In this document: one piece after another, positions 1 to 64,000 of the stretch
Numbering within the stretch: the stretch's first letter is position 1
Layout of the letters: each line of letters begins with the position of its first letter
Assembly (NCBI RefSeq): GCF_028416635.1
Contig: NZ_CP114013.1
Span: 4,030,001-4,094,000, forward strand
Direction: 5' to 3'
Source of the DNA: Baekduia alba
Lineage (GTDB): Bacteria; Actinomycetota; Thermoleophilia; Solirubrobacterales; Solirubrobacteraceae
DNA length: 64,000 nucleotides
Translations under genes and position numbers: made by a program
The notes under the pieces: model-generated
What the model saw: the letters and a program-made list of their open reading frames with translations, nothing else
Database searches by the model: none
What the model was told of the DNA's origin: nothing

Positions 1-100
1 CGTCGGCGCCCTCGGCGACGTAGGCCTTCGCCGTCGCCAGGCCGATGCCGGCCGCGCCCCCGGTCACGATCACGACGCGCCGTGCGAACCGCCCCGACAT
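1..100 (-). CDS. SDR oxidoreductase, N-terminal fragment (cut by window edge)
   Basis: Only the first 33 codons are in the window. They begin MSGRFARRVVIVTGGAAGIG, which is the glycine-rich TGxxxGIG dinucleotide-binding loop of a classical short-chain dehydrogenase. The ATG follows the TAG stop of the haloalkane dehalogenase-like gene with no gap, so it is almost certainly co-transcribed as the next gene of the leftward operon. Substrate cannot be judged from this piece. Confidence 0.8.
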   Translation of the reverse strand, partial: MSGRFARRVVIVTGGAAGIGLATAKAYVAEGAD

Positions 101-991
101 CTAGCGGACCTCCTGCGAGCTGCTGACCCACGGCTCGGTGCGCAGCCCGTGCCGGTCGGCCCAGGCCGCGACGGCCGCGCCGATCGCCTCCGGCTGGTCC
201 TCCGGGGCGTGGTGCAGCGCCGGGCCGCAGTGCGCGACCTCCAGGCCGGCGATGTGCTCCTCGCACCAGCCGATCAGCGCGTCGTCCGACCACGGCGCGC
301 CCTCGAAGGCGAGCAGGAGCTTGGGCACCTCGGGCGTGTCGGCCATCCAGCGCCCGTAGGCCTCGACGCGGTCGACCACGTCGGCGGGCTCGCCGTCGAT
401 CGGGATCTCGCGCGGGAAGCGCAGCAGCGGCCGGCGCGACTCCGGCGTCGGGAACGGCTTGCGGTACGCGTCCATCTCGGCCCCCGACAGCGTCCGGCGC
501 ACCGACATCGGCAGCGCCTTCTCGATCAGCACGTTCTGCTCGAGCACCATCTGCTCGCCCACGCCCTCGGTGCGGAACCCGCGGAACAGCTGCTGGCCCG
601 AGGGCGGGAACTCGTCCCACGCCAGCGGGCGCACGATCGTCTCCAGGAACGCGACGCCGCGCGTGCGGCCGGGGTGCCGGGCGGCCCAGTCCAGGGCCAG
701 CACGCCGCCCCAGTCGTGGCCGACGAAGACGATGTCGTCGAGCATCAGCGCGTCGATCCACGCCTCGAGGTACCGCACATGGTCGGCGATGCGGTAGTCG
801 ATGTCCGGCTTGCCGGAGGCGCCGGTGCCGATCAGGTCGGGCGCCAGGCACCGGCCCGGCGACCCGATCGCGGGGATCACGTTGCGCCAGAGGTACGACG
901 ACATCGGGTTGCCGTGCAGCAGCACGATCGGCGGCCCCTCGCCGACGTCGACGTAGGCGATCGTCGAGTCCAGGATCTCGATGGTGTCCAT
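101..991 (-). CDS. Haloalkane dehalogenase-like alpha/beta hydrolase
   Basis: This 296-residue protein has the haloalkane dehalogenase signature in order: HGNP with Asn28, DLIGTGASGKP around 52-62, GHDWGG with nucleophile Asp93 and halide-binding Trp94, FLET with Glu117, and GPALHHAPED with His260. That is the full Asp-Glu-His triad plus the Asn/Trp halide pair of the DhaA (HLD-II) subfamily. Such enzymes hydrolyse carbon-halogen bonds of haloalkanes to alcohols in the cytoplasm. It lies between an SDR and an NmrA-like gene in a leftward operon, so the alcohol product could pass to the adjacent SDR (inference). Family recognition is firm; actual dehalogenation of a natural substrate is not shown by sequence. 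Confidence 0.85.
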   Translation of the reverse strand: MDTIEILDSTIAYVDVGEGPPIVLLHGNPMSSYLWRNVIPAIGSPGRCLAPDLIGTGASGKPDIDYRIADHVRYLEAWIDALMLDDIVFVGHDWGGVLALDWAARHPGRTRGVAFLETIVRPLAWDEFPPSGQQLFRGFRTEGVGEQMVLEQNVLIEKALPMSVRRTLSGAEMDAYRKPFPTPESRRPLLRFPREIPIDGEPADVVDRVEAYGRWMADTPEVPKLLLAFEGAPWSDDALIGWCEEHIAGLEVAHCGPALHHAPEDQPEAIGAAVAAWADRHGLRTEPWVSSSQEVR

Positions 992-1008
992 GGTGGTGCT
1001 CCTTGCTC

Positions 1009-1851
1009 TCAGTCGGCGAACAGCCGCGCGTTGGCGGCCGCCCAGTCGGCGAACGGCAGCGCCGGGCGGCCGAGCAGCTGCGCGACGTCGTCGGTGGTCG
1101 GGCCCGGCTGGGCCGCGTAGTCGGCCAGCGAGCCGAGCAGGCGGTCGGCGATCTCGGACGGGACGCCGTTGGCGACCATCCCGGCCTTGGCCTGGGCCGG
1201 CGTCAGCTCCACCAGCTCCAGCGACCGCCCGATCGTCTCGGCGATGGCCGCGAGCTTCTCGCGCTGGTCCAGCGCCCGCGGCCCGGTCAGCACATAGGCC
1301 TTGCCTTCATGCCCTGGATCGACCAGGACCCGGGCGGCGACCGCGGAGAGGTCGCGCTCGACCAGCGGTGCGGTGGCCGCGCCCGGGTAGGCGGCGCGGA
1401 CCACGCCGCCGTTGCGGATCTGCGGCGCCCAGAGCCGCACGTTGCCGGCGAAGTCGCCGGCGCGCAGCAGCGTCCAGCTCAGCCCCGACGCGCGGACGAG
1501 GTCCTCGAGCACGCGGAAGCGATCGGCGAAGCGCGGCTCGCCCGCCGGGAACGCCACGGTCATCGCCGACAGCAGCACCGCGTGCTGCACGCCGTGCGCG
1601 GCCGCGAGCGCCAGGAGCTGCTCGGCGCCGCCCTCGACGGCGGCCGGGTTGAGGAAGATCGCGCGCACGCCGTCGAGGTGCGGCGCGAGCGCGGCCGGGT
1701 CGGCGAGGTCGGCCGCGACGGGCACGACGCCGTCCGGGAGCGCGGCGGCCTCCGGGTGCCGGGCGACGGCGACCACGCGCTCGCCACCCTGCGCCAGCAG
1801 GGTGACGAGCTCGCGGCCGACCGTTCCCGTCGCTCCCGTGACCAGGATCAT
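1009..1851 (-). CDS. NmrA-like NAD(P)-binding protein
   Basis: This is a 280-residue atypical SDR opening MILVTGATGTVGRELV, the GxxGxxG Rossmann loop of the NmrA / NAD(P)H-binding family. No YxxxK catalytic pair is evident. Such proteins act as redox sensors or as quinone or isoflavone-type reductases. It is a paralogue of the N-terminal part of the gene at 14276-15553: both share the start, an INPAA/LNPAA stretch and the C-terminal LLGRPAL motif. It sits 10 nt after the DUF849 gene and 17 nt before the dehalogenase-like gene, within the leftward operon. Function is inferred only at family level. Confidence 0.85.
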   Translation of the reverse strand: MILVTGATGTVGRELVTLLAQGGERVVAVARHPEAAALPDGVVPVAADLADPAALAPHLDGVRAIFLNPAAVEGGAEQLLALAAAHGVQHAVLLSAMTVAFPAGEPRFADRFRVLEDLVRASGLSWTLLRAGDFAGNVRLWAPQIRNGGVVRAAYPGAATAPLVERDLSAVAARVLVDPGHEGKAYVLTGPRALDQREKLAAIAETIGRSLELVELTPAQAKAGMVANGVPSEIADRLLGSLADYAAQPGPTTDDVAQLLGRPALPFADWAAANARLFAD

Positions 1852-1861
1852 GGGCGCGTGC

Positions 1862-2833
1862 TCACGTCGTCGGGAGCCCGAGAGCCGCGCGGTACTCGTC
1901 CGCCGTCGCGACCTCGCGTCCGAGCAGCTGCGCGATGGTCTTCGCCGTCGTGAACATCTCGAGGTTGTTCTCGACGACGTCGTCGCTGCGCGGGCTGCGC
2001 CAGTAGGTGTCCTCGGTGCCGACGCGGATGTGCAGGCCCATCATCGTGGCCAGCGTCGTCATGTACATGGTCGCCCGGCCCGCGGCGCAGACCGTGATCT
2101 GCGCGCCCTCGTCCAGCGCCTTGAGCTGGTTGACCATCAGGAACAGCTGCTGGGCCATGTCCTGGGTGTTGGGCGCCCAGGTCCCGGACAGCAGCGTCCG
2201 CCCCGAGTCGAACGGCAACCCGTACAGGATGATGAACGTGTAGGGCTTCTCGAGGATCCCCGTGTCGATGAAGCGGCGCTTGGCCAGCTCGACCTCGCCC
2301 GGGCTGTGGATCACGATCTCCGGCTTGACGCCCGCCTCCTGCAGCGCCTGCACGGCCGGGACCGCGAACCGCGGCGGATGGCCCGACGCGCACGGCCCGA
2401 CCTCGCACAGCCCGGCGCGCACCGGCTCCATGCACTCGTCGAAGGACTCGCCGTTGAGCACGTTGAGGTTCGACACGAAGCTCCGGCCGAAGCGCTCGCG
2501 CAGCGGCTCGACGACCACCTTGTAGCTCTCGACCGGCGAGAAGTCGCGGTCCAGCCGCCGGCCCTCCGCGTCGATCAGGAACCCGTAGTCGATGTGCACG
2601 CCGGTCGCGCCGGCCGCGATGACGTCGCCGGCCTCCGCGAGGAAGCCGTCGAGCGTCGTCGGGTGCTGGGTCTCCTGCTCCTTGGAGAACCGGCCCGCCA
2701 GCGCGACGTGCACCCCGAGCTTGGCCGGGATGTCCCACGCCGGCTGCACGCGCAGGTCGCCAGCGAACTTGTACTCCTTGAGCTCGCGCTCCGCCGCGTC
2801 CCAGAGGGCGAGCGGCTCGTCGACGGCGCTCAC
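1862..2833 (-). CDS. DUF849 / beta-keto acid cleavage enzyme-like protein
   Basis: This 323-residue protein starts at a GTG that overlaps the preceding stop (GTGA). It has the BKACE (DUF849) layout: AGATGVHIDYG around residue 80 and a C-terminal GLHIRVGTEDTYW followed by GREVATADEYRAALGL. BKACE enzymes are zinc-dependent TIM barrels that condense a beta-keto acid with acetyl-CoA to give acetoacetate and a new acyl-CoA. The usual metal motif is His-x-His; here the second position is Asp (HID), so metal binding or chemistry may differ. In the operon it lies between NADPH-FMN reductase and NmrA-like genes, suggesting a late cleavage step of a catabolic pathway (inference). Confidence 0.8.
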   Translation of the reverse strand: MSAVDEPLALWDAAERELKEYKFAGDLRVQPAWDIPAKLGVHVALAGRFSKEQETQHPTTLDGFLAEAGDVIAAGATGVHIDYGFLIDAEGRRLDRDFSPVESYKVVVEPLRERFGRSFVSNLNVLNGESFDECMEPVRAGLCEVGPCASGHPPRFAVPAVQALQEAGVKPEIVIHSPGEVELAKRRFIDTGILEKPYTFIILYGLPFDSGRTLLSGTWAPNTQDMAQQLFLMVNQLKALDEGAQITVCAAGRATMYMTTLATMMGLHIRVGTEDTYWRSPRSDDVVENNLEMFTTAKTIAQLLGREVATADEYRAALGLPTT

Positions 2834-3450
2834 AGGCTCCACCCTTCTCCGTCGACGCGGGCGTAGTCGGCCGCGGGGACCACGACGCTCGCGCGCAGCT
2901 CGGCCAGCAGCTGGGCCAGCCAGCCGCGCACGGTCTCGTCGGCGAACGCGCCGTCGGCGTCGAAGCACTGGTAGACCGACGGGATCGCGAGCTCCTTGGT
3001 GCCGACCGTGACGGCGCCGGCGGCGTGCACGATCTGGCGCAGGTGGTGCAGCGCGAGCAGCCCGCCGGAGGGGCCGGGCGACGCGGCGACGATCGTGACC
3101 GGCTTGCCCAGGAGGCTGCCGGTCCCGTGCGGCCGCGAGCACCAGTCCAGCGCGTTCTTGATCGTGGCCGGGACCGAGCGGTTGTACTCGGGCGTGACGA
3201 TCAGGAGCGCGTCGGCCTCGCGCAGCTCGTTGCGCAGCTGCCGCACGGACGCGGGTGCCGCGTCCTCGGCCTCGTCGTCCTGGTTGAAGTAGGGCAGCTG
3301 CTCGAGGCCGGCGTGGACCTCGACCGCCAGCGCGGGCGCGGCGATGTCGACCATCGCCTCCAGCAGCCGCGTGCTGAACGCGCCCGCGCGCAGGCTGCCG
3401 CCCAGCGCGAGGACCCGGATCGGCCGGGCCTCCGTGACCGAGGCGGCCAT
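2830..3450 (-). CDS. NADPH-dependent FMN reductase family protein
   Basis: This 206-residue flavodoxin-like protein has the FMN phosphate loop GGSLRAGAFSTRLLEA near 18-33 and the family motif PEYNRSVPATIKNALDW near 87-103. Members reduce FMN, quinones or azo compounds with NADPH and may feed reduced flavin to a monooxygenase. The start ATG shares one base with the stop of the VOC gene (TGATG), and its own stop overlaps the DUF849 start, so it is translationally coupled on both sides. No flavin monooxygenase partner is visible in the operon inside the window. Confidence 0.85.
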   Translation of the reverse strand: MAASVTEARPIRVLALGGSLRAGAFSTRLLEAMVDIAAPALAVEVHAGLEQLPYFNQDDEAEDAAPASVRQLRNELREADALLIVTPEYNRSVPATIKNALDWCSRPHGTGSLLGKPVTIVAASPGPSGGLLALHHLRQIVHAAGAVTVGTKELAIPSVYQCFDADGAFADETVRGWLAQLLAELRASVVVPAADYARVDGEGWSL

Positions 3451-4028
3451 CAGCCGTTGTCCGGCCAGTTGTGGAACAGCTCGCCGGTGCCCCACTTGGG
3501 GTGGCCGACGCCGGGCGCGCCGAAGACGCCGATCGTCTTGTCCGTGGGGAAGTCCTCGTAGGTGACGATCTCCAGCTTGTGGCCCTCGGGGCTCGCGAAG
3601 TACGCCGAGTAGCTGTCGCCGCCAACGTGCTCGGCGGGCCCGAAGACCGGGATGCCGAGCGACCGCAGCCGCTCGCAGTTGCGCTCCAGCCCCTCGGCGG
3701 TCGTGGTGAACGCCCAGTGCGGCCACGGGTTCGGGTCGTCCTTGCCGACCTTCTGGACGCCGTCGATCGGCGGCGAGCACTGGAACAGCACGTTGCCCAC
3801 GCGCAGGAACGCCTGCTTGGGGCGGCCGCCGCCCGGCGCCTGGTCGAAGCCCACGACGTAGTAGGGCTCGCCGCCGAGCACCTCGATGACGAAGCGCGCC
3901 ATCAGCTCGACGTCGGCGCACGGGATCGCGCAGTGGTCCATGCCGAGAAGATCGAACGCGTTGTCGTCGCGCAGGAACCGGTCCTCTCGCGCGGTGTTGC
4001 AGTCCTTCAACTCACGTACTTCGGTCAT
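3450..4028 (-). CDS. VOC (glyoxalase/extradiol dioxygenase fold) protein
   Basis: First gene of the leftward operon, 192 residues. I chose the ATG at 4028 because AGGAGG lies 7 nt upstream. It shows a beta-alpha-beta-beta-beta pattern typical of the vicinal oxygen chelate fold, with candidate metal residues in MDHCAIPC and the terminal KLEIVTYED. The protein could be a ring-cleavage dioxygenase, isomerase or glyoxalase; the sequence does not decide. A GTATTTGC element lies 55 nt upstream on this strand. Confidence 0.8.
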   Translation of the reverse strand: MTEVRELKDCNTAREDRFLRDDNAFDLLGMDHCAIPCADVELMARFVIEVLGGEPYYVVGFDQAPGGGRPKQAFLRVGNVLFQCSPPIDGVQKVGKDDPNPWPHWAFTTTAEGLERNCERLRSLGIPVFGPAEHVGGDSYSAYFASPEGHKLEIVTYEDFPTDKTIGVFGAPGVGHPKWGTGELFHNWPDNG

Positions 4029-4083
4029 CGTGCCTCCTGTCGCGACGGTTTGCGCTGAACCTATGATCTGGCAGTGATGTCGC

Positions 4084-4129
4084 GCAAATACGGATATTGA
4101 GCGCTCTGCATAGCCCAATAGGTATTTGC
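4084..4129. promoter_or_regulatory. Divergent control region with two inverted GTATTTGC elements
   Basis: Between the divergent VOC and dienelactone hydrolase genes lie GCAAATAC (4084-4091) and GTATTTGC (4122-4129), facing outward. Each is flanked internally by a TATTG/CAATA stretch, so the whole 46 bp is an imperfect palindrome. The right-hand copy ends 32 nt before the dienelactone hydrolase ATG. The same octamer recurs before three other transcription units in this window. It may be a promoter core element or an activator site. Confidence 0.6.
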
Positions 4130-4161
4130 TGGCGTGCGTCGGGCGACCTACGGTCCGCCCC

Positions 4162-4845
4162 ATGGGCAAGATGATCAGCTTCGCCACCGCCGACGGCAGC
4201 GCCGACGGCCACCTCGCCGAGGCCGCGCCGGGGTCGCCCGCGGTCGTGGTGCTCCAGGAGTGGTGGGGCCTGACGCCGCACATCAAGGAGGTGGCCGACC
4301 GCTTCGCGGCCGCCGGCTTCACGGCACTGGCGCCGGACCTCTACCACGGCGAGACGGTCGGCCACCCCGACGACGCGAAGCGCATGATGATGGCGTTGAG
4401 CATGGACCGGGCCGCGGTGGAGCTGCGCGGCGCCGTCGACCTGCTGCTCGACCTGCCGACCGTCAGCGGCGACCACGTCGGCGCCGTCGGCTTCTGCCTC
4501 GGCGGCGGGCTCGCGCTCTTCCTCGCGTCGATCGAGCCGCGGGTCCGGGCGACCGTCGACTTCTACGGGGTCCTGCCGGTGCCCGGCGCCAGGCCCGACC
4601 TCACGACGGTCCGCGGCGCGGTCCAGGGCCACTTCGGCGCCGACGACGCCTACATCGACGCCGACGCGCGCGCCGGGCTGACCGCGACGCTCGAGGACGC
4701 CGGCGTCGCCACCGAGCTCCACGTGTACGCCGCCGGGCACGCGTTCTTCAACGACGACCGCCCGGAGGCGTACGAGCCGACGGCGGCTGAGACCGCGTGG
4801 GACCGGACGGAGGAGTTCCTGCGGACGCGGCTCGCCGCGTCCTGA
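4162..4845 (+). CDS. Dienelactone hydrolase family protein
   Basis: This 227-residue protein contains the family signature QEWWG (Glu33), the nucleophile elbow GFCLGG with Cys112, an Asp in FGADD near 161 and His193 in AAGHAFF, i.e. the Cys-Asp-His triad of ClcD-type enzymes. These hydrolyse dienelactone to maleylacetate in (chloro)catechol degradation, but many relatives act on other lactones or esters. I use the ATG at 4162; an upstream in-frame start at 4126 would run into the control element. It is monocistronic and divergent from the VOC operon, with a shared regulatory region. Confidence 0.9.
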   Translation: MGKMISFATADGSADGHLAEAAPGSPAVVVLQEWWGLTPHIKEVADRFAAAGFTALAPDLYHGETVGHPDDAKRMMMALSMDRAAVELRGAVDLLLDLPTVSGDHVGAVGFCLGGGLALFLASIEPRVRATVDFYGVLPVPGARPDLTTVRGAVQGHFGADDAYIDADARAGLTATLEDAGVATELHVYAAGHAFFNDDRPEAYEPTAAETAWDRTEEFLRTRLAAS

Positions 4846-4879
4846 CGCTGCGGACATCGCCGCGTCCCTTCACCTAGTT

Positions 4880-4917
4880 GGTTGATCCGTTCAACCATAC
4901 AGATGACGCGTTCACCC
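4880..4917. promoter_or_regulatory. Operator-like palindrome upstream of tetR
   Basis: GGTTGATC-C-GTTCAACC (4880-4896) is a near-perfect 17-bp inverted repeat. A third half-site, GTTCACCC, follows at 4910-4917. The same palindrome with its flanking TACAGATGA stretch occurs in opposite orientation at 14239-14255. Position 45 bp before the TetR ATG suggests autoregulation by the TetR protein. Confidence 0.6.
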
Positions 4918-4940
4918 GTGGGGATATATGCTCCGGCTCA

Positions 4941-5546
4941 ATGCCGAAGTCCCCGCGCCGCGCGCCTGCACGCGAAGAACGCCGACTGGATCCCGAGCGC
5001 TCGCGCGCCGCGTTGCTCGAGGCCGCCCGCACCGAGTTCTCCGCCAAGGGCTACGCAGGCGCCCGCGTCGCCGAGATCGCCGAGAGGGCCGGGCTCAACA
5101 GCCAGCTGATCACCTACTACTTCGGCGGCAAGGCCGGGCTCTACCAGGAGCTGCAGCGCCAATGGCTCGTGGCCGAGTCGCGGTTCGCCGACACCTCGCT
5201 CTCGCTCGCCGAGCTCACGGTCCGCTACCTCCAGGAGGAGCTGCGCGACCCGAGCTGGTCCCGCCTGGCGCTGTGGAGCGGTCTCGCCGAGGACGCGTCG
5301 CCACCGTCGACGCTCGACCGCGAGGATCTCAGCGACCTCGAGCGCCGCCAGGCCGAGGGCGAGATCGCGGCCGATCTCGACCCGGCCGCGGTGCTGCTGA
5401 TGCTGATCGGCGCGGTCGCGGCCCCGATCGCCCTGCCCGACCAGGCCAGGCGCATCACGGGGATGGACCCCGAGTCGCCGGAGTTCGCCGAGCACTACGC
5501 CGAGCAGCTGCGCAGGGTGATCCTGCGCCTCGGCGCCGACGGCTAG
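4941..5546 (+). CDS. TetR/AcrR family transcriptional regulator
   Basis: This 201-residue protein has an N-terminal TetR helix-turn-helix: AALLEAARTEFSAKGYAGAR, then IAERAGLNSQLITYYFGGK, where the YYFGGK stretch is the recognition-helix end. The C-terminal ligand domain is unremarkable. I use the ATG at 4941 because earlier in-frame starts lie inside the operator palindrome. The likely targets are its own promoter and that of the NmrA fusion gene at 14276, which carries the same palindrome. The ligand is unknown. Its stop overlaps the convergent YCII gene by 4 nt. Confidence 0.85.
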   Translation: MPKSPRRAPAREERRLDPERSRAALLEAARTEFSAKGYAGARVAEIAERAGLNSQLITYYFGGKAGLYQELQRQWLVAESRFADTSLSLAELTVRYLQEELRDPSWSRLALWSGLAEDASPPSTLDREDLSDLERRQAEGEIAADLDPAAVLLMLIGAVAAPIALPDQARRITGMDPESPEFAEHYAEQLRRVILRLGADG

Positions 5547-5887
5547 GCGAGCACGCCGGTCGAGCCCCAGAACCGGACCTTCAACAACCCGTTCTTGGGG
5601 TCGATCCGGAAGAGCTCGTAGGACCGCGCGCCTTCGCTGATGAAGGGGTCGCTCTCGGCGAACGCTCGGGCCGCGGCGAAGTCGTCGGCGCGCGCGATGA
5701 TGAAGCCGGCGTCGGGCCCGGGCGCCGGCTCGGTCTGCCCGGTGCCGGTCAGCACCAGGCGCTCGGCGTCGAGCTGCTCCTCCAGCCACGCCATGTGCCG
5801 GTCCATGAGCGGCATGACGCCGCGGGGATCACCGATCGCCCGCTGCATGATGAGGAAGTAGGACGGCTGCTGCGGGACGTCGGACAT
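5543..5887 (-). CDS. YCII-related protein
   Basis: This 114-residue protein fits the YciI-like ferredoxin-fold family: N-terminal YFLIMQRA, central MPLMDRHMAWLEEQL, then GFIIARADDFAAARAFAESDPF, the usual His and Asp-Pro landmarks. Some family members are dehydrochlorinases (TftG) in haloaromatic degradation, others have no known role. It stands alone, convergent with tetR, and lacks the GTATTTGC element in its upstream region. Confidence 0.8.
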   Translation of the reverse strand: MSDVPQQPSYFLIMQRAIGDPRGVMPLMDRHMAWLEEQLDAERLVLTGTGQTEPAPGPDAGFIIARADDFAAARAFAESDPFISEGARSYELFRIDPKNGLLKVRFWGSTGVLA

Positions 5888-5978
5888 GGCGCGAACCTAC
5901 TCCGCCGAGTCGCGCGCGACCAAGAGCTATGTGATGACGCGGGGATAGCCGGGCGGCGATGGCTCGGCGGCGCAGGTC

Positions 5979-5986
5979 GTATTTGC
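5979..5986 (+). promoter_or_regulatory. GTATTTGC element before SDR gene
   Basis: The exact octamer lies 32 nt before the SDR start, the same distance as before the dienelactone hydrolase gene. A GCGATG hexamer lies 17 nt upstream, matching GCTATG-N17 before the VOC and homogentisate-dioxygenase-like genes. Confidence 0.5.
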
Positions 5987-6018
5987 GCCGGCGCGTGAGC
6001 CGCGAGTACGTTCGGCCC

Positions 6019-6918
6019 ATGGGTCGACTGGCGGGCAAGGTGGCGCTCATCACGGGCACGGGCAGCGGGCACGGCCGCGCGGGCGCGCTGCGCTTCGCCG
6101 CCGAGGGCGCGCGCGTCGTCGGCTGCGACCTCGACGTCGAGGCGGCCGAGGAGACCGTGCGGCTGGTCCGCGCCGCGGGCGGCGAGATGGCGTCGGTGGC
6201 GCCGCTGGACCTCGCGACCCCCGACGGGCCCCCACGTTTCGTCGACGCGGCGATCGCCGCGTTCGGCGACGTCGACGTCCTGTGGAACAACGCCGCCTCG
6301 CAGCGCCTGGGCACGATCGCCCAGCAGTCGATCGACGACTTCAACTACACCCTGACGCATGAGCTGACGCTCGTCTTCGCCACCATCCAGGCGGCGCTGC
6401 CGTCGTTCGAGCGCCGCGGCGGCGGGGCGATCGTCAACACGGGCTCGGCCGCGGCGACCGTCGGCTCGGGCTGGGTCGGCAACCTCCCGGGCATGTTGTC
6501 GCACAGCATCGGCAAGGCCGGCGTCGTGCGCATGTCGCAGGTGCTGGCGGTCGAGCTGGCGCCCTCCGAGATCCGCGTCAACAGCGTCTCCCCCGGGATC
6601 ATCGAGACCGGCGCCAGCCGTCGGATCATCGGGACCGAGGACGCGCCCGGCCCGCTGCGCGAGCCGTTCGTCGACCAGCTGCTCGTGCGGCGCATCGGCC
6701 GGCCGGAGGACGTCGCCGACGCGGCGCTGTACCTCGCCTCCGACGAGGCGTCCTACGTCACCGGCATCGACCTCGTGGTCGACGGCGGCTGGACCGCCTC
6801 GGGTGGCGTGGGCCGCACGCGGGCCGACGCGCGCGTGCGCCTCGAGCAGGTCCGGCGGACGCTCAGCGCGGCGGCAGCGCCAGCGTCGGCACCCGCCGCC
6901 GGCGCGCCAGGCGCGTGA
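6019..6918 (+). CDS. SDR family oxidoreductase with atypical active site
   Basis: This 299-residue SDR has the TGTGSGHG cofactor loop, the NNAAS motif and the PGIIETG segment. At the catalytic YxxxK position the sequence reads SHSIGK, so Tyr is replaced by His while Lys is kept; the catalytic Ser is present in NTGSAAA. The cofactor site looks intact, so the protein may use an altered proton relay or be a non-catalytic binder. A 45-residue Ala/Gly/Arg-rich tail extends past the usual DGGW end and overlaps the convergent USP-like gene by 56 bp. Confidence 0.85.
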
Positions 6919-7294
6919 GCCGCGTGGCGACGGTCGCGCGCCGCAGCGGGACGCCCCGCCGGCGCGCGCGGGCGATGCAGAGGTCGTAGATCCCGCAGTG
7001 CAACGCGAAGGCGAGCACGGCGACGCTCCCCGGCGGCAGGACCATCACGGACATGTCGAGGGCGACGGGCGCCGTGGCCAGCGCCTCGCTGGCCCACTCC
7101 TCGGCCTCCTCGCGCAGCTCTTCGCGCAGCGCGGTGAGGTCGTACGGCGCGAGGTGCGCCAGGCCGGGCGGCTCGTAGATCGGCACCGCGAGCGTCAGCG
7201 CGGCGCCGGCCGAGGCGGCGATCGCCATCGCGTCGGCGAGGCCGATCGTGTCGCGCTCGTCGGAGACGAACAGCACGTGGCGGTAGCGGAGCAT
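6863..7294 (-). CDS. Universal stress protein-like, third gene of cupin operon
   Basis: This 143-residue protein begins [12 protein letters not shown], with a C-terminal [13 protein letters not shown] segment and VPTLALPPR end, resembling the alpha/beta USP fold. The canonical ATP loop GxxGxxxxxxxxxGS is absent. A homologue with the same YDLCxAR landmark is encoded at 13714-14223, again as the last gene of a cupin-containing operon. It starts 2 nt after the stop of the dihydroxyphthalate-decarboxylase-like gene. Its last 56 bp are antisense to the SDR gene end. Function unknown. Confidence 0.7.
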
Positions 7295-7296
7295 CG

Positions 7297-8295
7297 TCAG
7301 ATCCGGAAGCGCTGCAGCGCCTCGGGGACGAAGAGCTCCTCGGGCTCCAGCAGCCGGGCGCACGCGCCCTGCTCGTAGGCGTAGCGCAGGAACGTCGAGA
7401 GCGTGGCGCGGTTGGCGTCCAGCCCGTAGGGCCACGGATCGTCGCCGACGAGGGCCTGCGCGCGCTCGGCGTTGGCGAACGCCCACGGGATCGGGAACGC
7501 GGGGGCGTTGGCGTCGAAGGCGCGGGCCAGCGCGCGGCGCTTGGCCTCCTCGAACGCGCGCACGAGGTTCATCGCCACCCAGCGGTGCTCGTCGTAGATC
7601 GCGCGCTTGAGGACGAGCACGTGCATGATCGGGAAGACGCCGGTGCTGGCGAGGTAGTCCTCCTCGACCGCGCGGTAGTCGGTGAACAGCCGGACGAGGC
7701 GGCCGCTGCCGTCGGTCGCCGCCGCCGGCGGGTGCGCCGCGATCACCGCGTCGAGGTCGCCCTCGACCAACATGTCGTTCAACGACCGGTCGGCCGCGAC
7801 GCGCAGCGCGATGCCCTCCGGAAGCGTGAGCGCCACCGGCTCGACGCGCCCCGGCTCGTTGGTCCCGCCCTGCACCCAGTCCACGCCGCGCAGGTCGATC
7901 CCGTGGACCTCCGCGAGCGCGCCGCGCGCGTAGACGGTCGCCGTCTGGGTCCACTCCGGGACGCCGATGCGTGCGCCAGCCAGCGCGCCCGGGTCGTCGA
8001 CCGGCCCGTCGGCGCGGATCCAGATCGCCGACTGGCGGAAGCTGCGCGACGGGAACACCGGCACGGCGACGAGCGAGTCGTCGCCCGCGGCGCGCAGGTT
8101 GGTGTACTTGGCCAGCGACAGCTCCGACACGTCCCACTCGCGGAAGACCGTGAAGCGGAAGAAGATCTCCTCCACCGGCAGCCGCAGGCAGACGAGGTCC
8201 ACCCCCTCCACCACGACGTCGCCGGCGACGAGGTCGCGGACGTGGTCGTACTCGCTGATCGCCAGCGTCAGCCTCGGCTTCACCCCGTCGGCCAT
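7297..8295 (-). CDS. 4,5-dihydroxyphthalate decarboxylase-like / PBP-like protein
   Basis: This 332-residue protein opens KPRLTLAISEYDHVRDLVAGDV and has RIGVPEWTQTATVYARGAL and a late FPIPWAFANAERAQAL segment, all typical of the Pht5-like family, which has a periplasmic-binding-protein fold but no signal peptide. The named member decarboxylates 4,5-dihydroxyphthalate to protocatechuate; many relatives are unassigned. It lies 4 nt downstream of a homogentisate-dioxygenase-like cupin, so decarboxylation of an aromatic acid coupled to ring cleavage is a reasonable but unproven idea. Confidence 0.7.
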   Translation of the reverse strand: MADGVKPRLTLAISEYDHVRDLVAGDVVVEGVDLVCLRLPVEEIFFRFTVFREWDVSELSLAKYTNLRAAGDDSLVAVPVFPSRSFRQSAIWIRADGPVDDPGALAGARIGVPEWTQTATVYARGALAEVHGIDLRGVDWVQGGTNEPGRVEPVALTLPEGIALRVAADRSLNDMLVEGDLDAVIAAHPPAAATDGSGRLVRLFTDYRAVEEDYLASTGVFPIMHVLVLKRAIYDEHRWVAMNLVRAFEEAKRRALARAFDANAPAFPIPWAFANAERAQALVGDDPWPYGLDANRATLSTFLRYAYEQGACARLLEPEELFVPEALQRFRI

Positions 8296-8299
8296 CGGA

Positions 8300-9475
8300 T
8301 CACTTCTTGACGTAGCCCGTGGCGGCCTCCGGCACGATCCCGATGTGCGCGCCGTAGAAGCTGCTGTACAGGGCGACCTGCGGGTCGGGCATGAACGCGG
8401 CCTTGCCCGCGTCGGTCCAGTGCAGGCGCTCCTTCGTGTCGAAGTTGAGCTTGAGCTCGTCGATCTGGCGCACCGGGTTGTCGGGGTACTCGGGCGGGCG
8501 CTTGAGGCCCGGGTGCGGGAGCGTCCGCGGCAGCAGCCACATGTGCGCGTCGGTGTCGGCCGCGAACTCCGACGCGTGGTTGAACCAGACCTCGTCGTAG
8601 TCGTTGAGGTGACACGGCGCGCCGTAGCTGCCGCGCGGCGGCGGCGTCGTCGGGAACGGCCGCGGCCCGAGCACGTTGAAGAAGAACTCCTTGCCCTCGC
8701 CGAAGAGCACGGCGTTGGCCGGCGGCGTCAGGAAGCCGCTCGTCGTCCCGATGCCCGGGATCGCCGAGGCGGCCATCTTGTAGATGATGGGGTCGCCGAG
8801 CCAGCCGACCACGTCGTGGCACGGGTCGAAGTCGAACTCCATCCAGTGCCAGCGGCCTTCGTCGCGCAGGCGCACGCGGGTCGGCTGCTCGTCGCCGGCG
8901 TCCGACGGCGCGGGCTCGGGCAGCTCCATCTCGGAGTAGTCGACGAAGCCGCCGGCGAAGCCCACGCTGTCCCACAGCTTCTCGGCCAGCACGACCGGCG
9001 CCTCGACCTCGAAGATGACGACGAGGTTGTCGTCGGTGAGCGGCCGCTCGCGGTAGATCATGTTGGCCGGGATGACCGCGAAGTCGCCCGGCTCGACGGT
9101 GAGCGGCCCGAGCTCGGTCTCCAGCAGGAAGCGGCCGCGATGGTAGAAGCGGATCTGGTGGCGGTCGACGAGCTTCTCGGCGAAGGGCGCGACCGCCGCG
9201 CGGCGGGAGATCGCCACCGTGGTCGACGCCCCGGTCAGCAGCTCGAGCGGCAGGCCCTCCGGGTCGGTGAGGTCGGTGGGCGTCAGCGCCGCGCCGTCCA
9301 ACCCCTGGTACATGATCGAGTCGTCCGACCACGTCGTCGGATGCGCGAGGTTGTGGCGCCGGAAGACGTTGGCCCACGGCCCGAAGAAGCCCTGGACGGT
9401 GAACGCCTCGTCGACGTACTCCCCGACTCCGGTCCCGGGGTACGGGATGTTGCCCTTGCGCAAGATGGACGCCAC
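8300..9475 (-). CDS. Homogentisate 1,2-dioxygenase-like cupin
   Basis: This 391-residue protein matches the homogentisate dioxygenase fold: GPWANVFRRHN near the N-terminus, a cupin core with EPGDFAVIPANMIYR near 128-142, and a C-terminal half with CHLNDYDEVWFNH and RTLPHPG that supplies a candidate His-Glu-His iron site. Spacing differs from the classical HRN...PHGPD motif, so the substrate may be another hydroquinone or carboxylated aromatic. It heads a three-gene leftward operon. A GTATTTGC element lies 68 nt upstream. Confidence 0.8.
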   Translation of the reverse strand: MASILRKGNIPYPGTGVGEYVDEAFTVQGFFGPWANVFRRHNLAHPTTWSDDSIMYQGLDGAALTPTDLTDPEGLPLELLTGASTTVAISRRAAVAPFAEKLVDRHQIRFYHRGRFLLETELGPLTVEPGDFAVIPANMIYRERPLTDDNLVVIFEVEAPVVLAEKLWDSVGFAGGFVDYSEMELPEPAPSDAGDEQPTRVRLRDEGRWHWMEFDFDPCHDVVGWLGDPIIYKMAASAIPGIGTTSGFLTPPANAVLFGEGKEFFFNVLGPRPFPTTPPPRGSYGAPCHLNDYDEVWFNHASEFAADTDAHMWLLPRTLPHPGLKRPPEYPDNPVRQIDELKLNFDTKERLHWTDAGKAAFMPDPQVALYSSFYGAHIGIVPEAATGYVKK

Positions 9476-9543
9476 GACGGTGCTCTCCAGTGGTTGGACG
9501 GGTGGGACAGGCGCGGCAAGTAGACCGGCTCACCAAAGTGGAG

Positions 9544-9551
9544 GCAAATAC
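9544..9551 (-). promoter_or_regulatory. GTATTTGC element before homogentisate-dioxygenase-like operon
   Basis: Read on the minus strand the octamer is exact. GCTATG lies 17 nt upstream, the same arrangement as before the VOC gene. Confidence 0.5.
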
Positions 9552-9581
9552 ATATGGATGGCCTCCTCCATAGCCGCGCGG

Positions 9582-10565
9582 CTATGCCGCAGAGGCCGTC
9601 GCGCCGGCGCGCGCGTAGTACGCGGCGGCGCCCGGATGCAGCGCGATCGGCGTGTCGACCAGGCCGTCGACGGTGATCGGATGGGCGATCGGACTGCGAT
9701 CCGACGGGATGTGGGCGTAGTTCATGCCGACGAAGCGATCGGCGGTCTCGACGATGATCGCGGTCAGCAGCTCCGCCACGTCGTCGGCCAGCTCGGCGCG
9801 GACCACGATCAGGTACCCGCGGAACTCGATGGTGTCGACGGGCGCGTCCATCCCGTGCAGCGAGCCGGCCGGCATCGTGATCGGCGGGCAGGCCAGCTCC
9901 TCGGCCACGGCGGCCAGGACCTCCGGCGCGAACGACAGGAACGACAGCTCGTGGCGCTCGGCGGCCGACCGCCACCACGGCGTCATCACCGCCTCGTGGA
10001 ACACGGCGTCGGCGCCGGCGTCGAGCTCGGCCACGCACTCGAAGGGCAGGTCGCGCGGCACGATCTCCCCGCCCCACTCCTCCAGCGCCGCGGGCGGAAG
10101 GCCCGCGAGGGTGAGCACCCGCTGGGCCGCGTAGCCGGCGAACGACCCGCCCGGCCCGTCGAGCGCGGTGGCCAGCCGCAGCGCCGGGCGCTTCTGGACG
10201 AGGTCGGCGATCGACGTCAGCCCCAGCTCGGCGCGGGCGGCGAAGAGCAGGCGATCGGGATGCGGCAGCTCCCCCAGCGCGCGCAGGAACGGGTAGCCCG
10301 CGCCGGCGAACGGCCCGGTCCCGCGCACCGCGAGCGTCGCGGCCGCCGACGGCGTGACGACCGCGACGTCGACCTCGCCGCGCCCCAGCGCGTGCAGGTT
10401 GCCGACGCCGGCGTCGCCCGTGCGCAGCACGCTGTAGGTGTCGCCCGGCGTCCGCTCGTGCAGCTCGTGGGCCAGCCACCCGCACACGCGCGTGAGGTTC
10501 GCACCGCCCCAGTCGCCGATGAACCGGAGCCCGACGGGGCGCTCGAAGATGCCGTGATCAGCCAT
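9582..10565 (-). CDS. TAXI-family solute-binding protein, orphan, no signal peptide
   Basis: This protein of about 327 residues resembles TAXI-type TRAP solute receptors: GLRFIGDWGGANLTRVCGWL near the start, DAGVGNLHALGRGEVDVAVV around 50-70, and NYAHIPSDRSPIAHPI and LHPGAAAYY near the end. TAXI proteins normally bind a substrate outside the cell for a TRAP membrane complex. No secretion signal is visible from this ATG, and no TRAP membrane subunit lies nearby. A longer start at 10655 is possible but would overlap the GTATTTGC element. It may be a cytoplasmic sensor or enzyme. Confidence 0.7.
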   Translation of the reverse strand: MADHGIFERPVGLRFIGDWGGANLTRVCGWLAHELHERTPGDTYSVLRTGDAGVGNLHALGRGEVDVAVVTPSAAATLAVRGTGPFAGAGYPFLRALGELPHPDRLLFAARAELGLTSIADLVQKRPALRLATALDGPGGSFAGYAAQRVLTLAGLPPAALEEWGGEIVPRDLPFECVAELDAGADAVFHEAVMTPWWRSAAERHELSFLSFAPEVLAAVAEELACPPITMPAGSLHGMDAPVDTIEFRGYLIVVRAELADDVAELLTAIIVETADRFVGMNYAHIPSDRSPIAHPITVDGLVDTPIALHPGAAAYYARAGATASAA

Positions 10566-10596
10566 GGCGGCACCCAAGCGCACCTGGGCGGCCAGC

Positions 10597-10604
10597 GCAA
10601 ATAC
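10597..10604 (-). promoter_or_regulatory. GTATTTGC element before TAXI protein gene
   Basis: The exact octamer on the minus strand ends 31 nt before the chosen ATG, close to the 32 nt seen for two other genes. GCATAG lies 8 nt upstream, as before the dienelactone hydrolase gene. Confidence 0.5.
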
Positions 10605-10706
10605 ACGTCGGCCTATGCCAAGGGCTCCAGCAACATATTGGTCATGCTCGCCCACGCGCCGTACGGTGGCGCTCAGTGATCACGCCCGGTACATCGATGG
10701 CCCAGC

Positions 10707-11687
10707 ATGCCTGACGGTCCGCTCTGGATCGGCGAGCAGGAGGCCGCGGACCTGCTGTCGCTCGAGGACGCGATCGACGTCCTGGCCGGCGCCTACCGCC
10801 TCCAGGCCGGCGGCGCGGCGGCCACGATGCGCCGCGCGCACCTGCGCGAGGGCGACGCGATCCTGCACGCCGTCGGCGGCACGCTGGCCGGCCAGGGCAT
10901 CGCCGGGACCAAGACCTGGACGTACACGCCGGGCGGCGCCGAGCCGCTGATCGTGCTCTTCTCGCTCGACGACGGGCGCGTGCTCGGGCTCGTCGAGGCC
11001 TTCGCCCTCGGTCAGATGCGGACGGCCGCGACGTCGGGGCTCGGCACGCGCGTCCTCGCCCGCGACGACGCGCGCACGCTCGCGCTGCTCGGGACCGGCA
11101 AGCAGGCGTTCGCCCAGGCCCAGGCGATGACGTGCGTGCGCCCGCTGGAGCGGATCCGCCTGTTCGGCCGCGACCCGGAGCGCCGAGCGGCGCTCGCCGA
11201 GCGGCTGCGCGCGACGCTCGCGGTCGACGTCAGCGAGCACGCGACCGTGGCCGACGCGGTCGCCGGCGCCGACGTGATCACCGCGATCACGCGCTCGGCC
11301 GAGCCGATCCTCGGCGGCGACCTCCTCGAGCCCGGCGTGCACGTCAACGCGGTCGGCGCGATCGTGCCGGCACGGCGCGAGCTCGACGCGCAGGCCGTCG
11401 GCCGCGCCGACGTCATCGTGGTCGACTCCGTGGACCAGGCGCGCGACGACGCGGGCGAGCTGCGCGCCGCGGCCGAGGCGGGCGTCCTGGACTGGGCGAC
11501 GGTCCGCGGGCTCGACGCGGTCGTCGACGACACGCCGGACCGCGCGCGCTTCCCGACCGACATCACGCTCTTCAAGGCGCTCGGCGTCGGGCTCTCCGAC
11601 GTCGCGCTCGGCGGCGAGGTCCTGCGACGCGCGCTCGCGGCCGGCGCCGGCCAGCTGCTGCCGACCATCCCCGTCGCGCATCAGTGA
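10707..11687 (+). CDS. Ornithine cyclodeaminase / mu-crystallin family protein
   Basis: This 326-residue protein has the family layout: N-terminal substrate part with MRRAHLREGD and GTKTWTY (candidate catalytic Lys), GQMRTAATSGLGTRVLA, a Rossmann loop LLGTGKQAFAQAQAM, and HVNAVGA. Members include ornithine cyclodeaminase, alanine dehydrogenase, ketimine reductase and tauropine-type dehydrogenases, so the substrate is open. It heads a rightward operon with bicupin, DapA-like and USP-like genes. No GTATTTGC copy faces it. Confidence 0.88.
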   Translation: MPDGPLWIGEQEAADLLSLEDAIDVLAGAYRLQAGGAAATMRRAHLREGDAILHAVGGTLAGQGIAGTKTWTYTPGGAEPLIVLFSLDDGRVLGLVEAFALGQMRTAATSGLGTRVLARDDARTLALLGTGKQAFAQAQAMTCVRPLERIRLFGRDPERRAALAERLRATLAVDVSEHATVADAVAGADVITAITRSAEPILGGDLLEPGVHVNAVGAIVPARRELDAQAVGRADVIVVDSVDQARDDAGELRAAAEAGVLDWATVRGLDAVVDDTPDRARFPTDITLFKALGVGLSDVALGGEVLRRALAAGAGQLLPTIPVAHQ

Positions 11688-11712
11688 CAACCACCCCCGA
11701 GAGGAGGCCTCC

Positions 11713-12819
11713 ATGGCCATCGGCAACCAGGACGAACCGGTCAACGCGATCTTCGTGGACCAGTCGGGGCGCCGCCCCAACGACTACCGGCCGCTCAAGC
11801 CGCTGCTCATCCCCAAGGCGCGCATCGACGCCGAGATCGAGCGCCTCGCGGCCGGGCCCTTCCGCGGCTCGCGCCGGGCGGAGATCGTCAACCCGGCGCT
11901 GATGGGCAGCGGGAGCCTCTACCCGGCCGTCACCGTCTCGATCAACGTGCTGCTCCCCGGCGAGCGCACGACGCCGCACCGGCACAACTCGTCGGTCGTC
12001 AACTTCGGCATCCAGGGCTCCGGCGCGTCGGTCATCGGCGGGCGCACGATCGCCTGGAGCAAGTACGACACCTGGAGCACGCCACCGTGGATGGTGCACC
12101 AGCACGTCAACGACACCGACGAGATCCAGGTCCGGCTGAGCTACTCCAACAGCGGCCTGCTCGACCTGCTGGGCGTGCACGTGTTCGAGGACGCCAGCGA
12201 CCTCGACCCCAACCAGCCGTTGGGCGACCCGCAGGCCGAGCGCGAGCTGAGCGCGCGCGGCGAGACGATCGGCGAGGACGGCGCGGCGCTGCTGACCTAC
12301 GAGCAGCTGATCTCGCCCGAGCCGCCGTACCAGCCCGCGCTGCACTGGCCCTACCCCGAGATCCACCAGCGCCTGCAGCACCTGCGCTCGCTGGGCCAGG
12401 AGTACAAGGGCCGCCGCCTGTTCCTGATGTACGACCGCACGACCGGGCGCTCGCAGGGCACCACCTCGACGTTCTTCGCGACGATCACGATGCGGCCCGC
12501 GGGGATCGTCGACGAGCCGCACCGACACACGTCCGCCGCGATCAACTACATCTTCACCGGCAAGGGCTGGAGCATCGTCGGCGGGCAGCGCTACGAGTGG
12601 GGCGCCGGCGACCTGATGCTCACCGCGCCCGGCTGGATGAACCACGGGCACGCGACCTACGAGGGCGACGACGTCTACGAGCTGACGATCCAGGACTCGC
12701 CGCTGCAGATCGCGGTCGGCAGCCTGCTCTGGGTCGAGAACCTCAAGAACGAGCGCACCGAGGCGCTCGGCGTCACGCCGGGCTACGAGACCAACCGCGA
12801 GACGCTCGTCGGCTCGTGA
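11713..12819 (+). CDS. Gentisate 1,2-dioxygenase-like bicupin
   Basis: This 368-residue protein has two cupin domains. The first carries TTPHRHNSSVVNF near 91-103 and MVHQH; the second carries DEPHRHTSAAINYIF near 262-276 and MNHGHA. The paired HRH motifs fit iron binding, as in gentisate and hydroxynaphthoate dioxygenases. A GAGAGGAGG Shine-Dalgarno lies 6-14 nt before the ATG. It is 25 nt behind the cyclodeaminase-like gene and overlaps the DapA-like gene start by 4 nt. Ring cleavage of a hydroxylated aromatic acid is likely; the exact substrate is not evident. Confidence 0.8.
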   Translation: MAIGNQDEPVNAIFVDQSGRRPNDYRPLKPLLIPKARIDAEIERLAAGPFRGSRRAEIVNPALMGSGSLYPAVTVSINVLLPGERTTPHRHNSSVVNFGIQGSGASVIGGRTIAWSKYDTWSTPPWMVHQHVNDTDEIQVRLSYSNSGLLDLLGVHVFEDASDLDPNQPLGDPQAERELSARGETIGEDGAALLTYEQLISPEPPYQPALHWPYPEIHQRLQHLRSLGQEYKGRRLFLMYDRTTGRSQGTTSTFFATITMRPAGIVDEPHRHTSAAINYIFTGKGWSIVGGQRYEWGAGDLMLTAPGWMNHGHATYEGDDVYELTIQDSPLQIAVGSLLWVENLKNERTEALGVTPGYETNRETLVGS

Positions 12820-13721
12820 GCGGCGCACCCGACAGCCTGCGCGGGTCCATCGTCCCGCTCGTCACCCCGTTCGCCGAGGGCGCCGTCGACACGGCGGCGT
12901 TCGAGGCGGCGGTGCAGCGGCAGGTCGTCGAGGGCAGCCACGGCGTGGTCGTGACCGGGACGACGGGCGAGCCGACGAGCCTCACCGTCGGCGAGCGCGC
13001 CGACCTCTACCGCCGCGCCGTCGCGGTCGCGGGCGGCCGGATCGCGGTCGTCGCCGCGACCGGGACGCCCAACCAGGACGAGACGGTCGCCCTCACGCGC
13101 GCCGCTCAGAACGCCGGCGTCGACGCCGCGCTCGTCGTCTGCCCCGCGTTCGTCCGGCCCTCGCAGGCCGGGCTCGTCGCGCACTTCACCACCGTCGCCG
13201 CCGCCACCGACCTCCCGGTGTTGATCTACAACATCCCCGGACGCTCGGGAGTGGGAGTCACGGCGGAGACCGTGGAGCGCGTCGTGGCGGCGGCGCCGAG
13301 CGTCGTCGGCGTCAAGCACGCGTCCAACGACCTCGACCTCGTGACCGACCTGTTGCTGCGGCTCGGCGAGGACTTCCGGCTGTTCTGCGGGCTGGAGAGC
13401 TACTCCTACCCGTTCCTCGCCGTCGGCGGCGCGGGCCTGATGAGCGCGGTGGGCAACCTCTTCCCCACCGCGGTGGCCGACCTCTGCGAGCACGTCTTCG
13501 CCGACGAGCACGCCGCCGCGCTCGCGCTGCATCGCCGGCTGTTCCGGATCAACGAGGCCGTGTTCTTCGACACCAACCCCGGGCCGCTCAAGGCGATGCT
13601 GGCCGCCGCCGGCGCCGGCAGCGCCGAGGTCCGCCCGCCGCTCGTCCCGCTGTCGGACGACACGCGCGAGCGCGTGCTCGCGGCCCTCGCCGCGTCCGAG
13701 GCGGCGCTGGCCGGTGCGTGA
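12816..13721 (+). CDS. DapA/NAL-family class I aldolase or hydratase
   Basis: This 301-residue TIM-barrel protein starts at GTG overlapping the bicupin stop. It shows GTTGEPTSLT near 48-57, LIYNIPGRSG (Tyr plus the carboxylate-binding Arg) and VGVKHASND with the Schiff-base Lys. These are the conserved DapA-superfamily elements. The second Tyr of true dihydrodipicolinate synthase is Phe here (CPAF). Operon position with ring-cleavage-type cupins argues for an aldolase or hydratase-aldolase in catabolism rather than lysine synthesis (inference). Confidence 0.85.
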   Translation: MSGAPDSLRGSIVPLVTPFAEGAVDTAAFEAAVQRQVVEGSHGVVVTGTTGEPTSLTVGERADLYRRAVAVAGGRIAVVAATGTPNQDETVALTRAAQNAGVDAALVVCPAFVRPSQAGLVAHFTTVAAATDLPVLIYNIPGRSGVGVTAETVERVVAAAPSVVGVKHASNDLDLVTDLLLRLGEDFRLFCGLESYSYPFLAVGGAGLMSAVGNLFPTAVADLCEHVFADEHAAALALHRRLFRINEAVFFDTNPGPLKAMLAAAGAGSAEVRPPLVPLSDDTRERVLAALAASEAALAGA

Positions 13722-14223
13722 CCATCGCTACCGATCGATCCTGCTGACCTATGCGGATCTCGCGGACGAACCGGCGCTCGAGCTGGCCGCAGGGCTCGCC
13801 CAGGAGGCGCGCGGCTACCTCGACGTCGTCGTGCCGATCCCGCCGCCGTCGCGCTTCGCCTACCTCACCTACGCGTCAGCGTCCCACCTGCGCCACAGCA
13901 TCGAGCAGCAGGCGACGCGCACCGCGCGCTGCCTCGCGGCCCGCATACCGGACGGCGTCGCGCTGACCACGCGGTGCCTGCCGGTGCGCGGCGTGCCCGA
14001 GCTGATGCGCGCGATCGACGCCGGGGCCTACGACCTGTGCGTCGCCCGCGGCTCGCGCTGGCCGGGCTTCTACGCGACCCGCGTCGGGCTGGCGACCGTC
14101 CGCCGCGCGCGCCGGGCCGGGCTGCCGACGTTCGTCGTCCGCGACGGCGGACGCGCGCCGCTCGCCACGGTCGGCAGCACGAGCGCGCCGGACGCGCGGC
14201 CGGCTGCCTACTTGACCGAGTGA
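13714..14223 (+). CDS. Universal stress protein-like, last gene of bicupin operon
   Basis: This 169-residue protein begins at GTG, overlapping the DapA-like gene by 8 nt. It has the strand-like YRSILLTYADLAD start, AYDLCVARGSRWPG and LPTFVVRDGG. It is homologous to the protein at 6863-7294 and likewise lacks a clear ATP-binding glycine loop. The repeated pairing with cupin dioxygenase operons suggests a pathway-linked role, but none is known to me. Confidence 0.65.
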   Translation: MRDHRYRSILLTYADLADEPALELAAGLAQEARGYLDVVVPIPPPSRFAYLTYASASHLRHSIEQQATRTARCLAARIPDGVALTTRCLPVRGVPELMRAIDAGAYDLCVARGSRWPGFYATRVGLATVRRARRAGLPTFVVRDGGRAPLATVGSTSAPDARPAAYLTE

Positions 14224-14238
14224 AGTCTTCATCTGTAC

Positions 14239-14255
14239 GGTTGAACTGTTCACCC
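14239..14255. promoter_or_regulatory. Operator-like palindrome, second copy of the TetR site
   Basis: GGTTGAAC-T-GTTCACCC is a 17-bp imperfect inverted repeat ending 20 nt before the NmrA-fusion ATG. Together with about 20 flanking bases it aligns with the site at 4880-4896 read on the opposite strand, including the conserved TACAGATGA stretch. Confidence 0.6.
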
Positions 14256-14275
14256 AACTCGATGAGAGGCAGTCC

Positions 14276-15553
14276 ATGATCCTGGTCACCGGAGCCACGG
14301 GCAACGTAGGCAAGGCGCTCGTTGACGTGCTCGTCGGCGACGGCGTCGACGTCATCGCCGTCACGCGCAACCCCGACACCGCGAAGCTCCCCGCGGCGGC
14401 GCAGGTCGTCGCCGGCGATCCGTCCAAACCGGCCACCCTGTCCGACGCGCTGCACGACGTCGAGGCCCTGTTCATCAACCCGGCCGCCACCGGCGACGCG
14501 CTGCCCGAGCTGCTGGCCCTGGCCAAGGAGCGCGGCGTGCAGCGCGTCGTCCTGCTCTCGGGCTCGGCCGTCGAGCACGGCGATCCCGACGACTTCCTCG
14601 TGCAGATGTTCCGGCGCGTGGAGTCGGTCGTGGAGGCGTCGGGCCTGCCGCACACGTTCCTGCGCCCCGGCGACTTCGCCTCCAACGCGCTCGGCTGGGC
14701 GGGGCAGATCGGCGCCCTGGGCATCGTGCACGGCGCCTACGCCGAGTCCTCCTCGGCACCCGTCCACGAGCACGACATCGCGGCGGTCGCGGCGCTGGCG
14801 CTCACCGACCCGAGCCACACGGGCAAGTCCTACGTCTTGACCGGCCCGACTGCGCTCACCCAGCGCGAGCGCGTCGCGATCATCGGCCAGGCGCTCGGCC
14901 GCGAGACGCACTTCCAGGAGATCCCGGTCGAGGCGGCGCACGCGGCGATGGTCAGCCACGGCTTCCCGCCGCCGGTCGTCGACAGCATGCTGAAGTACCA
15001 GGCCGCCGCGGTGGCCGAGCCGGCGCCGACCACGTCGACCGTGGAGGAGCTCCTCGGCCGGCCGGCGTTGACCTTCGCCGAGTGGGCGGTCGACAACACG
15101 GCCGCGTTCGCGCCGCCGCCCGTCTCCGACGAAGAGGCCGCGTTCCCGGGGATCTTCGCGCTGGACGTGACGTTCAACGAAGGGCCGAAGAAGGGCGACG
15201 TCGAGCGCCACATGCTCAACTTCCTGCCCGGCGGGCGGCTCATGCTCCTGGTGCCGCCGTTCCCCGGAGCGGGCCGCTGGTCGATCGAGGGCGACGTCCT
15301 CACCTTCGGCTTCCACGAGGTCGTGCTCACCGACGGCAAGCCCAACGTGATCGTCAACATCGAGGCCGAGGCCTCCGAGCTGAGCGCGGACCGCAACACG
15401 TTCTCGGGCCACGCCGTGGGCAACATCTACGGCGGCCAGGCGGACGGGACGATCGCGCTGATCGCCCAGCAGCAGGTCGAGCAGCGCGCGCACCGGTGGG
15501 GCACCGCCGACCCCGTGCCGCTGAGCGCCGATGCCGCCGGGGCCAAGTCCTAG
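14276..15553 (+). CDS. NmrA-like NAD(P)-binding protein with extra C-terminal domain
   Basis: This 425-residue protein has an N-terminal NmrA-like Rossmann domain (MILVTGATGNVGKALV) ending at LLGRPALTFAEW near 265-276, paralogous to 1009-1851. A further domain of about 130 residues follows (IFALDVTFNEGPKKGDVE, then NFLPGGRLMLLV and HAVGNIYGG), predicted mainly beta and not recognised by me. The promoter carries the TetR-type palindrome, so it is probably repressed by the product of 4941-5546. The fusion could couple a redox cofactor to a ligand-binding beta domain (inference). Confidence 0.85.
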   Translation: MILVTGATGNVGKALVDVLVGDGVDVIAVTRNPDTAKLPAAAQVVAGDPSKPATLSDALHDVEALFINPAATGDALPELLALAKERGVQRVVLLSGSAVEHGDPDDFLVQMFRRVESVVEASGLPHTFLRPGDFASNALGWAGQIGALGIVHGAYAESSSAPVHEHDIAAVAALALTDPSHTGKSYVLTGPTALTQRERVAIIGQALGRETHFQEIPVEAAHAAMVSHGFPPPVVDSMLKYQAAAVAEPAPTTSTVEELLGRPALTFAEWAVDNTAAFAPPPVSDEEAAFPGIFALDVTFNEGPKKGDVERHMLNFLPGGRLMLLVPPFPGAGRWSIEGDVLTFGFHEVVLTDGKPNVIVNIEAEASELSADRNTFSGHAVGNIYGGQADGTIALIAQQQVEQRAHRWGTADPVPLSADAAGAKS

Positions 15554-15575
15554 GACTCGACCCCGGCGACACGCC

Positions 15576-15925
15576 TCACACGCCGGCGGCCACCGTGTCG
15601 CCGGCGTGCGCGGCGCCCTCGTGGTCGATGTCGCTCTCGCGGACGAGCACCAACGCGACGACCGCGCCGGCGAAGGCCAGCAGCGGCGCCGCCGAGCAGC
15701 ACGCTGTTGAGGCCGGCCAGGAACCCCTCGCGAGCGCGGGCGCTCGCCACTCGCCGTCGTCGTCCCAGCGCTCAGGTCGCGCACCTTGTCGGCGCCGCGA
15801 CTGACGAACAGCGCGCCCCACACCGCGATGCCGACCGACGTGCCGACCTGTCGGAACGCCCAGCATGACCCGGGCCTGGACCTTGCCCAGCAGCAGGCCG
15901 GCCAAGGACGAGGGCCGCGAGCGTC
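15576..15925 (-). pseudogene. Decayed DHA2-type MFS transporter, C-terminal part
   Basis: Transporter-like pieces occur in three different minus-strand frames: GVRQ-like start AGLLLGKVQARVM, then RQVGTSVGIAVWGALFVSRG, then EGFLAGLNSVLLGGAA, then LLAFAGAVVALVLVRESD up to a stop at 15576. Read in order they match the last membrane segments of a 14-helix MFS drug exporter. At least three frame changes in 350 bp and no intact N-terminus mean it is broken. Sequencing error could mimic one shift, hardly all. Confidence 0.5.
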
Positions 15926-16028
15926 ATGACCGCGGGGTTCCCTGGCCGACCGCCTCGGGCGCCGGCGGGTCTTCGCCGTCGGCATGGGACGGCCGTCACA
16001 TCGCCGCCGTCGCGCACGTCTTCAGAGG

Positions 16029-16274
16029 GTGAGGGACGAGGAGCAGCTGACCCGTGCGGCCGCTGCGCGCGCCCGCGATCAGGACCTGGCCGACGCCGTC
16101 GGCGCGCGGCTGCTGGACGCCCTCGCGGCGCTGAGCGCGGACGAGCGCGTCGCGCTCGTGCTGCACGACACGCTGGGCGTTGCGCTCGACGAGGTGGCGG
16201 CGATCGTCGGCCTCCCGGTCGAGGCGACCCGCGCGGTCGTCGACGGCGCGCGCCGTCGCGTCCGCGAGCGGTGA
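16029..16274 (+). CDS. Orphan sigma-70 region 4-like small ORF
   Basis: From a possible GTG at 16029 (or ATG at 15984) a peptide of about 81 residues reads LLDALAALSADERVALVLHD, then LDEVAAIVGLPVEATRAVVD. This is like the region 4 helix-turn-helix of SigJ-type ECF sigma factors, without any region 2. It lies next to a decayed transporter, so it is either a truncated sigma gene remnant or a stand-alone region-4 protein. Low confidence in expression. Confidence 0.4.
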   Translation: MRDEEQLTRAAAARARDQDLADAVGARLLDALAALSADERVALVLHDTLGVALDEVAAIVGLPVEATRAVVDGARRRVRER

Positions 16275-16286
16275 GCGGTGGCCGGC

Positions 16287-16736
16287 CTAGGCGGCCGTGA
16301 CGACCGCGTCGATCTCGGCGGGGTCGCAGGCCGGGACGTCGTCGGTGACCACGGCCGCGACGACGCGGCGGCCGGTCCTGCGGTCGACGAGCGCGACCGC
16401 CGGCCGGTCACCGTCGCGCAGGTGGCGGTCGCCCCATTGCATGAGCCCGACCACGACGGGATACAGGTCCCACGCCTTCGCGGTCGCCCGGTAGGCGTGG
16501 CGCGGCCGCCGGCCCTCTTCGCGGTACTCCTCCCGCTCCAGCAGCCCGGCGTCGACCATCTCGGCGAGGCGCCGGCTGAGCACCGACGGCGAGATCCCGA
16601 GGTGGCGCTGGAGGTCCTCGAAGCGACCCACGTCGTTGTAGACCTCGCGCAGCACGACGAGCGTCCAGCGCTGCCCGACGACGTCCAGCGCCCGGATCAC
16701 GGGGCAGTCGGCGAGGTCCACTGAGGTCCATTCCAT
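16287..16736 (-). CDS. HxlR family transcriptional regulator
   Basis: This 149-residue protein has the HxlR winged helix signature: DCPVIRALDVVGQRWTLVVL near 10-29 (Cys at 11), RFEDLQRHLGISPSVLSRRL near 38-57 and REEYREEGRRPRHAYRATAK near 68-87. HxlR proteins respond to aldehydes, reactive electrophiles or thiol stress. It is divergent from the enoyl-CoA hydratase gene, with about 96 bp between starts, and probably controls it. Confidence 0.9.
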   Translation of the reverse strand: MEWTSVDLADCPVIRALDVVGQRWTLVVLREVYNDVGRFEDLQRHLGISPSVLSRRLAEMVDAGLLEREEYREEGRRPRHAYRATAKAWDLYPVVVGLMQWGDRHLRDGDRPAVALVDRRTGRRVVAAVVTDDVPACDPAEIDAVVTAA

Positions 16737-16753
16737 GTCTTCGATCCTACCCC

Positions 16754-16783
16754 TTGACTACGGCATGAGAAGCCAGCTAGGTT
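16754..16783 (+). promoter_or_regulatory. Putative promoter for enoyl-CoA hydratase gene
   Basis: TTGACT at 16754-16759 and TAGGTT at 16778-16783 are separated by 18 bp, a plausible sigma-70-type -35/-10 pair in the HxlR-divergent region. Confidence 0.4.
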
Positions 16784-16832
16784 GGCAGCGCACTCGCTGA
16801 CTACTACTTCCGAAGCCAGGATTGACGCGAAC

Positions 16833-17678
16833 ATGAACGACAACTACGCGACCCTGTCGGTCGCACTCGACGCCGGGGTGGCGACGGTCACCGTCGACCA
16901 CCCGCCGGTCAACCTGCTGGACGCGGCGCTCACGGGCGACCTCGACGCGTTCGTGACCGCCGTCGCCGAGGACCCCGCGGTGCGCGTCGTCGTCCTGCGC
17001 AGCGCCGACCCGGAGTTCTTCCTCGCCCACGGCGAGATGGGCATGGTCGCCGACGAGGAGGTGCTGGCGATGCTGGCGGACCTCCCGAGCGGCTCGCTGA
17101 ACCCGCTGCAGCTCCTCGGCCAGCGCTTCCGCGCGCTGCCCCAGGTGACCATCGCCGAGATCGCGGGCCGCGCGCGCGGCGGCGGCGCCGAGCTGGCGAT
17201 GGCCTTCGACATGGCCTTCGCCGCGCTGGACGACACCCGGCTGGCCCTGCCCGAGGTCAGCCTCGGCATGATCCCCGGCGGCGGCGGCACGCAGCGTCTC
17301 CCCCGCCTGACCGGCCGCGCCCGAGCGCTGGAGGCCATCCTCGGCGGCGACGCGTTCGACGCCGCGACCGCCGAGCGCTACGGCTGGATCAACCGCGCGC
17401 TGCCGGCCGACGAGCTGCGCCCGTTCGTCGACCGCTTCGCCCGCCGGATCGCGTCCTATCCCGCCGCCGCGATCGCCGCCGCGACGGACGCCGTCGACGC
17501 CTCCGCCCTCCCGCTCGAAACCGGCCTCGCGACCGAGAACGAGCTCGTCTGCGGCGTCTTCGGCCTGCCCGAGACCGCACGCCGCACGCTGGCCGTCCTC
17601 GCGGCCGGCGCGCAGACCCGCGACGGCGAGCGCGACCTCGAGGCGCTCGTCGCCGCGGCGCCGTGGGCCGGGGACTGA
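16833..17678 (+). CDS. Enoyl-CoA hydratase/isomerase family protein
   Basis: This 281-residue crotonase-fold protein shows the oxyanion-hole region ARGGGAELAMAFD around 117-129 with the first catalytic Glu, and LALPEVSLGMIPGGGGTQRL around 139-158 with the second Glu. Both acid residues of hydratases are therefore kept. The N-terminal half has VDHPPVNLLD. Substrate is unknown. The ATG at 16833 is preferred because the longer frame starts with TTG inside the promoter. It is convergent with the GntR gene, 3 nt apart. Confidence 0.9.
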   Translation: MNDNYATLSVALDAGVATVTVDHPPVNLLDAALTGDLDAFVTAVAEDPAVRVVVLRSADPEFFLAHGEMGMVADEEVLAMLADLPSGSLNPLQLLGQRFRALPQVTIAEIAGRARGGGAELAMAFDMAFAALDDTRLALPEVSLGMIPGGGGTQRLPRLTGRARALEAILGGDAFDAATAERYGWINRALPADELRPFVDRFARRIASYPAAAIAAATDAVDASALPLETGLATENELVCGVFGLPETARRTLAVLAAGAQTRDGERDLEALVAAAPWAGD

Positions 17679-17681
17679 CGA

Positions 17682-18344
17682 TCAGGCGCCGCGCGGGCGG
17701 CGACCGAGGCCACGCATGATGTTGGCCCGGACCAGCCGCCCGACGCGGGCGGCGGCGCCGGCCTCCGCGGCGGCGATGATCGCGTCGTGCTCCTCGGCGG
17801 AGCCCTCCGCCGGCGCGAGGTCGGCGAAGTACACCATCTCCATCCGGCGGAACTGGACGTCCAAGACCTCCAGCGCGCTCAGCAGGTACGGGTTGCGCGC
17901 GGCGTCGAGCAGGACCTGGTGGAAGGCCGCGTCGGCCTCCCGCGCCGCGACGGCGTCGCGTGCCTTCGCGGCGGCGCGCAGGCGCGCGTTGGCGCCGTTC
18001 AGGGCGCTGAAGTCGTCCGGGCCGAGCCGCGCGGCGGCCGCCTCGGCCGCGACGCCGTGCAGCGCCCCGAGCGGTGGGTACAGCAGCTCGATGTCCTCCG
18101 CGACGGCCGGCGCCACGCGGGTGAGGCGGTTCGGCTCGGTCTCGACCATCCCGTAGTGCTGCAGACGCTGGAGCGCCTCGCGCACGGGCGTTCGGCTGAC
18201 GCCGAGCCGGCTGGCGATCGCGTCGTCGCGGATGACCTCGCCCGGAGCGAGCGACCCGCTCACGATCGCCTCGAGCATGGTGTCGAAGACCTGGTCGCGC
18301 GCGGTCTTGCGCGCGACGCGATCGACGTCTGCGGGCAGCGGCAC
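17682..18344 (-). CDS. GntR family regulator, FCD subfamily
   Basis: This 220-residue protein has an N-terminal GntR winged helix (ASRLGVSRTPVREALQRLQH near 45-64) and an FCD all-helical ligand domain with AFHQVLLDAARNPYL and the AxxAxEEHDAIIAA metal/ligand motif. The GTG start lies 2 nt after the stop of the uronate-dehydrogenase-like gene. It likely controls that two-gene operon through the CCAATATATTGG palindrome at 19202. Confidence 0.9.
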   Translation of the reverse strand: MPLPADVDRVARKTARDQVFDTMLEAIVSGSLAPGEVIRDDAIASRLGVSRTPVREALQRLQHYGMVETEPNRLTRVAPAVAEDIELLYPPLGALHGVAAEAAAARLGPDDFSALNGANARLRAAAKARDAVAAREADAAFHQVLLDAARNPYLLSALEVLDVQFRRMEMVYFADLAPAEGSAEEHDAIIAAAEAGAAARVGRLVRANIMRGLGRRPRGA

Positions 18345-18346
18345 GG

Positions 18347-19162
18347 TCAGCTGCCCTTGCTGGGCCACGGCGCGTCGGCCCAGCCGCCGTAGGAGGGCGC
18401 GGCGTACGCGCCGCCCTGCAGCGCAGCCGGCGGACCGTCCGCGCCGGCCAGGTCGGCGGCGAACGCCTCGGCATCGTCCTGCGGGACGTAGCCGATGCGC
18501 CGCGCGCCCGGACCGGGCGGCCACCAGCTCCGGGTGTTGGCCGAGACGCCGTACACGATGACGTGACCGAAGCCGGCCGGTGCGTCGAGCGCGGCCGCGA
18601 AGAGCGCCACCGCGTCGCGGTGGCTGAGCCACGTGCTCAGGTGTCGCGGCTCGGACGGCCGCGCCTCGAACGAGCCGATCCGGATCGAGACGACGTCCAT
18701 CCCGAAGCGGCCGGCGTACATCGCCGCCAGCGCCTCGCCGAACGCCTTCGTGGCGCCGTAGAGGCCGTCCGGTGCCACCGGCTCGGCGCCGGTCAGCGGC
18801 TCGCTCGTGCCACGCAGGCCGGTGATCCGGTTCGAGCTGGCGTACACCACCCGGCCCACGCCGGCGCGGCGCGCGGCCTCGAAGACGTGGAACGCGCCGT
18901 GCAGGTTCGGGCCGGCGAGAACGTCGAACGCCGCCTCGTCCGCGACGCCGCCGAGGTGGATCACCGCCTCGGCGCCCTCCATCAGCGCGATCACCGCCAC
19001 CGCGTCGGTCAAGTCCACCACCTTGAACTCCTCTCCGGCGGCGAGCGCCGCGGAGGCGATCGGCCGGACGTCGCTGGAGCGCAGCGCGGTGCCGCGCGCC
19101 GAGAGCCCCGCGCGCAGGACCGTGCCGACGTCGCCCGCCGCGCCGGTGAGGACGACCGTCAT
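18347..19162 (-). CDS. Uronate dehydrogenase-like NAD-dependent epimerase/dehydratase
   Basis: This 271-residue extended-type SDR has TGAAGDVG at the start, YASSNRITG, the YGATKAFGE catalytic YxxxK, RIGSFEARP and VYGVSANTRSWW. These match uronate dehydrogenases, which oxidise glucuronate or galacturonate C1 to the aldarolactone. It is co-transcribed with a GntR-FCD regulator, a common arrangement for uronate genes. Another sugar or sugar acid is possible given the apionate-type operon next door. Confidence 0.78.
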   Translation of the reverse strand: MTVVLTGAAGDVGTVLRAGLSARGTALRSSDVRPIASAALAAGEEFKVVDLTDAVAVIALMEGAEAVIHLGGVADEAAFDVLAGPNLHGAFHVFEAARRAGVGRVVYASSNRITGLRGTSEPLTGAEPVAPDGLYGATKAFGEALAAMYAGRFGMDVVSIRIGSFEARPSEPRHLSTWLSHRDAVALFAAALDAPAGFGHVIVYGVSANTRSWWPPGPGARRIGYVPQDDAEAFAADLAGADGPPAALQGGAYAAPSYGGWADAPWPSKGS

Positions 19163-19201
19163 CGCCGGCGCGCCCGCGCTGAAGCTCGTGACATATGAAA
19201 G

Positions 19202-19213
19202 CCAATATATTGG
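19202..19213. promoter_or_regulatory. Perfect 12-bp palindrome CCAATATATTGG
   Basis: This perfect AT-rich palindrome lies 40 bp upstream of the uronate-dehydrogenase-like start in an otherwise GC-rich region and probably includes or overlaps the -10/-35 region. It is the best candidate operator for the GntR protein of 17682-18344. Confidence 0.5.
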
Positions 19214-19275
19214 ATGCTGAGCACTACGGCCGGCGATGGCGCTGCGCGCGTGGCCGTCGCGCGTCGTCGCCCGCG

Positions 19276-19908
19276 TCAGGCGCGGCGGCTGACGACGACC
19301 TCGAGCCGGCGCGGCCCGTGGACGCCCTCGACGCGGACGAAGCCGATGTCCGACGTCGCCGACGGGCCGCTCACCAGCGTCAGCGGCCGCGGCGTGCCGG
19401 CCAGCCGGGCGATCGCCTCCGGCACCGTGCCGACGATCTGGTCGGCACCGACGACGCACACGTGGACGTCGGGCAGGAGCGTGATCGCCCGGCGGCCCTG
19501 CCCGACGCCGCCGTCGAGGATCAGCGTGCCGGTCTCGGCGATCGCCAGCGCGCAGGCGGTCACGACCGCGCCGACCTGCGCCAGCCGCGCGTGCGGCAGC
19601 GGCGGGTCGTCGGCGAGCGCCGCGATCCCGGTGGGCACCCAGCCCGCGGGCAGGTCGGCCGGGACCACGGCATCGGCGGCGGCGTGCCGGGTCAGCGCCG
19701 CGGCGACGGCCGCGCCGACCTCGCTCGCGTCCTCGACGACCGTCACGCCGGCGCGGTAGTCGCCGACGCGCTGGGTGAACCGCGCCACCGGATCGGCCAC
19801 GCGCGGCGCCGCGGCCGCGGCCGCCGGCGCAGGCGGCGGAGCCGGCGCACGTTCGTCGCCGAGCGCGTCGCGGATCCGCCGCAGGACCTCCGCCCGCGCG
19901 GCGCTCAT
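19276..19908 (-). CDS. lutC: LutC-like LUD domain protein
   Basis: This 210-residue protein has an Ala/Pro-rich linker near 20-40 and then the LUD domain: VVTACALAIAETGTLIL, LLPDVHVCVVGADQIV and LVSGPSATSDIGF. This is LutC, one subunit of the LutABC iron-sulfur L-lactate oxidation complex. The ATG overlaps the lutB stop (ATGA). It is the last gene of the seven-gene leftward operon. In this context the complex may oxidise another 2-hydroxy acid such as glycolate (inference). Confidence 0.88.
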   Translation of the reverse strand: MSAARAEVLRRIRDALGDERAPAPPPAPAAAAAAPRVADPVARFTQRVGDYRAGVTVVEDASEVGAAVAAALTRHAAADAVVPADLPAGWVPTGIAALADDPPLPHARLAQVGAVVTACALAIAETGTLILDGGVGQGRRAITLLPDVHVCVVGADQIVGTVPEAIARLAGTPRPLTLVSGPSATSDIGFVRVEGVHGPRRLEVVVSRRA

Positions 19909-21290
19909 CGCGAACGCCACCACTCACGGAACGTCTGCTCCGGCGGCGCCGGCAGATCGCGGAACGTCGTCCACGGCTTGAGCGGGCCCGGCAGCCGGCG
20001 CTCGAGGCGCCCGTCGCGCGACAGCGGCCGGCCCGCCGTCCGCAGCGCCCGCTGGGCCAGCTCGTACTTCCGCCGCGTGCCGAGCACCCGCGCCATCGCG
20101 CGCATCGCGGCCCGCTCGCTCGGCGGCGCGCCGTGCTCGCGCGCGACGCGCCCACGGAGGTGGATGAGCACCGACGGGATGTCGATCTTGACCGGGCAGA
20201 CCTCGTAGCACGCGCCGCACAGCGTGCTGGCCGACGGCAGCGTCGCGTGGCGCTCGAAGCCGTCGATCAGCGGGCTGAGGATCGCGCCGATCGGCCCGGC
20301 GTAGGTCGCGTCGTAGGCGTGCCCGCCGGCGCGCTCGTAGACCGGGCAGACGTTGAGGCACGCCGAGCAGCGGATGCAGCGCAGCGCCTGGCGCCCGATC
20401 GCGTCGGCCAGCGCGGTGGTGCGCCCGTTGTCGAGCAGCACGAGGTGGAAGGCCTGCGGCCCGTCGCCGGGCGTCACGCCCGTCCAGAGCGAGGTGTATG
20501 GGTTCATCCGCTCACCGGTCGACGAGCGCGGCAGCAGCTGGAGCATCGCGCCGAGGTCCTCCCAGCGCGGCACGACCTTCTCGATGCCCATCACCGTGAT
20601 CAGCGTGTCGGGCAGCGTGGTGCACATCCGCCCGTTGCCCTCGGACTCCACGACACAGATCGCGCCGGTCTCGGCGACGGCGAAGTTCGCGCCCGACACG
20701 CCGACGCGGACGCGCAGGAACCGCTCGCGCAGATGCCGCCGCGCGACGCCGGCGAGCTCCGCCGGGTCGGTGCTGAGCCCGGTCTCCCCCAGCTCGCGCT
20801 CGAACAGCGCGCGGATGTCCTCGCGGCTGCGGTGGATGGCCGGGACGAGGATGTGCGACGGGCGGTCGTCGCCGAGCTGGACGATCAGCTCGGCCAGATC
20901 GGTCTCGTAGGCCGCGATCCCGGCCGCGGCGAGCGCGGCGTTGAGGCCGATCTCCTCGGTGGCCATCGACTTGACCTTGACGACCTCGTCGGCGCCGGTG
21001 GCGCGCACGAGCGCGGTCACGATCGCGTTCGCCTCGCCGGCATCGCGCGCCCAGTGGACCTGCCCACCGGCGGCGACGACGTTGGCCTCGAGGCGCTCCA
21101 GGTGCGCGTCGAGCGCCAGCAGGGCCGCGTCCTTGATGGCCGCGCCCGCGGTGCGCAGCCCCTCCCAGTCGTCGACCTCGGCCACGGCGGCGTCGCGCTT
21201 GGCGCGGATCGTCGTCGTGGCCTGACGGAGGTTGCGCCGCAGCTGCGGATCGTCGAGCCCGGCGCGCGCGGCGCTGGCGAACCCGCTCAC
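19905..21290 (-). CDS. lutB: LutB-like LUD/4Fe-4S protein
   Basis: This 461-residue protein has an N-terminal LUD domain (VVKVKSMATEEIGLNAAL, GVSGANFAVAETGAICVVES) and a C-terminal ferredoxin domain with CIRCSACLNVCP and CGACYEVCP, two 4Fe-4S clusters, followed by a basic tail. It is the central electron-transfer subunit of LutABC. The GTG start overlaps the lutA stop. All expected cysteines are present. Confidence 0.9.
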   Translation of the reverse strand: MSGFASAARAGLDDPQLRRNLRQATTTIRAKRDAAVAEVDDWEGLRTAGAAIKDAALLALDAHLERLEANVVAAGGQVHWARDAGEANAIVTALVRATGADEVVKVKSMATEEIGLNAALAAAGIAAYETDLAELIVQLGDDRPSHILVPAIHRSREDIRALFERELGETGLSTDPAELAGVARRHLRERFLRVRVGVSGANFAVAETGAICVVESEGNGRMCTTLPDTLITVMGIEKVVPRWEDLGAMLQLLPRSSTGERMNPYTSLWTGVTPGDGPQAFHLVLLDNGRTTALADAIGRQALRCIRCSACLNVCPVYERAGGHAYDATYAGPIGAILSPLIDGFERHATLPSASTLCGACYEVCPVKIDIPSVLIHLRGRVAREHGAPPSERAAMRAMARVLGTRRKYELAQRALRTAGRPLSRDGRLERRLPGPLKPWTTFRDLPAPPEQTFREWWRSR

Positions 21291-22018
21291 GTCGCCCCCA
21301 GGATCTCGGCGAGGTGGAGCGTCCGCACCCCGGCGCGCCCGCGCCGCAATCCGCCGTCGATGTGCAGCAGGCAGGACGCGTCCCCCGCGCAGCAGACGTC
21401 GGCGCCGGTCCGCAGGATCCCGGCGACCTTGTCGGTCAGCATCGCCGCGGACGTGTCGGCGTTCTTGATCGAGAAGGTGCCGCCGAAGCCGCAGCACGTC
21501 GTCGCGTCTGGCAGCTCGACGAGCTCGAGCTCGCGCACCGCGCGCAGGAGCCGCAGCGGCCGGTCGCCGAGCCCGAGGCCGCGCAGCCCGTGGCAGGTCG
21601 GGTGGTAGGTCACGCGGTGCGGGAACACCGCGCCGACGTCCTCCAGGCCGAGGACGTCGACGAGGAGCTCGGACAGGTCGTGCACCCTGGGCGCGAGCGC
21701 CGCGGCGTCGGCGGCCAGCTGCTCGTCCTCGGCCGCGCGGGCCAGCGCGGCGAACTGCTCGCGCACCATGCCGACGCACGACGGGGAGGGCGAGACGATC
21801 GCGTCGTGGTCGTCGGCGCCGAAGACGCGGACGAACCGGCGGGCCAGCGCCGTGGCCTCGGCCGGGTAGCCGGTGTTGGCGTGCATCTGGCCGCAGCAGG
21901 TCTGCTCCTCGGGGAACACGACCTCGTGCCCCAGCCGCTCGAGCAGCTCGACCGTGGCCCGCCCCACCGCGGGCGAGAGCGTGTCGGCCAGGCACGTGAC
22001 GAAGAGCGCGACGCGCAT
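21287..22018 (-). CDS. lutA: LutA-like CCG-domain protein
   Basis: This 243-residue protein has two cysteine-rich CCG domains: FPEEQTCCGQMHANTGY near 35-51 and DATTCCGFGGTFSIKN near 172-187, each with a preceding partner Cys (TCLAD near 8; YHPTCHG near 143). It is the GlpC/GlcF-like subunit of the LutABC complex. It follows the apnO-like gene by 6 nt, tying lactate/glycolate-type oxidation to the sugar-acid operon. Confidence 0.9.
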   Translation of the reverse strand: MRVALFVTCLADTLSPAVGRATVELLERLGHEVVFPEEQTCCGQMHANTGYPAEATALARRFVRVFGADDHDAIVSPSPSCVGMVREQFAALARAAEDEQLAADAAALAPRVHDLSELLVDVLGLEDVGAVFPHRVTYHPTCHGLRGLGLGDRPLRLLRAVRELELVELPDATTCCGFGGTFSIKNADTSAAMLTDKVAGILRTGADVCCAGDASCLLHIDGGLRRGRAGVRTLHLAEILGAT

Positions 22019-22024
22019 TTTCGA

Positions 22025-22870
22025 TCAGCCTTGCTCACCGGTGATCCGGCCCACGCTGAGGCGGACCGCGTCGGGCGCGAACGCCTCACGCCAACCCGGC
22101 TGGATCAGGTCCTCCATCGCGTCGCGCACCGCCTGCTTGGCCCCGTCGGAGAGCTCCCAGTCGAGCTCGCCGAACAGCAGCGCGCAGGAGATCTGCACGT
22201 GGCCGAGCAGGAAGTCGCGGGCGGCGAGCGGGTCGACGCCGCGCGCGACCACCTCGTCCAGCGCGTCGCGGATGAGCTGGATGCAGGTCAGCGTGATCGT
22301 CTCCGACATCGCCGGCTCGAGCAGCGCCATGTCGGCCAGCGACACGCGGAAGCTGCGCAGGACCGGCCGGAAGACGCGCTCGGCCAGCGCGACGCCGCGC
22401 GCGTAGTCGGACTCCGGCCCCCAGACGAGCGCGTGCACGAGCGACTGGCGCGCGAGACCGCCGCCCCAGTAGTCGCGGCGCGCCTCGATCGTCGGCTCGG
22501 CGAGCAGGTCGAACAGCGGCGGGTGGGTCGGGTGGGTGACGAAGCAGCCGACGTCGTCGCGCCGGGGGATCTTGTCGGCGTGCGCGCCGGCCGGGTCGAG
22601 GCAGACGACCAGCGCGCCGGGATCGAGCCGCGGCACGACATCGGCGGCGACGTCGCCGACGATCCGATCGGGGACGGCGAACACGACCAGCTCGGCGCCG
22701 CGGTACGCCGCGTCGGGCGGCGTCGTCGCCCATCCCTCGGCGGCGAGGCGCGCGACGCCGGCCGGGTCGTTCTCCACGAGCGTCAGGCGATAGGTCGCGT
22801 CGTCGCGCAGCGACCGCCGGACGCGTCCCCCCATGCGGCCGGCCGCGCCGACCAGCGTGACGTCGATCAT
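22025..22870 (-). CDS. apnO: D-apionate oxidoisomerase-like dehydrogenase
   Basis: This 281-residue protein has a Rossmann loop VGAAGRMGGRV and a phosphogluconate-dehydrogenase-type C-terminal domain with THPTHPPLFD, LEPAMSETITLTCIQLIRDA and QISCALLFGELDWELSDGAK. This is the architecture of ApnO, which uses NAD(P) to turn D-apionate into 3-oxo-isoapionate. Its ATG overlaps the DUF1537 kinase stop, and two RuBisCO-like genes lie upstream, the known apionate context. Assignment rests on family plus neighbourhood; other branched or linear sugar acids are possible. Confidence 0.75.
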   Translation of the reverse strand: MIDVTLVGAAGRMGGRVRRSLRDDATYRLTLVENDPAGVARLAAEGWATTPPDAAYRGAELVVFAVPDRIVGDVAADVVPRLDPGALVVCLDPAGAHADKIPRRDDVGCFVTHPTHPPLFDLLAEPTIEARRDYWGGGLARQSLVHALVWGPESDYARGVALAERVFRPVLRSFRVSLADMALLEPAMSETITLTCIQLIRDALDEVVARGVDPLAARDFLLGHVQISCALLFGELDWELSDGAKQAVRDAMEDLIQPGWREAFAPDAVRLSVGRITGEQG

Positions 22871-24234
22871 GCTTGCACCTCGATGGGCTCGTGGATGGTG
22901 GGCCGGCCCAGGCGGACCTCTTCGAAGAAGCTCGGGCTGCCGGTCTGCCCGCCCTTGCAGATCACCTCGACGCCGTCCGGCGCGGCGGGGCCGTGCAGCC
23001 GGCAGAACGGCATGGCGGGCGCGAAGGCGCCGGCGATCTCCAGCGCCTCGGCGCCCAGCTCGCGCAGCACGTCGCCCGAGGAGTCGCCACCGGCGATCGC
23101 GAGCCGGCGGACGGGCGTCCGGGCGAGGACGTGGCGCGCGACGGCGCCCAGCGTCGTGCCCAGCCGGCGGCGCTCCGATCCCGACAGCTGGGGCAGCCTG
23201 ATCGCCTCGTCCCCGTCCCCCAGCGCGCGGCCGGCGGTGTGGACGACCACGCTGGTGCCGGCTTCCAGAGCGGCCCGCGCCTCCTGCGCCGCGACCTCCA
23301 CCGCCCGCGCGCCCGCCTCCGGGCGCGTCGCGCTGGTGAGGTCGAGCGCCACCTCCACCCAGCCGTCGCGGGCCGCGCGGGCGATCTGGCGGTCGGTCAC
23401 CGGCGACCGGCTCCCGCACACCGCGAGGACCACGTCCTCGACCTGGCGCTCAGGCGCGCCCAACGGTTGCTGGCCGAGCGCGTCGGCCAGCCCGTGCTCG
23501 AGCCCCGAGGAGCCGACGACCAGCAGCGGCGCCTCCGCGGCCCGCGCGCACAGGACGCTCGCGAGCAGGCGCAGGTGCCCGTCGGAGGTCGTGTCGCACA
23601 CGAACGTGTCGATGCCCAGGTCGGCGAGGGCGTCGATGCGCGCCTCGACGGCCGGGCGACCGGCGTTCAGCGTGACGAGGTCGAGGTCGCCGATCGGGCG
23701 GGCCGACTGCGCGGCCAGCACGCGCCGGACGTCGCTCTCGGCCATCGGCGTGACCGGGTGCGCGCGCATCGTCGGGTGGCGGTCCAGCCGGAAGACGGCG
23801 CTGTCGCCGCCCGAGCGCGCGAAGAGGTTGGAGAACGCGCACCACCGCCCCAGGCGCGGGGCGGCCGGCATGACCGCCACGAACGGCGAGCACACCACGT
23901 CCTGGGCGGCGTCGATCGCCGCGCCGATGGAGCCGACCAACGACGAGGAGTCGAACGTGGAGCAGATCTTGTAGTGGATCAGGCGGGCGCCCGACGCGAG
24001 CATGACCTCGGCGGCCGCCGAGACGGCGTTGCGCACCTCGGCCGGGGCGAGGGTCCGGGTGCTCCCGGCCCAGCCGACGGCCTGCGCCCAGGGATAGCGC
24101 TCCAGCTGCGCGCGGTCGGGCGGCGCGACGTTGAGCACCGCGCGCAGCCCGGCCTGCGCGAGACCTTCGAGCACGTCGATCGACCCGGTCATGTCGTCGC
24201 CGTACCAGGCGACGAGCGGGCGCTCAGGCGACAT
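22867..24234 (-). CDS. oiaK: DUF1537 four-carbon acid sugar kinase family, OiaK-like
   Basis: This 455-residue protein starts with WYGDDMTGSIDVLEG, the N-terminal substrate loop of DUF1537 kinases, and has a C-terminal nucleotide part with AIAGGDSSGDVLRELG, CRLHGP and ICKGGQTGSPSFF. DUF1537 enzymes phosphorylate 3-oxo-tetronates or 3-oxo-isoapionate. Next to apnO and RuBisCO-like genes the best reading is 3-oxo-isoapionate kinase. It overlaps the RuBisCO-like gene by 11 nt. The symbol is inferred from context. Confidence 0.75.
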   Translation of the reverse strand: MSPERPLVAWYGDDMTGSIDVLEGLAQAGLRAVLNVAPPDRAQLERYPWAQAVGWAGSTRTLAPAEVRNAVSAAAEVMLASGARLIHYKICSTFDSSSLVGSIGAAIDAAQDVVCSPFVAVMPAAPRLGRWCAFSNLFARSGGDSAVFRLDRHPTMRAHPVTPMAESDVRRVLAAQSARPIGDLDLVTLNAGRPAVEARIDALADLGIDTFVCDTTSDGHLRLLASVLCARAAEAPLLVVGSSGLEHGLADALGQQPLGAPERQVEDVVLAVCGSRSPVTDRQIARAARDGWVEVALDLTSATRPEAGARAVEVAAQEARAALEAGTSVVVHTAGRALGDGDEAIRLPQLSGSERRRLGTTLGAVARHVLARTPVRRLAIAGGDSSGDVLRELGAEALEIAGAFAPAMPFCRLHGPAAPDGVEVICKGGQTGSPSFFEEVRLGRPTIHEPIEVQA

Positions 24235-25411
24235 GCTGCGGGCCGAAGCGCTCGAGGGACTGCGCCAGCGCCGGGACGTCGGCCGCCATCGCGGCGAGCG
24301 GCACACCGGCGATCGCCGCGTCCCACGCGGCGCGCACCGCGCGGACGCCCGCCGCCGGGCCGTCGGGATGGCCCTGGATGCCGCCGCCGCACATGTACAT
24401 GAAGTCCTGGGTCGGCACCGTCGCGTACTGGTCGACCGCCTGCCCGCCCCACTGGCCCGACGAGACCACCGGAAGCGCCGGCGCGACGCCGCCGAGGTCG
24501 GCGACGCAGGCGCGCATGGAGGCGGCGACCGAGGCGTCGGGCTCCCAGAACTTGTTGGCGAAGCCGTTGACGTGGAGGTGGTCGACCCCGGCCATGCGCC
24601 ACAGCGCCTGGTAGGCGCCGAAGGTCATCCCCCACCGCCGCGACCGGGCCAGGAGGCCCCAGCCGTTGCGGTGGCCGTGCAGCGCCAGCGTCGTGTGGCG
24701 GCGCAGGGCGAGCACGCCGGCCAGGCCGACCTGGTTGAGGCTGACCATCACGCAGCGGCCGCCGGTCTCGGCGACGCGGTCGGCGCCCGCGACGACGGCG
24801 TCCAGGTCGTCGCCGCTGACGTTGAACGCGAAGATCGGCCGCCGGCCCGTCTCCAGCGCCACGTCCTCCAGGACGCGCGCGACCGCCTCGGCGCGCCGCT
24901 CGAGCGGCGCGTGCGGCTGGTCGGCGAGGAGCTCGTCGTCCTTGAGGAAGTCCAGGCCGGCCGCGGCCAGCAGCCGGGCGCGCTCGGCGGTCTCGGCGAC
25001 CGACAGCCCGACGCTCGGCTTGATGATGGACCCCAACATGGGTCCGTCCGGGACGTCCGCCAGCGCGCGGGTGCCGGCGATGCCGTGCAGGGGCCCGGGC
25101 ACCGCGGCGGCGAGCGCCGCGCCCGGAAGGACGGCGGTCAGACGCAACCCGGACAGCTGCGGGAGGTCGAACGGCGCCTCGATCAGCGCGCCGGTCAGCG
25201 CGACGAGGTCCGCGCCGATCGTCGCGTCGTCCAGGCCCAGCGTGACGCGCGCCTGGGCGCCGCCGGCGTGACCGCTCGCGGCGCCGACCTCGACGACGTC
25301 GACGGGTCCGTCGTCGCCGCCCACCGCCGCGGCCAGCGCGGCGACCGCGACGTCGACCGACCCCGCGGTCTCCAGGGCGTAGGAGACCTGGGTGCGCGTC
25401 AGCGTGGTCAT
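24224..25411 (-). CDS. RuBisCO-like protein A: intact barrel, degenerate N-domain
   Basis: This 395-residue protein has RuBisCO large-subunit C-domain landmarks: SIIKPSVGL with Lys131, LDFLKDDELLADQP with the carbamylation Lys157 and metal acids 158-160, LALHGHRNG near 243-250, a loop-6 NKFWE (Lys287) and YMCGGGIQGHPDGPAAGV near 339-356. The N-terminal domain is poorly conserved: the positions where partner-subunit Glu, Thr and Asn are expected read AVGGDDGP and LTGALIE, so none is visible. In apionate pathways RuBisCO-like proteins decarboxylate or cleave 3-oxo-isoapionate 4-phosphate (OiaX, OiaT). ATGA overlap with RuBisCO-like protein B implies coupled 1:1 synthesis. Confidence 0.82.
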   Translation of the reverse strand: MTTLTRTQVSYALETAGSVDVAVAALAAAVGGDDGPVDVVEVGAASGHAGGAQARVTLGLDDATIGADLVALTGALIEAPFDLPQLSGLRLTAVLPGAALAAAVPGPLHGIAGTRALADVPDGPMLGSIIKPSVGLSVAETAERARLLAAAGLDFLKDDELLADQPHAPLERRAEAVARVLEDVALETGRRPIFAFNVSGDDLDAVVAGADRVAETGGRCVMVSLNQVGLAGVLALRRHTTLALHGHRNGWGLLARSRRWGMTFGAYQALWRMAGVDHLHVNGFANKFWEPDASVAASMRACVADLGGVAPALPVVSSGQWGGQAVDQYATVPTQDFMYMCGGGIQGHPDGPAAGVRAVRAAWDAAIAGVPLAAMAADVPALAQSLERFGPQHVA

Positions 25412-26442
25412 GTGGTGGCTTCCTCCTCGATCAGGATGTCGTCGTGCTCGGCGCGATGCGCCGTGCCGGCGGCGACCGCGCCCAGGGCGCGGTCCCGCCC
25501 GTGCAGGAGCGGCGTGAGCCGCGCGCGGACGCCGGCGGCCGGATCCGGGTGCGCCGCACCGACCGGCAGGTGGTCGACGCCGGCCAGCCGCCAGATCGCC
25601 TGCAGCGCCTCGTCGGCGATGCCGAACCGCGCCGAGCGGGTCAGCGCGACGCCGGGCGCGGACCGCGCGGCGATCAGGACGCCGGTGCGCCGCTGCAGGT
25701 GCGCGACGGCGGTGAGGCCGACGCCCGCCACGCGCACGCCGACCGCGTGGCCGCCGCCGGCGACCACCAGGTGGGCATGGACGACCATCGCGGCCGGCTC
25801 GTCGTCGATGGTGTAGGTGAACAGGGCGCGCCGGCCGTGGCGCTCGCGGTGCTCGGCGAGCACGCGCTCGACGGCGGCGACGCGGTCGCGCAGCCGACAC
25901 CACGCCGGATCGGCGACCGGGACGGGATCCCGGATCACGTCGACGCCGCGCGCGAGCGCGGACCGGACGCCGGCGGCGACCGCGTCCGGGGTGGGCCGCC
26001 GCGTCGCCCCCACCCCGCCGGCGACGAGCGGCCCCTCGCGCCGGGCGAGCAGCCGCCGGGTCCCGTCGACGCCGAAGCGCGGGCGCGGGCACCCGCGGAG
26101 GAAGCCGTCGGACAGCCTGAGGTCGACGAGTCGGAGCGCGGAGACCTGCGCGACCTCGCTGACGTTGCCGGCGACGGACGCCAGCAGCGTCGTGAGGTCG
26201 CCGCCCGCCAGGTCCTCGGGCAGCGCGAGCGCCAGCCGCGCCGGCGTGCGCCCCGCGCCGTCCGGGCTGCCGGTGGCCTGCAGGTCGGCGACGGCGATCG
26301 CGAAGCGCTCGACGCCCGCGGCGTCGTCGCCCGCGACGCGGACGAAGGTCCCGGTCGACCCCTCGCCGGCGAGGACCGCGGCCGCATGCTCGGGATCGCC
26401 GGCGACGATGTCGTAGTTGGCGATGATGGTTGACCCTGACAC
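25408..26442 (-). CDS. RuBisCO-like protein B: intact N-domain, dead and shortened barrel
   Basis: This 344-residue protein has a good RuBisCO N-domain: IIANYDI, then LAGEGSTGTFVRV with Glu27 and Thr32 spaced as in RuBisCO Glu60/Thr65, AGNVSEVAQVSALRLVDLRL with Asn93 (like Asn123), and PRFGVDGTRRLL. The barrel has lost its catalytic residues: KPxxGL reads GATRRPT, KDDE reads RDPV at 171-174, HxHR reads AARS. The final barrel strands with the GGG phosphate loop are missing. It cannot be active alone. The GTG start at 26442 touches the operator. It is the first gene of the seven-gene operon. Confidence 0.78.
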   Translation of the reverse strand: MSGSTIIANYDIVAGDPEHAAAVLAGEGSTGTFVRVAGDDAAGVERFAIAVADLQATGSPDGAGRTPARLALALPEDLAGGDLTTLLASVAGNVSEVAQVSALRLVDLRLSDGFLRGCPRPRFGVDGTRRLLARREGPLVAGGVGATRRPTPDAVAAGVRSALARGVDVIRDPVPVADPAWCRLRDRVAAVERVLAEHRERHGRRALFTYTIDDEPAAMVVHAHLVVAGGGHAVGVRVAGVGLTAVAHLQRRTGVLIAARSAPGVALTRSARFGIADEALQAIWRLAGVDHLPVGAAHPDPAAGVRARLTPLLHGRDRALGAVAAGTAHRAEHDDILIEEEATT

Positions 26443-26472
26443 TGAGATCTCAGTCTACACTGAGATCTCAGT
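26441..26472. promoter_or_regulatory. Tandem GntR operators between RuBisCO-like operon and gntR
   Basis: Two perfect 14-bp palindromes ACTGAGATCTCAGT lie at 26441-26454 and 26459-26472, centres 18 bp apart on the same helix face or nearly so. On the minus strand TAGACT overlaps the inner palindrome and can serve as a -10 box, with TTGCAT 18 bp upstream. Repression by the adjacent GntR protein is expected. Confidence 0.75.
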
Positions 26473-26483
26473 AGAATGCAACT

Positions 26484-27185
26484 GTGCCCTCTCCGACTCG
26501 CGCCCGTGACCGTGCTGCGCAACCCGCGGCAGCCCTCAAGGACCAGGCCTTCGCGACCCTGCGCGCGCTGATCCTCAACGGTGACCTGGCGGCCGGATCG
26601 TTCATCTCCGAGCGCCAGATGGTCGAGCGGCTGGGCATGAGCAAGACGCCGATCCGCGTGGCGTTCGAGCGGCTCGCCCAGGACGGCTTCGTCGAGATCC
26701 TCCCCCAGCGCGGCGTCCGCGTCCGCGGGCTCAGCGGCGCCGAGGTCGCCGACCACTACGACCTGCGCATCGCGCTGGAGACGTGGGTCGCCCGCCGCGC
26801 GGCGGAGCGCCAGACGCCCGCAGCGATCACGGCCCTCGAGGAGCGCATCGCCGCCCAGGAGCGCCTGCGCCGCAAGGTCGGGCGCGCGGCCAAGCGCACC
26901 GACGCCGGCGACGTCACGACCTACATCGACGAGGACGCCCAGTTCCACGCCACGCTGGCGTCGCTGGCCGGCAACGCGGAGATCGAGCGGGTGCTGGCCA
27001 ACCAGCGCGAACGCCTGGCCCGGATCGTCGCCCAGCACATCCGCGACGATCCGCCGCTGCTCGTCGCGAGCATCGCCGAGCACCGCGAGATCCTGGACCG
27101 CGTCGCGGCCGGCGACGGCCAGCGCGCCGCGCAGGCGATGGAGCGGCACCTCGAGCGCGGCCGCGACGCGCTGCTCGCGGCCTGA
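26484..27185 (+). CDS. GntR family regulator, FCD subfamily, of the apionate-type regulon
   Basis: This 233-residue protein starts at GTG. The N-terminal winged helix has SERQMVERLGMSKTPIRVAF around 48-67, and the FCD domain has DEDAQFHATLASLAGNAEIE around 151-170 and SIAEHREILDRVAAGD. It is divergent from the seven-gene operon, with tandem palindromes between the starts; the same palindrome also precedes the SDR-lactonase operon at 30240. The ligand is probably a sugar acid or phosphorylated intermediate (inference). Confidence 0.9.
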   Translation: MPSPTRARDRAAQPAAALKDQAFATLRALILNGDLAAGSFISERQMVERLGMSKTPIRVAFERLAQDGFVEILPQRGVRVRGLSGAEVADHYDLRIALETWVARRAAERQTPAAITALEERIAAQERLRRKVGRAAKRTDAGDVTTYIDEDAQFHATLASLAGNAEIERVLANQRERLARIVAQHIRDDPPLLVASIAEHREILDRVAAGDGQRAAQAMERHLERGRDALLAA

Positions 27186-27214
27186 GCGAGCACGCGCCGG
27201 TGGGCCGCTGAGGG

Positions 27215-28378
27215 TCAGGCCACCAGCGGCGCCAGGATGCCGTCGGGACTCGGCGCGCGCACCGTGCCCTGGAGGCTGTGCAGGAGCCCGCTGCGACGGG
27301 CGGCGTAGATCGCGGCCGTGGTCGAGTGCACGTCGAGCTTGGCGAACAGGTTGCGCTGGTAGCCCTTGACCGTCGCGTCCGAGATCCCGAGGTGCCTGGC
27401 GATCTGCTTGACCTGCAGGCCGCGCTCGAGCAGCACGAGGATCTGCCCTTCGCGCGCCGTGACCTGCTCGCCCTGGTGCTCGCTCGCGTCGATCGGCACG
27501 GCCGGCAGGCGCTCGCCGCTGCCCACGCGCAGGATCGCGTCGCCGATGTCGGGGACCGGCGCGTCGCGGGCGACGTAGCCCAGGGCGCCGGCGCGCAGCG
27601 ACGCTGCGCGGTTGCTCTCGACGTCGAACGAGGAGACGACCATCACGCGCGCCTTCACGCCGTGACGGCGCAGGACATCGGCCTGCTCGTCGACGCGCCG
27701 CCCCTGCACGTAGGAGTCGAGGAGGATCAGGTCGGTCTCCGCGCGCACGCGCCCCGCGATCTCCTCGACCGAGGCGCAGGCGACGATCTCGGCGCCGAGC
27801 TCGCGCTCGGCGATCCGCGCCAGGCCCTCGGCGGCCAGCAGGTCGTCGACGCAGATCAGGACGCGCCGCGACGCGTGGGCGTCGCGCTCGTGGCCGAGCA
27901 GCGCGAGGACCAGCTGGTCGCTCACGCTCATGACCGAGTCGATGGTCGGCGCGAACGCGACGCCCGACTCGCGCGAGCTGAACGACACCGCGCCGAGCGG
28001 GCGCGACCCGAGGGTCAGCGGGATCGTGCACGTCGAGCGCATGCCGCCGGCGACCGTGACCACGTCCCAGCCGCGGTCGTAGCGCACCGCCTCGCGCAGG
28101 TCGGCCGACGCGAAGACGTCGCCGCCGGCGGCGACGGTGAAGTTCGTCGAGCACTCGATCGGGAGCAGGCCGCCGCGGGCGATGAGCGTCGTGCCCGCCG
28201 TGACCTCCACGAAGCAGTTGGCCGCGTCCGCGTCGAAGCGCGACAGCGACGCGCACTGCGCGTCGGAGCCGGCCAACAGCTCCTCCAGCGATCGTTGCAG
28301 GGCGGCGCGATCAGGACGTGCGGCGGGCCGGTCCGCGGCCGGCCTCGACTCCGCGGGCACCACGTTCAGGTCCAGCAT
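27215..28378 (-). CDS. GAF-receiver-LuxR hybrid regulator
   Basis: This 387-residue protein has three parts: a GAF-like domain near 20-165 (SLSRFDADAANCFVEV, GDVFASADLREAVRYDRGWD), a response-regulator receiver near 170-290 with a phosphoacceptor Asp in DLILLDSYV, and a LuxR helix-turn-helix near 310-370 (LTAREGQILVLLERGLQVKQ, LGISDATVKGYQRNLFAKLD with minor change). No partner histidine kinase is nearby, so the GAF domain may sense a small molecule directly. An ACCCG-AA-CGGGT palindrome lies 42 bp upstream and recurs before the LuxR gene at 30334. Confidence 0.85.
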   Translation of the reverse strand: MLDLNVVPAESRPAADRPAARPDRAALQRSLEELLAGSDAQCASLSRFDADAANCFVEVTAGTTLIARGGLLPIECSTNFTVAAGGDVFASADLREAVRYDRGWDVVTVAGGMRSTCTIPLTLGSRPLGAVSFSSRESGVAFAPTIDSVMSVSDQLVLALLGHERDAHASRRVLICVDDLLAAEGLARIAERELGAEIVACASVEEIAGRVRAETDLILLDSYVQGRRVDEQADVLRRHGVKARVMVVSSFDVESNRAASLRAGALGYVARDAPVPDIGDAILRVGSGERLPAVPIDASEHQGEQVTAREGQILVLLERGLQVKQIARHLGISDATVKGYQRNLFAKLDVHSTTAAIYAARRSGLLHSLQGTVRAPSPDGILAPLVA

Positions 28379-28420
28379 GCACCGACAGTAACTCCCGCGC
28401 GCATGCGCGCGCACGCGTTG

Positions 28421-28432
28421 ACCCGAACGGGT
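28421..28432. promoter_or_regulatory. LuxR-type palindrome ACCCGAACGGGT, copy 1
   Basis: A 12-bp inverted repeat (5-bp arms, AA centre) lies upstream of the GAF-receiver-LuxR gene and touches the stop of the SMP-30 gene. An identical copy is at 30303-30314 before another LuxR gene. Confidence 0.55.
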
Positions 28433-29337
28433 CAGTGGCCGGCGAGCGCGACGTGGTGACCGGCCACCCGCGTACGCAGCCGGTAGACGCTCCCGGTGGC
28501 GCACACGAACAGCTCGTCCCACGCGCGCCCGCCCCAGGTGAGGTTGCCGACGTTGGGCTCGTCGAACGCGAGCACGCCCAGTCGCGCGCCGCGCCGGTCG
28601 AAGACCCAGATCCCGCCCGGCCCCGTCGTCCACAGGTTGCCGTGCACGTCGCACGCCATCCCGTCGACGATCCCGTGCTCGAAGCGCCCGTCGCCGACGT
28701 CCGGCGCGAAGACGCGCGGCGTGGCGAGGCGGCCGTCCGGGCGCCGGGGGAAGGCCAGCACCTGGGCGCGCGGCGTGTCGTTGACGTACAACAGCCGCTC
28801 GTCGGGCGACAGGCACAGGCCGTTGGGCTGGTCGAAGCCGTCGTGCTCGCACGTCAGCGCGCCCGTCGCGGGATCCACCCGGTAGAGCCCGCGCACGTCG
28901 AGCTCGGGCGGGCGATCGACGCCGTGGCCGTGCGCGGCGCTGCGCCCGTAGGTCGGATCCGTGAAGTAGACGGTCCCGTCGCTGGCCACGCACACGTCGT
29001 TGGGGCTGTTGAGCTGGCGGCCCTGGTGCGCCGACGCCAGGATCCGCACCGCGCCGTCGGGCGCCCAGGCCACGACGCGGCTCGTCGCGTGCTCGCACAC
29101 CACGAGCGACAGGTCGGGGGCGAACGCCGACCCGTTGGACATCTGCGCGGGGCGCGCGACCAGCTCGAGCCCGTCCTGCTCGCCCCAGCGCCAGCGCGCG
29201 TCGCCGGGGACGTCGCTGAAGTACAGCCGGCGCTCACCGGGATGCCAGGCCGGGCCCTCGGTGAACCCGAGGCCCTCGACCAGGCGCTCCGGCGCCGCGT
29301 CCGGTCCGAGGAGGTCGTCGAGCATGTGAGCGCACAT
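28432..29337 (-). CDS. SMP-30/gluconolactonase family sugar lactonase
   Basis: This 301-residue beta-propeller protein has the metal-site motifs of SMP-30 lactonases: GFTEGPAWHPGERRLYFSDV (Glu27), GRQLNSPNDVCVASDG, DQPNGLCLSPDERLLYVND and DGMACDVHGNLW. These Ca or Zn enzymes open sugar lactones to aldonic acids. It lies 36 nt behind an SDR that carries the GntR operator, so a dehydrogenase plus lactonase pair could make D-apionate or a similar acid for the ApnO-like enzyme (inference). The known ApnL apionolactonase belongs to another family. Confidence 0.85.
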   Translation of the reverse strand: MCAHMLDDLLGPDAAPERLVEGLGFTEGPAWHPGERRLYFSDVPGDARWRWGEQDGLELVARPAQMSNGSAFAPDLSLVVCEHATSRVVAWAPDGAVRILASAHQGRQLNSPNDVCVASDGTVYFTDPTYGRSAAHGHGVDRPPELDVRGLYRVDPATGALTCEHDGFDQPNGLCLSPDERLLYVNDTPRAQVLAFPRRPDGRLATPRVFAPDVGDGRFEHGIVDGMACDVHGNLWTTGPGGIWVFDRRGARLGVLAFDEPNVGNLTWGGRAWDELFVCATGSVYRLRTRVAGHHVALAGH

Positions 29338-29373
29338 GCTGACGGCCTCCCCGGCCCGAGGCGACGCGCGCCC

Positions 29374-30204
29374 TCAGGCGGCGAACGGCAGCTGGTCGGC
29401 CGTGCCGCGCCAGGCCAGCGTGCCGCCGTCGGCGACGAACGACTGACCGGTGATGTACGACGCCTGCGGGCTGCCCAGGAAGCAGATCAGCTGCGCGATG
29501 TCGTCGGGCTCGCCGAAGCGCCGGACCAGGTGCGTGGACAGCAGCTCCTCGGTCCACGCGTCCTTGTCCTCGGCGCTCTCGAAGACCGTCTCCATCATCG
29601 GCGTGCGCACGTTGCCCGGGCAGTAGCAGTTGACGCGCACGCCGGCGGGCGCGAGCTCGGCGGCCAGCGAGCGGGTCAGCAGCAGCACGCCGCCCTTCGC
29701 CGCGCAGTACGCGTTGATGCCCGCCCAGCCGACGAACGACGCCATCGACCCGGCATTGAGGATGCAGGCGTGCTGGCTGGCGCGCAGGTGCGGCAGCGCG
29801 TGCTTCGCGCACAGCCACGCGCCCGTCACGCCGACCTCCAGGACGCGCGCGAAGTGGTCGCGGCCGAAGCCCTCGAGCGACGTGTCGTCCGCCAGCGCCC
29901 AGTCGATCACGCCCGCGTTGTTGACCAGCACGTCGATGCCGCCGAAGCGCTCCGCCGCGCCGGCCATGAGCGCGGCCACCTGCGCCTCGTCGGTGACGTC
30001 GCAGCCCACGAACGCCGCGCGCCCGCCGTCGGCCGCGATCGTCGCCACGGTCTCCTCGCCCGCCTCGGCGTTCGTGTCGGACACGACCACCGCGGCGCCG
30101 CGCCGGGCGGCGAGGCGCGCCGCCGACTCGCCGAGCCCGCGCCCACCGCCGGTGATCACGAACACGAGGCCTTCGAGGGTGCGCGGCTCGGGGGAAGCGG
30201 TCAT
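29374..30204 (-). CDS. SDR dehydrogenase of the GntR regulon
   Basis: This 276-residue classical SDR has TGGGRGLG, NNAG, catalytic Ser in NAGSMAS and YCAAK as YxxxK, and ends with the FVADGGTLAW motif. I chose ATG 30204 because AAGGAG lies about 12 nt upstream; an ATG at 30228 is possible. The upstream region holds the GntR palindrome with an overlapping TAGACT -10-like box. With the lactonase behind it, oxidation of an aldose or polyol to a lactone is the likely role. Confidence 0.85.
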   Translation of the reverse strand: MTASPEPRTLEGLVFVITGGGRGLGESAARLAARRGAAVVVSDTNAEAGEETVATIAADGGRAAFVGCDVTDEAQVAALMAGAAERFGGIDVLVNNAGVIDWALADDTSLEGFGRDHFARVLEVGVTGAWLCAKHALPHLRASQHACILNAGSMASFVGWAGINAYCAAKGGVLLLTRSLAAELAPAGVRVNCYCPGNVRTPMMETVFESAEDKDAWTEELLSTHLVRRFGEPDDIAQLICFLGSPQASYITGQSFVADGGTLAWRGTADQLPFAA

Positions 30205-30239
30205 CAGGGGCTCCTGCTCCTTCGACATGGTTGACATCA

Positions 30240-30253
30240 ACTGAGATCTCAGT
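30240..30253. promoter_or_regulatory. GntR operator ACTGAGATCTCAGT, third copy
   Basis: This perfect 14-bp palindrome is identical to the two sites at 26441-26472. It is again followed outward by CTA, so that TAGACT on the minus strand overlaps it. It places the SDR-lactonase operon in the same regulon as the RuBisCO-like operon. Confidence 0.75.
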
Positions 30254-30302
30254 CTAGAGTGACGGAGCGTCGGGCGCCCCGCCAGTGCGGCGAGGGCGAT
30301 TC

Positions 30303-30314
30303 ACCCGAACGGGT
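30303..30314. promoter_or_regulatory. LuxR-type palindrome ACCCGAACGGGT, copy 2
   Basis: Identical to the copy at 28421-28432, flanked by TC and CA on both sides, and 19 bp before the ATG of the LuxR gene. Confidence 0.55.
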
Positions 30315-30333
30315 CATGCATCGGAGGAGTCCC

Positions 30334-30948
30334 ATGAGCGATGACGCGACCGCGCCGCGTGCCACGCGCGTCCTGGTCATGCACAACAGCGAGCTGGTCC
30401 GCGTCGGTTGCCGCGCCCTGCTGGCGCGCCAGCCGTGGGCCGAGCGCGTCGTGGTCGCGGCCGGCATCGAGGAGGCCGTCGCCCACGCGGCGCGCTACAA
30501 GCCCGATGTCGCGCTGATCCGCGTGGACCAGTTCACGGCGACGGGATCGGTGAACGCCCGCCTGCGCGCGGCGCGACCGCTGCTGCCGATCGTCCTGATG
30601 GTCGAGCAGCGCCGCGTCACCCACCGCGACGCCCTCGCCGTCGGCGCCGTCGGCGCGATCGACAGCACCGCGCCGGCGAGCGAGCTCATCGACGCGCTGC
30701 AGCGGGCCGCGGCCGGCGAGGAGGTGGGCCTTGCCCAGGACCCCCGGACGACCGCCGGCCTGTCGGAGCGCGAGCTGCAGGTCATCGCGCATCTCTCCAC
30801 CGGCGCGCGCAACAGCGAGATCGGCAGCGCGCTGCTGCTGTCGCCCCAGACGATCAAGCACCACGTGCGCAGCGCCTACCGCAAGCTCGGCGTCCACACC
30901 CGGCTCGAGGCGGTCATGCGCGCCCAGCAGCTCGGCCTGCTCGGCTGA
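30334..30948 (+). CDS. LuxR-type regulator with pseudo-receiver
   Basis: This 204-residue protein has an N-terminal receiver-like fold (RVLVMHNSELVRVGCRALL) and a C-terminal LuxR helix-turn-helix (LSERELQVIAHLSTGARNSE, LLLSPQTIKHHVRSAYRKLG). The acidic pocket is missing, and the phosphoacceptor position reads ALIRVDQ, so phosphorylation is unlikely. GGAGGAG lies 5-11 nt before the ATG. It resembles the gene at 53886 closely in design. The ACCCGAACGGGT palindrome upstream suggests autoregulation or cross-regulation with 27215-28378. Confidence 0.85.
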   Translation: MSDDATAPRATRVLVMHNSELVRVGCRALLARQPWAERVVVAAGIEEAVAHAARYKPDVALIRVDQFTATGSVNARLRAARPLLPIVLMVEQRRVTHRDALAVGAVGAIDSTAPASELIDALQRAAAGEEVGLAQDPRTTAGLSERELQVIAHLSTGARNSEIGSALLLSPQTIKHHVRSAYRKLGVHTRLEAVMRAQQLGLLG

Positions 30949-30954
30949 GCCGCT

Positions 30955-31869
30955 TCAGAAGTCGGTCGACAGCGTGAGGTGCGACCAGCGCTCGAGCTCG
31001 GCCAACTGCCCTTCGAGCTCCTGCTGGAAGCGCTCGTAGCAGTCGGTCCCGAGCGCCAGGTGCAGCGGCGGCTCCTCGGCGTCGACGACGGCGAGGATCG
31101 CCTGCGCGGCCCGCGCCGGGTCGCCCGGCTGGTGGCCGTCGAGCTGCCCGATCCCCTCTCGCGCGCGCCCGACCGTGTCGCCGTACTCGGGCATCGCCGC
31201 GCTGACGGCCATCCGTCCCGGGGCCAGCACCGGCGTCCGGAAGTCGCCGGGCTCGACGAGCGTCACGCGGACGCCGAACGGCGCCACCTCCTGGGCCAGC
31301 GCGACCGACGCGCCCTCCAGCCCCCACTTGCTCGCGTGGTAGGCGCCGAGTCCGGCGAACGCGCAGCGGCCGCCCATCGAGCTCATCTGCAGGATGTGGC
31401 CGTCGCCCTGGCGGCGCATGGCGGGCAGCACCGCGCGGGTGAGCGCCAGGGGACCGAAGAGGTTGACCTCGAGCTGCTGTCGCAGCAGGTCGTCGCCGAC
31501 CTCCTCGATGGCGCCGAGCGTGGCGATGCCGGCGTTGTTGAAGAGCACGTCGAGCCGGCCGAAGCGCGCGAGCGCGGCCTCGGCGGCCGCGGCGATCGAC
31601 CGCTGGTCGACCAGGTCCAGCCGGAGCCGCAGCAGGCGATCGGCGTCGGGATGCTCGAGGTCGTCGAGCGCGGCGACGTCGCGGGCGGTCGCGACCACCG
31701 TGTCGCCGCGGGCGATCGCGGCGTCGGCGACCGCGCGCCCGAACCCCGACGAGCAGCCGGTGATCAGCCATACCGGCGGCCCGTCGCCGAAGCGCCGCGC
31801 CGGCTGCTCGCCGATCGCCGCGGCCGGTGCGGCCCCGTTCTCGTGCGCGTCGTCTCGCCAGTCGTTCAT
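30955..31869 (-). CDS. SDR oxidoreductase, last gene of sugar ABC operon
   Basis: This 304-residue classical SDR has a 30-residue N-terminal extension before VWLITGCSSGFGRAV, then NNAGIATLG, catalytic Ser in MSSMGG and AYHASK. It belongs to the group that acts on ketones or sugars with NADP. It lies 10 nt behind the ABC ATPase gene, so it may process the imported sugar. It is convergent with the LuxR gene, 6 nt apart. Confidence 0.85.
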   Translation of the reverse strand: MNDWRDDAHENGAAPAAAIGEQPARRFGDGPPVWLITGCSSGFGRAVADAAIARGDTVVATARDVAALDDLEHPDADRLLRLRLDLVDQRSIAAAAEAALARFGRLDVLFNNAGIATLGAIEEVGDDLLRQQLEVNLFGPLALTRAVLPAMRRQGDGHILQMSSMGGRCAFAGLGAYHASKWGLEGASVALAQEVAPFGVRVTLVEPGDFRTPVLAPGRMAVSAAMPEYGDTVGRAREGIGQLDGHQPGDPARAAQAILAVVDAEEPPLHLALGTDCYERFQQELEGQLAELERWSHLTLSTDF

Positions 31870-31879
31870 GGTGCTCCGA

Positions 31880-33424
31880 TCATGCCGCAGGGGCGGCGCC
31901 CGCGGAATAGCAGGCGTCGGTGATGGCGCGCTCCGTCACGTCGGAGCCTTCGAGCGTCGCCGCGATGGCGCCCTCGCGCAGGACGATCACCCGACGGCAC
32001 ACGCCGACGAGCTCGGAGAACTCGGAGGAGATCAGCAGCACCGACGCGCCGCCGTCCGCGAAGCGCTCCATCAGGGTGTAGACCTCCTCCTTGGCCTCGA
32101 CGTCGATGCCCTGCGTGGGCTCGTCGAACATCAGCAGCTTGCCCTCGCGCAGCATCCACTTGGCGATGACGACCTTCTGCTGGTTGCCGCCGGACAGCGA
32201 CGCGACGCCCTGCTCCGGGCCGCGCGCGCGGATCTTCAGCCCGTCGATCAGCTCGGCCGTCGCGCGGCCTTCGCGGCGGCGCGACGGCATCGGCAGCCCG
32301 TGGCGGCGAAAGCGGCTCAACGTCGCGAGCGTCGTGTTCTCCCGGATCCCGAAGCTGTCCACGAGCCCCTGATGGCGCCGATCCTCGGGCAGCAGGACGA
32401 TGCCCTCGCGCACGGCGTCGCGCGGCCGGCGAATCCGCACCGGCTCGCCGTCGACCGCGATCGTGCCCGCGTCGATCGGGTCCGCGCCGAACAGCGCGCG
32501 GACGAGCTCGGTCCGCCCGGCGCCGACGAGCCCGCCGATCCCGAGGATCTCACCGGCGCGGACCTCGAAGCTGATGTCCTCGAGCACGCCCGGGACCGTC
32601 AGCCCGGACACCGCGACGCGGACGGGGCCGACCGGGCGGGCCTCCACCCCGCGCTGCGTCCGGCGCTCGTCGGCGGTCGTGCCCGCCACGTTGCCGCTGA
32701 TCGTCGCGACCAGCTCGCGCATCGTCAGCTCGCCGGTGGCGCGCGACGCGACGACGGCGCCATCGCGCATGACCACGACGCGGTCGGTGATGGCGCGGAC
32801 CTCGTCGAGCCGGTGCGACACGTAGACCACCGCGTGGCCGGCCGCGGCCAGCCGGCGGACCAGCGCGTGCAGCGCCTCGATCTCGCGCGTCGTCAGCGAC
32901 GTCGTCGGCTCGTCGAGGATCAGCAGGCGCGCGCCCTGGTGCACGGCCCGCGCGATCATCACGGCGCGCTGCTGGGCCGGCGGCAGCGCGTCGATGCCGG
33001 CCCGCGCGTCGATGCTCGGATCGACCGTCGCCAGGACGGCGGCCGCGGTCTCGCGCATGGCGCGGAAGTCGACGAGGCCGCGACGGCGCGGCGGCCGCGA
33101 GGTGAGCACGATGTTCTCGGCCACCGACATCCCGGGGAACAGCTCGAGCTCCTGGAACATGACCGCCAGGCCGAGCGCGCGGGCCTGCGCGACGCCGAGC
33201 CGGTCGAGGTCGACGCGCTCGCCGCCGAGCTCGAGCGTCCCGGCGTCCGCCCGCTGCACGCCGGCCAGGATCTTGATCAACGTGCTCTTGCCCGCGCCGT
33301 TCTTGCCCAGCAGGCCGACGACCTCGCCGGCCCGGATCTCCAGGTCGGCGTCGTCGACCGCGCGCAGGCCCGGGTAGTCCTTGCGGATGCCGCGGGCACG
33401 GCACAGCACGTCAGCCCCGGGCAT
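31880..33424 (-). CDS. Sugar ABC transporter ATPase (RbsA/XylG type, two ABC cassettes)
   Basis: This 514-residue protein has two ATP-binding cassettes in tandem. The first has Walker A GKNGAGKST and a weak signature PPAQQRAV; the second has a degenerate Walker A GLVGAGRTE and a good signature LSGGNQQKV. This asymmetry is normal for the CUT2 family, which imports pentoses and other monosaccharides. It overlaps the permease gene by 14 nt. The substrate is unknown; nearness to the apionate-type regulon makes a branched or five-carbon sugar plausible. Confidence 0.92.
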   Translation of the reverse strand: MPGADVLCRARGIRKDYPGLRAVDDADLEIRAGEVVGLLGKNGAGKSTLIKILAGVQRADAGTLELGGERVDLDRLGVAQARALGLAVMFQELELFPGMSVAENIVLTSRPPRRRGLVDFRAMRETAAAVLATVDPSIDARAGIDALPPAQQRAVMIARAVHQGARLLILDEPTTSLTTREIEALHALVRRLAAAGHAVVYVSHRLDEVRAITDRVVVMRDGAVVASRATGELTMRELVATISGNVAGTTADERRTQRGVEARPVGPVRVAVSGLTVPGVLEDISFEVRAGEILGIGGLVGAGRTELVRALFGADPIDAGTIAVDGEPVRIRRPRDAVREGIVLLPEDRRHQGLVDSFGIRENTTLATLSRFRRHGLPMPSRRREGRATAELIDGLKIRARGPEQGVASLSGGNQQKVVIAKWMLREGKLLMFDEPTQGIDVEAKEEVYTLMERFADGGASVLLISSEFSELVGVCRRVIVLREGAIAATLEGSDVTERAITDACYSAGAAPAA

Positions 33425-34436
33425 CGTTTCGTCCCAGGCGCGCGAGCAGGACGGAGCCGGCGAGGATGCCGCCCTGGACGATGTTGATGTAGGCGGGCTT
33501 GAGCTCGAGCAGGATCAGCCCGGTCGAGATGACCTGCAGGAAGATCGCGCCGACGAGCGTCCCCAGGACGTTGAACTTGCCGACCCGCACCGCGGTCGAC
33601 CCCAGGAAGACGGCGGCGAACACCGGCAGCAGGTAGGGCACGCCCAGGTCCGGCGTGGACTGGCCCGCCTGCGACGTGAGCAGCATCCCCGCCACCGCCG
33701 AGCAGACCGCGCCGATGACGAACCCCAGCACGCGCAGCTCGCGCACCCGCAGGCCCGAGAGCCGTGCCGCCTCGATGTTGCCGCCGATCGCGTACATGTA
33801 GCGCCCGATCTCGGACCGCTCGAGCAGGACGAACAGCACCACGAACACCGCCAGCGCCACGTAGACCTGGCTCGACAGCCCGAACAGCTCGGCGTTGGCG
33901 AGCGACTTGTAGCTGTCGGGGACGCCCTGGAAGACGGACTGCTGGCCGGAGATCTGGTACTCGACGCCCTGGAGCACGGTGCCCATCGCCAGGGTGATGA
34001 CGAACGACGAGGCGCCGGCGTAGGCGACGGCGATGCCATTGGTCAGCCCGACCGCGACACCGAGGCCGAGCGTCAGCGCGATCGCCAGGACGTAGTTGAC
34101 GTCCGACTTGGACAGCAGCACGACCGCCGCCGTCCCGCCCAGGCCGATCATCGCGCCCAGCGACAGGTCGAAGTCGTTCATGACCAGCACCACGGTCATG
34201 CCGAACGCGGCGATCGCCAGCGGCGACAGGTCGCGCAGCATCGTCTCGACGTTGTCGACGGTCGGGAAGATGTGCGGCCGCAGCGCCGAGAACAGCGCGA
34301 TGGTGGCGGCCAGCGCCAGCAGCACGCCGTGCCGGCGCGCGCCGCCGAGCACCGTGGCGGCCCGCGCGCCGCGACCCGGCGACGCCCGCAGGGGCGCCGC
34401 CGTGGCCGCGGTGGTCGGGGAGGAGGTCTGGCTCAT
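33411..34436 (-). CDS. Sugar ABC transporter permease (RbsC type)
   Basis: This 341-residue membrane protein has about ten hydrophobic segments and the CUT2 permease motif GRYMYAIGGNIEAARLSGLR near 217-236. The N-terminal SIDLSVG-like signature reads MNDFDLSLGAMIGLGG near 86-101. The start ATG lies in a 49-nt direct repeat whose other copy contains the stop of the binding-protein gene. The same membrane complex would use the ATPase at 31880. Confidence 0.92.
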   Translation of the reverse strand: MSQTSSPTTAATAAPLRASPGRGARAATVLGGARRHGVLLALAATIALFSALRPHIFPTVDNVETMLRDLSPLAIAAFGMTVVLVMNDFDLSLGAMIGLGGTAAVVLLSKSDVNYVLAIALTLGLGVAVGLTNGIAVAYAGASSFVITLAMGTVLQGVEYQISGQQSVFQGVPDSYKSLANAELFGLSSQVYVALAVFVVLFVLLERSEIGRYMYAIGGNIEAARLSGLRVRELRVLGFVIGAVCSAVAGMLLTSQAGQSTPDLGVPYLLPVFAAVFLGSTAVRVGKFNVLGTLVGAIFLQVISTGLILLELKPAYINIVQGGILAGSVLLARLGRNDARG

Positions 34437-34519
34437 GGCAACTGCCCGGCTCCGAACTGCGCCGCGCTGTTCGGCGAGGACGTCTGGCTCATGACGACTC
34501 CCCCGCTCCGAACTGCGCC
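34415..34519 (-). repeat. 49-nt direct repeat at binding protein-permease junction
   Basis: Copies at 34415-34463 and 34471-34519 differ at 6 of 49 positions. Each contains ATGAGCCAGAC preceded by a GCGCAGTTCGGAGC block. The duplication creates a 19-codon reading frame (34433-34492, MSQTSSPNSAAQFGAGQLP) whose ATG overlaps the binding-protein stop and whose TGA overlaps the permease ATG. It may act as a translational coupling linker. Confidence 0.75.
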
Positions 34520-35685
34520 TTCCATTTGGCCCTGAAGTAGCTCGCGTAGTCGAAGACGGGGTCCTGGAGCTTGTTGGGGTCCTTCTGGACGTTGTCCTTG
34601 GTGATGATCTGGCCGCCGTACAGCGCCGCCGGGTACTGCGTCGGCTCGCCGTACGCCGTGAACGGCGTCTTGTGGACGGTGTTCTGCACGGCCTCGTCGA
34701 CGGCGATCCAGCCGTAGGCTTCCCACGGCAGGTCGACCGCGACCGAGATGTCGCCGTCGCGGATGGACTGCAGCATGCCCTGGTCCGGGAACGGCGCGAC
34801 GACGACCGGCGCCTTGTCGCCGGTCAGGCCGACGCGGTGGATGCCCTGCACGATCGGCGGCGTGAGGATGTCGCAGCACGACCAGATCGCGTTGATGTCC
34901 GGGTGCTGGCGCAGCATCGCCACGATGCCGGGCGAGACCGCCGCCGGGTTGCTCGGCGTGCCCTCCAGGCTGGCGACGACCTTCGCGCCGGGGTGCTTGC
35001 CGAGGTCGGCCGTGAGCGCCTCGAAGCGCGCGCGGGCCGTGTCGTCGACGGTGAGCTTGAGCGCGCCGATGCGCGCGGGCTGGTCACCGAGCTGCTTGAA
35101 CATCGCGTCGTGCAGCGCCCCGTACAACTTGACTTCGGGCAGGAAGAACGCCGCCGCGTAGAGGTCGCTGCGCGGAGCCTGGCCGCCCGTGTTCAACCAG
35201 GGGATGCCCTTCTGCTTGGCGAGCTTGAGCTGGGGCGTGTCGAGCGCGACGGGGATCGCGGTGGACGAGATGACGTCGTCGCCGCGCTGGATGAACGACG
35301 ACGCGCACGTCGCCACCTTGGGCGGGCTGCCCTGCGCGTCGCAGGTGTCGAACTTCCACCCGAGCGCCTCCGCGGCGGCCTTCTCGCCGGTGGCGACGCG
35401 CCGCAGCGCGACCGCCTGCGAGGTGTAGTTCAGGAAGGCGATGGTCTTGACCGGCGCGGCGGTCGCGCGCTTGCCGCCGCTCGCCTGCTTGCCCGCCTTG
35501 GTGCCCAGGGCGGCCGCCTGCGCGGCACGCTGCTCGGCCGCCGAGGCCGCCTTGGCCGCGGTGGCGGTCGACGGCTTGGCCGACGACGAGCTGTCGTCCG
35601 AGCTGCTGCCGCAGCCGGTCAGCGCCAGCGCGGCGATCGCCGTCACGGCTCCGACAGAGCCGGCGGTGCGTCGCAATACGTACAT
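34489..35685 (-). CDS. Sugar-binding lipoprotein of ABC transporter
   Basis: This 398-residue protein has a lipoprotein signal: basic VLRRTAG, a hydrophobic stretch and lipobox LALTGC (Cys near 25), then a long Ser/Ala-rich linker to about residue 75, then a type I periplasmic-binding fold (TIAFLNYTSQAVALRRVATG, SCCDILTPP, GDISVAVDLPWEAYGW). GGAGGAG lies just before the ATG at 35685; a longer frame upstream is unlikely. It delivers substrate to the CUT2 permease. Two cysteines in WSCCD are unusual for the family. Confidence 0.88.
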   Translation of the reverse strand: MYVLRRTAGSVGAVTAIAALALTGCGSSSDDSSSSAKPSTATAAKAASAAEQRAAQAAALGTKAGKQASGGKRATAAPVKTIAFLNYTSQAVALRRVATGEKAAAEALGWKFDTCDAQGSPPKVATCASSFIQRGDDVISSTAIPVALDTPQLKLAKQKGIPWLNTGGQAPRSDLYAAAFFLPEVKLYGALHDAMFKQLGDQPARIGALKLTVDDTARARFEALTADLGKHPGAKVVASLEGTPSNPAAVSPGIVAMLRQHPDINAIWSCCDILTPPIVQGIHRVGLTGDKAPVVVAPFPDQGMLQSIRDGDISVAVDLPWEAYGWIAVDEAVQNTVHKTPFTAYGEPTQYPAALYGGQIITKDNVQKDPNKLQDPVFDYASYFRAKWKAQFGAGESS

Positions 35686-35761
35686 CTTGCTCTCCTCCAC
35701 GAGACAGGGACCGCTCAACCTCACCGTCACGGACGTCTCCGCGCCACGCTCCATTCGGACG

Positions 35762-35775
35762 GGGGGCGCGCCCCC
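35762..35775. repeat. GC hairpin in intergenic region
   Basis: GGGGG-CGCG-CCCCC is a perfect 14-bp palindrome between the divergent binding-protein and AhpD-like genes. It may be a structural or regulatory element; no function is evident. Confidence 0.3.
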
Positions 35776-35820
35776 GTATGTGCGGGGAAGGGAGCGGTCC
35801 GCGGTTGGTAGACCGCGACG

Positions 35821-36447
35821 ATGGACTCCACCGCCACGACCTCACCCGCTCCGTCCGCCCTCCGGCCACCCACCGACGACGAGCTCCCGCCCGCGCTGCT
35901 CGCGCTCATGGAGGACGTCCGCGGCGAGCTGGGCTTCGTCCCGAACTTCCTGAAGGCCTACGCCTTGAACGCCGAGCACCTGCTCGCGTTCTTTCCGTTC
36001 TTCACCGGGCTGCTCGATCCCGACGCCGGCCGCCTGCCCGCGCGCGACCGGGAGCTGCTCGCCGTCGTCGTCTCCGCCGAGAACCGCTGCAACTACTGCA
36101 TCGCGACCCACGCCGCGATCCTCCGGGACCTGACCGGCGACCCCGCGTTCGTCGATCGCCTCACGATCAACCATCGGCACGCGCGTCTCTCGGCGCGCGA
36201 CCGCGCGCTGGCCGAGCTCGCGGTGACCGCGACGCGCGACGCGGCGGGCGTGACGCCGGAGGCGCTCGAGCCGCTGCGGGCGCTGGGCCTCGACGACCGG
36301 CAGCTGCTCGAGGCCGTCGAGGTGATCGCCGCCTTCAACTTCACCAACCGCCTGGCCAACGCGATCGGGCTCGAGCCCGATCCCGAGTTCCTGGCGATGC
36401 GCCGCGACTACGACGCCGCCGCGCCGGACCGGAACGTCCGGCGATAG
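35821..36447 (+). CDS. AhpD-like peroxidase-related protein
   Basis: This 208-residue protein belongs to the carboxymuconolactone decarboxylase/AhpD fold. It has LGFVPNFLKAYALN near 39-52, RLPARDRELLAVVVSAENRC near 70-89 and the NRCNYCIATH redox CxxC with a following His. Members reduce peroxides with an external dithiol donor. Its 3' end overlaps the convergent GlxA-like gene by 40 bp. No electron donor gene is adjacent. Confidence 0.88.
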   Translation: MDSTATTSPAPSALRPPTDDELPPALLALMEDVRGELGFVPNFLKAYALNAEHLLAFFPFFTGLLDPDAGRLPARDRELLAVVVSAENRCNYCIATHAAILRDLTGDPAFVDRLTINHRHARLSARDRALAELAVTATRDAAGVTPEALEPLRALGLDDRQLLEAVEVIAAFNFTNRLANAIGLEPDPEFLAMRRDYDAAAPDRNVRR

Positions 36448-37412
36448 GCCGACGGGGAGACGCCGAGCGCCGCGTGCAGATGCTGGCGCAGCGAGGCCGC
36501 GCTGCCGAACCCGGCCCGATCGGCCACGTGCTCGACCGGCAGGTCGGTGGACTCGAGCAGGTGGCGCACCGCGTCGATGCGCTGCTGCACGATCCACTGC
36601 TGCGGGCTGAGGCCCACCTCCTCCCGGAAGCGGCGGGTGAACGTCCGCACGCTCATGTGCGCGCGATCGGCGAGCGCCGCGAGCGTCAACGGCCGCTCGA
36701 GGCGCTCGAGCGCCCAGGCCCGGGCCGCGGCGGTGCTCTGCCGGTCCGCGGCCGGGACGCTGCGCTGCACGTACTGCGACTGGCCGCCGTCACGCCACGG
36801 CGGCACGATGCACTGCCGCGCCACGCGGTGGGCGACGTCGCTGCCGTGATCGCGTCGCACGACGTGCAGGCAGAGGTCGATCCCCGCCGCTACGCCGGCG
36901 GACGTGAGCACGTCGCCGTCGTCGACGAACAGCACGTCGGGATCGAGCTGCACGCGCGGGAAGAGGCGCTGGAACGCGTCGGCGCGCTGCCAGTGCGTCG
37001 TCGCCCGGCGGCCGTCGAGCAGGCCGGCGGCCGCCAGCACGTAGGTCGCGATGCAGATCGACACGACGCGCGTGCCGCGGCGGCGGCCGGCCAGCGCGTC
37101 CGCCACGTCGTCGTCGAGGATGCCCGCCTCGAACAGCGGGCCGCGCCCGGCCGGCGACGGGATGACGAGCGTGTCGGCGCGGCGGATGATCCGCGCGTCG
37201 TGGTCGGGGACGACCGCGAAGTCCGCGTCGGTCCGGACGGGCGCGCCGTCGACCGTGCAGGTCTGCACGCGGTAGAGCGGGGTGCCGTCGTCGCGCTGCG
37301 CGGACCCCAGGATCCGCGACGCGATCCCGAGCTCGAACGGGAACACCCCGTCGAGCGCGAGGACGGCGACGCGGTGGGCGGCGACGGCGGCCATGGCCTG
37401 ATCCTTGCACAT
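36408..37412 (-). CDS. GlxA family transcriptional regulator (DJ-1/PfpI plus AraC)
   Basis: This 334-residue protein has a DJ-1/PfpI amidase-like domain (VAVLALDGVFPFELGIASRI near 14-33; RVVSICIATYVLAAAGLL near 113-130, where the nucleophile elbow reads SICIA) and a C-terminal AraC domain with two helix-turn-helix units (LTLAALADRAHMSVRTFTRR and VEHVADRAGFGSAASLRQHL). GlxA-type regulators sense small metabolites. It is divergent from the quinone oxidoreductase gene, the likely target. A start at 37394 (MAAVAAHR) is also possible. Confidence 0.9.
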   Translation of the reverse strand: MCKDQAMAAVAAHRVAVLALDGVFPFELGIASRILGSAQRDDGTPLYRVQTCTVDGAPVRTDADFAVVPDHDARIIRRADTLVIPSPAGRGPLFEAGILDDDVADALAGRRRGTRVVSICIATYVLAAAGLLDGRRATTHWQRADAFQRLFPRVQLDPDVLFVDDGDVLTSAGVAAGIDLCLHVVRRDHGSDVAHRVARQCIVPPWRDGGQSQYVQRSVPAADRQSTAAARAWALERLERPLTLAALADRAHMSVRTFTRRFREEVGLSPQQWIVQQRIDAVRHLLESTDLPVEHVADRAGFGSAASLRQHLHAALGVSPSAYRRTFRSGAAAS

Positions 37413-37464
37413 GTTGTCCTGCCGGCCACTTGCCGGCGGTCGGCGGCGCGCGCAGACTCACCCC

Positions 37465-38430
37465 ATGAGCACGATGACCGCTGAGATGATGCGCGCGATC
37501 AGCCCCACCGCCTGGGGCGGAGCCGAGCTGCTGGCCGAGATCGCGACGCCCAAGCCCGTCCCCGGAGCGACCGAGGTCCTCGTCCGCGTGCGCGCCGCCG
37601 GCGTCAACCCGACGGACTTCAAGCAGCGGGTGTCCGGCGGCCTCGGGCTCTGGGGCGACCCGCCGATCCTCGGCTACGACGTCTCCGGGGTCGTGGAGGC
37701 GGTCGGCCTCGGCGTCACGCTGCACGCGCCGGGCGACGAGGTCTTCGGCATGCCGCACTTCCCGCGGCAGGCGGGCGCGTACGCGGAGTACGTGGTGGCC
37801 CCGGCCCGTCAATTCGCGCCCAAGCCCGCGACGCTCGACCACGTCCAGGCGGCCGCCCTGCCGCTGACGGCGCTCACGGCCTGGCAGGTGCTGGTCGACA
37901 CGGCCGACGTCCAGCCCGGCCAGCGGGTGCTGATCCACGCCGCCGCCGGCGGCCTCGGGCACGTCGCCGTGCAGATCGCCAAGGCGCGCGGGGCGCACGT
38001 CATCGGCACCGCGAGCGCGCCCAAGCACGAGCTGCTGCGCGCGCTCGGCGCGGACGAGCTCGTGGACTACACCGCCACGCCCTTCGAGTCGGTCGTCGCG
38101 GACGTCGACGTCGTCCTCGACACGATCGGCGGGGACTACGGCGCCCGCTCGCTCGAGACCCTGCGCGCCGGCGGCATCCTCGTCTGCCTGGCGTCGCCGT
38201 TCGACCCGGGCGACGAGGTCGCCGCGCAGGCCGCCGCCCGCGGGGTCCGCGTCGCCGCGCCGCTGGTGGAGCCCGACCGGCTGGCGCTGACGGAGATCGC
38301 CGCGCTGGTCGAGGCCGGGGCGCTGCGGCCGGTCATCGACACGGTCCTCCCGCTCGCCGAGGCCCGCCGTGCCCACGAGCTCGGCGAGTCCGGGCGCACC
38401 ACGGGCAAGATCGTGCTGACGGTCGACTGA
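37465..38430 (+). CDS. NADP-dependent quinone oxidoreductase-like (zinc-free MDR)
   Basis: This 321-residue medium-chain reductase has RAAGVNPTDFKQRVSGG near 39-55, GYDVSGVVEAVG near 70-81, and the nucleotide loop HAAAGGLGHVAVQIAK near 160-175. Zinc ligands of alcohol dehydrogenases are absent, as in quinone oxidoreductases. It probably detoxifies quinones or enones. It is divergent from the GlxA-like regulator, an arrangement that suggests local control. Confidence 0.9.
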   Translation: MSTMTAEMMRAISPTAWGGAELLAEIATPKPVPGATEVLVRVRAAGVNPTDFKQRVSGGLGLWGDPPILGYDVSGVVEAVGLGVTLHAPGDEVFGMPHFPRQAGAYAEYVVAPARQFAPKPATLDHVQAAALPLTALTAWQVLVDTADVQPGQRVLIHAAAGGLGHVAVQIAKARGAHVIGTASAPKHELLRALGADELVDYTATPFESVVADVDVVLDTIGGDYGARSLETLRAGGILVCLASPFDPGDEVAAQAAARGVRVAAPLVEPDRLALTEIAALVEAGALRPVIDTVLPLAEARRAHELGESGRTTGKIVLTVD

Positions 38431-38447
38431 CGGACGCGACCTGGGCC

Positions 38448-39710
38448 TCAGGCGACCGCGACCGGCCGGCGGACCCACGCCGGCCCGAGGTCGTGCACCG
38501 ACGGGCAGCCCGCGAGCATCAGCGTGAGGCGGAGCTCGTCGGCGAGGATCGCCAGCGCGCGCTCGGCGCCGGCCTGGCCCGCGACGCCGAGGCCGTAGCC
38601 GAGCGCGCGCCCGGCCATGCAGCCCTTGGCGCCCAGCGCCAGCGCCTTGGCGACGTCGCCTCCGCGGCGGACGCCCCCGTCGACGTAGACCTCGGCGCGT
38701 CCGTCGACGGCGTCGACGACCGCCGGGAGCGCGCCGATGCCGGACGGCGCGTGGTCGAGCTGGCGTCCGCCGTGGTTGGAGACCACGATCGCGTCGGCGC
38801 CGAGCAGCGCGCACCGGGCGGCGTCCGCGGGGTCGAGCACGCCCTTGACGATCAAGGGCTTGTCCCAGCGCTCCCGGAGGCGCTCGAGGTCGTCCCACGA
38901 CGCCGACGGGTCGAACTGGCTGGTGAGGAAGCTCGCGAGCGCGGCCGGACCGTCGTCGACGCCGAGTCGCTCACCGGTAAAGTTGCCGAAGCGCAGGCGC
39001 CCGCGCGCGGCGAAGGCCGCCGACCAGCGCGGGTGGCGCAGGCCATCCAGCAGCGAGCGCGCGGTCGCCCGCGGCGGCACGCCAAAGCGGTTGCGGCGGT
39101 CGCGGTCGCGGTTGGCCCCGCGCGGCACGTCGACGGTGACGACGAGCGCCGCGTAGCCGGCCGCGTCGGCGCGGCGGACGAGCTCGTCCAGCAGCCCGCG
39201 GTCCCGCCACATGTAGGTCTGGAACCACAGCGGGCCGCCGCGGCCGGCGGCGGCGATCTCCTCCAGCGCGTAGGACGACATGCAGCTCACCGCGGACACG
39301 GCGCCCGCCGCACGCGCCGCGCGCGCCAACGCCAGCTCGCCGTCGGCGTGGACGAGGCCGAGCGCGCCCATCGGCGCCGCGACGACGGGCAGCGCCGACG
39401 CGCTCCCGGCCAGCGTGGTCCGCAGCTCGACGTCGGCGACGTCGACCAGCGTGCGGGGCAGCAGCTCGAGCGCCGCGAAGACCTCCATGTTGCGCGCGAG
39501 CGTGACCTCGTCGCCCGCGCCGCCTTCGAGGTAGTCGAAGACGACGCGCGGCAGCGCGCGCCGCGCCGCGCCGCGCAGCTCGCCGATCGTGCCGCGGCGC
39601 CCGGCGCGCCGGCCGCCGCGCCCGCCCTCGCGCGCGGCCAGGAGGGCCGGCCCGAGTCGGCGGACGTCGTCGGCGACCTGGCGCCGCAGCAGATCGGTGA
39701 AGTCGCTCAC
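38448..39710 (-). CDS. FMN-dependent 2-hydroxy acid dehydrogenase/oxidase
   Basis: This 420-residue TIM-barrel protein has FDYLEGGAGDE near 67-77, AAPMG, WFQTYMWRDRG, IVKGVLDPADA, SNHGGRQLD with the catalytic His, and EVYVDGGVRRGGDVAKALAL. It is in the LldD / lactate 2-monooxygenase / mandelate dehydrogenase family. A 65-residue Arg/Gly-rich N-terminal part is longer than usual; the GTG at 39710 overlaps the stop of the alpha/beta hydrolase gene and is therefore favoured. Substrate unknown. Confidence 0.88.
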   Translation of the reverse strand: MSDFTDLLRRQVADDVRRLGPALLAAREGGRGGRRAGRRGTIGELRGAARRALPRVVFDYLEGGAGDEVTLARNMEVFAALELLPRTLVDVADVELRTTLAGSASALPVVAAPMGALGLVHADGELALARAARAAGAVSAVSCMSSYALEEIAAAGRGGPLWFQTYMWRDRGLLDELVRRADAAGYAALVVTVDVPRGANRDRDRRNRFGVPPRATARSLLDGLRHPRWSAAFAARGRLRFGNFTGERLGVDDGPAALASFLTSQFDPSASWDDLERLRERWDKPLIVKGVLDPADAARCALLGADAIVVSNHGGRQLDHAPSGIGALPAVVDAVDGRAEVYVDGGVRRGGDVAKALALGAKGCMAGRALGYGLGVAGQAGAERALAILADELRLTLMLAGCPSVHDLGPAWVRRPVAVA

Positions 39711-40678
39711 GGCGAGACGATCGGCTCCCGCTCGCCGAGCAGGTGCTCGGCGAACCAGTCGGCGGCGAGCTGCTCGCAGTACTCCTTGTACTCGACGTAG
39801 ACCCCGAAGTGCCCGGTCGGCAGCGTCACGAGGCGCTTGGGCTCGCGGGCCCGGTCGTAGGCGGCGAACGCCTCCTCCGAGACGGTGAGCGCGTCCTCGG
39901 CGCCGATGACCATCAACATGGGCGTCGGGCTCATGCGCTCGATGTAGGCGCCCGGCTCGTACTCCCACCACATCTCGATCGACCGGAGCGTCACCTCGTT
40001 GCGCCAGTTCTCCAGGCGCCACGGCTCGATCGTCTGGTACCAGTCGTAGACCTCGACGTTGGGCAGCGCCGCGTCGGCCGCGGGATCGCGTGCGATCATC
40101 GGGACGGTCTCAGGCGCCTCGCCGGCGAAGCGCGCGCGGCGATCGGCGTCGAACCGCGCCCGCAGGTCGGCCACCATGTCGGACCGCACGAAGCGCACGC
40201 CGTTGCGGTAGCCGCTGATGATCGGGACCTGCACGAACACGCACTTGACGCGCCGGTCCAGCGCGGTGACGACGATCGCATGACCGCCCGCGTAGCTGCT
40301 GCCGAACACCCCGATGCGATCGGCGTCGACCTCGGGCAGCGACTCCAGGTAGGTGATCGCGGTGCGGTAGTCGCGGATCTGCGCCCACGGATCCGCCTCC
40401 TGCCGCGGCTCGCCGTCGCTGGTGCCGAAGTTGCGGTGGTCGTACAGGAGCACGGCGAGGCCGCTGCCCGCGATGGTCTCCGCCACGTCGTCGACGTACT
40501 GCTCCTTGACGCCGCCGAAGCCCTGCGTGACCACGACCGCGGGCAGCGCCGTCGTCGCCTGCGCCGGGACGTAGAGCCAGCCGCGCAGCGTCAGCCCGTC
40601 GTCGGTCTGGAACTCGACGTCGCGCCGGCGGATCGTGCCGTCCCGCCGCAGGACCTCAGTCTCGGACCCAATTGCCAT
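39707..40678 (-). CDS. Alpha/beta hydrolase (dienelactone-type, DUF1100-like)
   Basis: This 323-residue hydrolase has VVVTQGFGGVKEQYVDD near 48-64, LLYDHRNFGTSDGEPR near 76-91, the nucleophile elbow GVFGSSYAGGHA near 122-133, Asp in MVIGAEDALT and a terminal His in LPTGHFGVY. The Ser-Asp-His triad is complete. Relatives in this subgroup hydrolyse esters and amides of small acids. The ATG is preceded by GGAAGG. It lies between the cyclase family gene and the FMN dehydrogenase in a leftward operon. Confidence 0.85.
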   Translation of the reverse strand: MAIGSETEVLRRDGTIRRRDVEFQTDDGLTLRGWLYVPAQATTALPAVVVTQGFGGVKEQYVDDVAETIAGSGLAVLLYDHRNFGTSDGEPRQEADPWAQIRDYRTAITYLESLPEVDADRIGVFGSSYAGGHAIVVTALDRRVKCVFVQVPIISGYRNGVRFVRSDMVADLRARFDADRRARFAGEAPETVPMIARDPAADAALPNVEVYDWYQTIEPWRLENWRNEVTLRSIEMWWEYEPGAYIERMSPTPMLMVIGAEDALTVSEEAFAAYDRAREPKRLVTLPTGHFGVYVEYKEYCEQLAADWFAEHLLGEREPIVSP

Positions 40679-40713
40679 GGTGACCTTCCATCCTTCTGGT
40701 TCGTGTTGGTGGT

Positions 40714-41577
40714 TCAGACGATCGCGACGGGCCGGACCCAGCTGCCGGTCGACCCGGTCATGCGCAGGGGCAGGCACACGAACGCGAACGCGTAGATGCG
40801 GTCGCGCGCGAGCTCGTCGAGCGCGAGGTTCTCGATCAGGTGCACGCCACGCTCGACGAGCATCGCCTTGTGCGTGGTGTCGCGCGGATCGGGATGCGGC
40901 GCCGGCTCGGTGGCGGGCGTGTCCGTGCCGAGCACCGACATGCCCTGCTCGTAGAGCCAGATCGCGCCCTCGGGTCCGACGCCGCCCTGCGCCTTCATGA
41001 AGACTTCCTGATCGGTGAAGAATTGCGCGATCTTCCCGGTGCGGACGAGCACCACGTCGCCGTCGCGCAGCTCGGTGCGCTGGAGCTCCAGGGTCGCGGC
41101 GAGGTGGTCGGCCGTGATCTCGAACCCGTCGGCGATCATCGGCACGCCGAACAGGAGCGGCACGTCGACCAGGACGCCGCGGCCGATGATCGGCGGCACC
41201 GTCTCCATCGCGTGCTCGGTGAAGCCGAAGTCGGTGTGGACGTCGGCGACGCTGGCGCCGCCGAAGATGCGCCCGTCGAACGCGTAGTGGCAGAGCGCGT
41301 CGATGTGCGTCGACACGTGGGGCGTGCCGATGACGATCTCGCTGCTGAACTCCAAGCCGTACGCGGCGCCGGTCTCGGTGCTCGACCGGTAGCGGCTCAG
41401 GCGGAAGCCGGCCATGTGCTCCGGGCTGCCCTGCGGGATCGCGCTGCCGAGCTCGAGCCCGAGGTCGTACGTGCGCCCCTCGCGTACCGAGGTCAGCGCG
41501 CGCAGCGTCTCCGCGGCGCCGATCCGGCCCAACGCCGTCGCGGCCCGATCGGCCCGCGCGCGCTCTTCGATGCTCAT
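40714..41577 (-). CDS. Cyclase family protein (kynurenine formamidase-like)
   Basis: This 287-residue protein carries the PF04199 metal-binding motif in the form THVSTHIDALCHY-like (HVSTHIDALCHY near 86-97), usually HxGTHxDxPxH, then GRGVLVDVP, GDVVLVRTG and a C-terminal HLIENLALDEL. Such enzymes hydrolyse N-formylkynurenine, isatin or related amides and lactones using Mn or Zn. GAGGAGGGG lies before the ATG. It heads the operon with the alpha/beta hydrolase and FMN dehydrogenase; together an amide or ester acid could be hydrolysed and its hydroxy acid oxidised (inference). Confidence 0.88.
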   Translation of the reverse strand: MSIEERARADRAATALGRIGAAETLRALTSVREGRTYDLGLELGSAIPQGSPEHMAGFRLSRYRSSTETGAAYGLEFSSEIVIGTPHVSTHIDALCHYAFDGRIFGGASVADVHTDFGFTEHAMETVPPIIGRGVLVDVPLLFGVPMIADGFEITADHLAATLELQRTELRDGDVVLVRTGKIAQFFTDQEVFMKAQGGVGPEGAIWLYEQGMSVLGTDTPATEPAPHPDPRDTTHKAMLVERGVHLIENLALDELARDRIYAFAFVCLPLRMTGSTGSWVRPVAIV

Positions 41578-41759
41578 GACCCCTCCTCGACGTGACGACC
41601 GCACGATCGTCGCGCGTGGCGGACGCCGCGACCACCGCACGTTCGGACGGGTCGCAGCCCGCGAACCGCGGAGCCTTCGACCCGACGACGGCACCCGTCT
41701 CGACCGAGACGGATGTCAACCCTGGCCGACCGAGGAGCCGCCTGCGCTCGATAAGGGCC

Positions 41760-42431
41760 CTAGACGTCCAGCGCCTGTTCGATCGGGGTCTCGCCGCCGA
41801 CCACCACGTAGATGCGGCCGGCGGTGTCGGGGCGGTCGAGAAGCGCCGCGAGCACGGCGGCAACGTCGTCGCGGGCGACCTGGTCGAACCGAGGGACCTT
41901 GGGTCCAACCACGTTCCCGGCAGTCAGCTCGACGGTGCCGTCGCCGCGGTCGTCGGTGAGCACACCGGGCCGCAGCACCGTCCAGTCGAGCCCGTCACAG
42001 GCGAAGATGTGCTGTTCGGCGGCGTGCTTGGCCCGCAGGTAGACGGCGTACCCTGCGCCGATGCTGCGGTCGTCGGCGCAGCCCACGTTGATGGAGCTGA
42101 CGTGCAGGAACCGGCGCACACCGGCCCGTTCCGCGGCGTCCATGACCAGCACGACGGCGGCACGGTCCATCTTGTCCCGGCGCGCGCCGGGAGCGCCGTT
42201 GCCCGAGCCGGCGGAGAAGACGACAGCGTCGGCACCGACGAGGGTCGCGGCCACGTCGTCGGCGGTGGCGTGCTCGAGATCGATCACGACGGCGTCACCG
42301 CCGGCTCGTCTGATGTCTTCGACGTGGCCGGGGTTGCGCACGATGCCCACGACGGCGTCGCCGCGCTCGGCGAGGAGCCGAGTCAACCGGAGGGCGATCT
42401 TGCCGTGGCCGCCAGCGATGACGATCTTCAT
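41760..42431 (-). CDS. NAD(P)H-binding atypical SDR (SDR_a5-like)
   Basis: This 223-residue protein starts MKIVIAGGHGKIALRLTRLL with the GGHGKIA dinucleotide loop typical of SDR_a5 proteins. It has FLHVSSINVG and YLRAKHAAEQ, a likely YxxxK, and DWTVLRPGVLTDD. It probably binds NADPH and may be a reductase or sensor. It is monocistronic, with 182 bp without genes before the cyclase gene. Confidence 0.88.
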   Translation of the reverse strand: MKIVIAGGHGKIALRLTRLLAERGDAVVGIVRNPGHVEDIRRAGGDAVVIDLEHATADDVAATLVGADAVVFSAGSGNGAPGARRDKMDRAAVVLVMDAAERAGVRRFLHVSSINVGCADDRSIGAGYAVYLRAKHAAEQHIFACDGLDWTVLRPGVLTDDRGDGTVELTAGNVVGPKVPRFDQVARDDVAAVLAALLDRPDTAGRIYVVVGGETPIEQALDV

Positions 42432-42565
42432 TCACTGCCCTTTCATGGTGGCGAGCGGGCGCTGCCGTGGCTCAGTGCGCCGACGGCGGTCCGGGCCATC
42501 CGCGAGGCGCTCGAGCGGCTGCCACGCGCCTCCTAGGCGTGCCAGCTCAGATGCCGCTTCCACCC

Positions 42566-42964
42566 TCAATCGGGCAGCAACGCCGTGCACTTGATCTCGA
42601 CGAACAGCCCCGGCATCGCCAAGGCGGTCACGCCGAGCGCCGTCCACGCCGGGAGGCGATCCGGGTTGGTGAAGTACCGGTCCTTGACGTTCATGATCAG
42701 CTGCATCTCGCTGAAATCGGTGTGGTAGGTCATCATCTCGACGACATCGTCGAACGTCAGCCCCGCCGCGGTCAGCACCGTCTTGACGTTCTCGAACGCC
42801 TGAACGACTTGTGCCTCCTTGCCTTCGACGACGTTCAAGTTCTCGTCGCGGCCGAGCTGACCGGCCATGTAGAGAAAAGGTCCAGCCTTGACGGCCGGCG
42901 CATAGCCAAACCGCTCGTGGATGATCTCCATCCCCTTCGGGACCACGCTCTCTCGCCTCGGCAT
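42566..42964 (-). CDS. RidA/YjgF-YER057c-UK114 family protein
   Basis: This 132-residue protein has FGYAPAVKAGPFLYMAGQLG near 19-38, QAFENVKTVLTAAGLTFDDV near 55-74, and LFVEIKCTALL at the end. The Arg that RidA proteins use for imine hydrolysis is not clearly present in the last third, so it may be a divergent subfamily. ATG 42964 is preferred, with GAGAGGATGG upstream. A near match to the GTATTTGC element lies 34 nt upstream. Confidence 0.85.
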   Translation of the reverse strand: MPRRESVVPKGMEIIHERFGYAPAVKAGPFLYMAGQLGRDENLNVVEGKEAQVVQAFENVKTVLTAAGLTFDDVVEMMTYHTDFSEMQLIMNVKDRYFTNPDRLPAWTALGVTALAMPGLFVEIKCTALLPD

Positions 42965-43378
42965 GTTCAGCCATCCTCTCGTCAGCACGACGTTGATGTC
43001 AAATACTGTGTTAATCTGCTCATTACATGGATATCGATCACTATGTTTGATATCCGTCCTGCGACCCGCGACAGCAGCCTAGCGGACCCACACCCAACCC
43101 TCAGGCGCAGTTGCGCGCACGTAGATGAGCTGCCCGCCAAGCTGCCGGAGTGGACGCGCGTCCACACGTCGACGGTCGTGTCGAGAGTTCGCTCAAACGC
43201 CTGCGCTTCTCCATCACGAAGGAGCGATCGTTGTGCAGGACGCCTCGTCGCCGAGCCCGCGCAGAAGCGGCACGTACGGCGCCGGACAGCGGAAGCTCTA
43301 CGGTGAAGTACTCGTAGGCCGCGTTCGACGCCGCCGTGGTCGCAGCGGCTGAGCGACAGGCGACCACGCGGCCAGCGG
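42965..43378. other. Non-coding stretch with AT-rich operator-like repeat
   Basis: No convincing gene is seen. GGATATC (43029-43035) and GATATCC (43049-43055) form a 7-bp inverted repeat 13 nt apart. TCAAATAC (42999-43006) is one base from the GCAAATAC element of the first island. The rest is GC-rich with only short shadow frames. Confidence 0.5.
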
Positions 43379-44305
43379 TCACGCCGGGCGCCGCTGGCGA
43401 CAGGTCGGTTCGATCAGCTCCGCGGCCGCCCAGTGGGCCACTTCGCCGGGGTAGGGCGAGCGCAGTCCGAGGACGAGGTGGTGGAAGCCGGCGTCGATCA
43501 GCTCGGCGAGGAGCCCGCGGGTCGCCGCGGGGTCGTCGTAGGAGACCGTCACCTGGGTCGAGCGCGTGATGCTCGACGGGTCACGGCCGATCGCCGCGCA
43601 GTGCTCGTCCAAGACGGCGGCGCGCTCGCGCAGGAAGGCGACCGTGTTGTGCGGCGGACCCGGAACGTTCCAGATGTCGGCGTGGCGGGCCACGACCGCC
43701 AGCGTTCTGCGGCCCCAGGCGCCGATCACGATCGGCGGGTAAGGCCGCTGCACGGGCTTGGGTTCGCAGCGCGCTCCGACCAACATGTAGGACTCACCAG
43801 CGAAGTCGAACGGGTCGGGTTCGGTCCAGAGCCGCCGGGCGATCGTGCAAGCCTCGTCGAGGGCGGCGATCCCGCGGGTGGGTGAGACGAGCTCGAGGCC
43901 GTAGGCACCGAACTCCCGGTCGGCCAGCTCCTGGCCGGCAGCGGTGCTGGGCCCGCCCGTCGCGCCGACGCCGATGCCGAAGGCGAGCCGTCCGCCCGTG
44001 ATGACGTCAAGCGTTGCGGCCATCTTGGCGTGGACCGCCGGCGGCCGGATGCGGTTGCTCGCCACCATCAGCCCGACCTGGAGCCGGCGGGTCTGCGCGG
44101 CGAGCACGGCAAGCAGGGTCCAGCCCTCGAACGCCGGGGCGCCCGGATCGCCGAACAGCGGCAGGAGGTGATCCCAGAGCCACGCGTGCTCGACAGCGGG
44201 GATCGCGTCGGCCTCGCGCCACACCCGGAGCAGATCCTCGTAGCCGACGCCGACGGGGACGGTCTTGATGCCGAAGCTGAGCGGAGCGTCCAGGGGCGAA
44301 GACAT
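43379..44305 (-). CDS. LLM-class F420/flavin-dependent oxidoreductase
   Basis: This 308-residue TIM-barrel protein of the luciferase-like family has HAWLWDHLLPLFGDPGAPAF near 40-59, TRRLQVGLMV near 72-81, GRLAFGIGVGATGG near 105-118, and PYPPIVIGAWGRRTLAVVARHADIWN near 188-213. Cofactor F420 or FMN cannot be told apart. It is divergent from a MarR regulator with a perfect long operator between the starts. Confidence 0.88.
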   Translation of the reverse strand: MSSPLDAPLSFGIKTVPVGVGYEDLLRVWREADAIPAVEHAWLWDHLLPLFGDPGAPAFEGWTLLAVLAAQTRRLQVGLMVASNRIRPPAVHAKMAATLDVITGGRLAFGIGVGATGGPSTAAGQELADREFGAYGLELVSPTRGIAALDEACTIARRLWTEPDPFDFAGESYMLVGARCEPKPVQRPYPPIVIGAWGRRTLAVVARHADIWNVPGPPHNTVAFLRERAAVLDEHCAAIGRDPSSITRSTQVTVSYDDPAATRGLLAELIDAGFHHLVLGLRSPYPGEVAHWAAAELIEPTCRQRRPA

Positions 44306-44329
44306 GGGCGCACCATAGCGTCTGCCAGG

Positions 44330-44356
44330 CTGATCGTCAGCCTCACTGACGATCAG
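44330..44356. promoter_or_regulatory. MarR operator: long perfect inverted repeat
   Basis: CTGATCGTCAG and CTGACGATCAG are perfect 11-bp arms separated by CCTCA. The site sits between the divergent LLM and marR starts, 20 bp before the marR ATG and 25 bp before that of the LLM gene, so one dimer could control both. Confidence 0.7.
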
Positions 44357-44375
44357 TCGGAGTACGCTTACGTCG

Positions 44376-44810
44376 ATGTCGACGACGCCTCAACCGCCGC
44401 CCCGCCTCGGCTATCTGCTCAAGCACAGCTACCTCCGCCACGCCGAGCAGCTGTCCGAGGCCTTGAGCCCGCTCGGCGTCGACGGGCGCGAGCTCGCCGT
44501 ACTCCGGGTCCTCGACACCGACGAGCCCAGCTCGCAGGCCGAGGCAGCCAAGCGTCTCGGGTTGGATCGCACGACCATGGTCGGGTTGGTCGACACGCTG
44601 GAGGCCCGGAGCCTGGTCGCGCGCAAGCCACATGCCGCCGACCGGCGCCGCAACGTGGTGGCGCTCACCCGTCGCGGGCAGCGGGTCCTCGCCGAGGGGA
44701 CCCGGATCGGCGATGCCGTGGAAGACCGCTTCCTGAGCGGTCTCAGCGCGACCGACGCGCGTCGGCTGAGATCGATCCTCGGCGCACTGCTCGGCGACCA
44801 ACCGGCCTGA
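44376..44810 (+). CDS. MarR family transcriptional regulator
   Basis: This 144-residue protein has a MarR winged helix with SQAEAAKRLGLDRTTMVGLV near 53-72 and the wing ARKPHAADRRRNVVALTRRG near 82-101 (DxR motif). It probably represses itself and the divergent LLM oxidoreductase via the inverted repeat, releasing on an aromatic or similar ligand. Confidence 0.92.
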   Translation: MSTTPQPPPRLGYLLKHSYLRHAEQLSEALSPLGVDGRELAVLRVLDTDEPSSQAEAAKRLGLDRTTMVGLVDTLEARSLVARKPHAADRRRNVVALTRRGQRVLAEGTRIGDAVEDRFLSGLSATDARRLRSILGALLGDQPA

Positions 44811-45174
44811 CAACACGCCCGCATGCCGCCCATCGAGATCGGTCTCAGACGTGACGCCGCGCTGGATGAGCCGGTCATCGTCGCTCTCCAGACGATCCTC
44901 GAGGACCTGCCGGGACGCGACGTCGACGGCGCCTGCACACCGACGACAGCGGCCCGGATACGCTGACGTCGTCGGAGGCGACGCCCTGGAGGCACCGGGA
45001 TTCCGCGAGTGCCTGGAACGCCCCGAATCGTCGGTAATCGCCGGCAATCCGCGCCATGAGGGCAGCCGTCGAGCGGTATCGAAGACCCTGGTGCCTGAAC
45101 CAGCGTCCGCCTCGCGTCGATGCTCACGAGACCCGACAACGAAGAAACCCGCCATGTGCGGGGCTTCGCCTGAA

Positions 45175-45219
45175 GGGTGAGCGAGGGGACTTCGAACCCC
45201 CGACCGCCTGGACCACAAG
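45175..45219 (-). pseudogene. 3' half of a tRNA-His gene (partial, attachment-site scar)
   Basis: On the minus strand the segment reads from the anticodon loop CTTGTGGT (anticodon GTG) through the stem CCAGG, variable CGGTC, T-arm GGGGG-TTCGAAG-TCCCC and acceptor TCGCTCA with C discriminator, the hallmark of tRNA-His. The 5' half (D-arm and first acceptor strand) is missing: sequence upstream does not pair. Tyrosine integrases recombine within tRNA 3' halves, so this could be an attachment-site remnant. No integrase gene is in the window. Confidence 0.5.
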
Positions 45220-45328
45220 CATCCGCTCCGCGCGCCGCAATGATGCTGATTTACAGGCACTTCATCGAGCAACCGGCCGGGCTAGCCGGACCGAGATCGC
45301 CGCGGACTTTCGACGATCCTCAGCAGTC

Positions 45329-45355
45329 CAGGCACTCCCGGACTGCGAGTGCCTG
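45329..45355. terminator. Stem-loop with 9-bp perfect stem
   Basis: CAGGCACTC and GAGTGCCTG are separated by 9 nt. There is no T-tract. It could be a leftover terminator in the scar region. Confidence 0.3.
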
Positions 45356-45485
45356 AGGGTAGTCGGCGACCGGCTAGGGCGCGACTCTCCGGCTGTGCGC
45401 CGCGACGCCTCGAACACCGCAGTTCCAGGTCTCCGGTCGGGCCAGCCAGCCAGCGGCGCGCCCGTCGGCGGCCTGCGCCGCGTCG

Positions 45486-45560
45486 AACCTGGTCGGGCTC
45501 CGGTGCGGCTCGAAGGGGACGCTCGGGATCGTGACGGAGGCGACGCTGCGGCTGGTCCGG
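45486..45560 (+). pseudogene. Fragment of GlcD-like FAD-linked oxidase
   Basis: One frame reads NLVGLRCGSKGTLGIVTEAT followed by LRLVR, matching the GSEGTLGIVTEATLRL motif of FAD_binding_4 oxidases such as glycolate oxidase GlcD. Nothing recognisable extends on either side in this frame, so it is a short remnant. Confidence 0.4.
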
Positions 45561-45649
45561 CGCCGCCTGGTCGCGGCGATCGGCCTCGAGCACGTCGGAG
45601 TCGGTCGTCAGGCCGACGGTCTCGGCGAGGGTGACGAGCCCGCGCGTTG

Positions 45650-46576
45650 CTACAGACACGGCGTCCAGGGCAGGTCGTACAACATCTCGTCGGTGTCCTT
45701 CTTGGCCGCGTTGAACCCGTACAACAAGACGGCCTTGGGGCAGAAGGCCAGCGGAGCGACGTCGTACTCGATCTCGAAGACGGGCTTGCCCGCCCGCGCG
45801 AACGGCCGCAGCGCGTCGCACTCGTCGTACTGGAAGCACTGCTCGTTGACGGCCATGTCGACGTCACCAACGAGCTCCCGCGTCTGGCCGAGGTCGGCCT
45901 TCAGGGTCACGGCCATCCCGAGCTGGTGCGCCGTGCGGGCCAGCGCGCGGTTGAACACCAGCTGCGTCCCGGCCGAGATCTCCCAGCCCGTCTCCGCCGC
46001 GCCCGCAGCGTAGGCATCGACCACATCGGGGTCGACCGCGTCGAAGCCGGCCCGGGCGCACTTGCGCATGCGCTGCTCCTGCATCGCCAGCAGGAAGTCG
46101 CGCTGACCGCGGTCGTTGTTCACGTTGGCGTAGAACTCCTCCGGGAACAGCTCGCTGTAGGGCTTGCCGATGAGGCTGTGGCCGTGCGTGTCGTCCCACG
46201 CCTTGAACTCGGCCCAGTCGGGCCGGTAGTTCTCGATCGACCCCGCGTCGATGTAGCAGAGCGCGTACCCGCCGCGGGCGTGAATGGCCTGGACGGCGCG
46301 GCGGTTGGGGGTGACGCCGTCGGCCTCGTAGAGGTCGATGCCCCACACCTGCGGCCGCACGCATGGGCCGCCGAGCGCCGCCGGCGCGCAGATGTCGATG
46401 TTGTAGCCCCCGGTCGCGTCGTGCCCCGCGACGGGCTGCAGCTGGTACTGGAAGCGGGCGTGCAGCGGCGGGCGCTTGTAGTTGGTGGTGTCGGCCGTCG
46501 CCGCGGCCGCGGCGACGCAGAACAGGGCCGCGGCCAACGTCAGCGCGGCGAGGACGGAGCGGATCCGGGAGGTCAT
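45650..46576 (-). CDS. Secreted GH114-like (endo-alpha-1,4-polygalactosaminidase-type) protein
   Basis: This protein of about 308 residues has a signal peptide (MTSRIRSVLAALTLAAALFC, then AAAAATADT). The mature part resembles GH114 TIM barrels: FQYQLQPV, WGIDLYEADGV, GYALCYIDAGSIENYRPDW with a candidate catalytic Asp, GFDAVDPDVVDAY and ALKADLGQT-like VTLKADLGQT. GH114 enzymes cleave galactosaminogalactan-type polymers. A paralogue lies at 55329. It has a partner IclR gene upstream on the same strand. The 5' end could also be at 46588. Confidence 0.8.
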   Translation of the reverse strand: MTSRIRSVLAALTLAAALFCVAAAAATADTTNYKRPPLHARFQYQLQPVAGHDATGGYNIDICAPAALGGPCVRPQVWGIDLYEADGVTPNRRAVQAIHARGGYALCYIDAGSIENYRPDWAEFKAWDDTHGHSLIGKPYSELFPEEFYANVNNDRGQRDFLLAMQEQRMRKCARAGFDAVDPDVVDAYAAGAAETGWEISAGTQLVFNRALARTAHQLGMAVTLKADLGQTRELVGDVDMAVNEQCFQYDECDALRPFARAGKPVFEIEYDVAPLAFCPKAVLLYGFNAAKKDTDEMLYDLPWTPCL

Positions 46577-46634
46577 GGCGGCGAGCATCCGCCGCCCCGC
46601 GCGCCGCGCCAAGCGGCTCACGCGGTCGATCCGC

Positions 46635-47402
46635 TCAATGGGGGATGGCCAGGCGTCGCGCGGCCTCGGCGACCGTCTCGGCCAGCGCACGACGCGCCGA
46701 CGCGCCGATCGCCTTCGTCCAGCGCGGCGTCGGAATCGACACCGACATCGCGGCGACGACCTCGCCGTCGGCGTCGCGGATCGGCATCGCGACGCAGCGC
46801 AGGCCGATCGCGAACTCCTCATCGTCGGTGCCGAAGCCGCGCGCGCGGATGACGTCGAGGTCCTCCATCAGCGTGTCGAGCTCGACGACGGTGCGCGGCG
46901 TGAGCGGCCGGCGCTCGACGACGGCCAGGCGCGCACGCGCGTCGTCGGGGTCCAGCCCGGCGAGTAGCGTCTTGCCCAGCCCACTGGCGTAGGCTGGGAG
47001 CCGCGAGCCCACGCGCGACGACAGCTTCATCGGGTGCGGTGACTCGCAGACGTTCAGGTACACCGCGTCGACGCCGTCGAGCTGCGCGGCCTGCACCGTC
47101 TCCTCCGTACGCGTCCGCAGCGCCGCCATCAGCGGCTGCAGGACCGCGCGCAGATCGGCGATCCCGTCGGCCGACTGAGCGATCTCCCATACGCGCAGGC
47201 CGAGCGCGAAGCGCCCCTCGCGGTCGCGCCGCAGGTACCCACGGGCGGACATCGTGGCCACCAACCCGTGCGTCGAGGACTTCGGCAGGCCGAGCGCCGC
47301 GCACAGCTCGGCAAACCGCAGCGGGCCCGCCTCGGCGAGCAGGTCGAGCACCGCGAGGACGCGGTCGGCGGACTTGACGGGGGCGGACGACGTGGCGGCC
47401 AT
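46635..47402 (-). CDS. IclR family transcriptional regulator
   Basis: This 255-residue protein has an N-terminal winged helix (LRFAELCAALGLPKSSTHGL near 28-47) and a C-terminal IclR effector domain (MKLSSRVGSRLPAYASGLGK near 128-147, EEFAIGLRCVAMPI near 195-208). It is divergent from the GH4-ABC operon with the GAAC-N5-GTTC site between. It is very similar in layout to the IclR at 56261. Confidence 0.9.
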   Translation of the reverse strand: MAATSSAPVKSADRVLAVLDLLAEAGPLRFAELCAALGLPKSSTHGLVATMSARGYLRRDREGRFALGLRVWEIAQSADGIADLRAVLQPLMAALRTRTEETVQAAQLDGVDAVYLNVCESPHPMKLSSRVGSRLPAYASGLGKTLLAGLDPDDARARLAVVERRPLTPRTVVELDTLMEDLDVIRARGFGTDDEEFAIGLRCVAMPIRDADGEVVAAMSVSIPTPRWTKAIGASARRALAETVAEAARRLAIPH

Positions 47403-47459
47403 GGCTCTCCAGGTGGGTTGCCACGGACCGCTGGCCCGTGTACGGTCAATCTAACAGGC

Positions 47460-47474
47460 TGAACTTATGGTTCA
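47460..47474. promoter_or_regulatory. IclR-type operator TGAAC-TTATG-GTTCA
   Basis: A perfect 5-bp-arm inverted repeat with 5-nt spacer lies 40 bp before the GH4 ATG and 57 bp before the iclR start. Similar GAAC-N5-GTTC repeats occur at 57894 and 60310. Confidence 0.6.
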
Positions 47475-47514
47475 CATGTTTGAACTGACCCCACAGGAGA
47501 GGCTCCCCACCCAC

Positions 47515-48828
47515 ATGGCCAAGATCGCGCTCATCGGCGCGGGCAGCGCGACGTTCACGCGCATGCTCCTCGGCGACATCCTCAGCTTCGACGAGCTCGC
47601 CGGATCGACCATCGCGCTGCACGACATCGACTCCGAGCGGCTCGACACCGCGATCGCCGTGGCCCACGCCACGGCGCGCGAGACGGGCGCCCATCCGGTC
47701 GTCGAGGCGAGCCTCGACCGGCGCGCCGCGCTGGACGGAGCCGACTACGTCATCAACATCATCGCGGTTGGCGGCCATGCCGCCACGGTCGTCGACTACG
47801 AGGTCCCGCTGCGCCACGGCGTCCGCCAGACGATCGGCGACACGCTGGGCATCGGCGGCATCTTCCGCGCGCTACGCACGATCCCCGTGCTCGAGGGCAT
47901 CGCCGCCGACATGGCCGAGGTCTGTCCCAACGCGTGGCTGCTCAACTACACCAACCCGATGGCGATGCTCTGCTGGGCGATCGCCGAGGGCACCCCGCAG
48001 AAGAAGGTCGTGGGCCTCTGCCACTCGGTGCAGAACACGACGCGCCAGCTCGCCGAGTACGTCGGCGTGCCGTTCGAGGAGGTCACGTTCCTCGGCGCGG
48101 GCGTCAACCACCAGGCCTGGATCCTGCGCTTCGAGCGCGCCGGTGAGAGCCTCTACCCGTTGCTCGACGAGGCCATCGCCCGCGACCCCGACGGCCTCCA
48201 ACGCCACGTGCGCGTCGAGATGTACCGGCGGCTCGGCTTTTTCCCGACGGAGTCCAGCGAGCACTCCTCGGAGTACCTGCCGTGGTTCATGCGCCACGAC
48301 GACATGCTCGAGCGCTTCCGCCTGCAACCCGGCTGCTATGTGCAGGAGAGCCTGGAGAACCTGGACGAGCACGCGCGCGTCCGCGCCGCGATCGCCGCCG
48401 GTGAGCCGCTGCCGGTCGAGCCCAGCATCGAGTACGCGCCGCAGATCATCCACTCGATGGAGACGGGCCGCGTCCGCACCGTCTATGGCAACGTCCGCAA
48501 CGAGGGGTTGATCGACAACCTGCCCCACGGCGCGTGCGTCGAGGTCCCCTGCTTGGTGGACGACGCCGGGCTGCAGCCGACGAAGGTCGGCGCTCTGCCC
48601 GCGCAGTGCGCGGCGCTCAACCGCACGTTCCTCAACGTCGGCGAGCTGACGATCAAGGCCGCGCTGGAGGGCCGGCGTGAGCACGTCCTCCACGCCGCGA
48701 TGCTCGACCCCAACACCTCGGCGACGCTGACGCTCGAGGGCATCGCCGCCCTGGTCGACGACATGATCGAGGCGCACGGGGACGCGCTGCCCGAGGGCAT
48801 CCGCCGGACGACGGCGGTGGCGCGATGA
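47515..48828 (+). CDS. GH4 family alpha-galactosidase/alpha-glucosidase-like enzyme
   Basis: This 437-residue protein has the GH4 layout: KIALIGAGSATFTRMLLGDI NAD loop, NYTNPMAMLCWAI near 145-157, the metal-binding GLCHSVQNTTRQL near 170-182 and GVNHQAWIL near 200-208. GH4 enzymes use NAD and Mn to cleave alpha- or beta-glycosides by redox elimination in the cytoplasm. It starts a rightward operon with an SDR and a CUT1 sugar ABC transporter, so it likely hydrolyses the imported oligosaccharide. ATG 47515 is favoured over a longer start that would overlap the operator. Confidence 0.9.
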   Translation: MAKIALIGAGSATFTRMLLGDILSFDELAGSTIALHDIDSERLDTAIAVAHATARETGAHPVVEASLDRRAALDGADYVINIIAVGGHAATVVDYEVPLRHGVRQTIGDTLGIGGIFRALRTIPVLEGIAADMAEVCPNAWLLNYTNPMAMLCWAIAEGTPQKKVVGLCHSVQNTTRQLAEYVGVPFEEVTFLGAGVNHQAWILRFERAGESLYPLLDEAIARDPDGLQRHVRVEMYRRLGFFPTESSEHSSEYLPWFMRHDDMLERFRLQPGCYVQESLENLDEHARVRAAIAAGEPLPVEPSIEYAPQIIHSMETGRVRTVYGNVRNEGLIDNLPHGACVEVPCLVDDAGLQPTKVGALPAQCAALNRTFLNVGELTIKAALEGRREHVLHAAMLDPNTSATLTLEGIAALVDDMIEAHGDALPEGIRRTTAVAR

Positions 48829-49586
48829 GCACGACCGTCGTCGTCGGCGCGGCGCGCGGGATCGGCGCCACGACCGCCCGGCGCCTCGCGGAGGCGTCCT
48901 ACACCGACCGGCTGATCCTCGCCGATCTGGACGGCGCCGGCGTCGGCCGGGTCGCCGAGGAGCTGCGCGAGCGCGGCCATGACGTGACGGGCCACGCGCT
49001 CGACCTCACCGACCACGCCGCGTTGGACGCCTTCGCCTCCACGACCGCCGACGCCGAGCGCGTCGCGCTGGTCGCCGGGGCGTTCGTCGCGGCGCCCGCG
49101 CTGGAAATCACCCCCGAGCAGTTCCAGCGCATCCTCGGCGTCAACCTCACCGGCACCTACTTCGCCGCCCAGGCCTACGCCCAGCGCATGGCCGCCAACG
49201 GCGGTGGGTCGATCTGCGCGGTGGCGTCGATCGCGGCGCGGATGCCACGCATGCGGCAAGTCGGCTACTGCGCCTCGAAGGCCGGCGTGCGACACGCGCT
49301 GCGCGTGCTGGGCATGGAAGTCGCGCCGGCAGGGGTGCGGGTCAACACCGTCAGCCCCGGCATCACCGACACGCCGATGATGCGCGAGGTGGCAGCCGAC
49401 CACATGACGGTGGCCGACCTGGCCCTCGGCAGCCCGGAGGCGATGCGCCCGCGCATCCCGGACGGGCGGGTCGCGACGACCGACGACGTGGCGGAGGCCG
49501 TGGCCTTCCTGCTGTCGCCAGCGGCTGACCACGTGACGTTGCAAGACCTCGTCGTCGATGGCGGCGAGTTGCTGGGCATGGCGTAG
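48825..49586 (+). CDS. SDR oxidoreductase of the GH4 operon
   Basis: This 253-residue classical SDR has VGAARGIG, catalytic Ser in AVASIAAR and YCASK. NNAG is replaced by LVAGAFVAA, a difference from standard members. It overlaps the GH4 stop (ATGA). It probably oxidises the sugar released by the glycosidase (inference). Confidence 0.88.
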   Translation: MSTTVVVGAARGIGATTARRLAEASYTDRLILADLDGAGVGRVAEELRERGHDVTGHALDLTDHAALDAFASTTADAERVALVAGAFVAAPALEITPEQFQRILGVNLTGTYFAAQAYAQRMAANGGGSICAVASIAARMPRMRQVGYCASKAGVRHALRVLGMEVAPAGVRVNTVSPGITDTPMMREVAADHMTVADLALGSPEAMRPRIPDGRVATTDDVAEAVAFLLSPAADHVTLQDLVVDGGELLGMA

Positions 49587-49599
49587 GAGGAGCGGAGAG

Positions 49600-50895
49600 A
49601 TGCTGATGCGAAGGACCCTCGGGATCGCGGCGGTGCTCGCCGCCGCGACGATCGGCGCCGCCGGCTGCGGCGGCTCCAGCAGCGACGACGGCGCCGGCGG
49701 CGGACCGGTGACGATCACGCTCTGGCACGGCCAGAACCAATCGGCGGCCAAGGTCATCAACAAGCTGGTCGCCGACTTCAACAAGACGCACCCGGACGTC
49801 AAGGTGGACTCGCAGGTCGGGTCGCTCGCCGACTCGCTGCTGCAGAAGACGACAGCCGCGTTGGCCGGCGGCAAGTACCCCGACATCGTCTACACGTTCG
49901 GGCCCAACGTCGCGAACCTCGCCCGCAGCCCGAAGGCGCTGGACATGACGGCGACGGTCAAGGGCGCCGGCTGGAACTGGGACGACTTCTTCCCGCCCGC
50001 GCGAGAGGCGGTGACGATCGACGGCAGGGTCCGGGCGATCCCGGCGCTCATCGACTCGCTGGCCGTCGTCTACAACAAGAAGCTGTTCGCCCAGGCCGGC
50101 CTGCGCACGCCGAAGGCGGGCTGGACGTGGGACGAGTACCGCGCAGACGCCAAGGCGCTGACCGACAAGGCCAAGGGCCGGTTCGGGACCGGATGGCCGG
50201 GGGTCGGCGACGAGGACACGACCTGGCGCCTGTGGCCGCTGGTCTGGAGCGCGGGCGGCAACGTCCTCTCGGCCGACGGCAAGTCGGCCGGCTACGGCGG
50301 CGCCAGCGGCCAGCAGGCGTTCGCCCAGGTCCAGGCCATGGCGCAGGACGACAAGTCGGTCTACGTCGACAAGACGGTCGGTAGCGACCAGACGTACCGC
50401 GTGTTCACGTCGGGCCGCCTCGGGATGATCCCGACAGGGCCATGGGAGCTGCCGGTCATCAGCGCGTCGGCGGTCGACTACGACGTTGCGCCGATGCCGA
50501 CGTTCGGCGGCGCCCCCGTGACGATCTCCGGCCCCGACACCTGGATGGTGTTCAAGAACAGCGACGCGCGCGCAAAGGCGTCGACCGAGTTCCTGAAGTG
50601 GTTGACCGCGCCCGAGCAGGACGCGGTCTGGGACATCGATGCCGGCAGCCTCCCACTGCGCCATTCCAGCGCCGAGCAGCCGGTCTGGAAGGCGCACGTG
50701 GCCAAGCTGACCGGCCTGCCGGCGTTCGTCGACGCGCTGGACAGCGCCCGCGTGCGCCCGGTCATCGAGGCATACCCGAAGCTCTCGGAGGCCGTGGGTC
50801 AGGCCGTCGCGGGCGTCCTGCTCGGCCAGCAGTCAGCCGGCGACGCGCAGAAGCGCGCGGTCGACGGCGGCAACAAGGCGCTGTCGGGCTCGTGA
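49600..50895 (+). CDS. Sugar-binding lipoprotein of CUT1 ABC transporter
   Basis: This 431-residue protein begins MLMRRTLGIAAVLAAATIGA with lipobox GAAGC, then a DDGAGGG linker and the MalE-like fold: ITLWHGQNQSAAKVINKLVA, YPDIVYTFGPNVAN, LIDSLAVVYNKKLF and GPWELPVISASAV. GGAGG lies before ATG 49600. It binds oligosaccharides outside the membrane. It overlaps the permease gene (GTGA). Confidence 0.92.
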   Translation: MLMRRTLGIAAVLAAATIGAAGCGGSSSDDGAGGGPVTITLWHGQNQSAAKVINKLVADFNKTHPDVKVDSQVGSLADSLLQKTTAALAGGKYPDIVYTFGPNVANLARSPKALDMTATVKGAGWNWDDFFPPAREAVTIDGRVRAIPALIDSLAVVYNKKLFAQAGLRTPKAGWTWDEYRADAKALTDKAKGRFGTGWPGVGDEDTTWRLWPLVWSAGGNVLSADGKSAGYGGASGQQAFAQVQAMAQDDKSVYVDKTVGSDQTYRVFTSGRLGMIPTGPWELPVISASAVDYDVAPMPTFGGAPVTISGPDTWMVFKNSDARAKASTEFLKWLTAPEQDAVWDIDAGSLPLRHSSAEQPVWKAHVAKLTGLPAFVDALDSARVRPVIEAYPKLSEAVGQAVAGVLLGQQSAGDAQKRAVDGGNKALSGS

Positions 50896-51848
50896 GCACG
50901 GTCTTCGCCCAGGCGCCGCGGCCCACCGAGGCCGCGGCGCGGCCGGCGCCGCGGCGCCGGCCGCTGCAGCGGCTCCTCGGGGAGACGCCGACGGCATGGC
51001 TGTACGTCCTGCCGGCGGCGATCATCATCGTCGGGCTGGCGATCGTCCCAGTCGCGTGGTCGGCGCTGCTCAGCGTCCAGGACAAGGACCCGATCGCCGA
51101 GACCACCAAGTACGTCGGGCTGCGCAACTACTCCGACCTGTTCGACGACCCTGCGTTCTCGGGCGCGATCAAGCACACGCTGATCTACGCGGCGGCGTTC
51201 GTCCCGCTGAGCATCATCGGCGGCCTCGCGCTCGCGCTCGCGCTCAACCGGCGGATCAGGTTCATCGGGATCTACCGCACGCTGGCGTTCGTCCCGGTCG
51301 TGGTGAGCGCCACGATCCAGGGCGTCCTGTTCTCCTTCATCTTCGACGACCAGTTCGGCGTCGCCAACGCGCTCCTGCACACGGTCGGGATCGGTCCGCA
51401 GCCGTTCTTCGCCGACGGCGGGCAGGCGTTGGCGCTGCTGGTCGTCGCCAGCCTGTGGGCCGGCACGAGCTGTGTGAGCTTCTGCGCGGTCGTGTTCCTC
51501 GCGGCGCTGCAGGACGTCCCCAAGGAGCTGTCGGAGGCGGCGTCGATCGACGGCGCGCGCCGCTGGGGCACGTTCCGCCACGTCACGCTGCCGGCGCTGG
51601 CGCCCGTCCTCGTGTTCCTCGTGCTCTGGCAGACGGTCAGCGCGATCCAGCTCTTCGACATCGTCTACGGCTCGACGGCCGGCGGCCCCGGCAACTCGAC
51701 GGTCGTCGTCGTGTACTACATCTACCGCTCGATCCGCGACTCCGCCTACGGCACCGGCGCGGCCGCGTCCTACGTCGTAGCCGGCGGCCTGATGGCGCTG
51801 ACCGCGCTTGCGTGGCTCGGTCAGCGCCGGCGGGAGCAGACCGCGTGA
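50892..51848 (+). CDS. CUT1 sugar ABC permease, MalF/UgpA type
   Basis: This 318-residue membrane protein has six hydrophobic segments and the EAA cytoplasmic loop SEAASIDGARRWGTFRHVTL near 214-233 that docks to the ATPase. GTG start overlaps the lipoprotein stop. It pairs with the permease at 51845. Confidence 0.93.
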   Translation: MSTVFAQAPRPTEAAARPAPRRRPLQRLLGETPTAWLYVLPAAIIIVGLAIVPVAWSALLSVQDKDPIAETTKYVGLRNYSDLFDDPAFSGAIKHTLIYAAAFVPLSIIGGLALALALNRRIRFIGIYRTLAFVPVVVSATIQGVLFSFIFDDQFGVANALLHTVGIGPQPFFADGGQALALLVVASLWAGTSCVSFCAVVFLAALQDVPKELSEAASIDGARRWGTFRHVTLPALAPVLVFLVLWQTVSAIQLFDIVYGSTAGGPGNSTVVVVYYIYRSIRDSAYGTGAAASYVVAGGLMALTALAWLGQRRREQTA

Positions 51849-52669
51849 TCCGCCGCCGCCTCCCCTTCGACCCGTGGCACCTGGTGCTCGCGCCGGTGTG
51901 CGCGCTGCTGGCGGCGCCGCTGGCGTGGATGGCGCTGAGCTCGTTCATGAACAACGCGCAGCTCAACCGCTTCCCGCCGACGATCATCCCCGGGTCGCTG
52001 CACCTCGACGGCTACAACTACCTGTTCGACAACGCCGCGCTGCCGACGTGGTTCCTGAACTCGGCGATCGTCAGCCTCGTCTGCGTCGTGGGCAACCTGG
52101 TGTTCTGCTCGACGGCGGGCTATGCGTTCGCCCGCCTGAACTTCCGCGGGTCCAAAGCGTTGTTGGGGCTGATGGTCGCGACGCTGATCGTCCCGTTCCA
52201 GCTGACGCTGATCCCGACGTTCATCATCATGGAGCATCTCGGGCTCATCGACACCCTGGGCGCCATCATCGTCCCGTCGCTGGTCATGCCCTTCGGCGTG
52301 CTCCTCCTGCGCCAGTTCTTCCTGTCCTTGCCGCGCGAGGTCGAGGAGGCCGCGTGGATCGACGGCTGCTCGCGATGGAAGATCCTGTGGGCGATCGTGC
52401 TCCCGCTGGCGCGCCCGGCGCTGGCGACCGTCGCGATCGTCACGTTCCTGCTGACCTGGAACGACGTGTCGTGGCCAGCAATCGCGATCTCCAGCGAGGC
52501 CCACGACACGCTCCCGCTCGGGATCGCGAGCTTCAAGAGCCGGGCCCAGACCAACCAGTCGGCGATCATGGCCGCCAACGTCCTCACCACGTTGCCGGTC
52601 CTGCTGGCCTTCCTTGCCGCCCAGCGGGCGTTCGTCCGCTCGATCGCCTCGACCGCCGTGAAGGGATGA
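51845..52669 (+). CDS. CUT1 sugar ABC permease, MalG/UgpE type
   Basis: This 274-residue membrane protein has six predicted segments and the EAA loop VEEAAWIDGCSRWKILWAIV near 167-186. GTG start overlaps the previous stop by 4 nt. The next gene overlaps it by ATGA, so the transporter is translated as one coupled block. Confidence 0.93.
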   Translation: MIRRRLPFDPWHLVLAPVCALLAAPLAWMALSSFMNNAQLNRFPPTIIPGSLHLDGYNYLFDNAALPTWFLNSAIVSLVCVVGNLVFCSTAGYAFARLNFRGSKALLGLMVATLIVPFQLTLIPTFIIMEHLGLIDTLGAIIVPSLVMPFGVLLLRQFFLSLPREVEEAAWIDGCSRWKILWAIVLPLARPALATVAIVTFLLTWNDVSWPAIAISSEAHDTLPLGIASFKSRAQTNQSAIMAANVLTTLPVLLAFLAAQRAFVRSIASTAVKG

Positions 52670-53874
52670 CCATGACCTCCACCCCCGGGATCAGCCTCCG
52701 CCAGGTGGCCAAGACCTACGACAACGGCGTCACCGCCGTGCGCGACGTGTCGCTCGACGTCGCCGAGGGCGAGTTCGCCGTCCTCGTCGGCCCGTCGGGC
52801 TGCGGCAAGTCGACGCTGCTGCGCATGATCGCCGGTCTCGAGGAGGTCACCGGCGGCGAGATCCACATCGCCGGCCGCGACGTCACCGACGTGGCGCCGC
52901 CCGACCGCGACATCGCGATGGTGTTCCAGAACTACGCGTTGTACCCGCACATGACCGTTGGTCAGAACCTGGGCTTCGGCCTCAAGCAGCGCAAGACCGA
53001 CAAGAACGTCATCGCGCAGCGCGTCGGCGAGGTCGGGACGATGCTCGGCCTCGGCGAGCTGATGCACCGCCGCCCCGCGCAGCTCAGCGGCGGCCAGCGC
53101 CAGCGCGTCGCGATCGGCCGCGCGCTGGTGCGCGAGCCCGCGGCGTTCCTGCTCGACGAGCCGCTGTCCAACCTCGACGCCAAGCTGCGCCACGCCATGC
53201 GCTCTGAGCTGGCCCGGCTGCATGGGCGGCTCGGCGTGACGACCGTTTACGTGACCCACGACCAGGTCGAGGCGATGACGCTCGGCGACCGCGTCGTCGT
53301 GCTGCGCGACGGCGTCGTTCAGCAGTGCGACCACCCGCAGGCGCTCTACGAGCGGCCGTGCAACCTCTTCGTCGCCGCGTTCATCGGCTCCCCCGCGATG
53401 AACCTCGTCGACGCCGAGGTCGAGGGCGGCGCTGTCCACTTCGCCGGCCACCGCCTCGCGCTGCCCGAGGGCTCGCCACTGCTCGGCCGGCGCGGCCGTG
53501 TCATCCTCGGCATCCGCCCTGCGGCGTTCGTGGCGGACGGCCCGCGCGCGGACCCGGACTGGCCGACCATGCGCGTCGAGCTCGGCCTCGTCGAGCACCT
53601 CGGCGACGAGGTGCAGGCGTCGTTCGCGCTGGACGCACCGCGCGTAACGGCCGACGCGGTGCTCGCTGCCGAGGACGCCGACGCGGCCGGCGACGCGCGC
53701 CTACTGGCCGACGACGAGCGCACGCGCTTCGTCGCCGCGCTCGACGGACGGCTGCCGGTCCGCACCGGCGATGCGATGACGCTGCGCGTGGACTGCAGCC
53801 AGCTGCACGCCTTCGACCCCGCCACTGGCGACGCGCTGGCCGTCCGCGACGCCATGCTGGCGGGCGTGCGCTGA
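52666..53874 (+). CDS. CUT1 sugar ABC ATPase (UgpC/MsmX/MalK type)
   Basis: This 402-residue protein has Walker A GPSGCGKST near 41-49, Q-loop FQNYALYPH, signature LSGGQRQRVAIGRAL near 141-155, Walker B AFLLDEPLSNLD and the switch His in VTHDQ, then a C-terminal OB-type regulatory domain. A proper energising subunit for the CUT1 permeases is thus encoded in the operon, unlike many actinobacteria that share one MsiK. Confidence 0.93.
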   Translation: MTMTSTPGISLRQVAKTYDNGVTAVRDVSLDVAEGEFAVLVGPSGCGKSTLLRMIAGLEEVTGGEIHIAGRDVTDVAPPDRDIAMVFQNYALYPHMTVGQNLGFGLKQRKTDKNVIAQRVGEVGTMLGLGELMHRRPAQLSGGQRQRVAIGRALVREPAAFLLDEPLSNLDAKLRHAMRSELARLHGRLGVTTVYVTHDQVEAMTLGDRVVVLRDGVVQQCDHPQALYERPCNLFVAAFIGSPAMNLVDAEVEGGAVHFAGHRLALPEGSPLLGRRGRVILGIRPAAFVADGPRADPDWPTMRVELGLVEHLGDEVQASFALDAPRVTADAVLAAEDADAAGDARLLADDERTRFVAALDGRLPVRTGDAMTLRVDCSQLHAFDPATGDALAVRDAMLAGVR

Positions 53875-53885
53875 GCGGTGGCGGC

Positions 53886-54476
53886 GTGCGGGTCCTGATC
53901 GTCGAGCGGCGCGAGCTCGTCCGCGCCGGAGCGCGCACGCTGCTGGCCGAGACGCCGTGGATCTCGCGCTGCTTCGTGGCGCGCGACGGCCACGACGCGC
54001 TGGCGATCGCCCGCCGCAGCGAGCCGCACGTCGCGCTGATCGCGGTCGACCTCGGCGACGAGGCCGGCCCCGTCGTCGCGCGGCGGTTGCACGCCGTCAG
54101 CCCCACGACGCGCGCGCTGCTGCTTGCCGACGGCTCGGCGACAGCGCTGGCGCCCGCGGTCCGCGCCGCGGGCGCCGTGGGCGTCGTCAGCGCGACCGCG
54201 TCGGGCCCGGCGATCGTCGAGGCGGTGCGCCGCGCATGGCTGGGCCGGGCGGTCGCCGCGCGGCGACCGCCGGCCGCCGAGCACGTCCTCTCCCAGCGCG
54301 AGCGCGAGGTGCTGCGCCACATCGCCGGCGGCGCCACCAATCGCGAGATCGCCGATCGGCTGGAGCTCTCGCCGCACACCGTCAAGCAGCACGCCAGCAC
54401 CACGTTCCGCAAGCTCGCGGCGCGCAACCGCGCCGACGCGGTGCGTCGAGCGCAGCAGCTCGGGCTGATCGCCTGA
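53886..54476 (+). CDS. LuxR-type regulator with pseudo-receiver
   Basis: This 196-residue protein starts at GTG 53886, 11 nt after the ATPase stop. The receiver-like part (VRVLIVERRELVRAGARTLL) lacks the acidic pocket and has ALIAVD where the phosphoacceptor should be. The C-terminal LuxR domain is intact (LSQREREVLRHIAGGATNRE, LELSPHTVKQHASTTFRKLA). It resembles 30334-30948. Being the last operon gene, it may report on transport or sugar status. A weak or absent Shine-Dalgarno makes the start uncertain. Confidence 0.83.
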   Translation: MRVLIVERRELVRAGARTLLAETPWISRCFVARDGHDALAIARRSEPHVALIAVDLGDEAGPVVARRLHAVSPTTRALLLADGSATALAPAVRAAGAVGVVSATASGPAIVEAVRRAWLGRAVAARRPPAAEHVLSQREREVLRHIAGGATNREIADRLELSPHTVKQHASTTFRKLAARNRADAVRRAQQLGLIA

Positions 54477-54491
54477 TCGCCCGATCGGCCC

Positions 54492-55271
54492 TCAAGAGCC
54501 GGCGTCGTGCGCTGAGCCGAGCGCCTCGTCGACCAGCGTGCGCAGCGCGTCGCCGATCGCCCGCTGGTCGGCTGCGGCCATGCGCTGGGCCGGCGCGGCG
54601 AGGCTCAGCGCGCAGCTCGGCGTGGCGTGGCCGAGGAAGATCGGCACCGCGACGCAGCGCACGCCGAGCTCGCTCTCCTCGGACTCCAGCGCGTAGCCGC
54701 GCCGGCGCACGGTGGCCAGCTCGCGCGCGAGCGCGGCGCCGTCGACGATGGTCCGCGGCGTCCGCGCCGCGAGCTGGCCGGTCCGCTCGAGCCATCCCGC
54801 CAGCGCGTCGTCGTCCGCGTAGGCCCAGGCGAGCAGCGCCTTGCCCAGGCCGGTCGCGTGCGCCGGGTTGCGCCCGCCGATCGCGGAGCTGAGCTTCAGC
54901 GGCTGGCGCGACTCGACCTTGTCGAGGTAGACGACGTCGGCGCCGTCGAGCACCGCGACGTGCGCGGTCTCGTCCCAGCGATCGCGCGCCCGGACCAGCA
55001 GCGGATGGACCAGGCCGCGCAGGTCGAGCTGGTCGTAGAAGCCGAAGGCGACGGCCAGGAGCTCGACGCCGATGGTGTACGGCCCGCCGGGCACCGGCTG
55101 AGCCGCGAAGCCGCCGTCCTTGAGCGCGCCGAGCGTTCGGTGCAGCGTGCTCTTCGGGATGCCCGTGACGCCTGACAGCTCGTCGAGCGTGAAGCCGCCG
55201 CCGCGGCTGCCCAGTACCCGGAGCACGCGCAGTGCCCGGTCGACGCTCGCGTGTCCCTCTCCGGCGGCCAT
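54492..55271 (-). CDS. IclR family transcriptional regulator
   Basis: This 259-residue protein has the IclR winged helix (FTLDELSGVTGIPKSTLHRT near 27-46) and effector domain (LKLSSAIGGRNPAHATGLGK near 124-143, ELGVRCVAVPI near 191-201). It is convergent with the LuxR gene and lies downstream of the GH114-like gene on the same strand, separated by a strong hairpin. Target unknown. Confidence 0.9.
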   Translation of the reverse strand: MAAGEGHASVDRALRVLRVLGSRGGGFTLDELSGVTGIPKSTLHRTLGALKDGGFAAQPVPGGPYTIGVELLAVAFGFYDQLDLRGLVHPLLVRARDRWDETAHVAVLDGADVVYLDKVESRQPLKLSSAIGGRNPAHATGLGKALLAWAYADDDALAGWLERTGQLAARTPRTIVDGAALARELATVRRRGYALESEESELGVRCVAVPIFLGHATPSCALSLAAPAQRMAAADQRAIGDALRTLVDEALGSAHDAGS

Positions 55272-55284
55272 CGGCGCGATCCTA

Positions 55285-55310
55285 GCCCGGCGGCCGTACG
55301 GCCGCCGGGC
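55285..55310 (-). terminator. Perfect 26-bp GC palindrome, probable terminator hairpin
   Basis: GCCCGGCGGCCGT and ACGGCCGCCGGGC are exact complements, 18 bp past the stop of the GH114-like gene and just before the iclR start. There is no T-run, as is usual in high-GC actinobacteria. It could separate the two transcripts or act in both directions. Confidence 0.55.
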
Positions 55311-55328
55311 AGGGAACGGATGCGTGGA

Positions 55329-56162
55329 TCAGCAGTACTGGTAGGTGTAGCCGGCCGCCCCGAACGGGACGACGTCGCGGTCGCGGTAGATGACGGAGAT
55401 GGACGCGCCGCGGGCGGTGCAGGCGGTGTTGAAGTTCGCCACGCCGCCGTTGTCGGTGTACTCGATCTCGTAGACTTGGTTGCCGTAGTAGTGGATGAAG
55501 TCGTCGCACTCACGACCGTAGTCGCCCGTGTAGCGCTGGCACTCCTCCGCCACGACGAAGTCGAACCCGATCGTGTTCTTGCCCTGGTTGGCGATCTCGG
55601 ACGTGTTCTTCTGCGCGATCGCCAGGTTCGACGCGTGGGCGCTCTGGGCCAGCAGCGTCGCGAACGCGATGTTGTTGGCCGTGGTGATCAGGCCCTTGGA
55701 CCGCGACCACGAGTCCAGGTTGTCGGGCTCGATCGCCTGGTAGCCCGCCGTGCCGCATGCGGTCATCCAGCCGGCCTGGATCCCGGCGAGCTCGGTCCGC
55801 TTGGCGGCGGTCCGCGTGTCGAACAGGATCTCGTTCCAGTCCGGGTCGATGACGTACTTGCCCGCCGCCGTCTTGAGCAGCAGGTTGTCGTGGTTGGCCT
55901 TCCACCACGCCGCGTCGTCCGGCTGCGCCTGGAACGCGTTGATGTAGCAGATGTTGTACTTGCCCGATGCAGGTGCCACGAGGCGATCGCGGTCGACGAT
56001 CGCGACCGACGCCAGCGGTGTGTAGGCACCACCGATCTGGTAGTCGAACTGCCCGTTGACGGGTGGCAGCGTGACGGTCGCCGAGGCGGCGCTCGCCATG
56101 CCGAGGCAGCACAGCACCGAGCCCGCGGCGATCGCCGCGCGCCGGACCAACGTGTGGAACAT
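55329..56162 (-). CDS. Secreted GH114-like protein, second copy
   Basis: This 277-residue protein has a signal peptide (MFHTLVRRAAIAAGSVLCCL, then GMASAASA) and a GH114-like barrel: QFDYQIGGAYTPLASVAIVD, KYNICYINAFQAQPDDAAWW, DPDWNEILFDTR, YQAIEPDNLDSW and GFDFVVAEECQRY. The candidate catalytic acids Asp in EPDN and Glu in VAEE are retained. It shares motifs with 45650-46576 but is clearly divergent. Substrate might be galactosamine-containing polymers. Confidence 0.8.
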   Translation of the reverse strand: MFHTLVRRAAIAAGSVLCCLGMASAASATVTLPPVNGQFDYQIGGAYTPLASVAIVDRDRLVAPASGKYNICYINAFQAQPDDAAWWKANHDNLLLKTAAGKYVIDPDWNEILFDTRTAAKRTELAGIQAGWMTACGTAGYQAIEPDNLDSWSRSKGLITTANNIAFATLLAQSAHASNLAIAQKNTSEIANQGKNTIGFDFVVAEECQRYTGDYGRECDDFIHYYGNQVYEIEYTDNGGVANFNTACTARGASISVIYRDRDVVPFGAAGYTYQYC

Positions 56163-56260
56163 GATCTCTCCTATGGATTCCTAGTAGTGGAACGTTATCC
56201 CGGGTACAGGAATGACCGTAGGCGCCGGGCGGCGCAGGCGTCAAGCGGACCCTGTTCGGA

Positions 56261-57052
56261 CTAGCCCGAACGGCCCCCTGCCAGCAGGCCATGGGCGCAC
56301 GCCGTCGCCTCGGCCAGCGCCTCGCGCGCCTGCGCCGCGACCTCGCGACTCCAGCGCGGCGTCGGGATCGACACCGACATCGCGGCGACGGTGCGGCCGT
56401 CGCCGTCGACGACCGGCATCGCCACGCAGCGCAGGCCGACCGCGAACTCCTCCTGGTCGGTCGCATAGCCACGCTTGCGCACGCGCTCCAGCTCGACCAT
56501 CAACTGGTCGGGGTCCGTGATCGTGTGCTCGGTCAGCGCCGTCAACGGCACCGCCCGCTCCAACCGCGCGCGGGCGTCGTCGGGGTGCAGCGCGGCGAGC
56601 AGCACCTTCCCGACGCCGCTGCCGTGGGCGGACAGGCGCGCGCCCACCGTCGACATCAACTTCATCGGGTGCGCGGCCTCGATGATCGCGAGGTAGACGA
56701 CCTCCGACCCCTCCAGCCGCGCGAGTTGGACGGTCTCGGTCGTCTCCGCGCCGAGCCGGTCCATGATCGGCTCGAGCAGGACGCGCAGCTCCTCGATGTC
56801 GCGGCGAGTGCGGGCCAGCTGCCAGACGCGGATGCCGACCCGATACGTGCGGCGCTCCGGGTCGAGCTCGAGATAGCCACGCTCGGTCATCGTCGCCAGC
56901 AGGCTGTGCGCCGAGGACTTCGGCAGCTCCAGCGCGGCGGCGATCTCGCTGAACGTCATCGCGTGGCGCTCGCCGAGCAGGTCGAGGATCGTCATCACGC
57001 GGTCGGCGGACTTGACCGCCGCCGGCGCGCCGGTGCGCTCCCGTGGGCTCAT
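56261..57052 (-). CDS. IclR family transcriptional regulator, coupled to SDR
   Basis: This 263-residue protein has the winged helix (MTFSEIAAALELPKSSAHSL near 33-52) and the effector domain (MKLMSTVGARLSAHGSGVGK near 133-152, EEFAVGLRCVAMPVVDGDGR near 200-219). It is a close paralogue of 46635-47402, sharing the terminal VAAMSVSIPTPRW motif. Its ATG overlaps the SDR stop. The GGAGAAC-N5-GTTCTCC site upstream of the SDR operon is a likely target. Confidence 0.9.
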   Translation of the reverse strand: MSPRERTGAPAAVKSADRVMTILDLLGERHAMTFSEIAAALELPKSSAHSLLATMTERGYLELDPERRTYRVGIRVWQLARTRRDIEELRVLLEPIMDRLGAETTETVQLARLEGSEVVYLAIIEAAHPMKLMSTVGARLSAHGSGVGKVLLAALHPDDARARLERAVPLTALTEHTITDPDQLMVELERVRKRGYATDQEEFAVGLRCVAMPVVDGDGRTVAAMSVSIPTPRWSREVAAQAREALAEATACAHGLLAGGRSG

Positions 57053-57870
57053 GAGGACTGATCTTGCCCGACCCGCATCGCGCCCATCACGTCGAGGTTG
57101 GCCTTGAACGCCGTGTAGCCGCTGTCGACGGGCAGGACGGTGCCCGTCATGACGGCCGACTCGTCGGAGGCGAGGTACAGCGCCAGCGGCGCGATCTGCT
57201 CCGGCGTGGCGATCGGCAGCAGGTGCAGGCGGTCGATCGTCTCCTGCGACGCCGGGTCCTCCAGCCACTCCTTCTGCGGCTCGGTTGAGACGAAGCTCGG
57301 GCAGATCGCGTTGACGCGGACGCCGTCCGGCGCCATGCCGGCCGCGAACGAGCGCGTCAGCGCGACGACGCCGCCCTTGGCCGCGGTGTAGGCGTCCAGG
57401 CCGGCGACCCCCACGAGCGCGTCGGTCGTCGCCACCAGGACGATCGAGCCGCCGCCCTGCGCGATCATCTGCCGGCCCGCGAAGCGGCACACGTGGAACG
57501 TGCCGTTGAGGAACAAGTCGATGATCTTGAACCACACCTCGGGGTCCAGCTCGGTCAGCCGCGCGTCGTGGTCGTTGACCAGCGGGACGTTGGCGGCGGA
57601 GTGGACGAGGACGTCGACGGCGCCGAAGCGCGCGACGGTCGCGACGACGAGGCGCTCGACGGCGTCGGCGTCGGTGACGTCGACCGGCTCGGCCACCGCG
57701 ACGCCGCCGGCGACGGCGATGTCGGCGGCGATCCGCTCGGCCCGCTCGGGCACCAGCTCGGCGAGCACCACGTTGGCTCCCTCGGCGGCGTAGGCGACCG
57801 CGGTCGCGCGTCCGATGCCGGAACCCGCTCCCGTGACGATCGCGGTCCTGCCCTGCAGTCGGCCGGCCAC
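57049..57870 (-). CDS. SDR oxidoreductase, first gene of IclR operon
   Basis: This 273-residue classical SDR has TGAGSGIG and YTAAKG. The catalytic Ser region reads LVATTDALVG, so the usual Ser is Thr, and HSAAN replaces NNAG. The GTG at 57870 has GGAGAAG before it; a longer frame upstream is not supported. It is divergent from a RidA-D-threonine-aldolase-like operon. Sugar or amino alcohol oxidation is possible. Confidence 0.86.
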   Translation of the reverse strand: MAGRLQGRTAIVTGAGSGIGRATAVAYAAEGANVVLAELVPERAERIAADIAVAGGVAVAEPVDVTDADAVERLVVATVARFGAVDVLVHSAANVPLVNDHDARLTELDPEVWFKIIDLFLNGTFHVCRFAGRQMIAQGGGSIVLVATTDALVGVAGLDAYTAAKGGVVALTRSFAAGMAPDGVRVNAICPSFVSTEPQKEWLEDPASQETIDRLHLLPIATPEQIAPLALYLASDESAVMTGTVLPVDSGYTAFKANLDVMGAMRVGQDQSS

Positions 57871-57893
57871 AGCTTCTCCTGTCGGTTCGATCT

Positions 57894-57912
57894 GGAGAAC
57901 TATTGGTTCTCC
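57894..57912. promoter_or_regulatory. IclR-type operator GGAGAAC-TATTG-GTTCTCC
   Basis: A perfect 7-bp-arm inverted repeat with a 5-nt spacer in the SDR/RidA divergent region. It shares GAAC-N5-GTTC with the sites at 47460 and 60310, and lies 23 bp before the SDR GTG and 52 bp before the RidA ATG. Confidence 0.65.
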
Positions 57913-57964
57913 CATGCGAACTGCGAATCGTATCGGACGCGAAGGTGGTGTAGCGTCGGCGACC

Positions 57965-58327
57965 ATGAGAGAACCCGTCAGCGGCGGCGCGCCCGCCGGC
58001 CCGTACACCCCCGGGATCATCGCCTCCGGGCGCCAGCTCTTCGTCTCCGGACAGGGTCCGCTGCGCGATGGCGTCGTCGTCGAGGGCACGATCGAGGAGC
58101 AGACGCGCCTCACGCTCGAGAACGTCGGCGTCGTCCTGCGCAACGCCGGCGCGTCGTTCGCCGACGTCGCGCGCGTCGGCGTGTTCCTGGAGGATCTCGA
58201 CGACTTCGCCGCGATGAACGCCGTCTACATGGAGTTCTTCGACGAGCCGCGCCCGGCGCGCACGACGGTCGGCGCGAAGCTGATGGGCATCAAGGTCGAG
58301 ATCGACTGCGTGGCGTTCCTGCCTTGA
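57965..58327 (+). CDS. RidA family protein
   Basis: This 120-residue protein has APAGPYTPGIIASGRQLFVS near 9-28, QTRLTLENVGVVLRNAGASF near 46-65 and ends with PARTTVGAKLMGIKVEIDCV, where the conserved Arg of imine-hydrolysing RidA is present (PARTTV). It likely removes reactive enamines formed by the PLP enzyme encoded next. Its TGA overlaps the following TTG start. Confidence 0.92.
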   Translation: MREPVSGGAPAGPYTPGIIASGRQLFVSGQGPLRDGVVVEGTIEEQTRLTLENVGVVLRNAGASFADVARVGVFLEDLDDFAAMNAVYMEFFDEPRPARTTVGAKLMGIKVEIDCVAFLP

Positions 58328-59412
58328 CCGCCGTCGGCGACCTCGAGACGCCGGCGCTGGTCGTCGACCTCGACCGCGTCGAGCACAACATCGCGCGCGT
58401 AGCCGCGTATGCCCGGGAGCACGGGCTCGCGGTGGTGCCGCACGCCAAGACGCACAAGACCGAGGCCATCGCGCGCCGCCAGCTGCACGACGGCGCCGCG
58501 GGGCTGACCGTCGCCAAGTCCAGCGAGGCCGAGGCGTTCGCGGCCCGGGGCCTGGGGCCGTTGTTGGTGCACTATCCGAGCGTCGGCGACGCCAAGGCGC
58601 GGCGGCTGGCCGAGGTCGCGGGCGCGGTCGGGCTGACGGTCGCCCTCGACTCGTTGGCGGCGGCCACGCCGCTGGCCGCGGCGATGGCCCGCCGCGGCGT
58701 GGAGGCCGACGTGCTCGTCGAGGTCGACGTCGGGCTGCACCGCACCGGCGTTCCAGCGGGCGACGCGCTGGCGGTGGCCCGTGCCGTCGACGCGCTGCCG
58801 GGCCTGCGGCTGGTCGGCATCTCTGGCTATCCAGGCCACGCGCGCGACGCCGACGGCGGCCCGGCGGCGGCGTTCGCCACGGCCGACGCGCTGCTCGCGC
58901 AGGCGCGCGACGCGCTCCTGAGCGCGGGGCTCAACAGTGAGCGCGTCTCGGGCGGCTCGACGTCGACCGCGCTGCACGCCGCTCGCTCGTCGCTGACCGA
59001 GGTCCGCCCGGGCAACTACGTCTTCCTGGACCGCGGCGATGGCCGCGGCGACGTCTGGGGGCCGCACGACATCGCCCTGACCGTGGTCGCGACCGTGGTG
59101 TCGGTCGCCGTGTCCGGGCGGATGGTGCTCGACGCCGGCAGCAAGACGCTGTCGGAAGCCGCTCCGCCGCGCGGGCTGACCGGCGCCGCCGAGATCGTCG
59201 GCGCGCCAGAGGTCGAGGTGGTGTTCGTCAACGAGGAACACGCCGTCTGCGACATCACGTGCAGCGAGCGGGCCTGGGCCGTCGGCGACCGTGTCCGGCT
59301 GATCCCCAACCACGCCTGCACCTGTGTCAACCTCCACGATCGGCTGTACGCCGCGCGCGGGGACGAGGTCGTGGAGGAGCTGCCGCTGATCGCTCGCGGC
59401 GCGGTGCGCTAG
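58324..59412 (+). CDS. D-threonine aldolase-like fold III PLP enzyme
   Basis: This 362-residue protein starts at TTG overlapping the RidA stop. It has the PLP Lys in VPHAKTHKTEAIARRQL near 40-56, VEVDVGLHRTGV near 138-149, and a C-terminal metal motif PNHACTCVNLHDRLYA near 333-348 with His and Cys, typical of metal-activated D-threonine aldolase / D-serine dehydratase-like enzymes. It cleaves or deaminates D-hydroxy amino acids. A RidA partner fits its enamine-forming chemistry. Confidence 0.88.
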   Translation: MTAVGDLETPALVVDLDRVEHNIARVAAYAREHGLAVVPHAKTHKTEAIARRQLHDGAAGLTVAKSSEAEAFAARGLGPLLVHYPSVGDAKARRLAEVAGAVGLTVALDSLAAATPLAAAMARRGVEADVLVEVDVGLHRTGVPAGDALAVARAVDALPGLRLVGISGYPGHARDADGGPAAAFATADALLAQARDALLSAGLNSERVSGGSTSTALHAARSSLTEVRPGNYVFLDRGDGRGDVWGPHDIALTVVATVVSVAVSGRMVLDAGSKTLSEAAPPRGLTGAAEIVGAPEVEVVFVNEEHAVCDITCSERAWAVGDRVRLIPNHACTCVNLHDRLYAARGDEVVEELPLIARGAVR

Positions 59413-60308
59413 CGGATGTCGCGGTGCGCGCCGAGGCTGCGAGCGAGCTCGACGGCAGCCTCGGGGAAGGGACCCAGGGTGGCGTCGGCGGCGGGCAGGA
59501 GCTCGGCGAGCGACAGATGGGGGGCGTCGTGGGTCAACGCGGCGACCGCGGCGACGAAGCGCGCCGTGGCGTCGAGGTGCATCACGGCGGCCGCCGCGTC
59601 GAGCGAGGGGAAGTGCGAGGTCTCCAGATGCTCGGCGCCGAGCGACCTGATGGCGTCGATCGTGTTGGTGTAGGCGTCAGCGTCGGTGTAGGGCGTCGGC
59701 GCCAGCAGACGGCCGTCGCGCGCGATGAACCCCGCGCCCATCGCCGCGTCCGCGACGATCGCGGTTCGCGAGCGCGGCTCCCACAGCCCGACGTGGCCTG
59801 CAGAGTGGCCGGGCAGATGCAGCACCTCCAGGGTCAGCCCGTCGCCGACGTCGATCACCTCGCCGGGGACCAGGTCCCCGTCCAGCGCGGTGTCTGGCCC
59901 GGCCGCGTCGCGCAGCCACGCCCACGTCGCGGCGTCGTAGTCGAGCCCGTGAGCGCGGTACCAGCCGTACCGCCCGTCGGCGATCGCGGCGAAGGACTCG
60001 ATGAGCGGCCGGTCGGCCCCGTGGGCGCGGATCTGGGCGCTGGGCGCCAGCTCCCGGAGCCGCGCGCTGCCGCCGTAGTGGTCGACGTCGGCATGGGTCA
60101 GCACGATGTCGGTCAGGTCGCCCGGCGTCAGCCCGAGCTCCGCCAGCGCCGGGACGAGCGCGTCGTCGGGCGTACTCGCGACGCCGGCGTCCACGAGCAC
60201 GATGCGCTCGGGCCCTCGCACGACCCACTGCGCCATGCTGCGCGCGCCCAGCGGCGAAGTCACGCGGTGGATCCCGCGGGCGACTTCGCGGACCAGCGGT
60301 TCATTCAT
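59409..60308 (-). CDS. Metallo-beta-lactamase fold hydrolase
   Basis: This protein of about 299 residues has the MBL motif in the variant form THADVDHYGG (HxDxDH rather than HxHxDH), PGHSAGHVGLW near 165-175, IVADAAMG and a terminal TSHFPSL His. It belongs to the glyoxalase II-like/MBL superfamily and may hydrolyse thioesters, lactones or phosphoesters. I use ATG 60308, since a start at 60326 would place the operator inside the coding region. Stop codons overlap the convergent D-threonine aldolase-like gene. Confidence 0.8.
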   Translation of the reverse strand: MNEPLVREVARGIHRVTSPLGARSMAQWVVRGPERIVLVDAGVASTPDDALVPALAELGLTPGDLTDIVLTHADVDHYGGSARLRELAPSAQIRAHGADRPLIESFAAIADGRYGWYRAHGLDYDAATWAWLRDAAGPDTALDGDLVPGEVIDVGDGLTLEVLHLPGHSAGHVGLWEPRSRTAIVADAAMGAGFIARDGRLLAPTPYTDADAYTNTIDAIRSLGAEHLETSHFPSLDAAAAVMHLDATARFVAAVAALTHDAPHLSLAELLPAADATLGPFPEAAVELARSLGAHRDIR

Positions 60309-60309
60309 A

Positions 60310-60324
60310 TGAACTTGCGGTTCC
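60310..60324. promoter_or_regulatory. IclR-type operator TGAAC-TTGCG-GTTCC
   Basis: The third GAAC-N5-GTTC inverted repeat in this part of the window, immediately before the MBL gene and before the truncated FAH-type gene on the other strand. Confidence 0.5.
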
Positions 60325-60390
60325 ATCTTCTGAACCTTATCTGATACAACGCCGGCCGACCCCTCGCTCCCCCGGAAGGCCCACACGCAC

Positions 60391-60480
60391 ATGCGCTACC
60401 CGACCATCGCCTTCGACGGCGTCCCCGCGGTCGCCGTCCAGGACGGCGACGAGCTGCGCCAGCCCGCAATGGACCGTTGA
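60391..60480 (+). pseudogene. Truncated fumarylacetoacetate hydrolase-family gene start
   Basis: ATG 60391 opens MRYPTIAFDGVPAVAVQDGD, close to the start of FAH-family hydrolases (MRYATF...GVVDGD). The frame ends at TGA 60480, after only 29 codons. The FAH domain is absent downstream, where the sequence turns into non-coding repeats. It looks like a deletion scar of a gene once divergent from the MBL gene. Confidence 0.45.
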
Positions 60481-61088
60481 GATCGTGATTGATCAGTACC
60501 ACAATCAAAAAAGGGGAGCCGACCGTTCCAGCGGGTGTGGGTTCGCCAACGTGAGACCGTCCCGCCCTCCCACGTGGGGGAGGACGGGATGGTCTCGCGC
60601 TGTCGGTCGAGCTTCGGATCGATCAGTGCTTTTGCGCGGCGTTGTCCGAGCAGCGGCGATTGGCTGTTGAAGGGCCGCAGCCTTCCGCTGGGGGTCGAGG
60701 GCGCAGCCGACAGACGGGGCCGCGGCAGAGCGCGGGCCCGTCAGGTCAGCTCTGCGAGCCGGGGCGGGACCGAGGTCCCGCGAGCTGCATGACCCGGGCC
60801 GTCGACGCGTCGCGGTCCGGGACGCCGGGATCCTGCCGGTTGTGGTCGATGACGTTGACGTACGGCCTCGCCGGGGCCGGCTCGGCCCGCAGCCTCGCCG
60901 TCGCCCGGGTCGGGCACCAGGGCGACGTCGCGGGTCGTCTCACCGGCCGCGACGGCCGAGGACAGTGACGCACGGGCGCTGCGCCCATGGCCGTCCTCTT
61001 CCCACGATCAGGTGTGTCTATCGATACCGCTCCAATGCCTTGGGTGGGGCGTGGGCGGACGTCGCGGGTCAAGCCCGGGATGTCCGGA
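60481..61088. other. Non-coding stretch with large hairpin
   Basis: No convincing gene is seen. The part next to the truncated FAH start holds AT-rich GATTGATCAG and an A6 run, then a strong inverted repeat at 60553-60596. The rest is GC-rich and shows only shadow frames. Confidence 0.55.
60553..60596. repeat. 44-nt imperfect inverted repeat
   Basis: GAGACCGTCCCGCCCTCCC and a 21-nt complementary arm (ending GATGGTCTC) flank ACGT. The pairing is 17 of 19 with one G-T. It may be a bidirectional terminator or a mobile-element end. Confidence 0.5.
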
Positions 61089-61925
61089 TCAGAAGTGGTC
61101 CCGGTAAGCGGCGGTCGCCGCGGCGGTGACCAGGTCGTGGCACGAGCCGTTGGACACGACGAGCCCGCGCACCTCGCGGTCATAGCGCTGGACGTTGCCG
61201 TCGATGCTGGTTGCGCGGCCGGCCGCCTCGGTGACGAGGAGGGCGATGGCCGCTGCGTCCCAGGCGTGGCGGCCGCAGTAGATCGCCGCGTCGAGCTGTC
61301 CAGTCGCGACGCGGCAGCCCTTGAACACCGTCGGCACCCCACTGCGACGGCGCATGGCTGGGGGCGATCCCGCGGCGTCGAGCGTGAAGAACGTGTCGCG
61401 GACCGATCCGGGCGCGTCGCGGCCGTCGCCTGTGCCCCCAACCTTGATCGGCACGCCGAGGGCCGCAGGCGGCGCGACCCGCACGCGCTTGCCGTTGCAC
61501 AACGTGCCGCCGCCCAGGACCGCGGCGAAGCGCTCGCCCGACCGGCCGAGCAGCGGGTTGAGCACGGTGGCCACGAGCGGCCACCCGTCCGGCCCGACGA
61601 GCGCGAGCGCGAAGTTCCAAACCGGTACGCCGAGGTCGCGCGCGCGGGTCCCGTCCAGCGGGTCGCAGACCCACGTGCGGCCTGAGCGCCCTTCGAATGG
61701 GTCGCTCTCCTCGGTCATCACGCCGTCGTAGGGACGCGCCTCGGCGAGGCGGCGCCGGACGAGCGCGTCGATCGCCCGGTCGAGTTCGGTCACGAGGTGC
61801 CCGTCAGGCTTGACCTCCGCGGCGGTGAGATCGGCGCGCAGCATGAGGTCTCTCACCTCGTCGGTGATGCTGGACGCGACGGCCAGCTCGTCGCCGAGCC
61901 CGTTGCGCGAAACGTTGATGTCCAT
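61089..61925 (-). CDS. Inositol monophosphatase family protein
   Basis: This 278-residue protein carries the FIG superfamily metal motifs: VTELDRAIDALV near 45-56, MTEES near 70-74, WVCDPLDGTRARD near 84-96 and HAWDAAAIALLVTEAAGR near 220-237. It dephosphorylates inositol phosphates or related substrates such as 3'-phosphoadenosine 5'-phosphate or histidinol phosphate. The MTEES acid is followed by Asp-Pro rather than GxD as in true IMPases. GGAGGAGG precedes the ATG. Confidence 0.88.
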   Translation of the reverse strand: MDINVSRNGLGDELAVASSITDEVRDLMLRADLTAAEVKPDGHLVTELDRAIDALVRRRLAEARPYDGVMTEESDPFEGRSGRTWVCDPLDGTRARDLGVPVWNFALALVGPDGWPLVATVLNPLLGRSGERFAAVLGGGTLCNGKRVRVAPPAALGVPIKVGGTGDGRDAPGSVRDTFFTLDAAGSPPAMRRRSGVPTVFKGCRVATGQLDAAIYCGRHAWDAAAIALLVTEAAGRATSIDGNVQRYDREVRGLVVSNGSCHDLVTAAATAAYRDHF

Positions 61926-62191
61926 GGTGCTTACCTCCTCCCGGCGGTGGGACGTTCGCCCCCGCCGGGTCGCGCGGCGCCGATGCGTCGCGCGTTGCGT
62001 CGAGCGGCACGATCGTCGCCCGCGGTGACCGTCAGCCCGCGGGGCCTCAGGCGCACTTCGTTGTTCAGAACTAGTTGTTATTGCTGATCATTTGGAGTCT
62101 TTTCGACTTCATCTTGGGCGCCAGAGGGCGCCGCTTCCAACGAGCCTTGGGCTCGCGTTCTCCGACGCGACGCGCGTCGCTGACCGGGCTG

Positions 62192-62572
62192 CTAGGCAGC
62201 CAGCTGCAGCAGCTCGGCGATCGCGGCGCCGATCGGCGGGCCGGCCTCGAGCTCGATGAACCCCCATTGGCCGTTGGGGTTGAGCTCGAGGAACCAGAAC
62301 TTCCCGCCCTGGTCGATCACCAGATCGATCGCGGCGAACTCCAGGGCCCAACGCGCGGGTAAGCGCCAGGCAGCCGCGACGGACGACAGGCGGCAACGCC
62401 ACGTCGGCGTCGAACGTGGGACCACCGACGACTTCGCGGTGCCGCCAGTCCCGTGCCCCGGGTCGTCAGGCCCTTGGACACGCCGCGCCAGGAAGGGTGG
62501 CGGGTCCAGGTTCGCCCACGTCGGTGAGCACATCGTGGATGCCGAACGGCACGACGCCTTCGGTGGCCCCAT
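62192..62572 (-). pseudogene. ATP-grasp C-terminal remnant (MvdC/TgmB-like)
   Basis: The last part of this frame reads FAAIDLVIDQGGKFWFLELN then PNGQWGFIELEAGPPIGAAI, which closely matches the C-terminal metal/ATP site (LExNPNGQW) of ATP-grasp ligases that make graspetides. Upstream residues in the same frame do not resemble the N-terminal and central ATP-grasp domains. It therefore looks truncated and is probably non-functional. Confidence 0.5.
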
Positions 62573-62753
62573 CGGGCGGTGTCTGAAATGGCAAGGTCAT
62601 GTCCTTCCAGGTTGAAGTTGGTCTTCTGGCACCCGAAGACCCGGGCGCGGTCGCCGTGCCGGGAGTTGCACCCGGCGTCCTTCCGAGACGTGGCGCCTCA
62701 AACGGTTCTCGTCCGGCTCGAAAAGCCGGAACGGCGTGGCGGACAACCGAGGA

Positions 62754-62975
62754 TCAGGGCCCGAACCCGGCCGCGACTGCGACTCCGGACGCGGCGACGC
62801 CGCAGCCCGAGCTGGTGCTCGACCAGCGCGGCGGGCTGGGCGACGACGTTGCCGACGAGGCGGCGGCCAGCAGGACGAGGGGTACACCAAGCCAGCGCTG
62901 CCGCGGCGAGAGGCTCGCCAGGCGCTTGCCGATCTTGCGGCGAAGCTGCTCGAGCTGCTCGGAGTCGAACAACAT
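62754..62975 (-). CDS. Small ORF with strong ribosome binding site
   Basis: A 73-residue frame starts MLFDSEQLEQLRRKIGKRLA and has CGAGGAGGAACG just before the ATG, the best Shine-Dalgarno in this stretch. Residues 27-45 are hydrophobic (RWLGVPLVLLAAASSATSS). The C-terminal part is Ser/Gly/Ala-rich with one Cys and no recognised motif. It is upstream of the ATP-grasp remnant on the same strand, so a precursor peptide is conceivable, but a small membrane protein or a frameshifted gene fits as well. Confidence 0.45.
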   Translation of the reverse strand: MLFDSEQLEQLRRKIGKRLASLSPRQRWLGVPLVLLAAASSATSSPSPPRWSSTSSGCGVAASGVAVAAGFGP

Positions 62976-63363
62976 CGTTCCTCCTCGCTTGGGCGTTGGA
63001 AGGGCCCGAGCGCAAGGCGGTCGTCGGTGACGACCGGCGCGAGCCGAATGGCGGTTGCCGGTTCGGCGGTACTGCAGAGACGGGCGCGAGAGGGCAGAGA
63101 AGAAGAAGGGCGCCAAACGGTAATGCCGCGCGCGTGAGGCGCCAAACTCCGCTGCGCTCAAGCTCTTCGCCGGTTCCAGCGAAGCGCCCGACGGCGCCTC
63201 ACGGATCCAGCGAAGGGCGCGTCAGCGCGTCCACAGCAGACGCGGGTCGACGATGTGGACGCGCCGCGGCCGGCAGGCCTCGGGCTCAATTGATCGCATC
63301 CGTTAATCGCGCCCGCCACCAATCGGCGTTACGCCCGGAGCGCCACGTCATAGCCTCGCGGCC
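62976..63363. other. Non-coding stretch with inverted repeat
   Basis: No gene seen. GTGAGGCGCC (63134-63143) and GGCGCCTCAC (63193-63202) are exact 10-bp inverted arms 49 nt apart; CCAGCGAAG occurs twice between and after them. They may form a terminator or recombination-derived structure before the secreted-protein gene. Confidence 0.45.
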
Positions 63364-63918
63364 ATGCCGACCGCAATCTCCAGACGCATCGCCCTCGTCG
63401 CCTTGGCGGCGGCGGCGTTGACCTCGGCCACCGCCGGCCCCGCCGCCGCAGCGGGCACTCCGATCATCGACGGGACCCTCGGCACGGGCGGGACGTGGGC
63501 GCTCTCCATCCGCCACCAGGACATCGGAGCGGTCAAGGGCGTCTGCATCGAGATCGACACCGCGCCGACCAACGGCACCGCAGGCGGTACCGCCGGCGGC
63601 TGCGCGGCCGGCAGCCTGCGCGTGGACCACGGCCTCTTTCCCCTGACCGCGACCAGCCACGAAGGCGACGCCGTGACTTCGGCCGTCGCGGCGGGAATCG
63701 TCGACGCGCGGGCCCACGACGTCCGGTTGACCTTCGCCGACGGCAAGCACCTGAAGATCCTGACCAAGCCGGGACCGCGCGCGTGGCGCCACGTCCTCAA
63801 GATGGACGTGCGCTACTTCGGTGCCGACCTCCTGACCACCTCCTCCGCAGACATCAGGTACTTCAGCGCATACGACCGCCACGGACACCGCATCACCCGG
63901 ATCGAGGGCAAAGCCTGA
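63364..63918 (+). CDS. Secreted protein of unknown function
   Basis: This 184-residue protein has a signal peptide (MPTAISRRIALVALAAAALT, then SATAGPAAAA). The mature part shows a beta-rich pattern with IIDGTLGTGGTWALSIRHQD, GCAAGSLRVDHGLFPLTATS and MDVRYFGADLL. I do not recognise the family. Its stop overlaps the next ATG by one base (TGATG), so an exported or membrane partner follows. Confidence 0.8.
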   Translation: MPTAISRRIALVALAAAALTSATAGPAAAAGTPIIDGTLGTGGTWALSIRHQDIGAVKGVCIEIDTAPTNGTAGGTAGGCAAGSLRVDHGLFPLTATSHEGDAVTSAVAAGIVDARAHDVRLTFADGKHLKILTKPGPRAWRHVLKMDVRYFGADLLTTSSADIRYFSAYDRHGHRITRIEGKA

Positions 63919-64000
63919 TGGCGATGTCCGGCCCCACCTCCCTCCCTGCCGTGGCCGCGGTCGTCGCCGGTCTCCTGGGCGCCGCGTGGGCGACGACCGC
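63918..64000 (+). CDS. Probable membrane or secreted protein, N-terminus only
   Basis: The window ends after 27 codons, MAMSGPTSLPAVAAVVAGLL then GAAWATTA, a hydrophobic N-terminus compatible with a signal peptide or membrane anchor. It is translationally coupled to the secreted-protein gene. Function cannot be judged. Confidence 0.6.
   Translation, partial: MAMSGPTSLPAVAAVVAGLLGAAWATT

What the first reader, a model, noticed from the sequence alone, without database searches (positions are those of the whole stretch)
24224..26442. Split RuBisCO-like pair with complementary loss of active-site halves
In RuBisCO the active site is made by the N-domain of one subunit and the barrel of the other. 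Here gene B (25408-26442) keeps the N-domain residues (Glu27, Thr32, Asn93) but has lost the barrel lysines, KDDE metal site, HxHR and the final phosphate loop. Gene A (24224-25411) keeps all barrel landmarks (Lys131, KDDE 157-160, Lys287, GGG 342-344) but shows no N-domain Glu, Thr or Asn. The genes overlap by ATGA. This fits an obligate heteromer with one composite site per A-B pair and a pseudoenzyme subunit. The residue pattern is seen directly; heteromer formation is inference. I know of no described RuBisCO-like enzyme of this kind.
Basis: partly seen in the sequence, partly recalled or inferred. Interest (0 to 1): 0.92.

Follow-up and report, generated by a model that had tools for sequence, protein, structure and literature searches.

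The report
Split RuBisCO-like enzyme, complementary half-dead subunits
A bacterium carries two side-by-side copies of a RuBisCO-like sugar-breakdown enzyme, each of which has lost exactly the half of the active site that the other still has, so they most likely work only as a mixed pair with one working site.

Summary
On the MINUS strand, B (25408-26442, 344 aa) and A (24224-25411, 395 aa) overlap by ATGA. In an alignment with 41 intact OiaX-like proteins, all of which carry both halves of the site, A keeps 11/11 listed barrel residues and 0/3 of the N-domain trio (its Glu60/Thr65 loop is cut out). B keeps 3/3 of the trio and 0/11 of the barrel list; its main barrel deletions fall on catalytic loops 6, 7 and 8. 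No frameshift explains this. Predicted folds are RuBisCO-like. A genome of the same phylum (G475) has one intact gene in this place. A palindrome found three times in the genome, all here, marks the cluster.

Best reading: duplication of a homodimer, then complementary loss, giving an obligate A-B heteromer with one composite site. Complex formation is inferred. No second such pair was noticed in the searched genomes (lists read by eye, some capped), and the titles listed in my paper searches describe none. The OiaX cut-off is not met; glycolate-forming chemistry is at least as likely as decarboxylation.

The parts
25408..26442 (-). Gene B: RuBisCO-like subunit with the N-domain catalytic trio and a dead barrel (residues 1-119 N-domain, 26086-26442; 120-344 barrel, 25411-26085)
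   Evidence: E27/T32/N93 kept; 0 of 11 listed barrel residues kept; PF02788 and PF00016 over cut-off; AlphaFold pLDDT 78.2
24224..25411 (-). Gene A: RuBisCO-like subunit with a complete barrel and an N-domain lacking the Glu60/Thr65 loop and Asn123 (residues 1-105 N-domain, 25097-25411; 106-395 barrel, 24227-25096)
   Evidence: 11 of 11 listed barrel residues kept, trio absent; no PF02788 match at E 0.001; AlphaFold pLDDT 86.9
25422..25428 (-). Shine-Dalgarno-like GAGGAGG for A, inside B's last codons (B ends ILIEEEATT)
   Evidence: Read directly in the sequence
22867..24234 (-). Four-carbon acid sugar kinase, OiaK-like (below the curated cut-off)
   Evidence: PF07005 + PF17042; NF042436 325 bits, cut-off 700; ATG start read from the sequence
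22025..22882 (-). PGDH_C-type dehydrogenase, ApnO-like (the name ApnO is recalled)
   Evidence: PF16896 148.3 bits; 50% identical to the gene in the same place in G475
21287..22018 (-). LutA-like CCG-domain protein
   Evidence: PF02754
19905..21287 (-). LutB-like iron-sulfur protein
   Evidence: TIGR00273 453.8 bits, cut-off 444.8
19276..19923 (-). LutC-like LUD-domain protein
   Evidence: PF02589 79.5 bits
26484..27185 (+). Divergent GntR/FCD regulator
   Evidence: PF00392 + PF07729; 39% identical to the GntR of the G475 cluster
26442..26471 (.). Two CTGAGATCTCAG palindromes between B and the GntR gene, probable operators
   Evidence: only three exact sites in the 5.86 Mb genome
30241..30252 (.). 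Third CTGAGATCTCAG palindrome, directly upstream of the SDR gene
29374..30240 (-). SDR sugar dehydrogenase candidate, probably co-regulated
   Evidence: PF13561/PF00106; NF005559 233.8 bits, cut-off 215
28432..29337 (-). SMP-30/gluconolactonase-type lactonase candidate
   Evidence: PF08450 161.5 bits

Best explanation
A and B are tandem descendants of one homodimeric OiaX-like RuBisCO-like enzyme of a branched-sugar catabolic operon. In RuBisCO each active site is built from the barrel of one large subunit and the N-domain of the adjacent one. After duplication, A lost the N-domain contribution (the Glu60-Thr65 loop was cut out, Asn123 replaced) and B lost the barrel contribution (Lys175, carbamate Lys201, metal ligands, His294-Arg295, His327, loop 6 Lys334, phosphate loops). 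The enzyme is therefore most likely an obligate A-B heterodimer or a multiple of it, with one working site (A barrel + B N-domain) and one vestigial site (B barrel + A N-domain). B is a pseudoenzyme by its barrel, yet supplies three catalytic residues. Shown: residue and loop loss, predicted folds, gene order. Inferred: heteromer formation, mutual dependence, and the reaction (on a phosphorylated branched keto acid or ketose; one yielding glycolate is weakly favoured because LutABC-like oxidation genes follow).
For: 41 of 41 intact relatives carry both halves; A has 0/3 trio and 11/11 barrel residues, B 3/3 and 0/11. Family-conserved columns kept: A 6/20 N-domain, 60/66 barrel; B 14/20 and 26/66; lowest among the 41 intact relatives 18/20 and 59/66. 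Losses hit catalytic loops: A misses EQSSGTFV, B loops 6, 7, 8; B keeps 2/14 catalytic but 24/52 other conserved barrel columns. Models: A 380 residues on 3nwr, Z 47.0, rmsd 2.5; B 329 residues, Z 32.7, rmsd 3.3. B's GC3 is 0.96, neighbours 0.94-0.99. ATGA overlap, SD for A inside B. The only two PF00016 matches of this genome. G475 has one intact RLP followed by kinase, PGDH_C and GntR genes. PMC5786004 passage: Tyr20/Glu60/Thr65/Asn123 of the N-domain complete the site of the adjacent subunit. Recalled, not found or read: N-domain and barrel mutants of R. rubrum RuBisCO complement each other as hybrid dimers.
Against: Only one genome: the genome-contig scan with B gave 4 loci, all intact OiaX-like genes, and I noticed no second adjacent pair elsewhere. 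No A-B complex was modelled; no binding or activity data exist. Short RLPs in genomes of the same phylum (L025-L028, L140, L141) seem by eye to lack the trio and show no second RLP in their short loci, so trio loss alone need not mean partner dependence; canonical-type OiaX proteins already have D and G at two of the three positions. B has a very long branch (4.06; A 1.82; median 0.36), an odd composition, an unresolved position, and the bootstrap had not settled. B's Fisher tests are modest (p 0.02-0.04) and columns are not independent. B also has small N-domain gaps. In B's model residues 29-37, most of the trio loop, have pLDDT under 50.
Confidence: 0.72

Rival explanations
1. A works alone as a homodimer with changed chemistry that no longer needs the N-domain trio, and B is a decaying duplicate.
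For: Short RLPs of the same phylum seem by eye to lack the trio and show no RLP partner in their loci. The D/G/Q clade, two of whose members pass the OiaX cut-off, has Asp at 60 and Gly at 123. B is highly diverged.
Against: B keeps exactly the three N-domain residues that A lacks, an open frame of 344 codons, the neighbours' codon-position composition, a predicted fold and a 4-nt overlap with A. Thr65 is kept in all 41 intact relatives while A lacks the whole loop.
Confidence: 0.13
2. B is an allosteric activator or scaffold (prozyme-like): A's site does not use B's Glu27/Thr32/Asn93 directly.
For: Dead paralogues activate trypanosomatid deoxyhypusine synthase (PMC3663545, abstract and passages) and AdoMetDC (PMC5201418, start of abstract in the listing).
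Against: It does not explain why B kept the trio in particular, nor why A lost the loop that in RuBisCO feeds the partner's site (inference).
Confidence: 0.1
3. Assembly or sequencing artefact, or recent pseudogenisation of both copies.
For: Single genome, no orthologous pair found.
Against: Relatives match only the two open frames; A and B are only about 30% identical, so the divergence is old; candidate operators and a ribosome-binding site are in place.
Confidence: 0.03

Closest known systems
Canonical OiaX, 3-oxo-isoapionate-4-phosphate decarboxylase (NCBIfam NF042437)
   Same: Same superfamily and best NCBIfam profile for both A and B; the operon carries an OiaK-like and a PGDH_C (ApnO-like) gene
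   Different: A scores 352 and B 154 bits against a cut-off of 700. Of seven relatives tested, two pass (L058, L037); these and six like them carry D60/G123/Q327, whereas A+B together carry E/N/H. OiaX proteins here are single intact chains.
Single-gene OiaX-like RLPs with E60/T65/N123/H327 (e.g. L062 of G475); 3nwr, a RuBisCO-like protein of Burkholderia fungorum, is the nearest solved structure
   Same: A's barrel is 56% identical to L062; the residue set of A and B added together is the same; same kinase and PGDH_C neighbours
   Different: They keep both halves in one protein; here the halves are divided between two
RLPs of the D-apiose and D-hamamelose pathways
   Same: Passages read name decarboxylation, transcarboxylation/hydrolysis and oxygenation by such RLPs; a kinase beside the RLP is shared with the loci
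   Different: The passages read mention no two-chain RLP; which reaction A-B performs is unknown
Trypanosomatid deoxyhypusine synthase with its dead paralogue
   Same: Catalytically impaired and inactive paralogues form the active heteromer (PMC3663545)
   Different: Eukaryotic, genes on different chromosomes, unrelated fold (recalled); here the loss divides an interface site by domain
Form I RuBisCO with small subunits
   Same: A two-chain RuBisCO-fold enzyme
   Different: The small subunit contributes no active-site residues (PMC5786004 passage) and is not a paralogue (recalled); here both chains are large-subunit-like

Membership tests
RuBisCO superfamily (large-subunit-like) | RuBisCO_large catalytic domain PF00016 over gathering score | tested here: met
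   A 203.2, B 51.8 bits, cut-off 30.1
RuBisCO superfamily (large-subunit-like) | N-terminal domain PF02788 | tested here: inconclusive
   B 35.1 bits, cut-off 20.7; A no match at E 0.001, though A's model keeps N-domain strands and helices
RuBisCO superfamily (large-subunit-like) | RuBisCO fold | tested here: met
   Predicted models only: A Z 47.0, rmsd 2.5 over 380; B Z 32.7, rmsd 3.3 over 329, both best on 3nwr
RuBisCO superfamily (large-subunit-like) | Dimer with intersubunit active sites | not testable with these tools
   No complex prediction was available; taken over from RuBisCO (PMC5786004 passage)
OiaX equivalog NF042437 | Score of at least 700 bits | tested here: not met
   A 352.1, B 153.7; L058 761.4 and L037 738.5 pass, five other relatives do not
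OiaX equivalog NF042437 | Signature D60/G123/Q327 seen in the two passing proteins (my own observation, not a published criterion) | tested here: not met
   A H327; B E60 and N123
OiaX equivalog NF042437 | 3-oxo-isoapionate-4-phosphate decarboxylase activity | not testable with these tools
   Needs an assay
OiaX-like E/N/H clade RLP | Complete N-domain trio and barrel set in one chain | tested here: not met
   Neither A nor B has both; all 33 E/N/H relatives in the alignment do
OiaX-like E/N/H clade RLP | Four-carbon acid sugar kinase gene beside it | tested here: met
   Kinase directly downstream; a relative of it was also found in all 13 loci examined
Enzyme/pseudoenzyme paralogue heteromer (prozyme kind) | A paralogue lacking catalytic residues | tested here: met
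   B lacks 11 of 11 listed barrel residues
Enzyme/pseudoenzyme paralogue heteromer (prozyme kind) | Physical complex and activation | not testable with these tools
   Needs co-purification and assays

The most novel reading that the evidence does not exclude
The first RuBisCO-superfamily enzyme known to me in which the ancestral homodimer has become an obligate heteromer of two large-subunit paralogues, each stripped of the opposite half of the intersubunit active site: one barrel subunit, one N-domain subunit, one working and one vestigial site per pair.
Probability: 0.66. Interest if true: 0.88.

Novelty: new variant of a known kind. Interest (0 to 1): 0.75.

Why it matters
RuBisCO's active site is shared between two large subunits. 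A natural division of that site between two paralogues would be a clean case of duplication followed by complementary degeneration at the level of an active site. It would allow direct tests of half-of-sites catalysis in this fold, because one site per pair would already be dead, and would show that an apparently dead RuBisCO-like gene can be essential. It also warns that annotation gene by gene would call B a pseudogene and A an ordinary OiaX-like enzyme.

Tried and rejected
Frameshift, hidden-exon or misassembly explanation: rejected; relatives match the pair only in the two gene frames.

Plus-strand reading of the coordinates: unrelated reverse-frame translations.

Other split pairs. None besides the window's own in the own genome. 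B was sought in 299 genomes of the class; A in 146 of the family (17), 396 of the phylum (29), 397 of the phylum of G740 (35; E 1e-20, which the window's own B only just passes with A as query, E 2.4e-21), 232 of the order (68; E 1e-30, which did not show the window's own B), 39 of the family of G475 (69), 239 of the order of G740 (75; list cut) and 238 of the order of G414 (76). The sets overlap. I read the listed coordinates by eye and noticed no two matches placed like A and B, except the two pieces of one broken gene in G601. Plasmid records: 318 hit with B and 360 with A, of which 20 and 60 were listed; tandems were not enumerated.

L037, which lacks Asn123, looked like a second half-enzyme; rejected, it passes the OiaX cut-off and keeps Thr65 and the barrel set.

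Short RLPs of the same phylum first looked like relatives of A or B; by eye a different family, with no second RLP in the locus. They were not aligned formally.

Tree: A and B fall near L062 and the D/G/Q clade, unresolved, so sister status of A and B is not shown; the bootstrap had not settled and the outgroup was not one side of a branch. Partial sequences (L064, L068 and two pieces of L066) were dropped before the alignment, L067 and L121 before the counts; L091, L092, L094 and L095, repeats of other rows, were left out. L134 and L136, intact relatives found later, were not added to the counts.

DNA repeats: one 84-nt, 70% A-B repeat fits an old duplication but proves little.

Synteny: the window's lactonase gene gave no match in the G475 locus at E 1e-15; the SMP-30-like frame there is my reading of the translation.

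Literature, listings only (titles and starts of abstracts): searches (20 of 173 papers listed; 5 of 5; 1, unrelated; 15 of 178; 2 of 2; 12 of 28; 12 of 160) showed no heteromeric RuBisCO-like enzyme; unlisted papers and subscription journals were not seen. (10 of 27 listed) did not show the recalled hybrid-dimer paper. Carter 2018 on D-apiose is not held; its content is known here only through a passage in PMC6302742. The phylum of the window's genome is named by no call; I avoid naming it.
Full report
WHAT WAS CHECKED. The two frames exist as described but on the minus strand: B 25408-26442 (GTG start, 344 aa) and A 24224-25411 (ATG, 395 aa), overlapping in ATGA. A Shine-Dalgarno-like GAGGAGG for A lies within B's last codons, so translation of the two is probably coupled (inference). 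They are the only two PF00016 matches at E 0.001 in the 5.86 Mb genome.

RESIDUES. I aligned A and B with 43 OiaX-like or nearby relatives taken from genomes and plasmids, plus six RuBisCO-like outgroup rows. With two off-clade rows (L067, L121) set aside, 41 of 41 intact relatives carry the N-domain residues at 60 (E or D), 65 (T) and 123 (N or G) and the barrel set (H or Q at 327, S or N at 379). A has deletions at Glu60 and Thr65 and Ala at Asn123, but 11/11 of the listed barrel residues. B has E, T, N but 0/11: K175G, K201R, D203P, E204V, H294R, R295S, H327P, K334 deleted, S379A, G403 and G404 missing. That RuBisCO's site joins N-domain residues of one subunit to barrel residues of the adjacent one is stated in a passage of PMC5786004.

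LOOPS, NOT JUST RESIDUES. Relative to well-filled columns, A misses the eight residues EQSSGTFV, which hold Glu60 and Thr65, and a 17-residue stretch further on. B misses seven residues of loop 6 (Lys334), eight of loop 7 (after Ser379-Gly380) and nearly everything from just before the GGG loop on; it also has small N-domain gaps away from the trio. Of 20 family-conserved N-domain columns A keeps 6 and B 14; of 66 barrel columns A keeps 60 and B 26; the lowest of the 41 intact relatives keep 18 and 59. In B's barrel 2/14 catalytic columns survive against 24/52 others, Fisher p 0.035. N-domain against barrel gives p 2e-7 for A but only 0.02 for B; the barrels of A and B differ at p 4e-10, their N-domains at p 0.03. 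These tests treat columns as independent, which they are not.

FOLDS. AlphaFold with only six sequences gives A pLDDT 86.9, pTM 0.88, with a complete barrel and an N-domain in which helix 19-34 runs almost directly into strand 38-42, where relatives have the catalytic loop. B gives pLDDT 78.2, pTM 0.76: N-domain strands and helices, barrel strands up to what I count as the seventh; residues 29-37 (most of the trio loop) and 327-335 have pLDDT under 50. Nearest solved structure for both is 3nwr, a RuBisCO-like protein: A Z 47.0, rmsd 2.5 over 380; B Z 32.7, rmsd 3.3 over 329. A shared fold shows no function.

SURROUNDINGS. Downstream of A, head to tail: an OiaK-like kinase, a PGDH_C dehydrogenase and LutA-, LutB-, LutC-like genes. 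A GntR/FCD regulator is divergent. The palindrome CTGAGATCTCAG occurs at exactly three places in the genome (the pattern read backwards: none): two between B and the regulator and one before an SDR gene that is followed by an SMP-30-type lactonase gene. With two mismatches allowed the window count (3) was no more than expected by chance in shuffles (mean 1.99); the weight rests on the exact matches and their places. I read them as operators that tie the SDR and lactonase to the pathway (inference). In G475, of another family of the same phylum, one intact RLP is followed by the kinase, the PGDH_C gene and a GntR/FCD gene, then by an SDR gene and a frame that I read as SMP-30-like. So the pair stands where one gene stands elsewhere.

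ORIGIN. A and B are about 30% identical and share one 84-nt 70% repeat. In the tree both attach near L062 of G475 and the D/G/Q clade, without resolved order; end branches are 1.82 (A) and 4.06 (B) against a median of 0.36, and the bootstrap had not settled. A's barrel is 55.9% identical to L062, within the range of intact relatives (46.2-64.6%), while its N-domain is 23.8%, below their minimum of 32.6%. B's N-domain is 37.0% (within their range) and its barrel 32.1% (below it). Tandem duplication in place followed by complementary loss fits best; it is not proven that A and B are each other's closest relatives.

MECHANISM. If A and B dimerise as RuBisCO does, the A barrel/B N-domain site is complete, with the E/T/N + H327 residue set of 33 relatives, and the B barrel/A N-domain site has lost its listed residues. 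A-A dimers would lack the trio at both sites; B-B dimers the barrel chemistry. This is what relaxed selection on one of two sites in an obligate heteromer predicts. Heteromer formation is inferred. The reaction is uncertain: of seven relatives tested, the two that pass the OiaX cut-off have D/G/Q residues, so A-B need not be a decarboxylase. A passage of PMC6302742 names decarboxylation and transcarboxylation/hydrolysis for RLPs of D-apiose catabolism. A passage of PMC8914248, unclearly worded, links a hamamelose-pathway RLP with 3-phosphoglycerate and glycolate, and PMC10176493 cites the same work for oxygenation; that these are the products is my recollection. LutABC-like genes in the operon could oxidise glycolate, so I favour a glycolate-yielding reaction, weakly.

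LIMITS. The pair is known from one genome. The genome-contig scan with B returned four loci, all intact OiaX-like genes (residues). Genome searches showed no second adjacent pair in the rows that I read by eye; thresholds could hide a B-like gene and the list was cut. A different family of short RLPs in genomes of the same phylum appears to do without the trio (by eye), so A acting alone is not excluded. Dead paralogues that activate partners are known (PMC3663545, abstract and passages; PMC5201418, start of abstract), and a modelling paper finds that duplicated homodimers tend to drift towards heterodimers (PMC11066126, abstract). I recall, without having found it in the library, an experiment in which N-domain and barrel mutants of Rhodospirillum rubrum RuBisCO complemented each other in hybrid dimers.

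VERDICT. Observation confirmed, strand added; interpretation partly supported and the best available; a new variant of a known kind.

Noticed in passing
26442-26453, 26460-26471, 30241-30252: A perfect 12-nt palindrome CTGAGATCTCAG occurs only three times in the genome, all in this cluster; probable GntR operator. One copy touches B's GTG start codon.
   Followed up: partly
L025, L026, L027, L028, L140, L141: Short RuBisCO-like proteins (open frames of about 340-400 aa in most) from genomes of the same phylum that by eye lack the Glu60/Thr65/Asn123 residues, and several the loop-6 Lys, with KDDE kept; function unknown to me.
   Followed up: partly
L130 about 10160-10264 (G601): The OiaX-like gene of G601 is broken into two frames: a sequencing error or a decaying gene.
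   Followed up: no
L058, L037, L093, L108, L110, L112, L114, L115: Eight relatives, including the two that were tested and pass the OiaX cut-off, share D60/G123/Q327 and form one branch of the tree (100/98), against E/N/H in 33 relatives; this may separate two chemistries.
   Followed up: partly
19276-22018: LutA-LutB-LutC-like genes follow the RLP, kinase and PGDH_C genes head to tail, suggesting a glycolate or lactate step in the same pathway.
   Followed up: no
G740 C22 240707-241744 and 536369-537367: Shinella daejeonensis (the genome of L037) carries two D/G-type OiaX-like genes about 300 kb apart on one contig.
   Followed up: no
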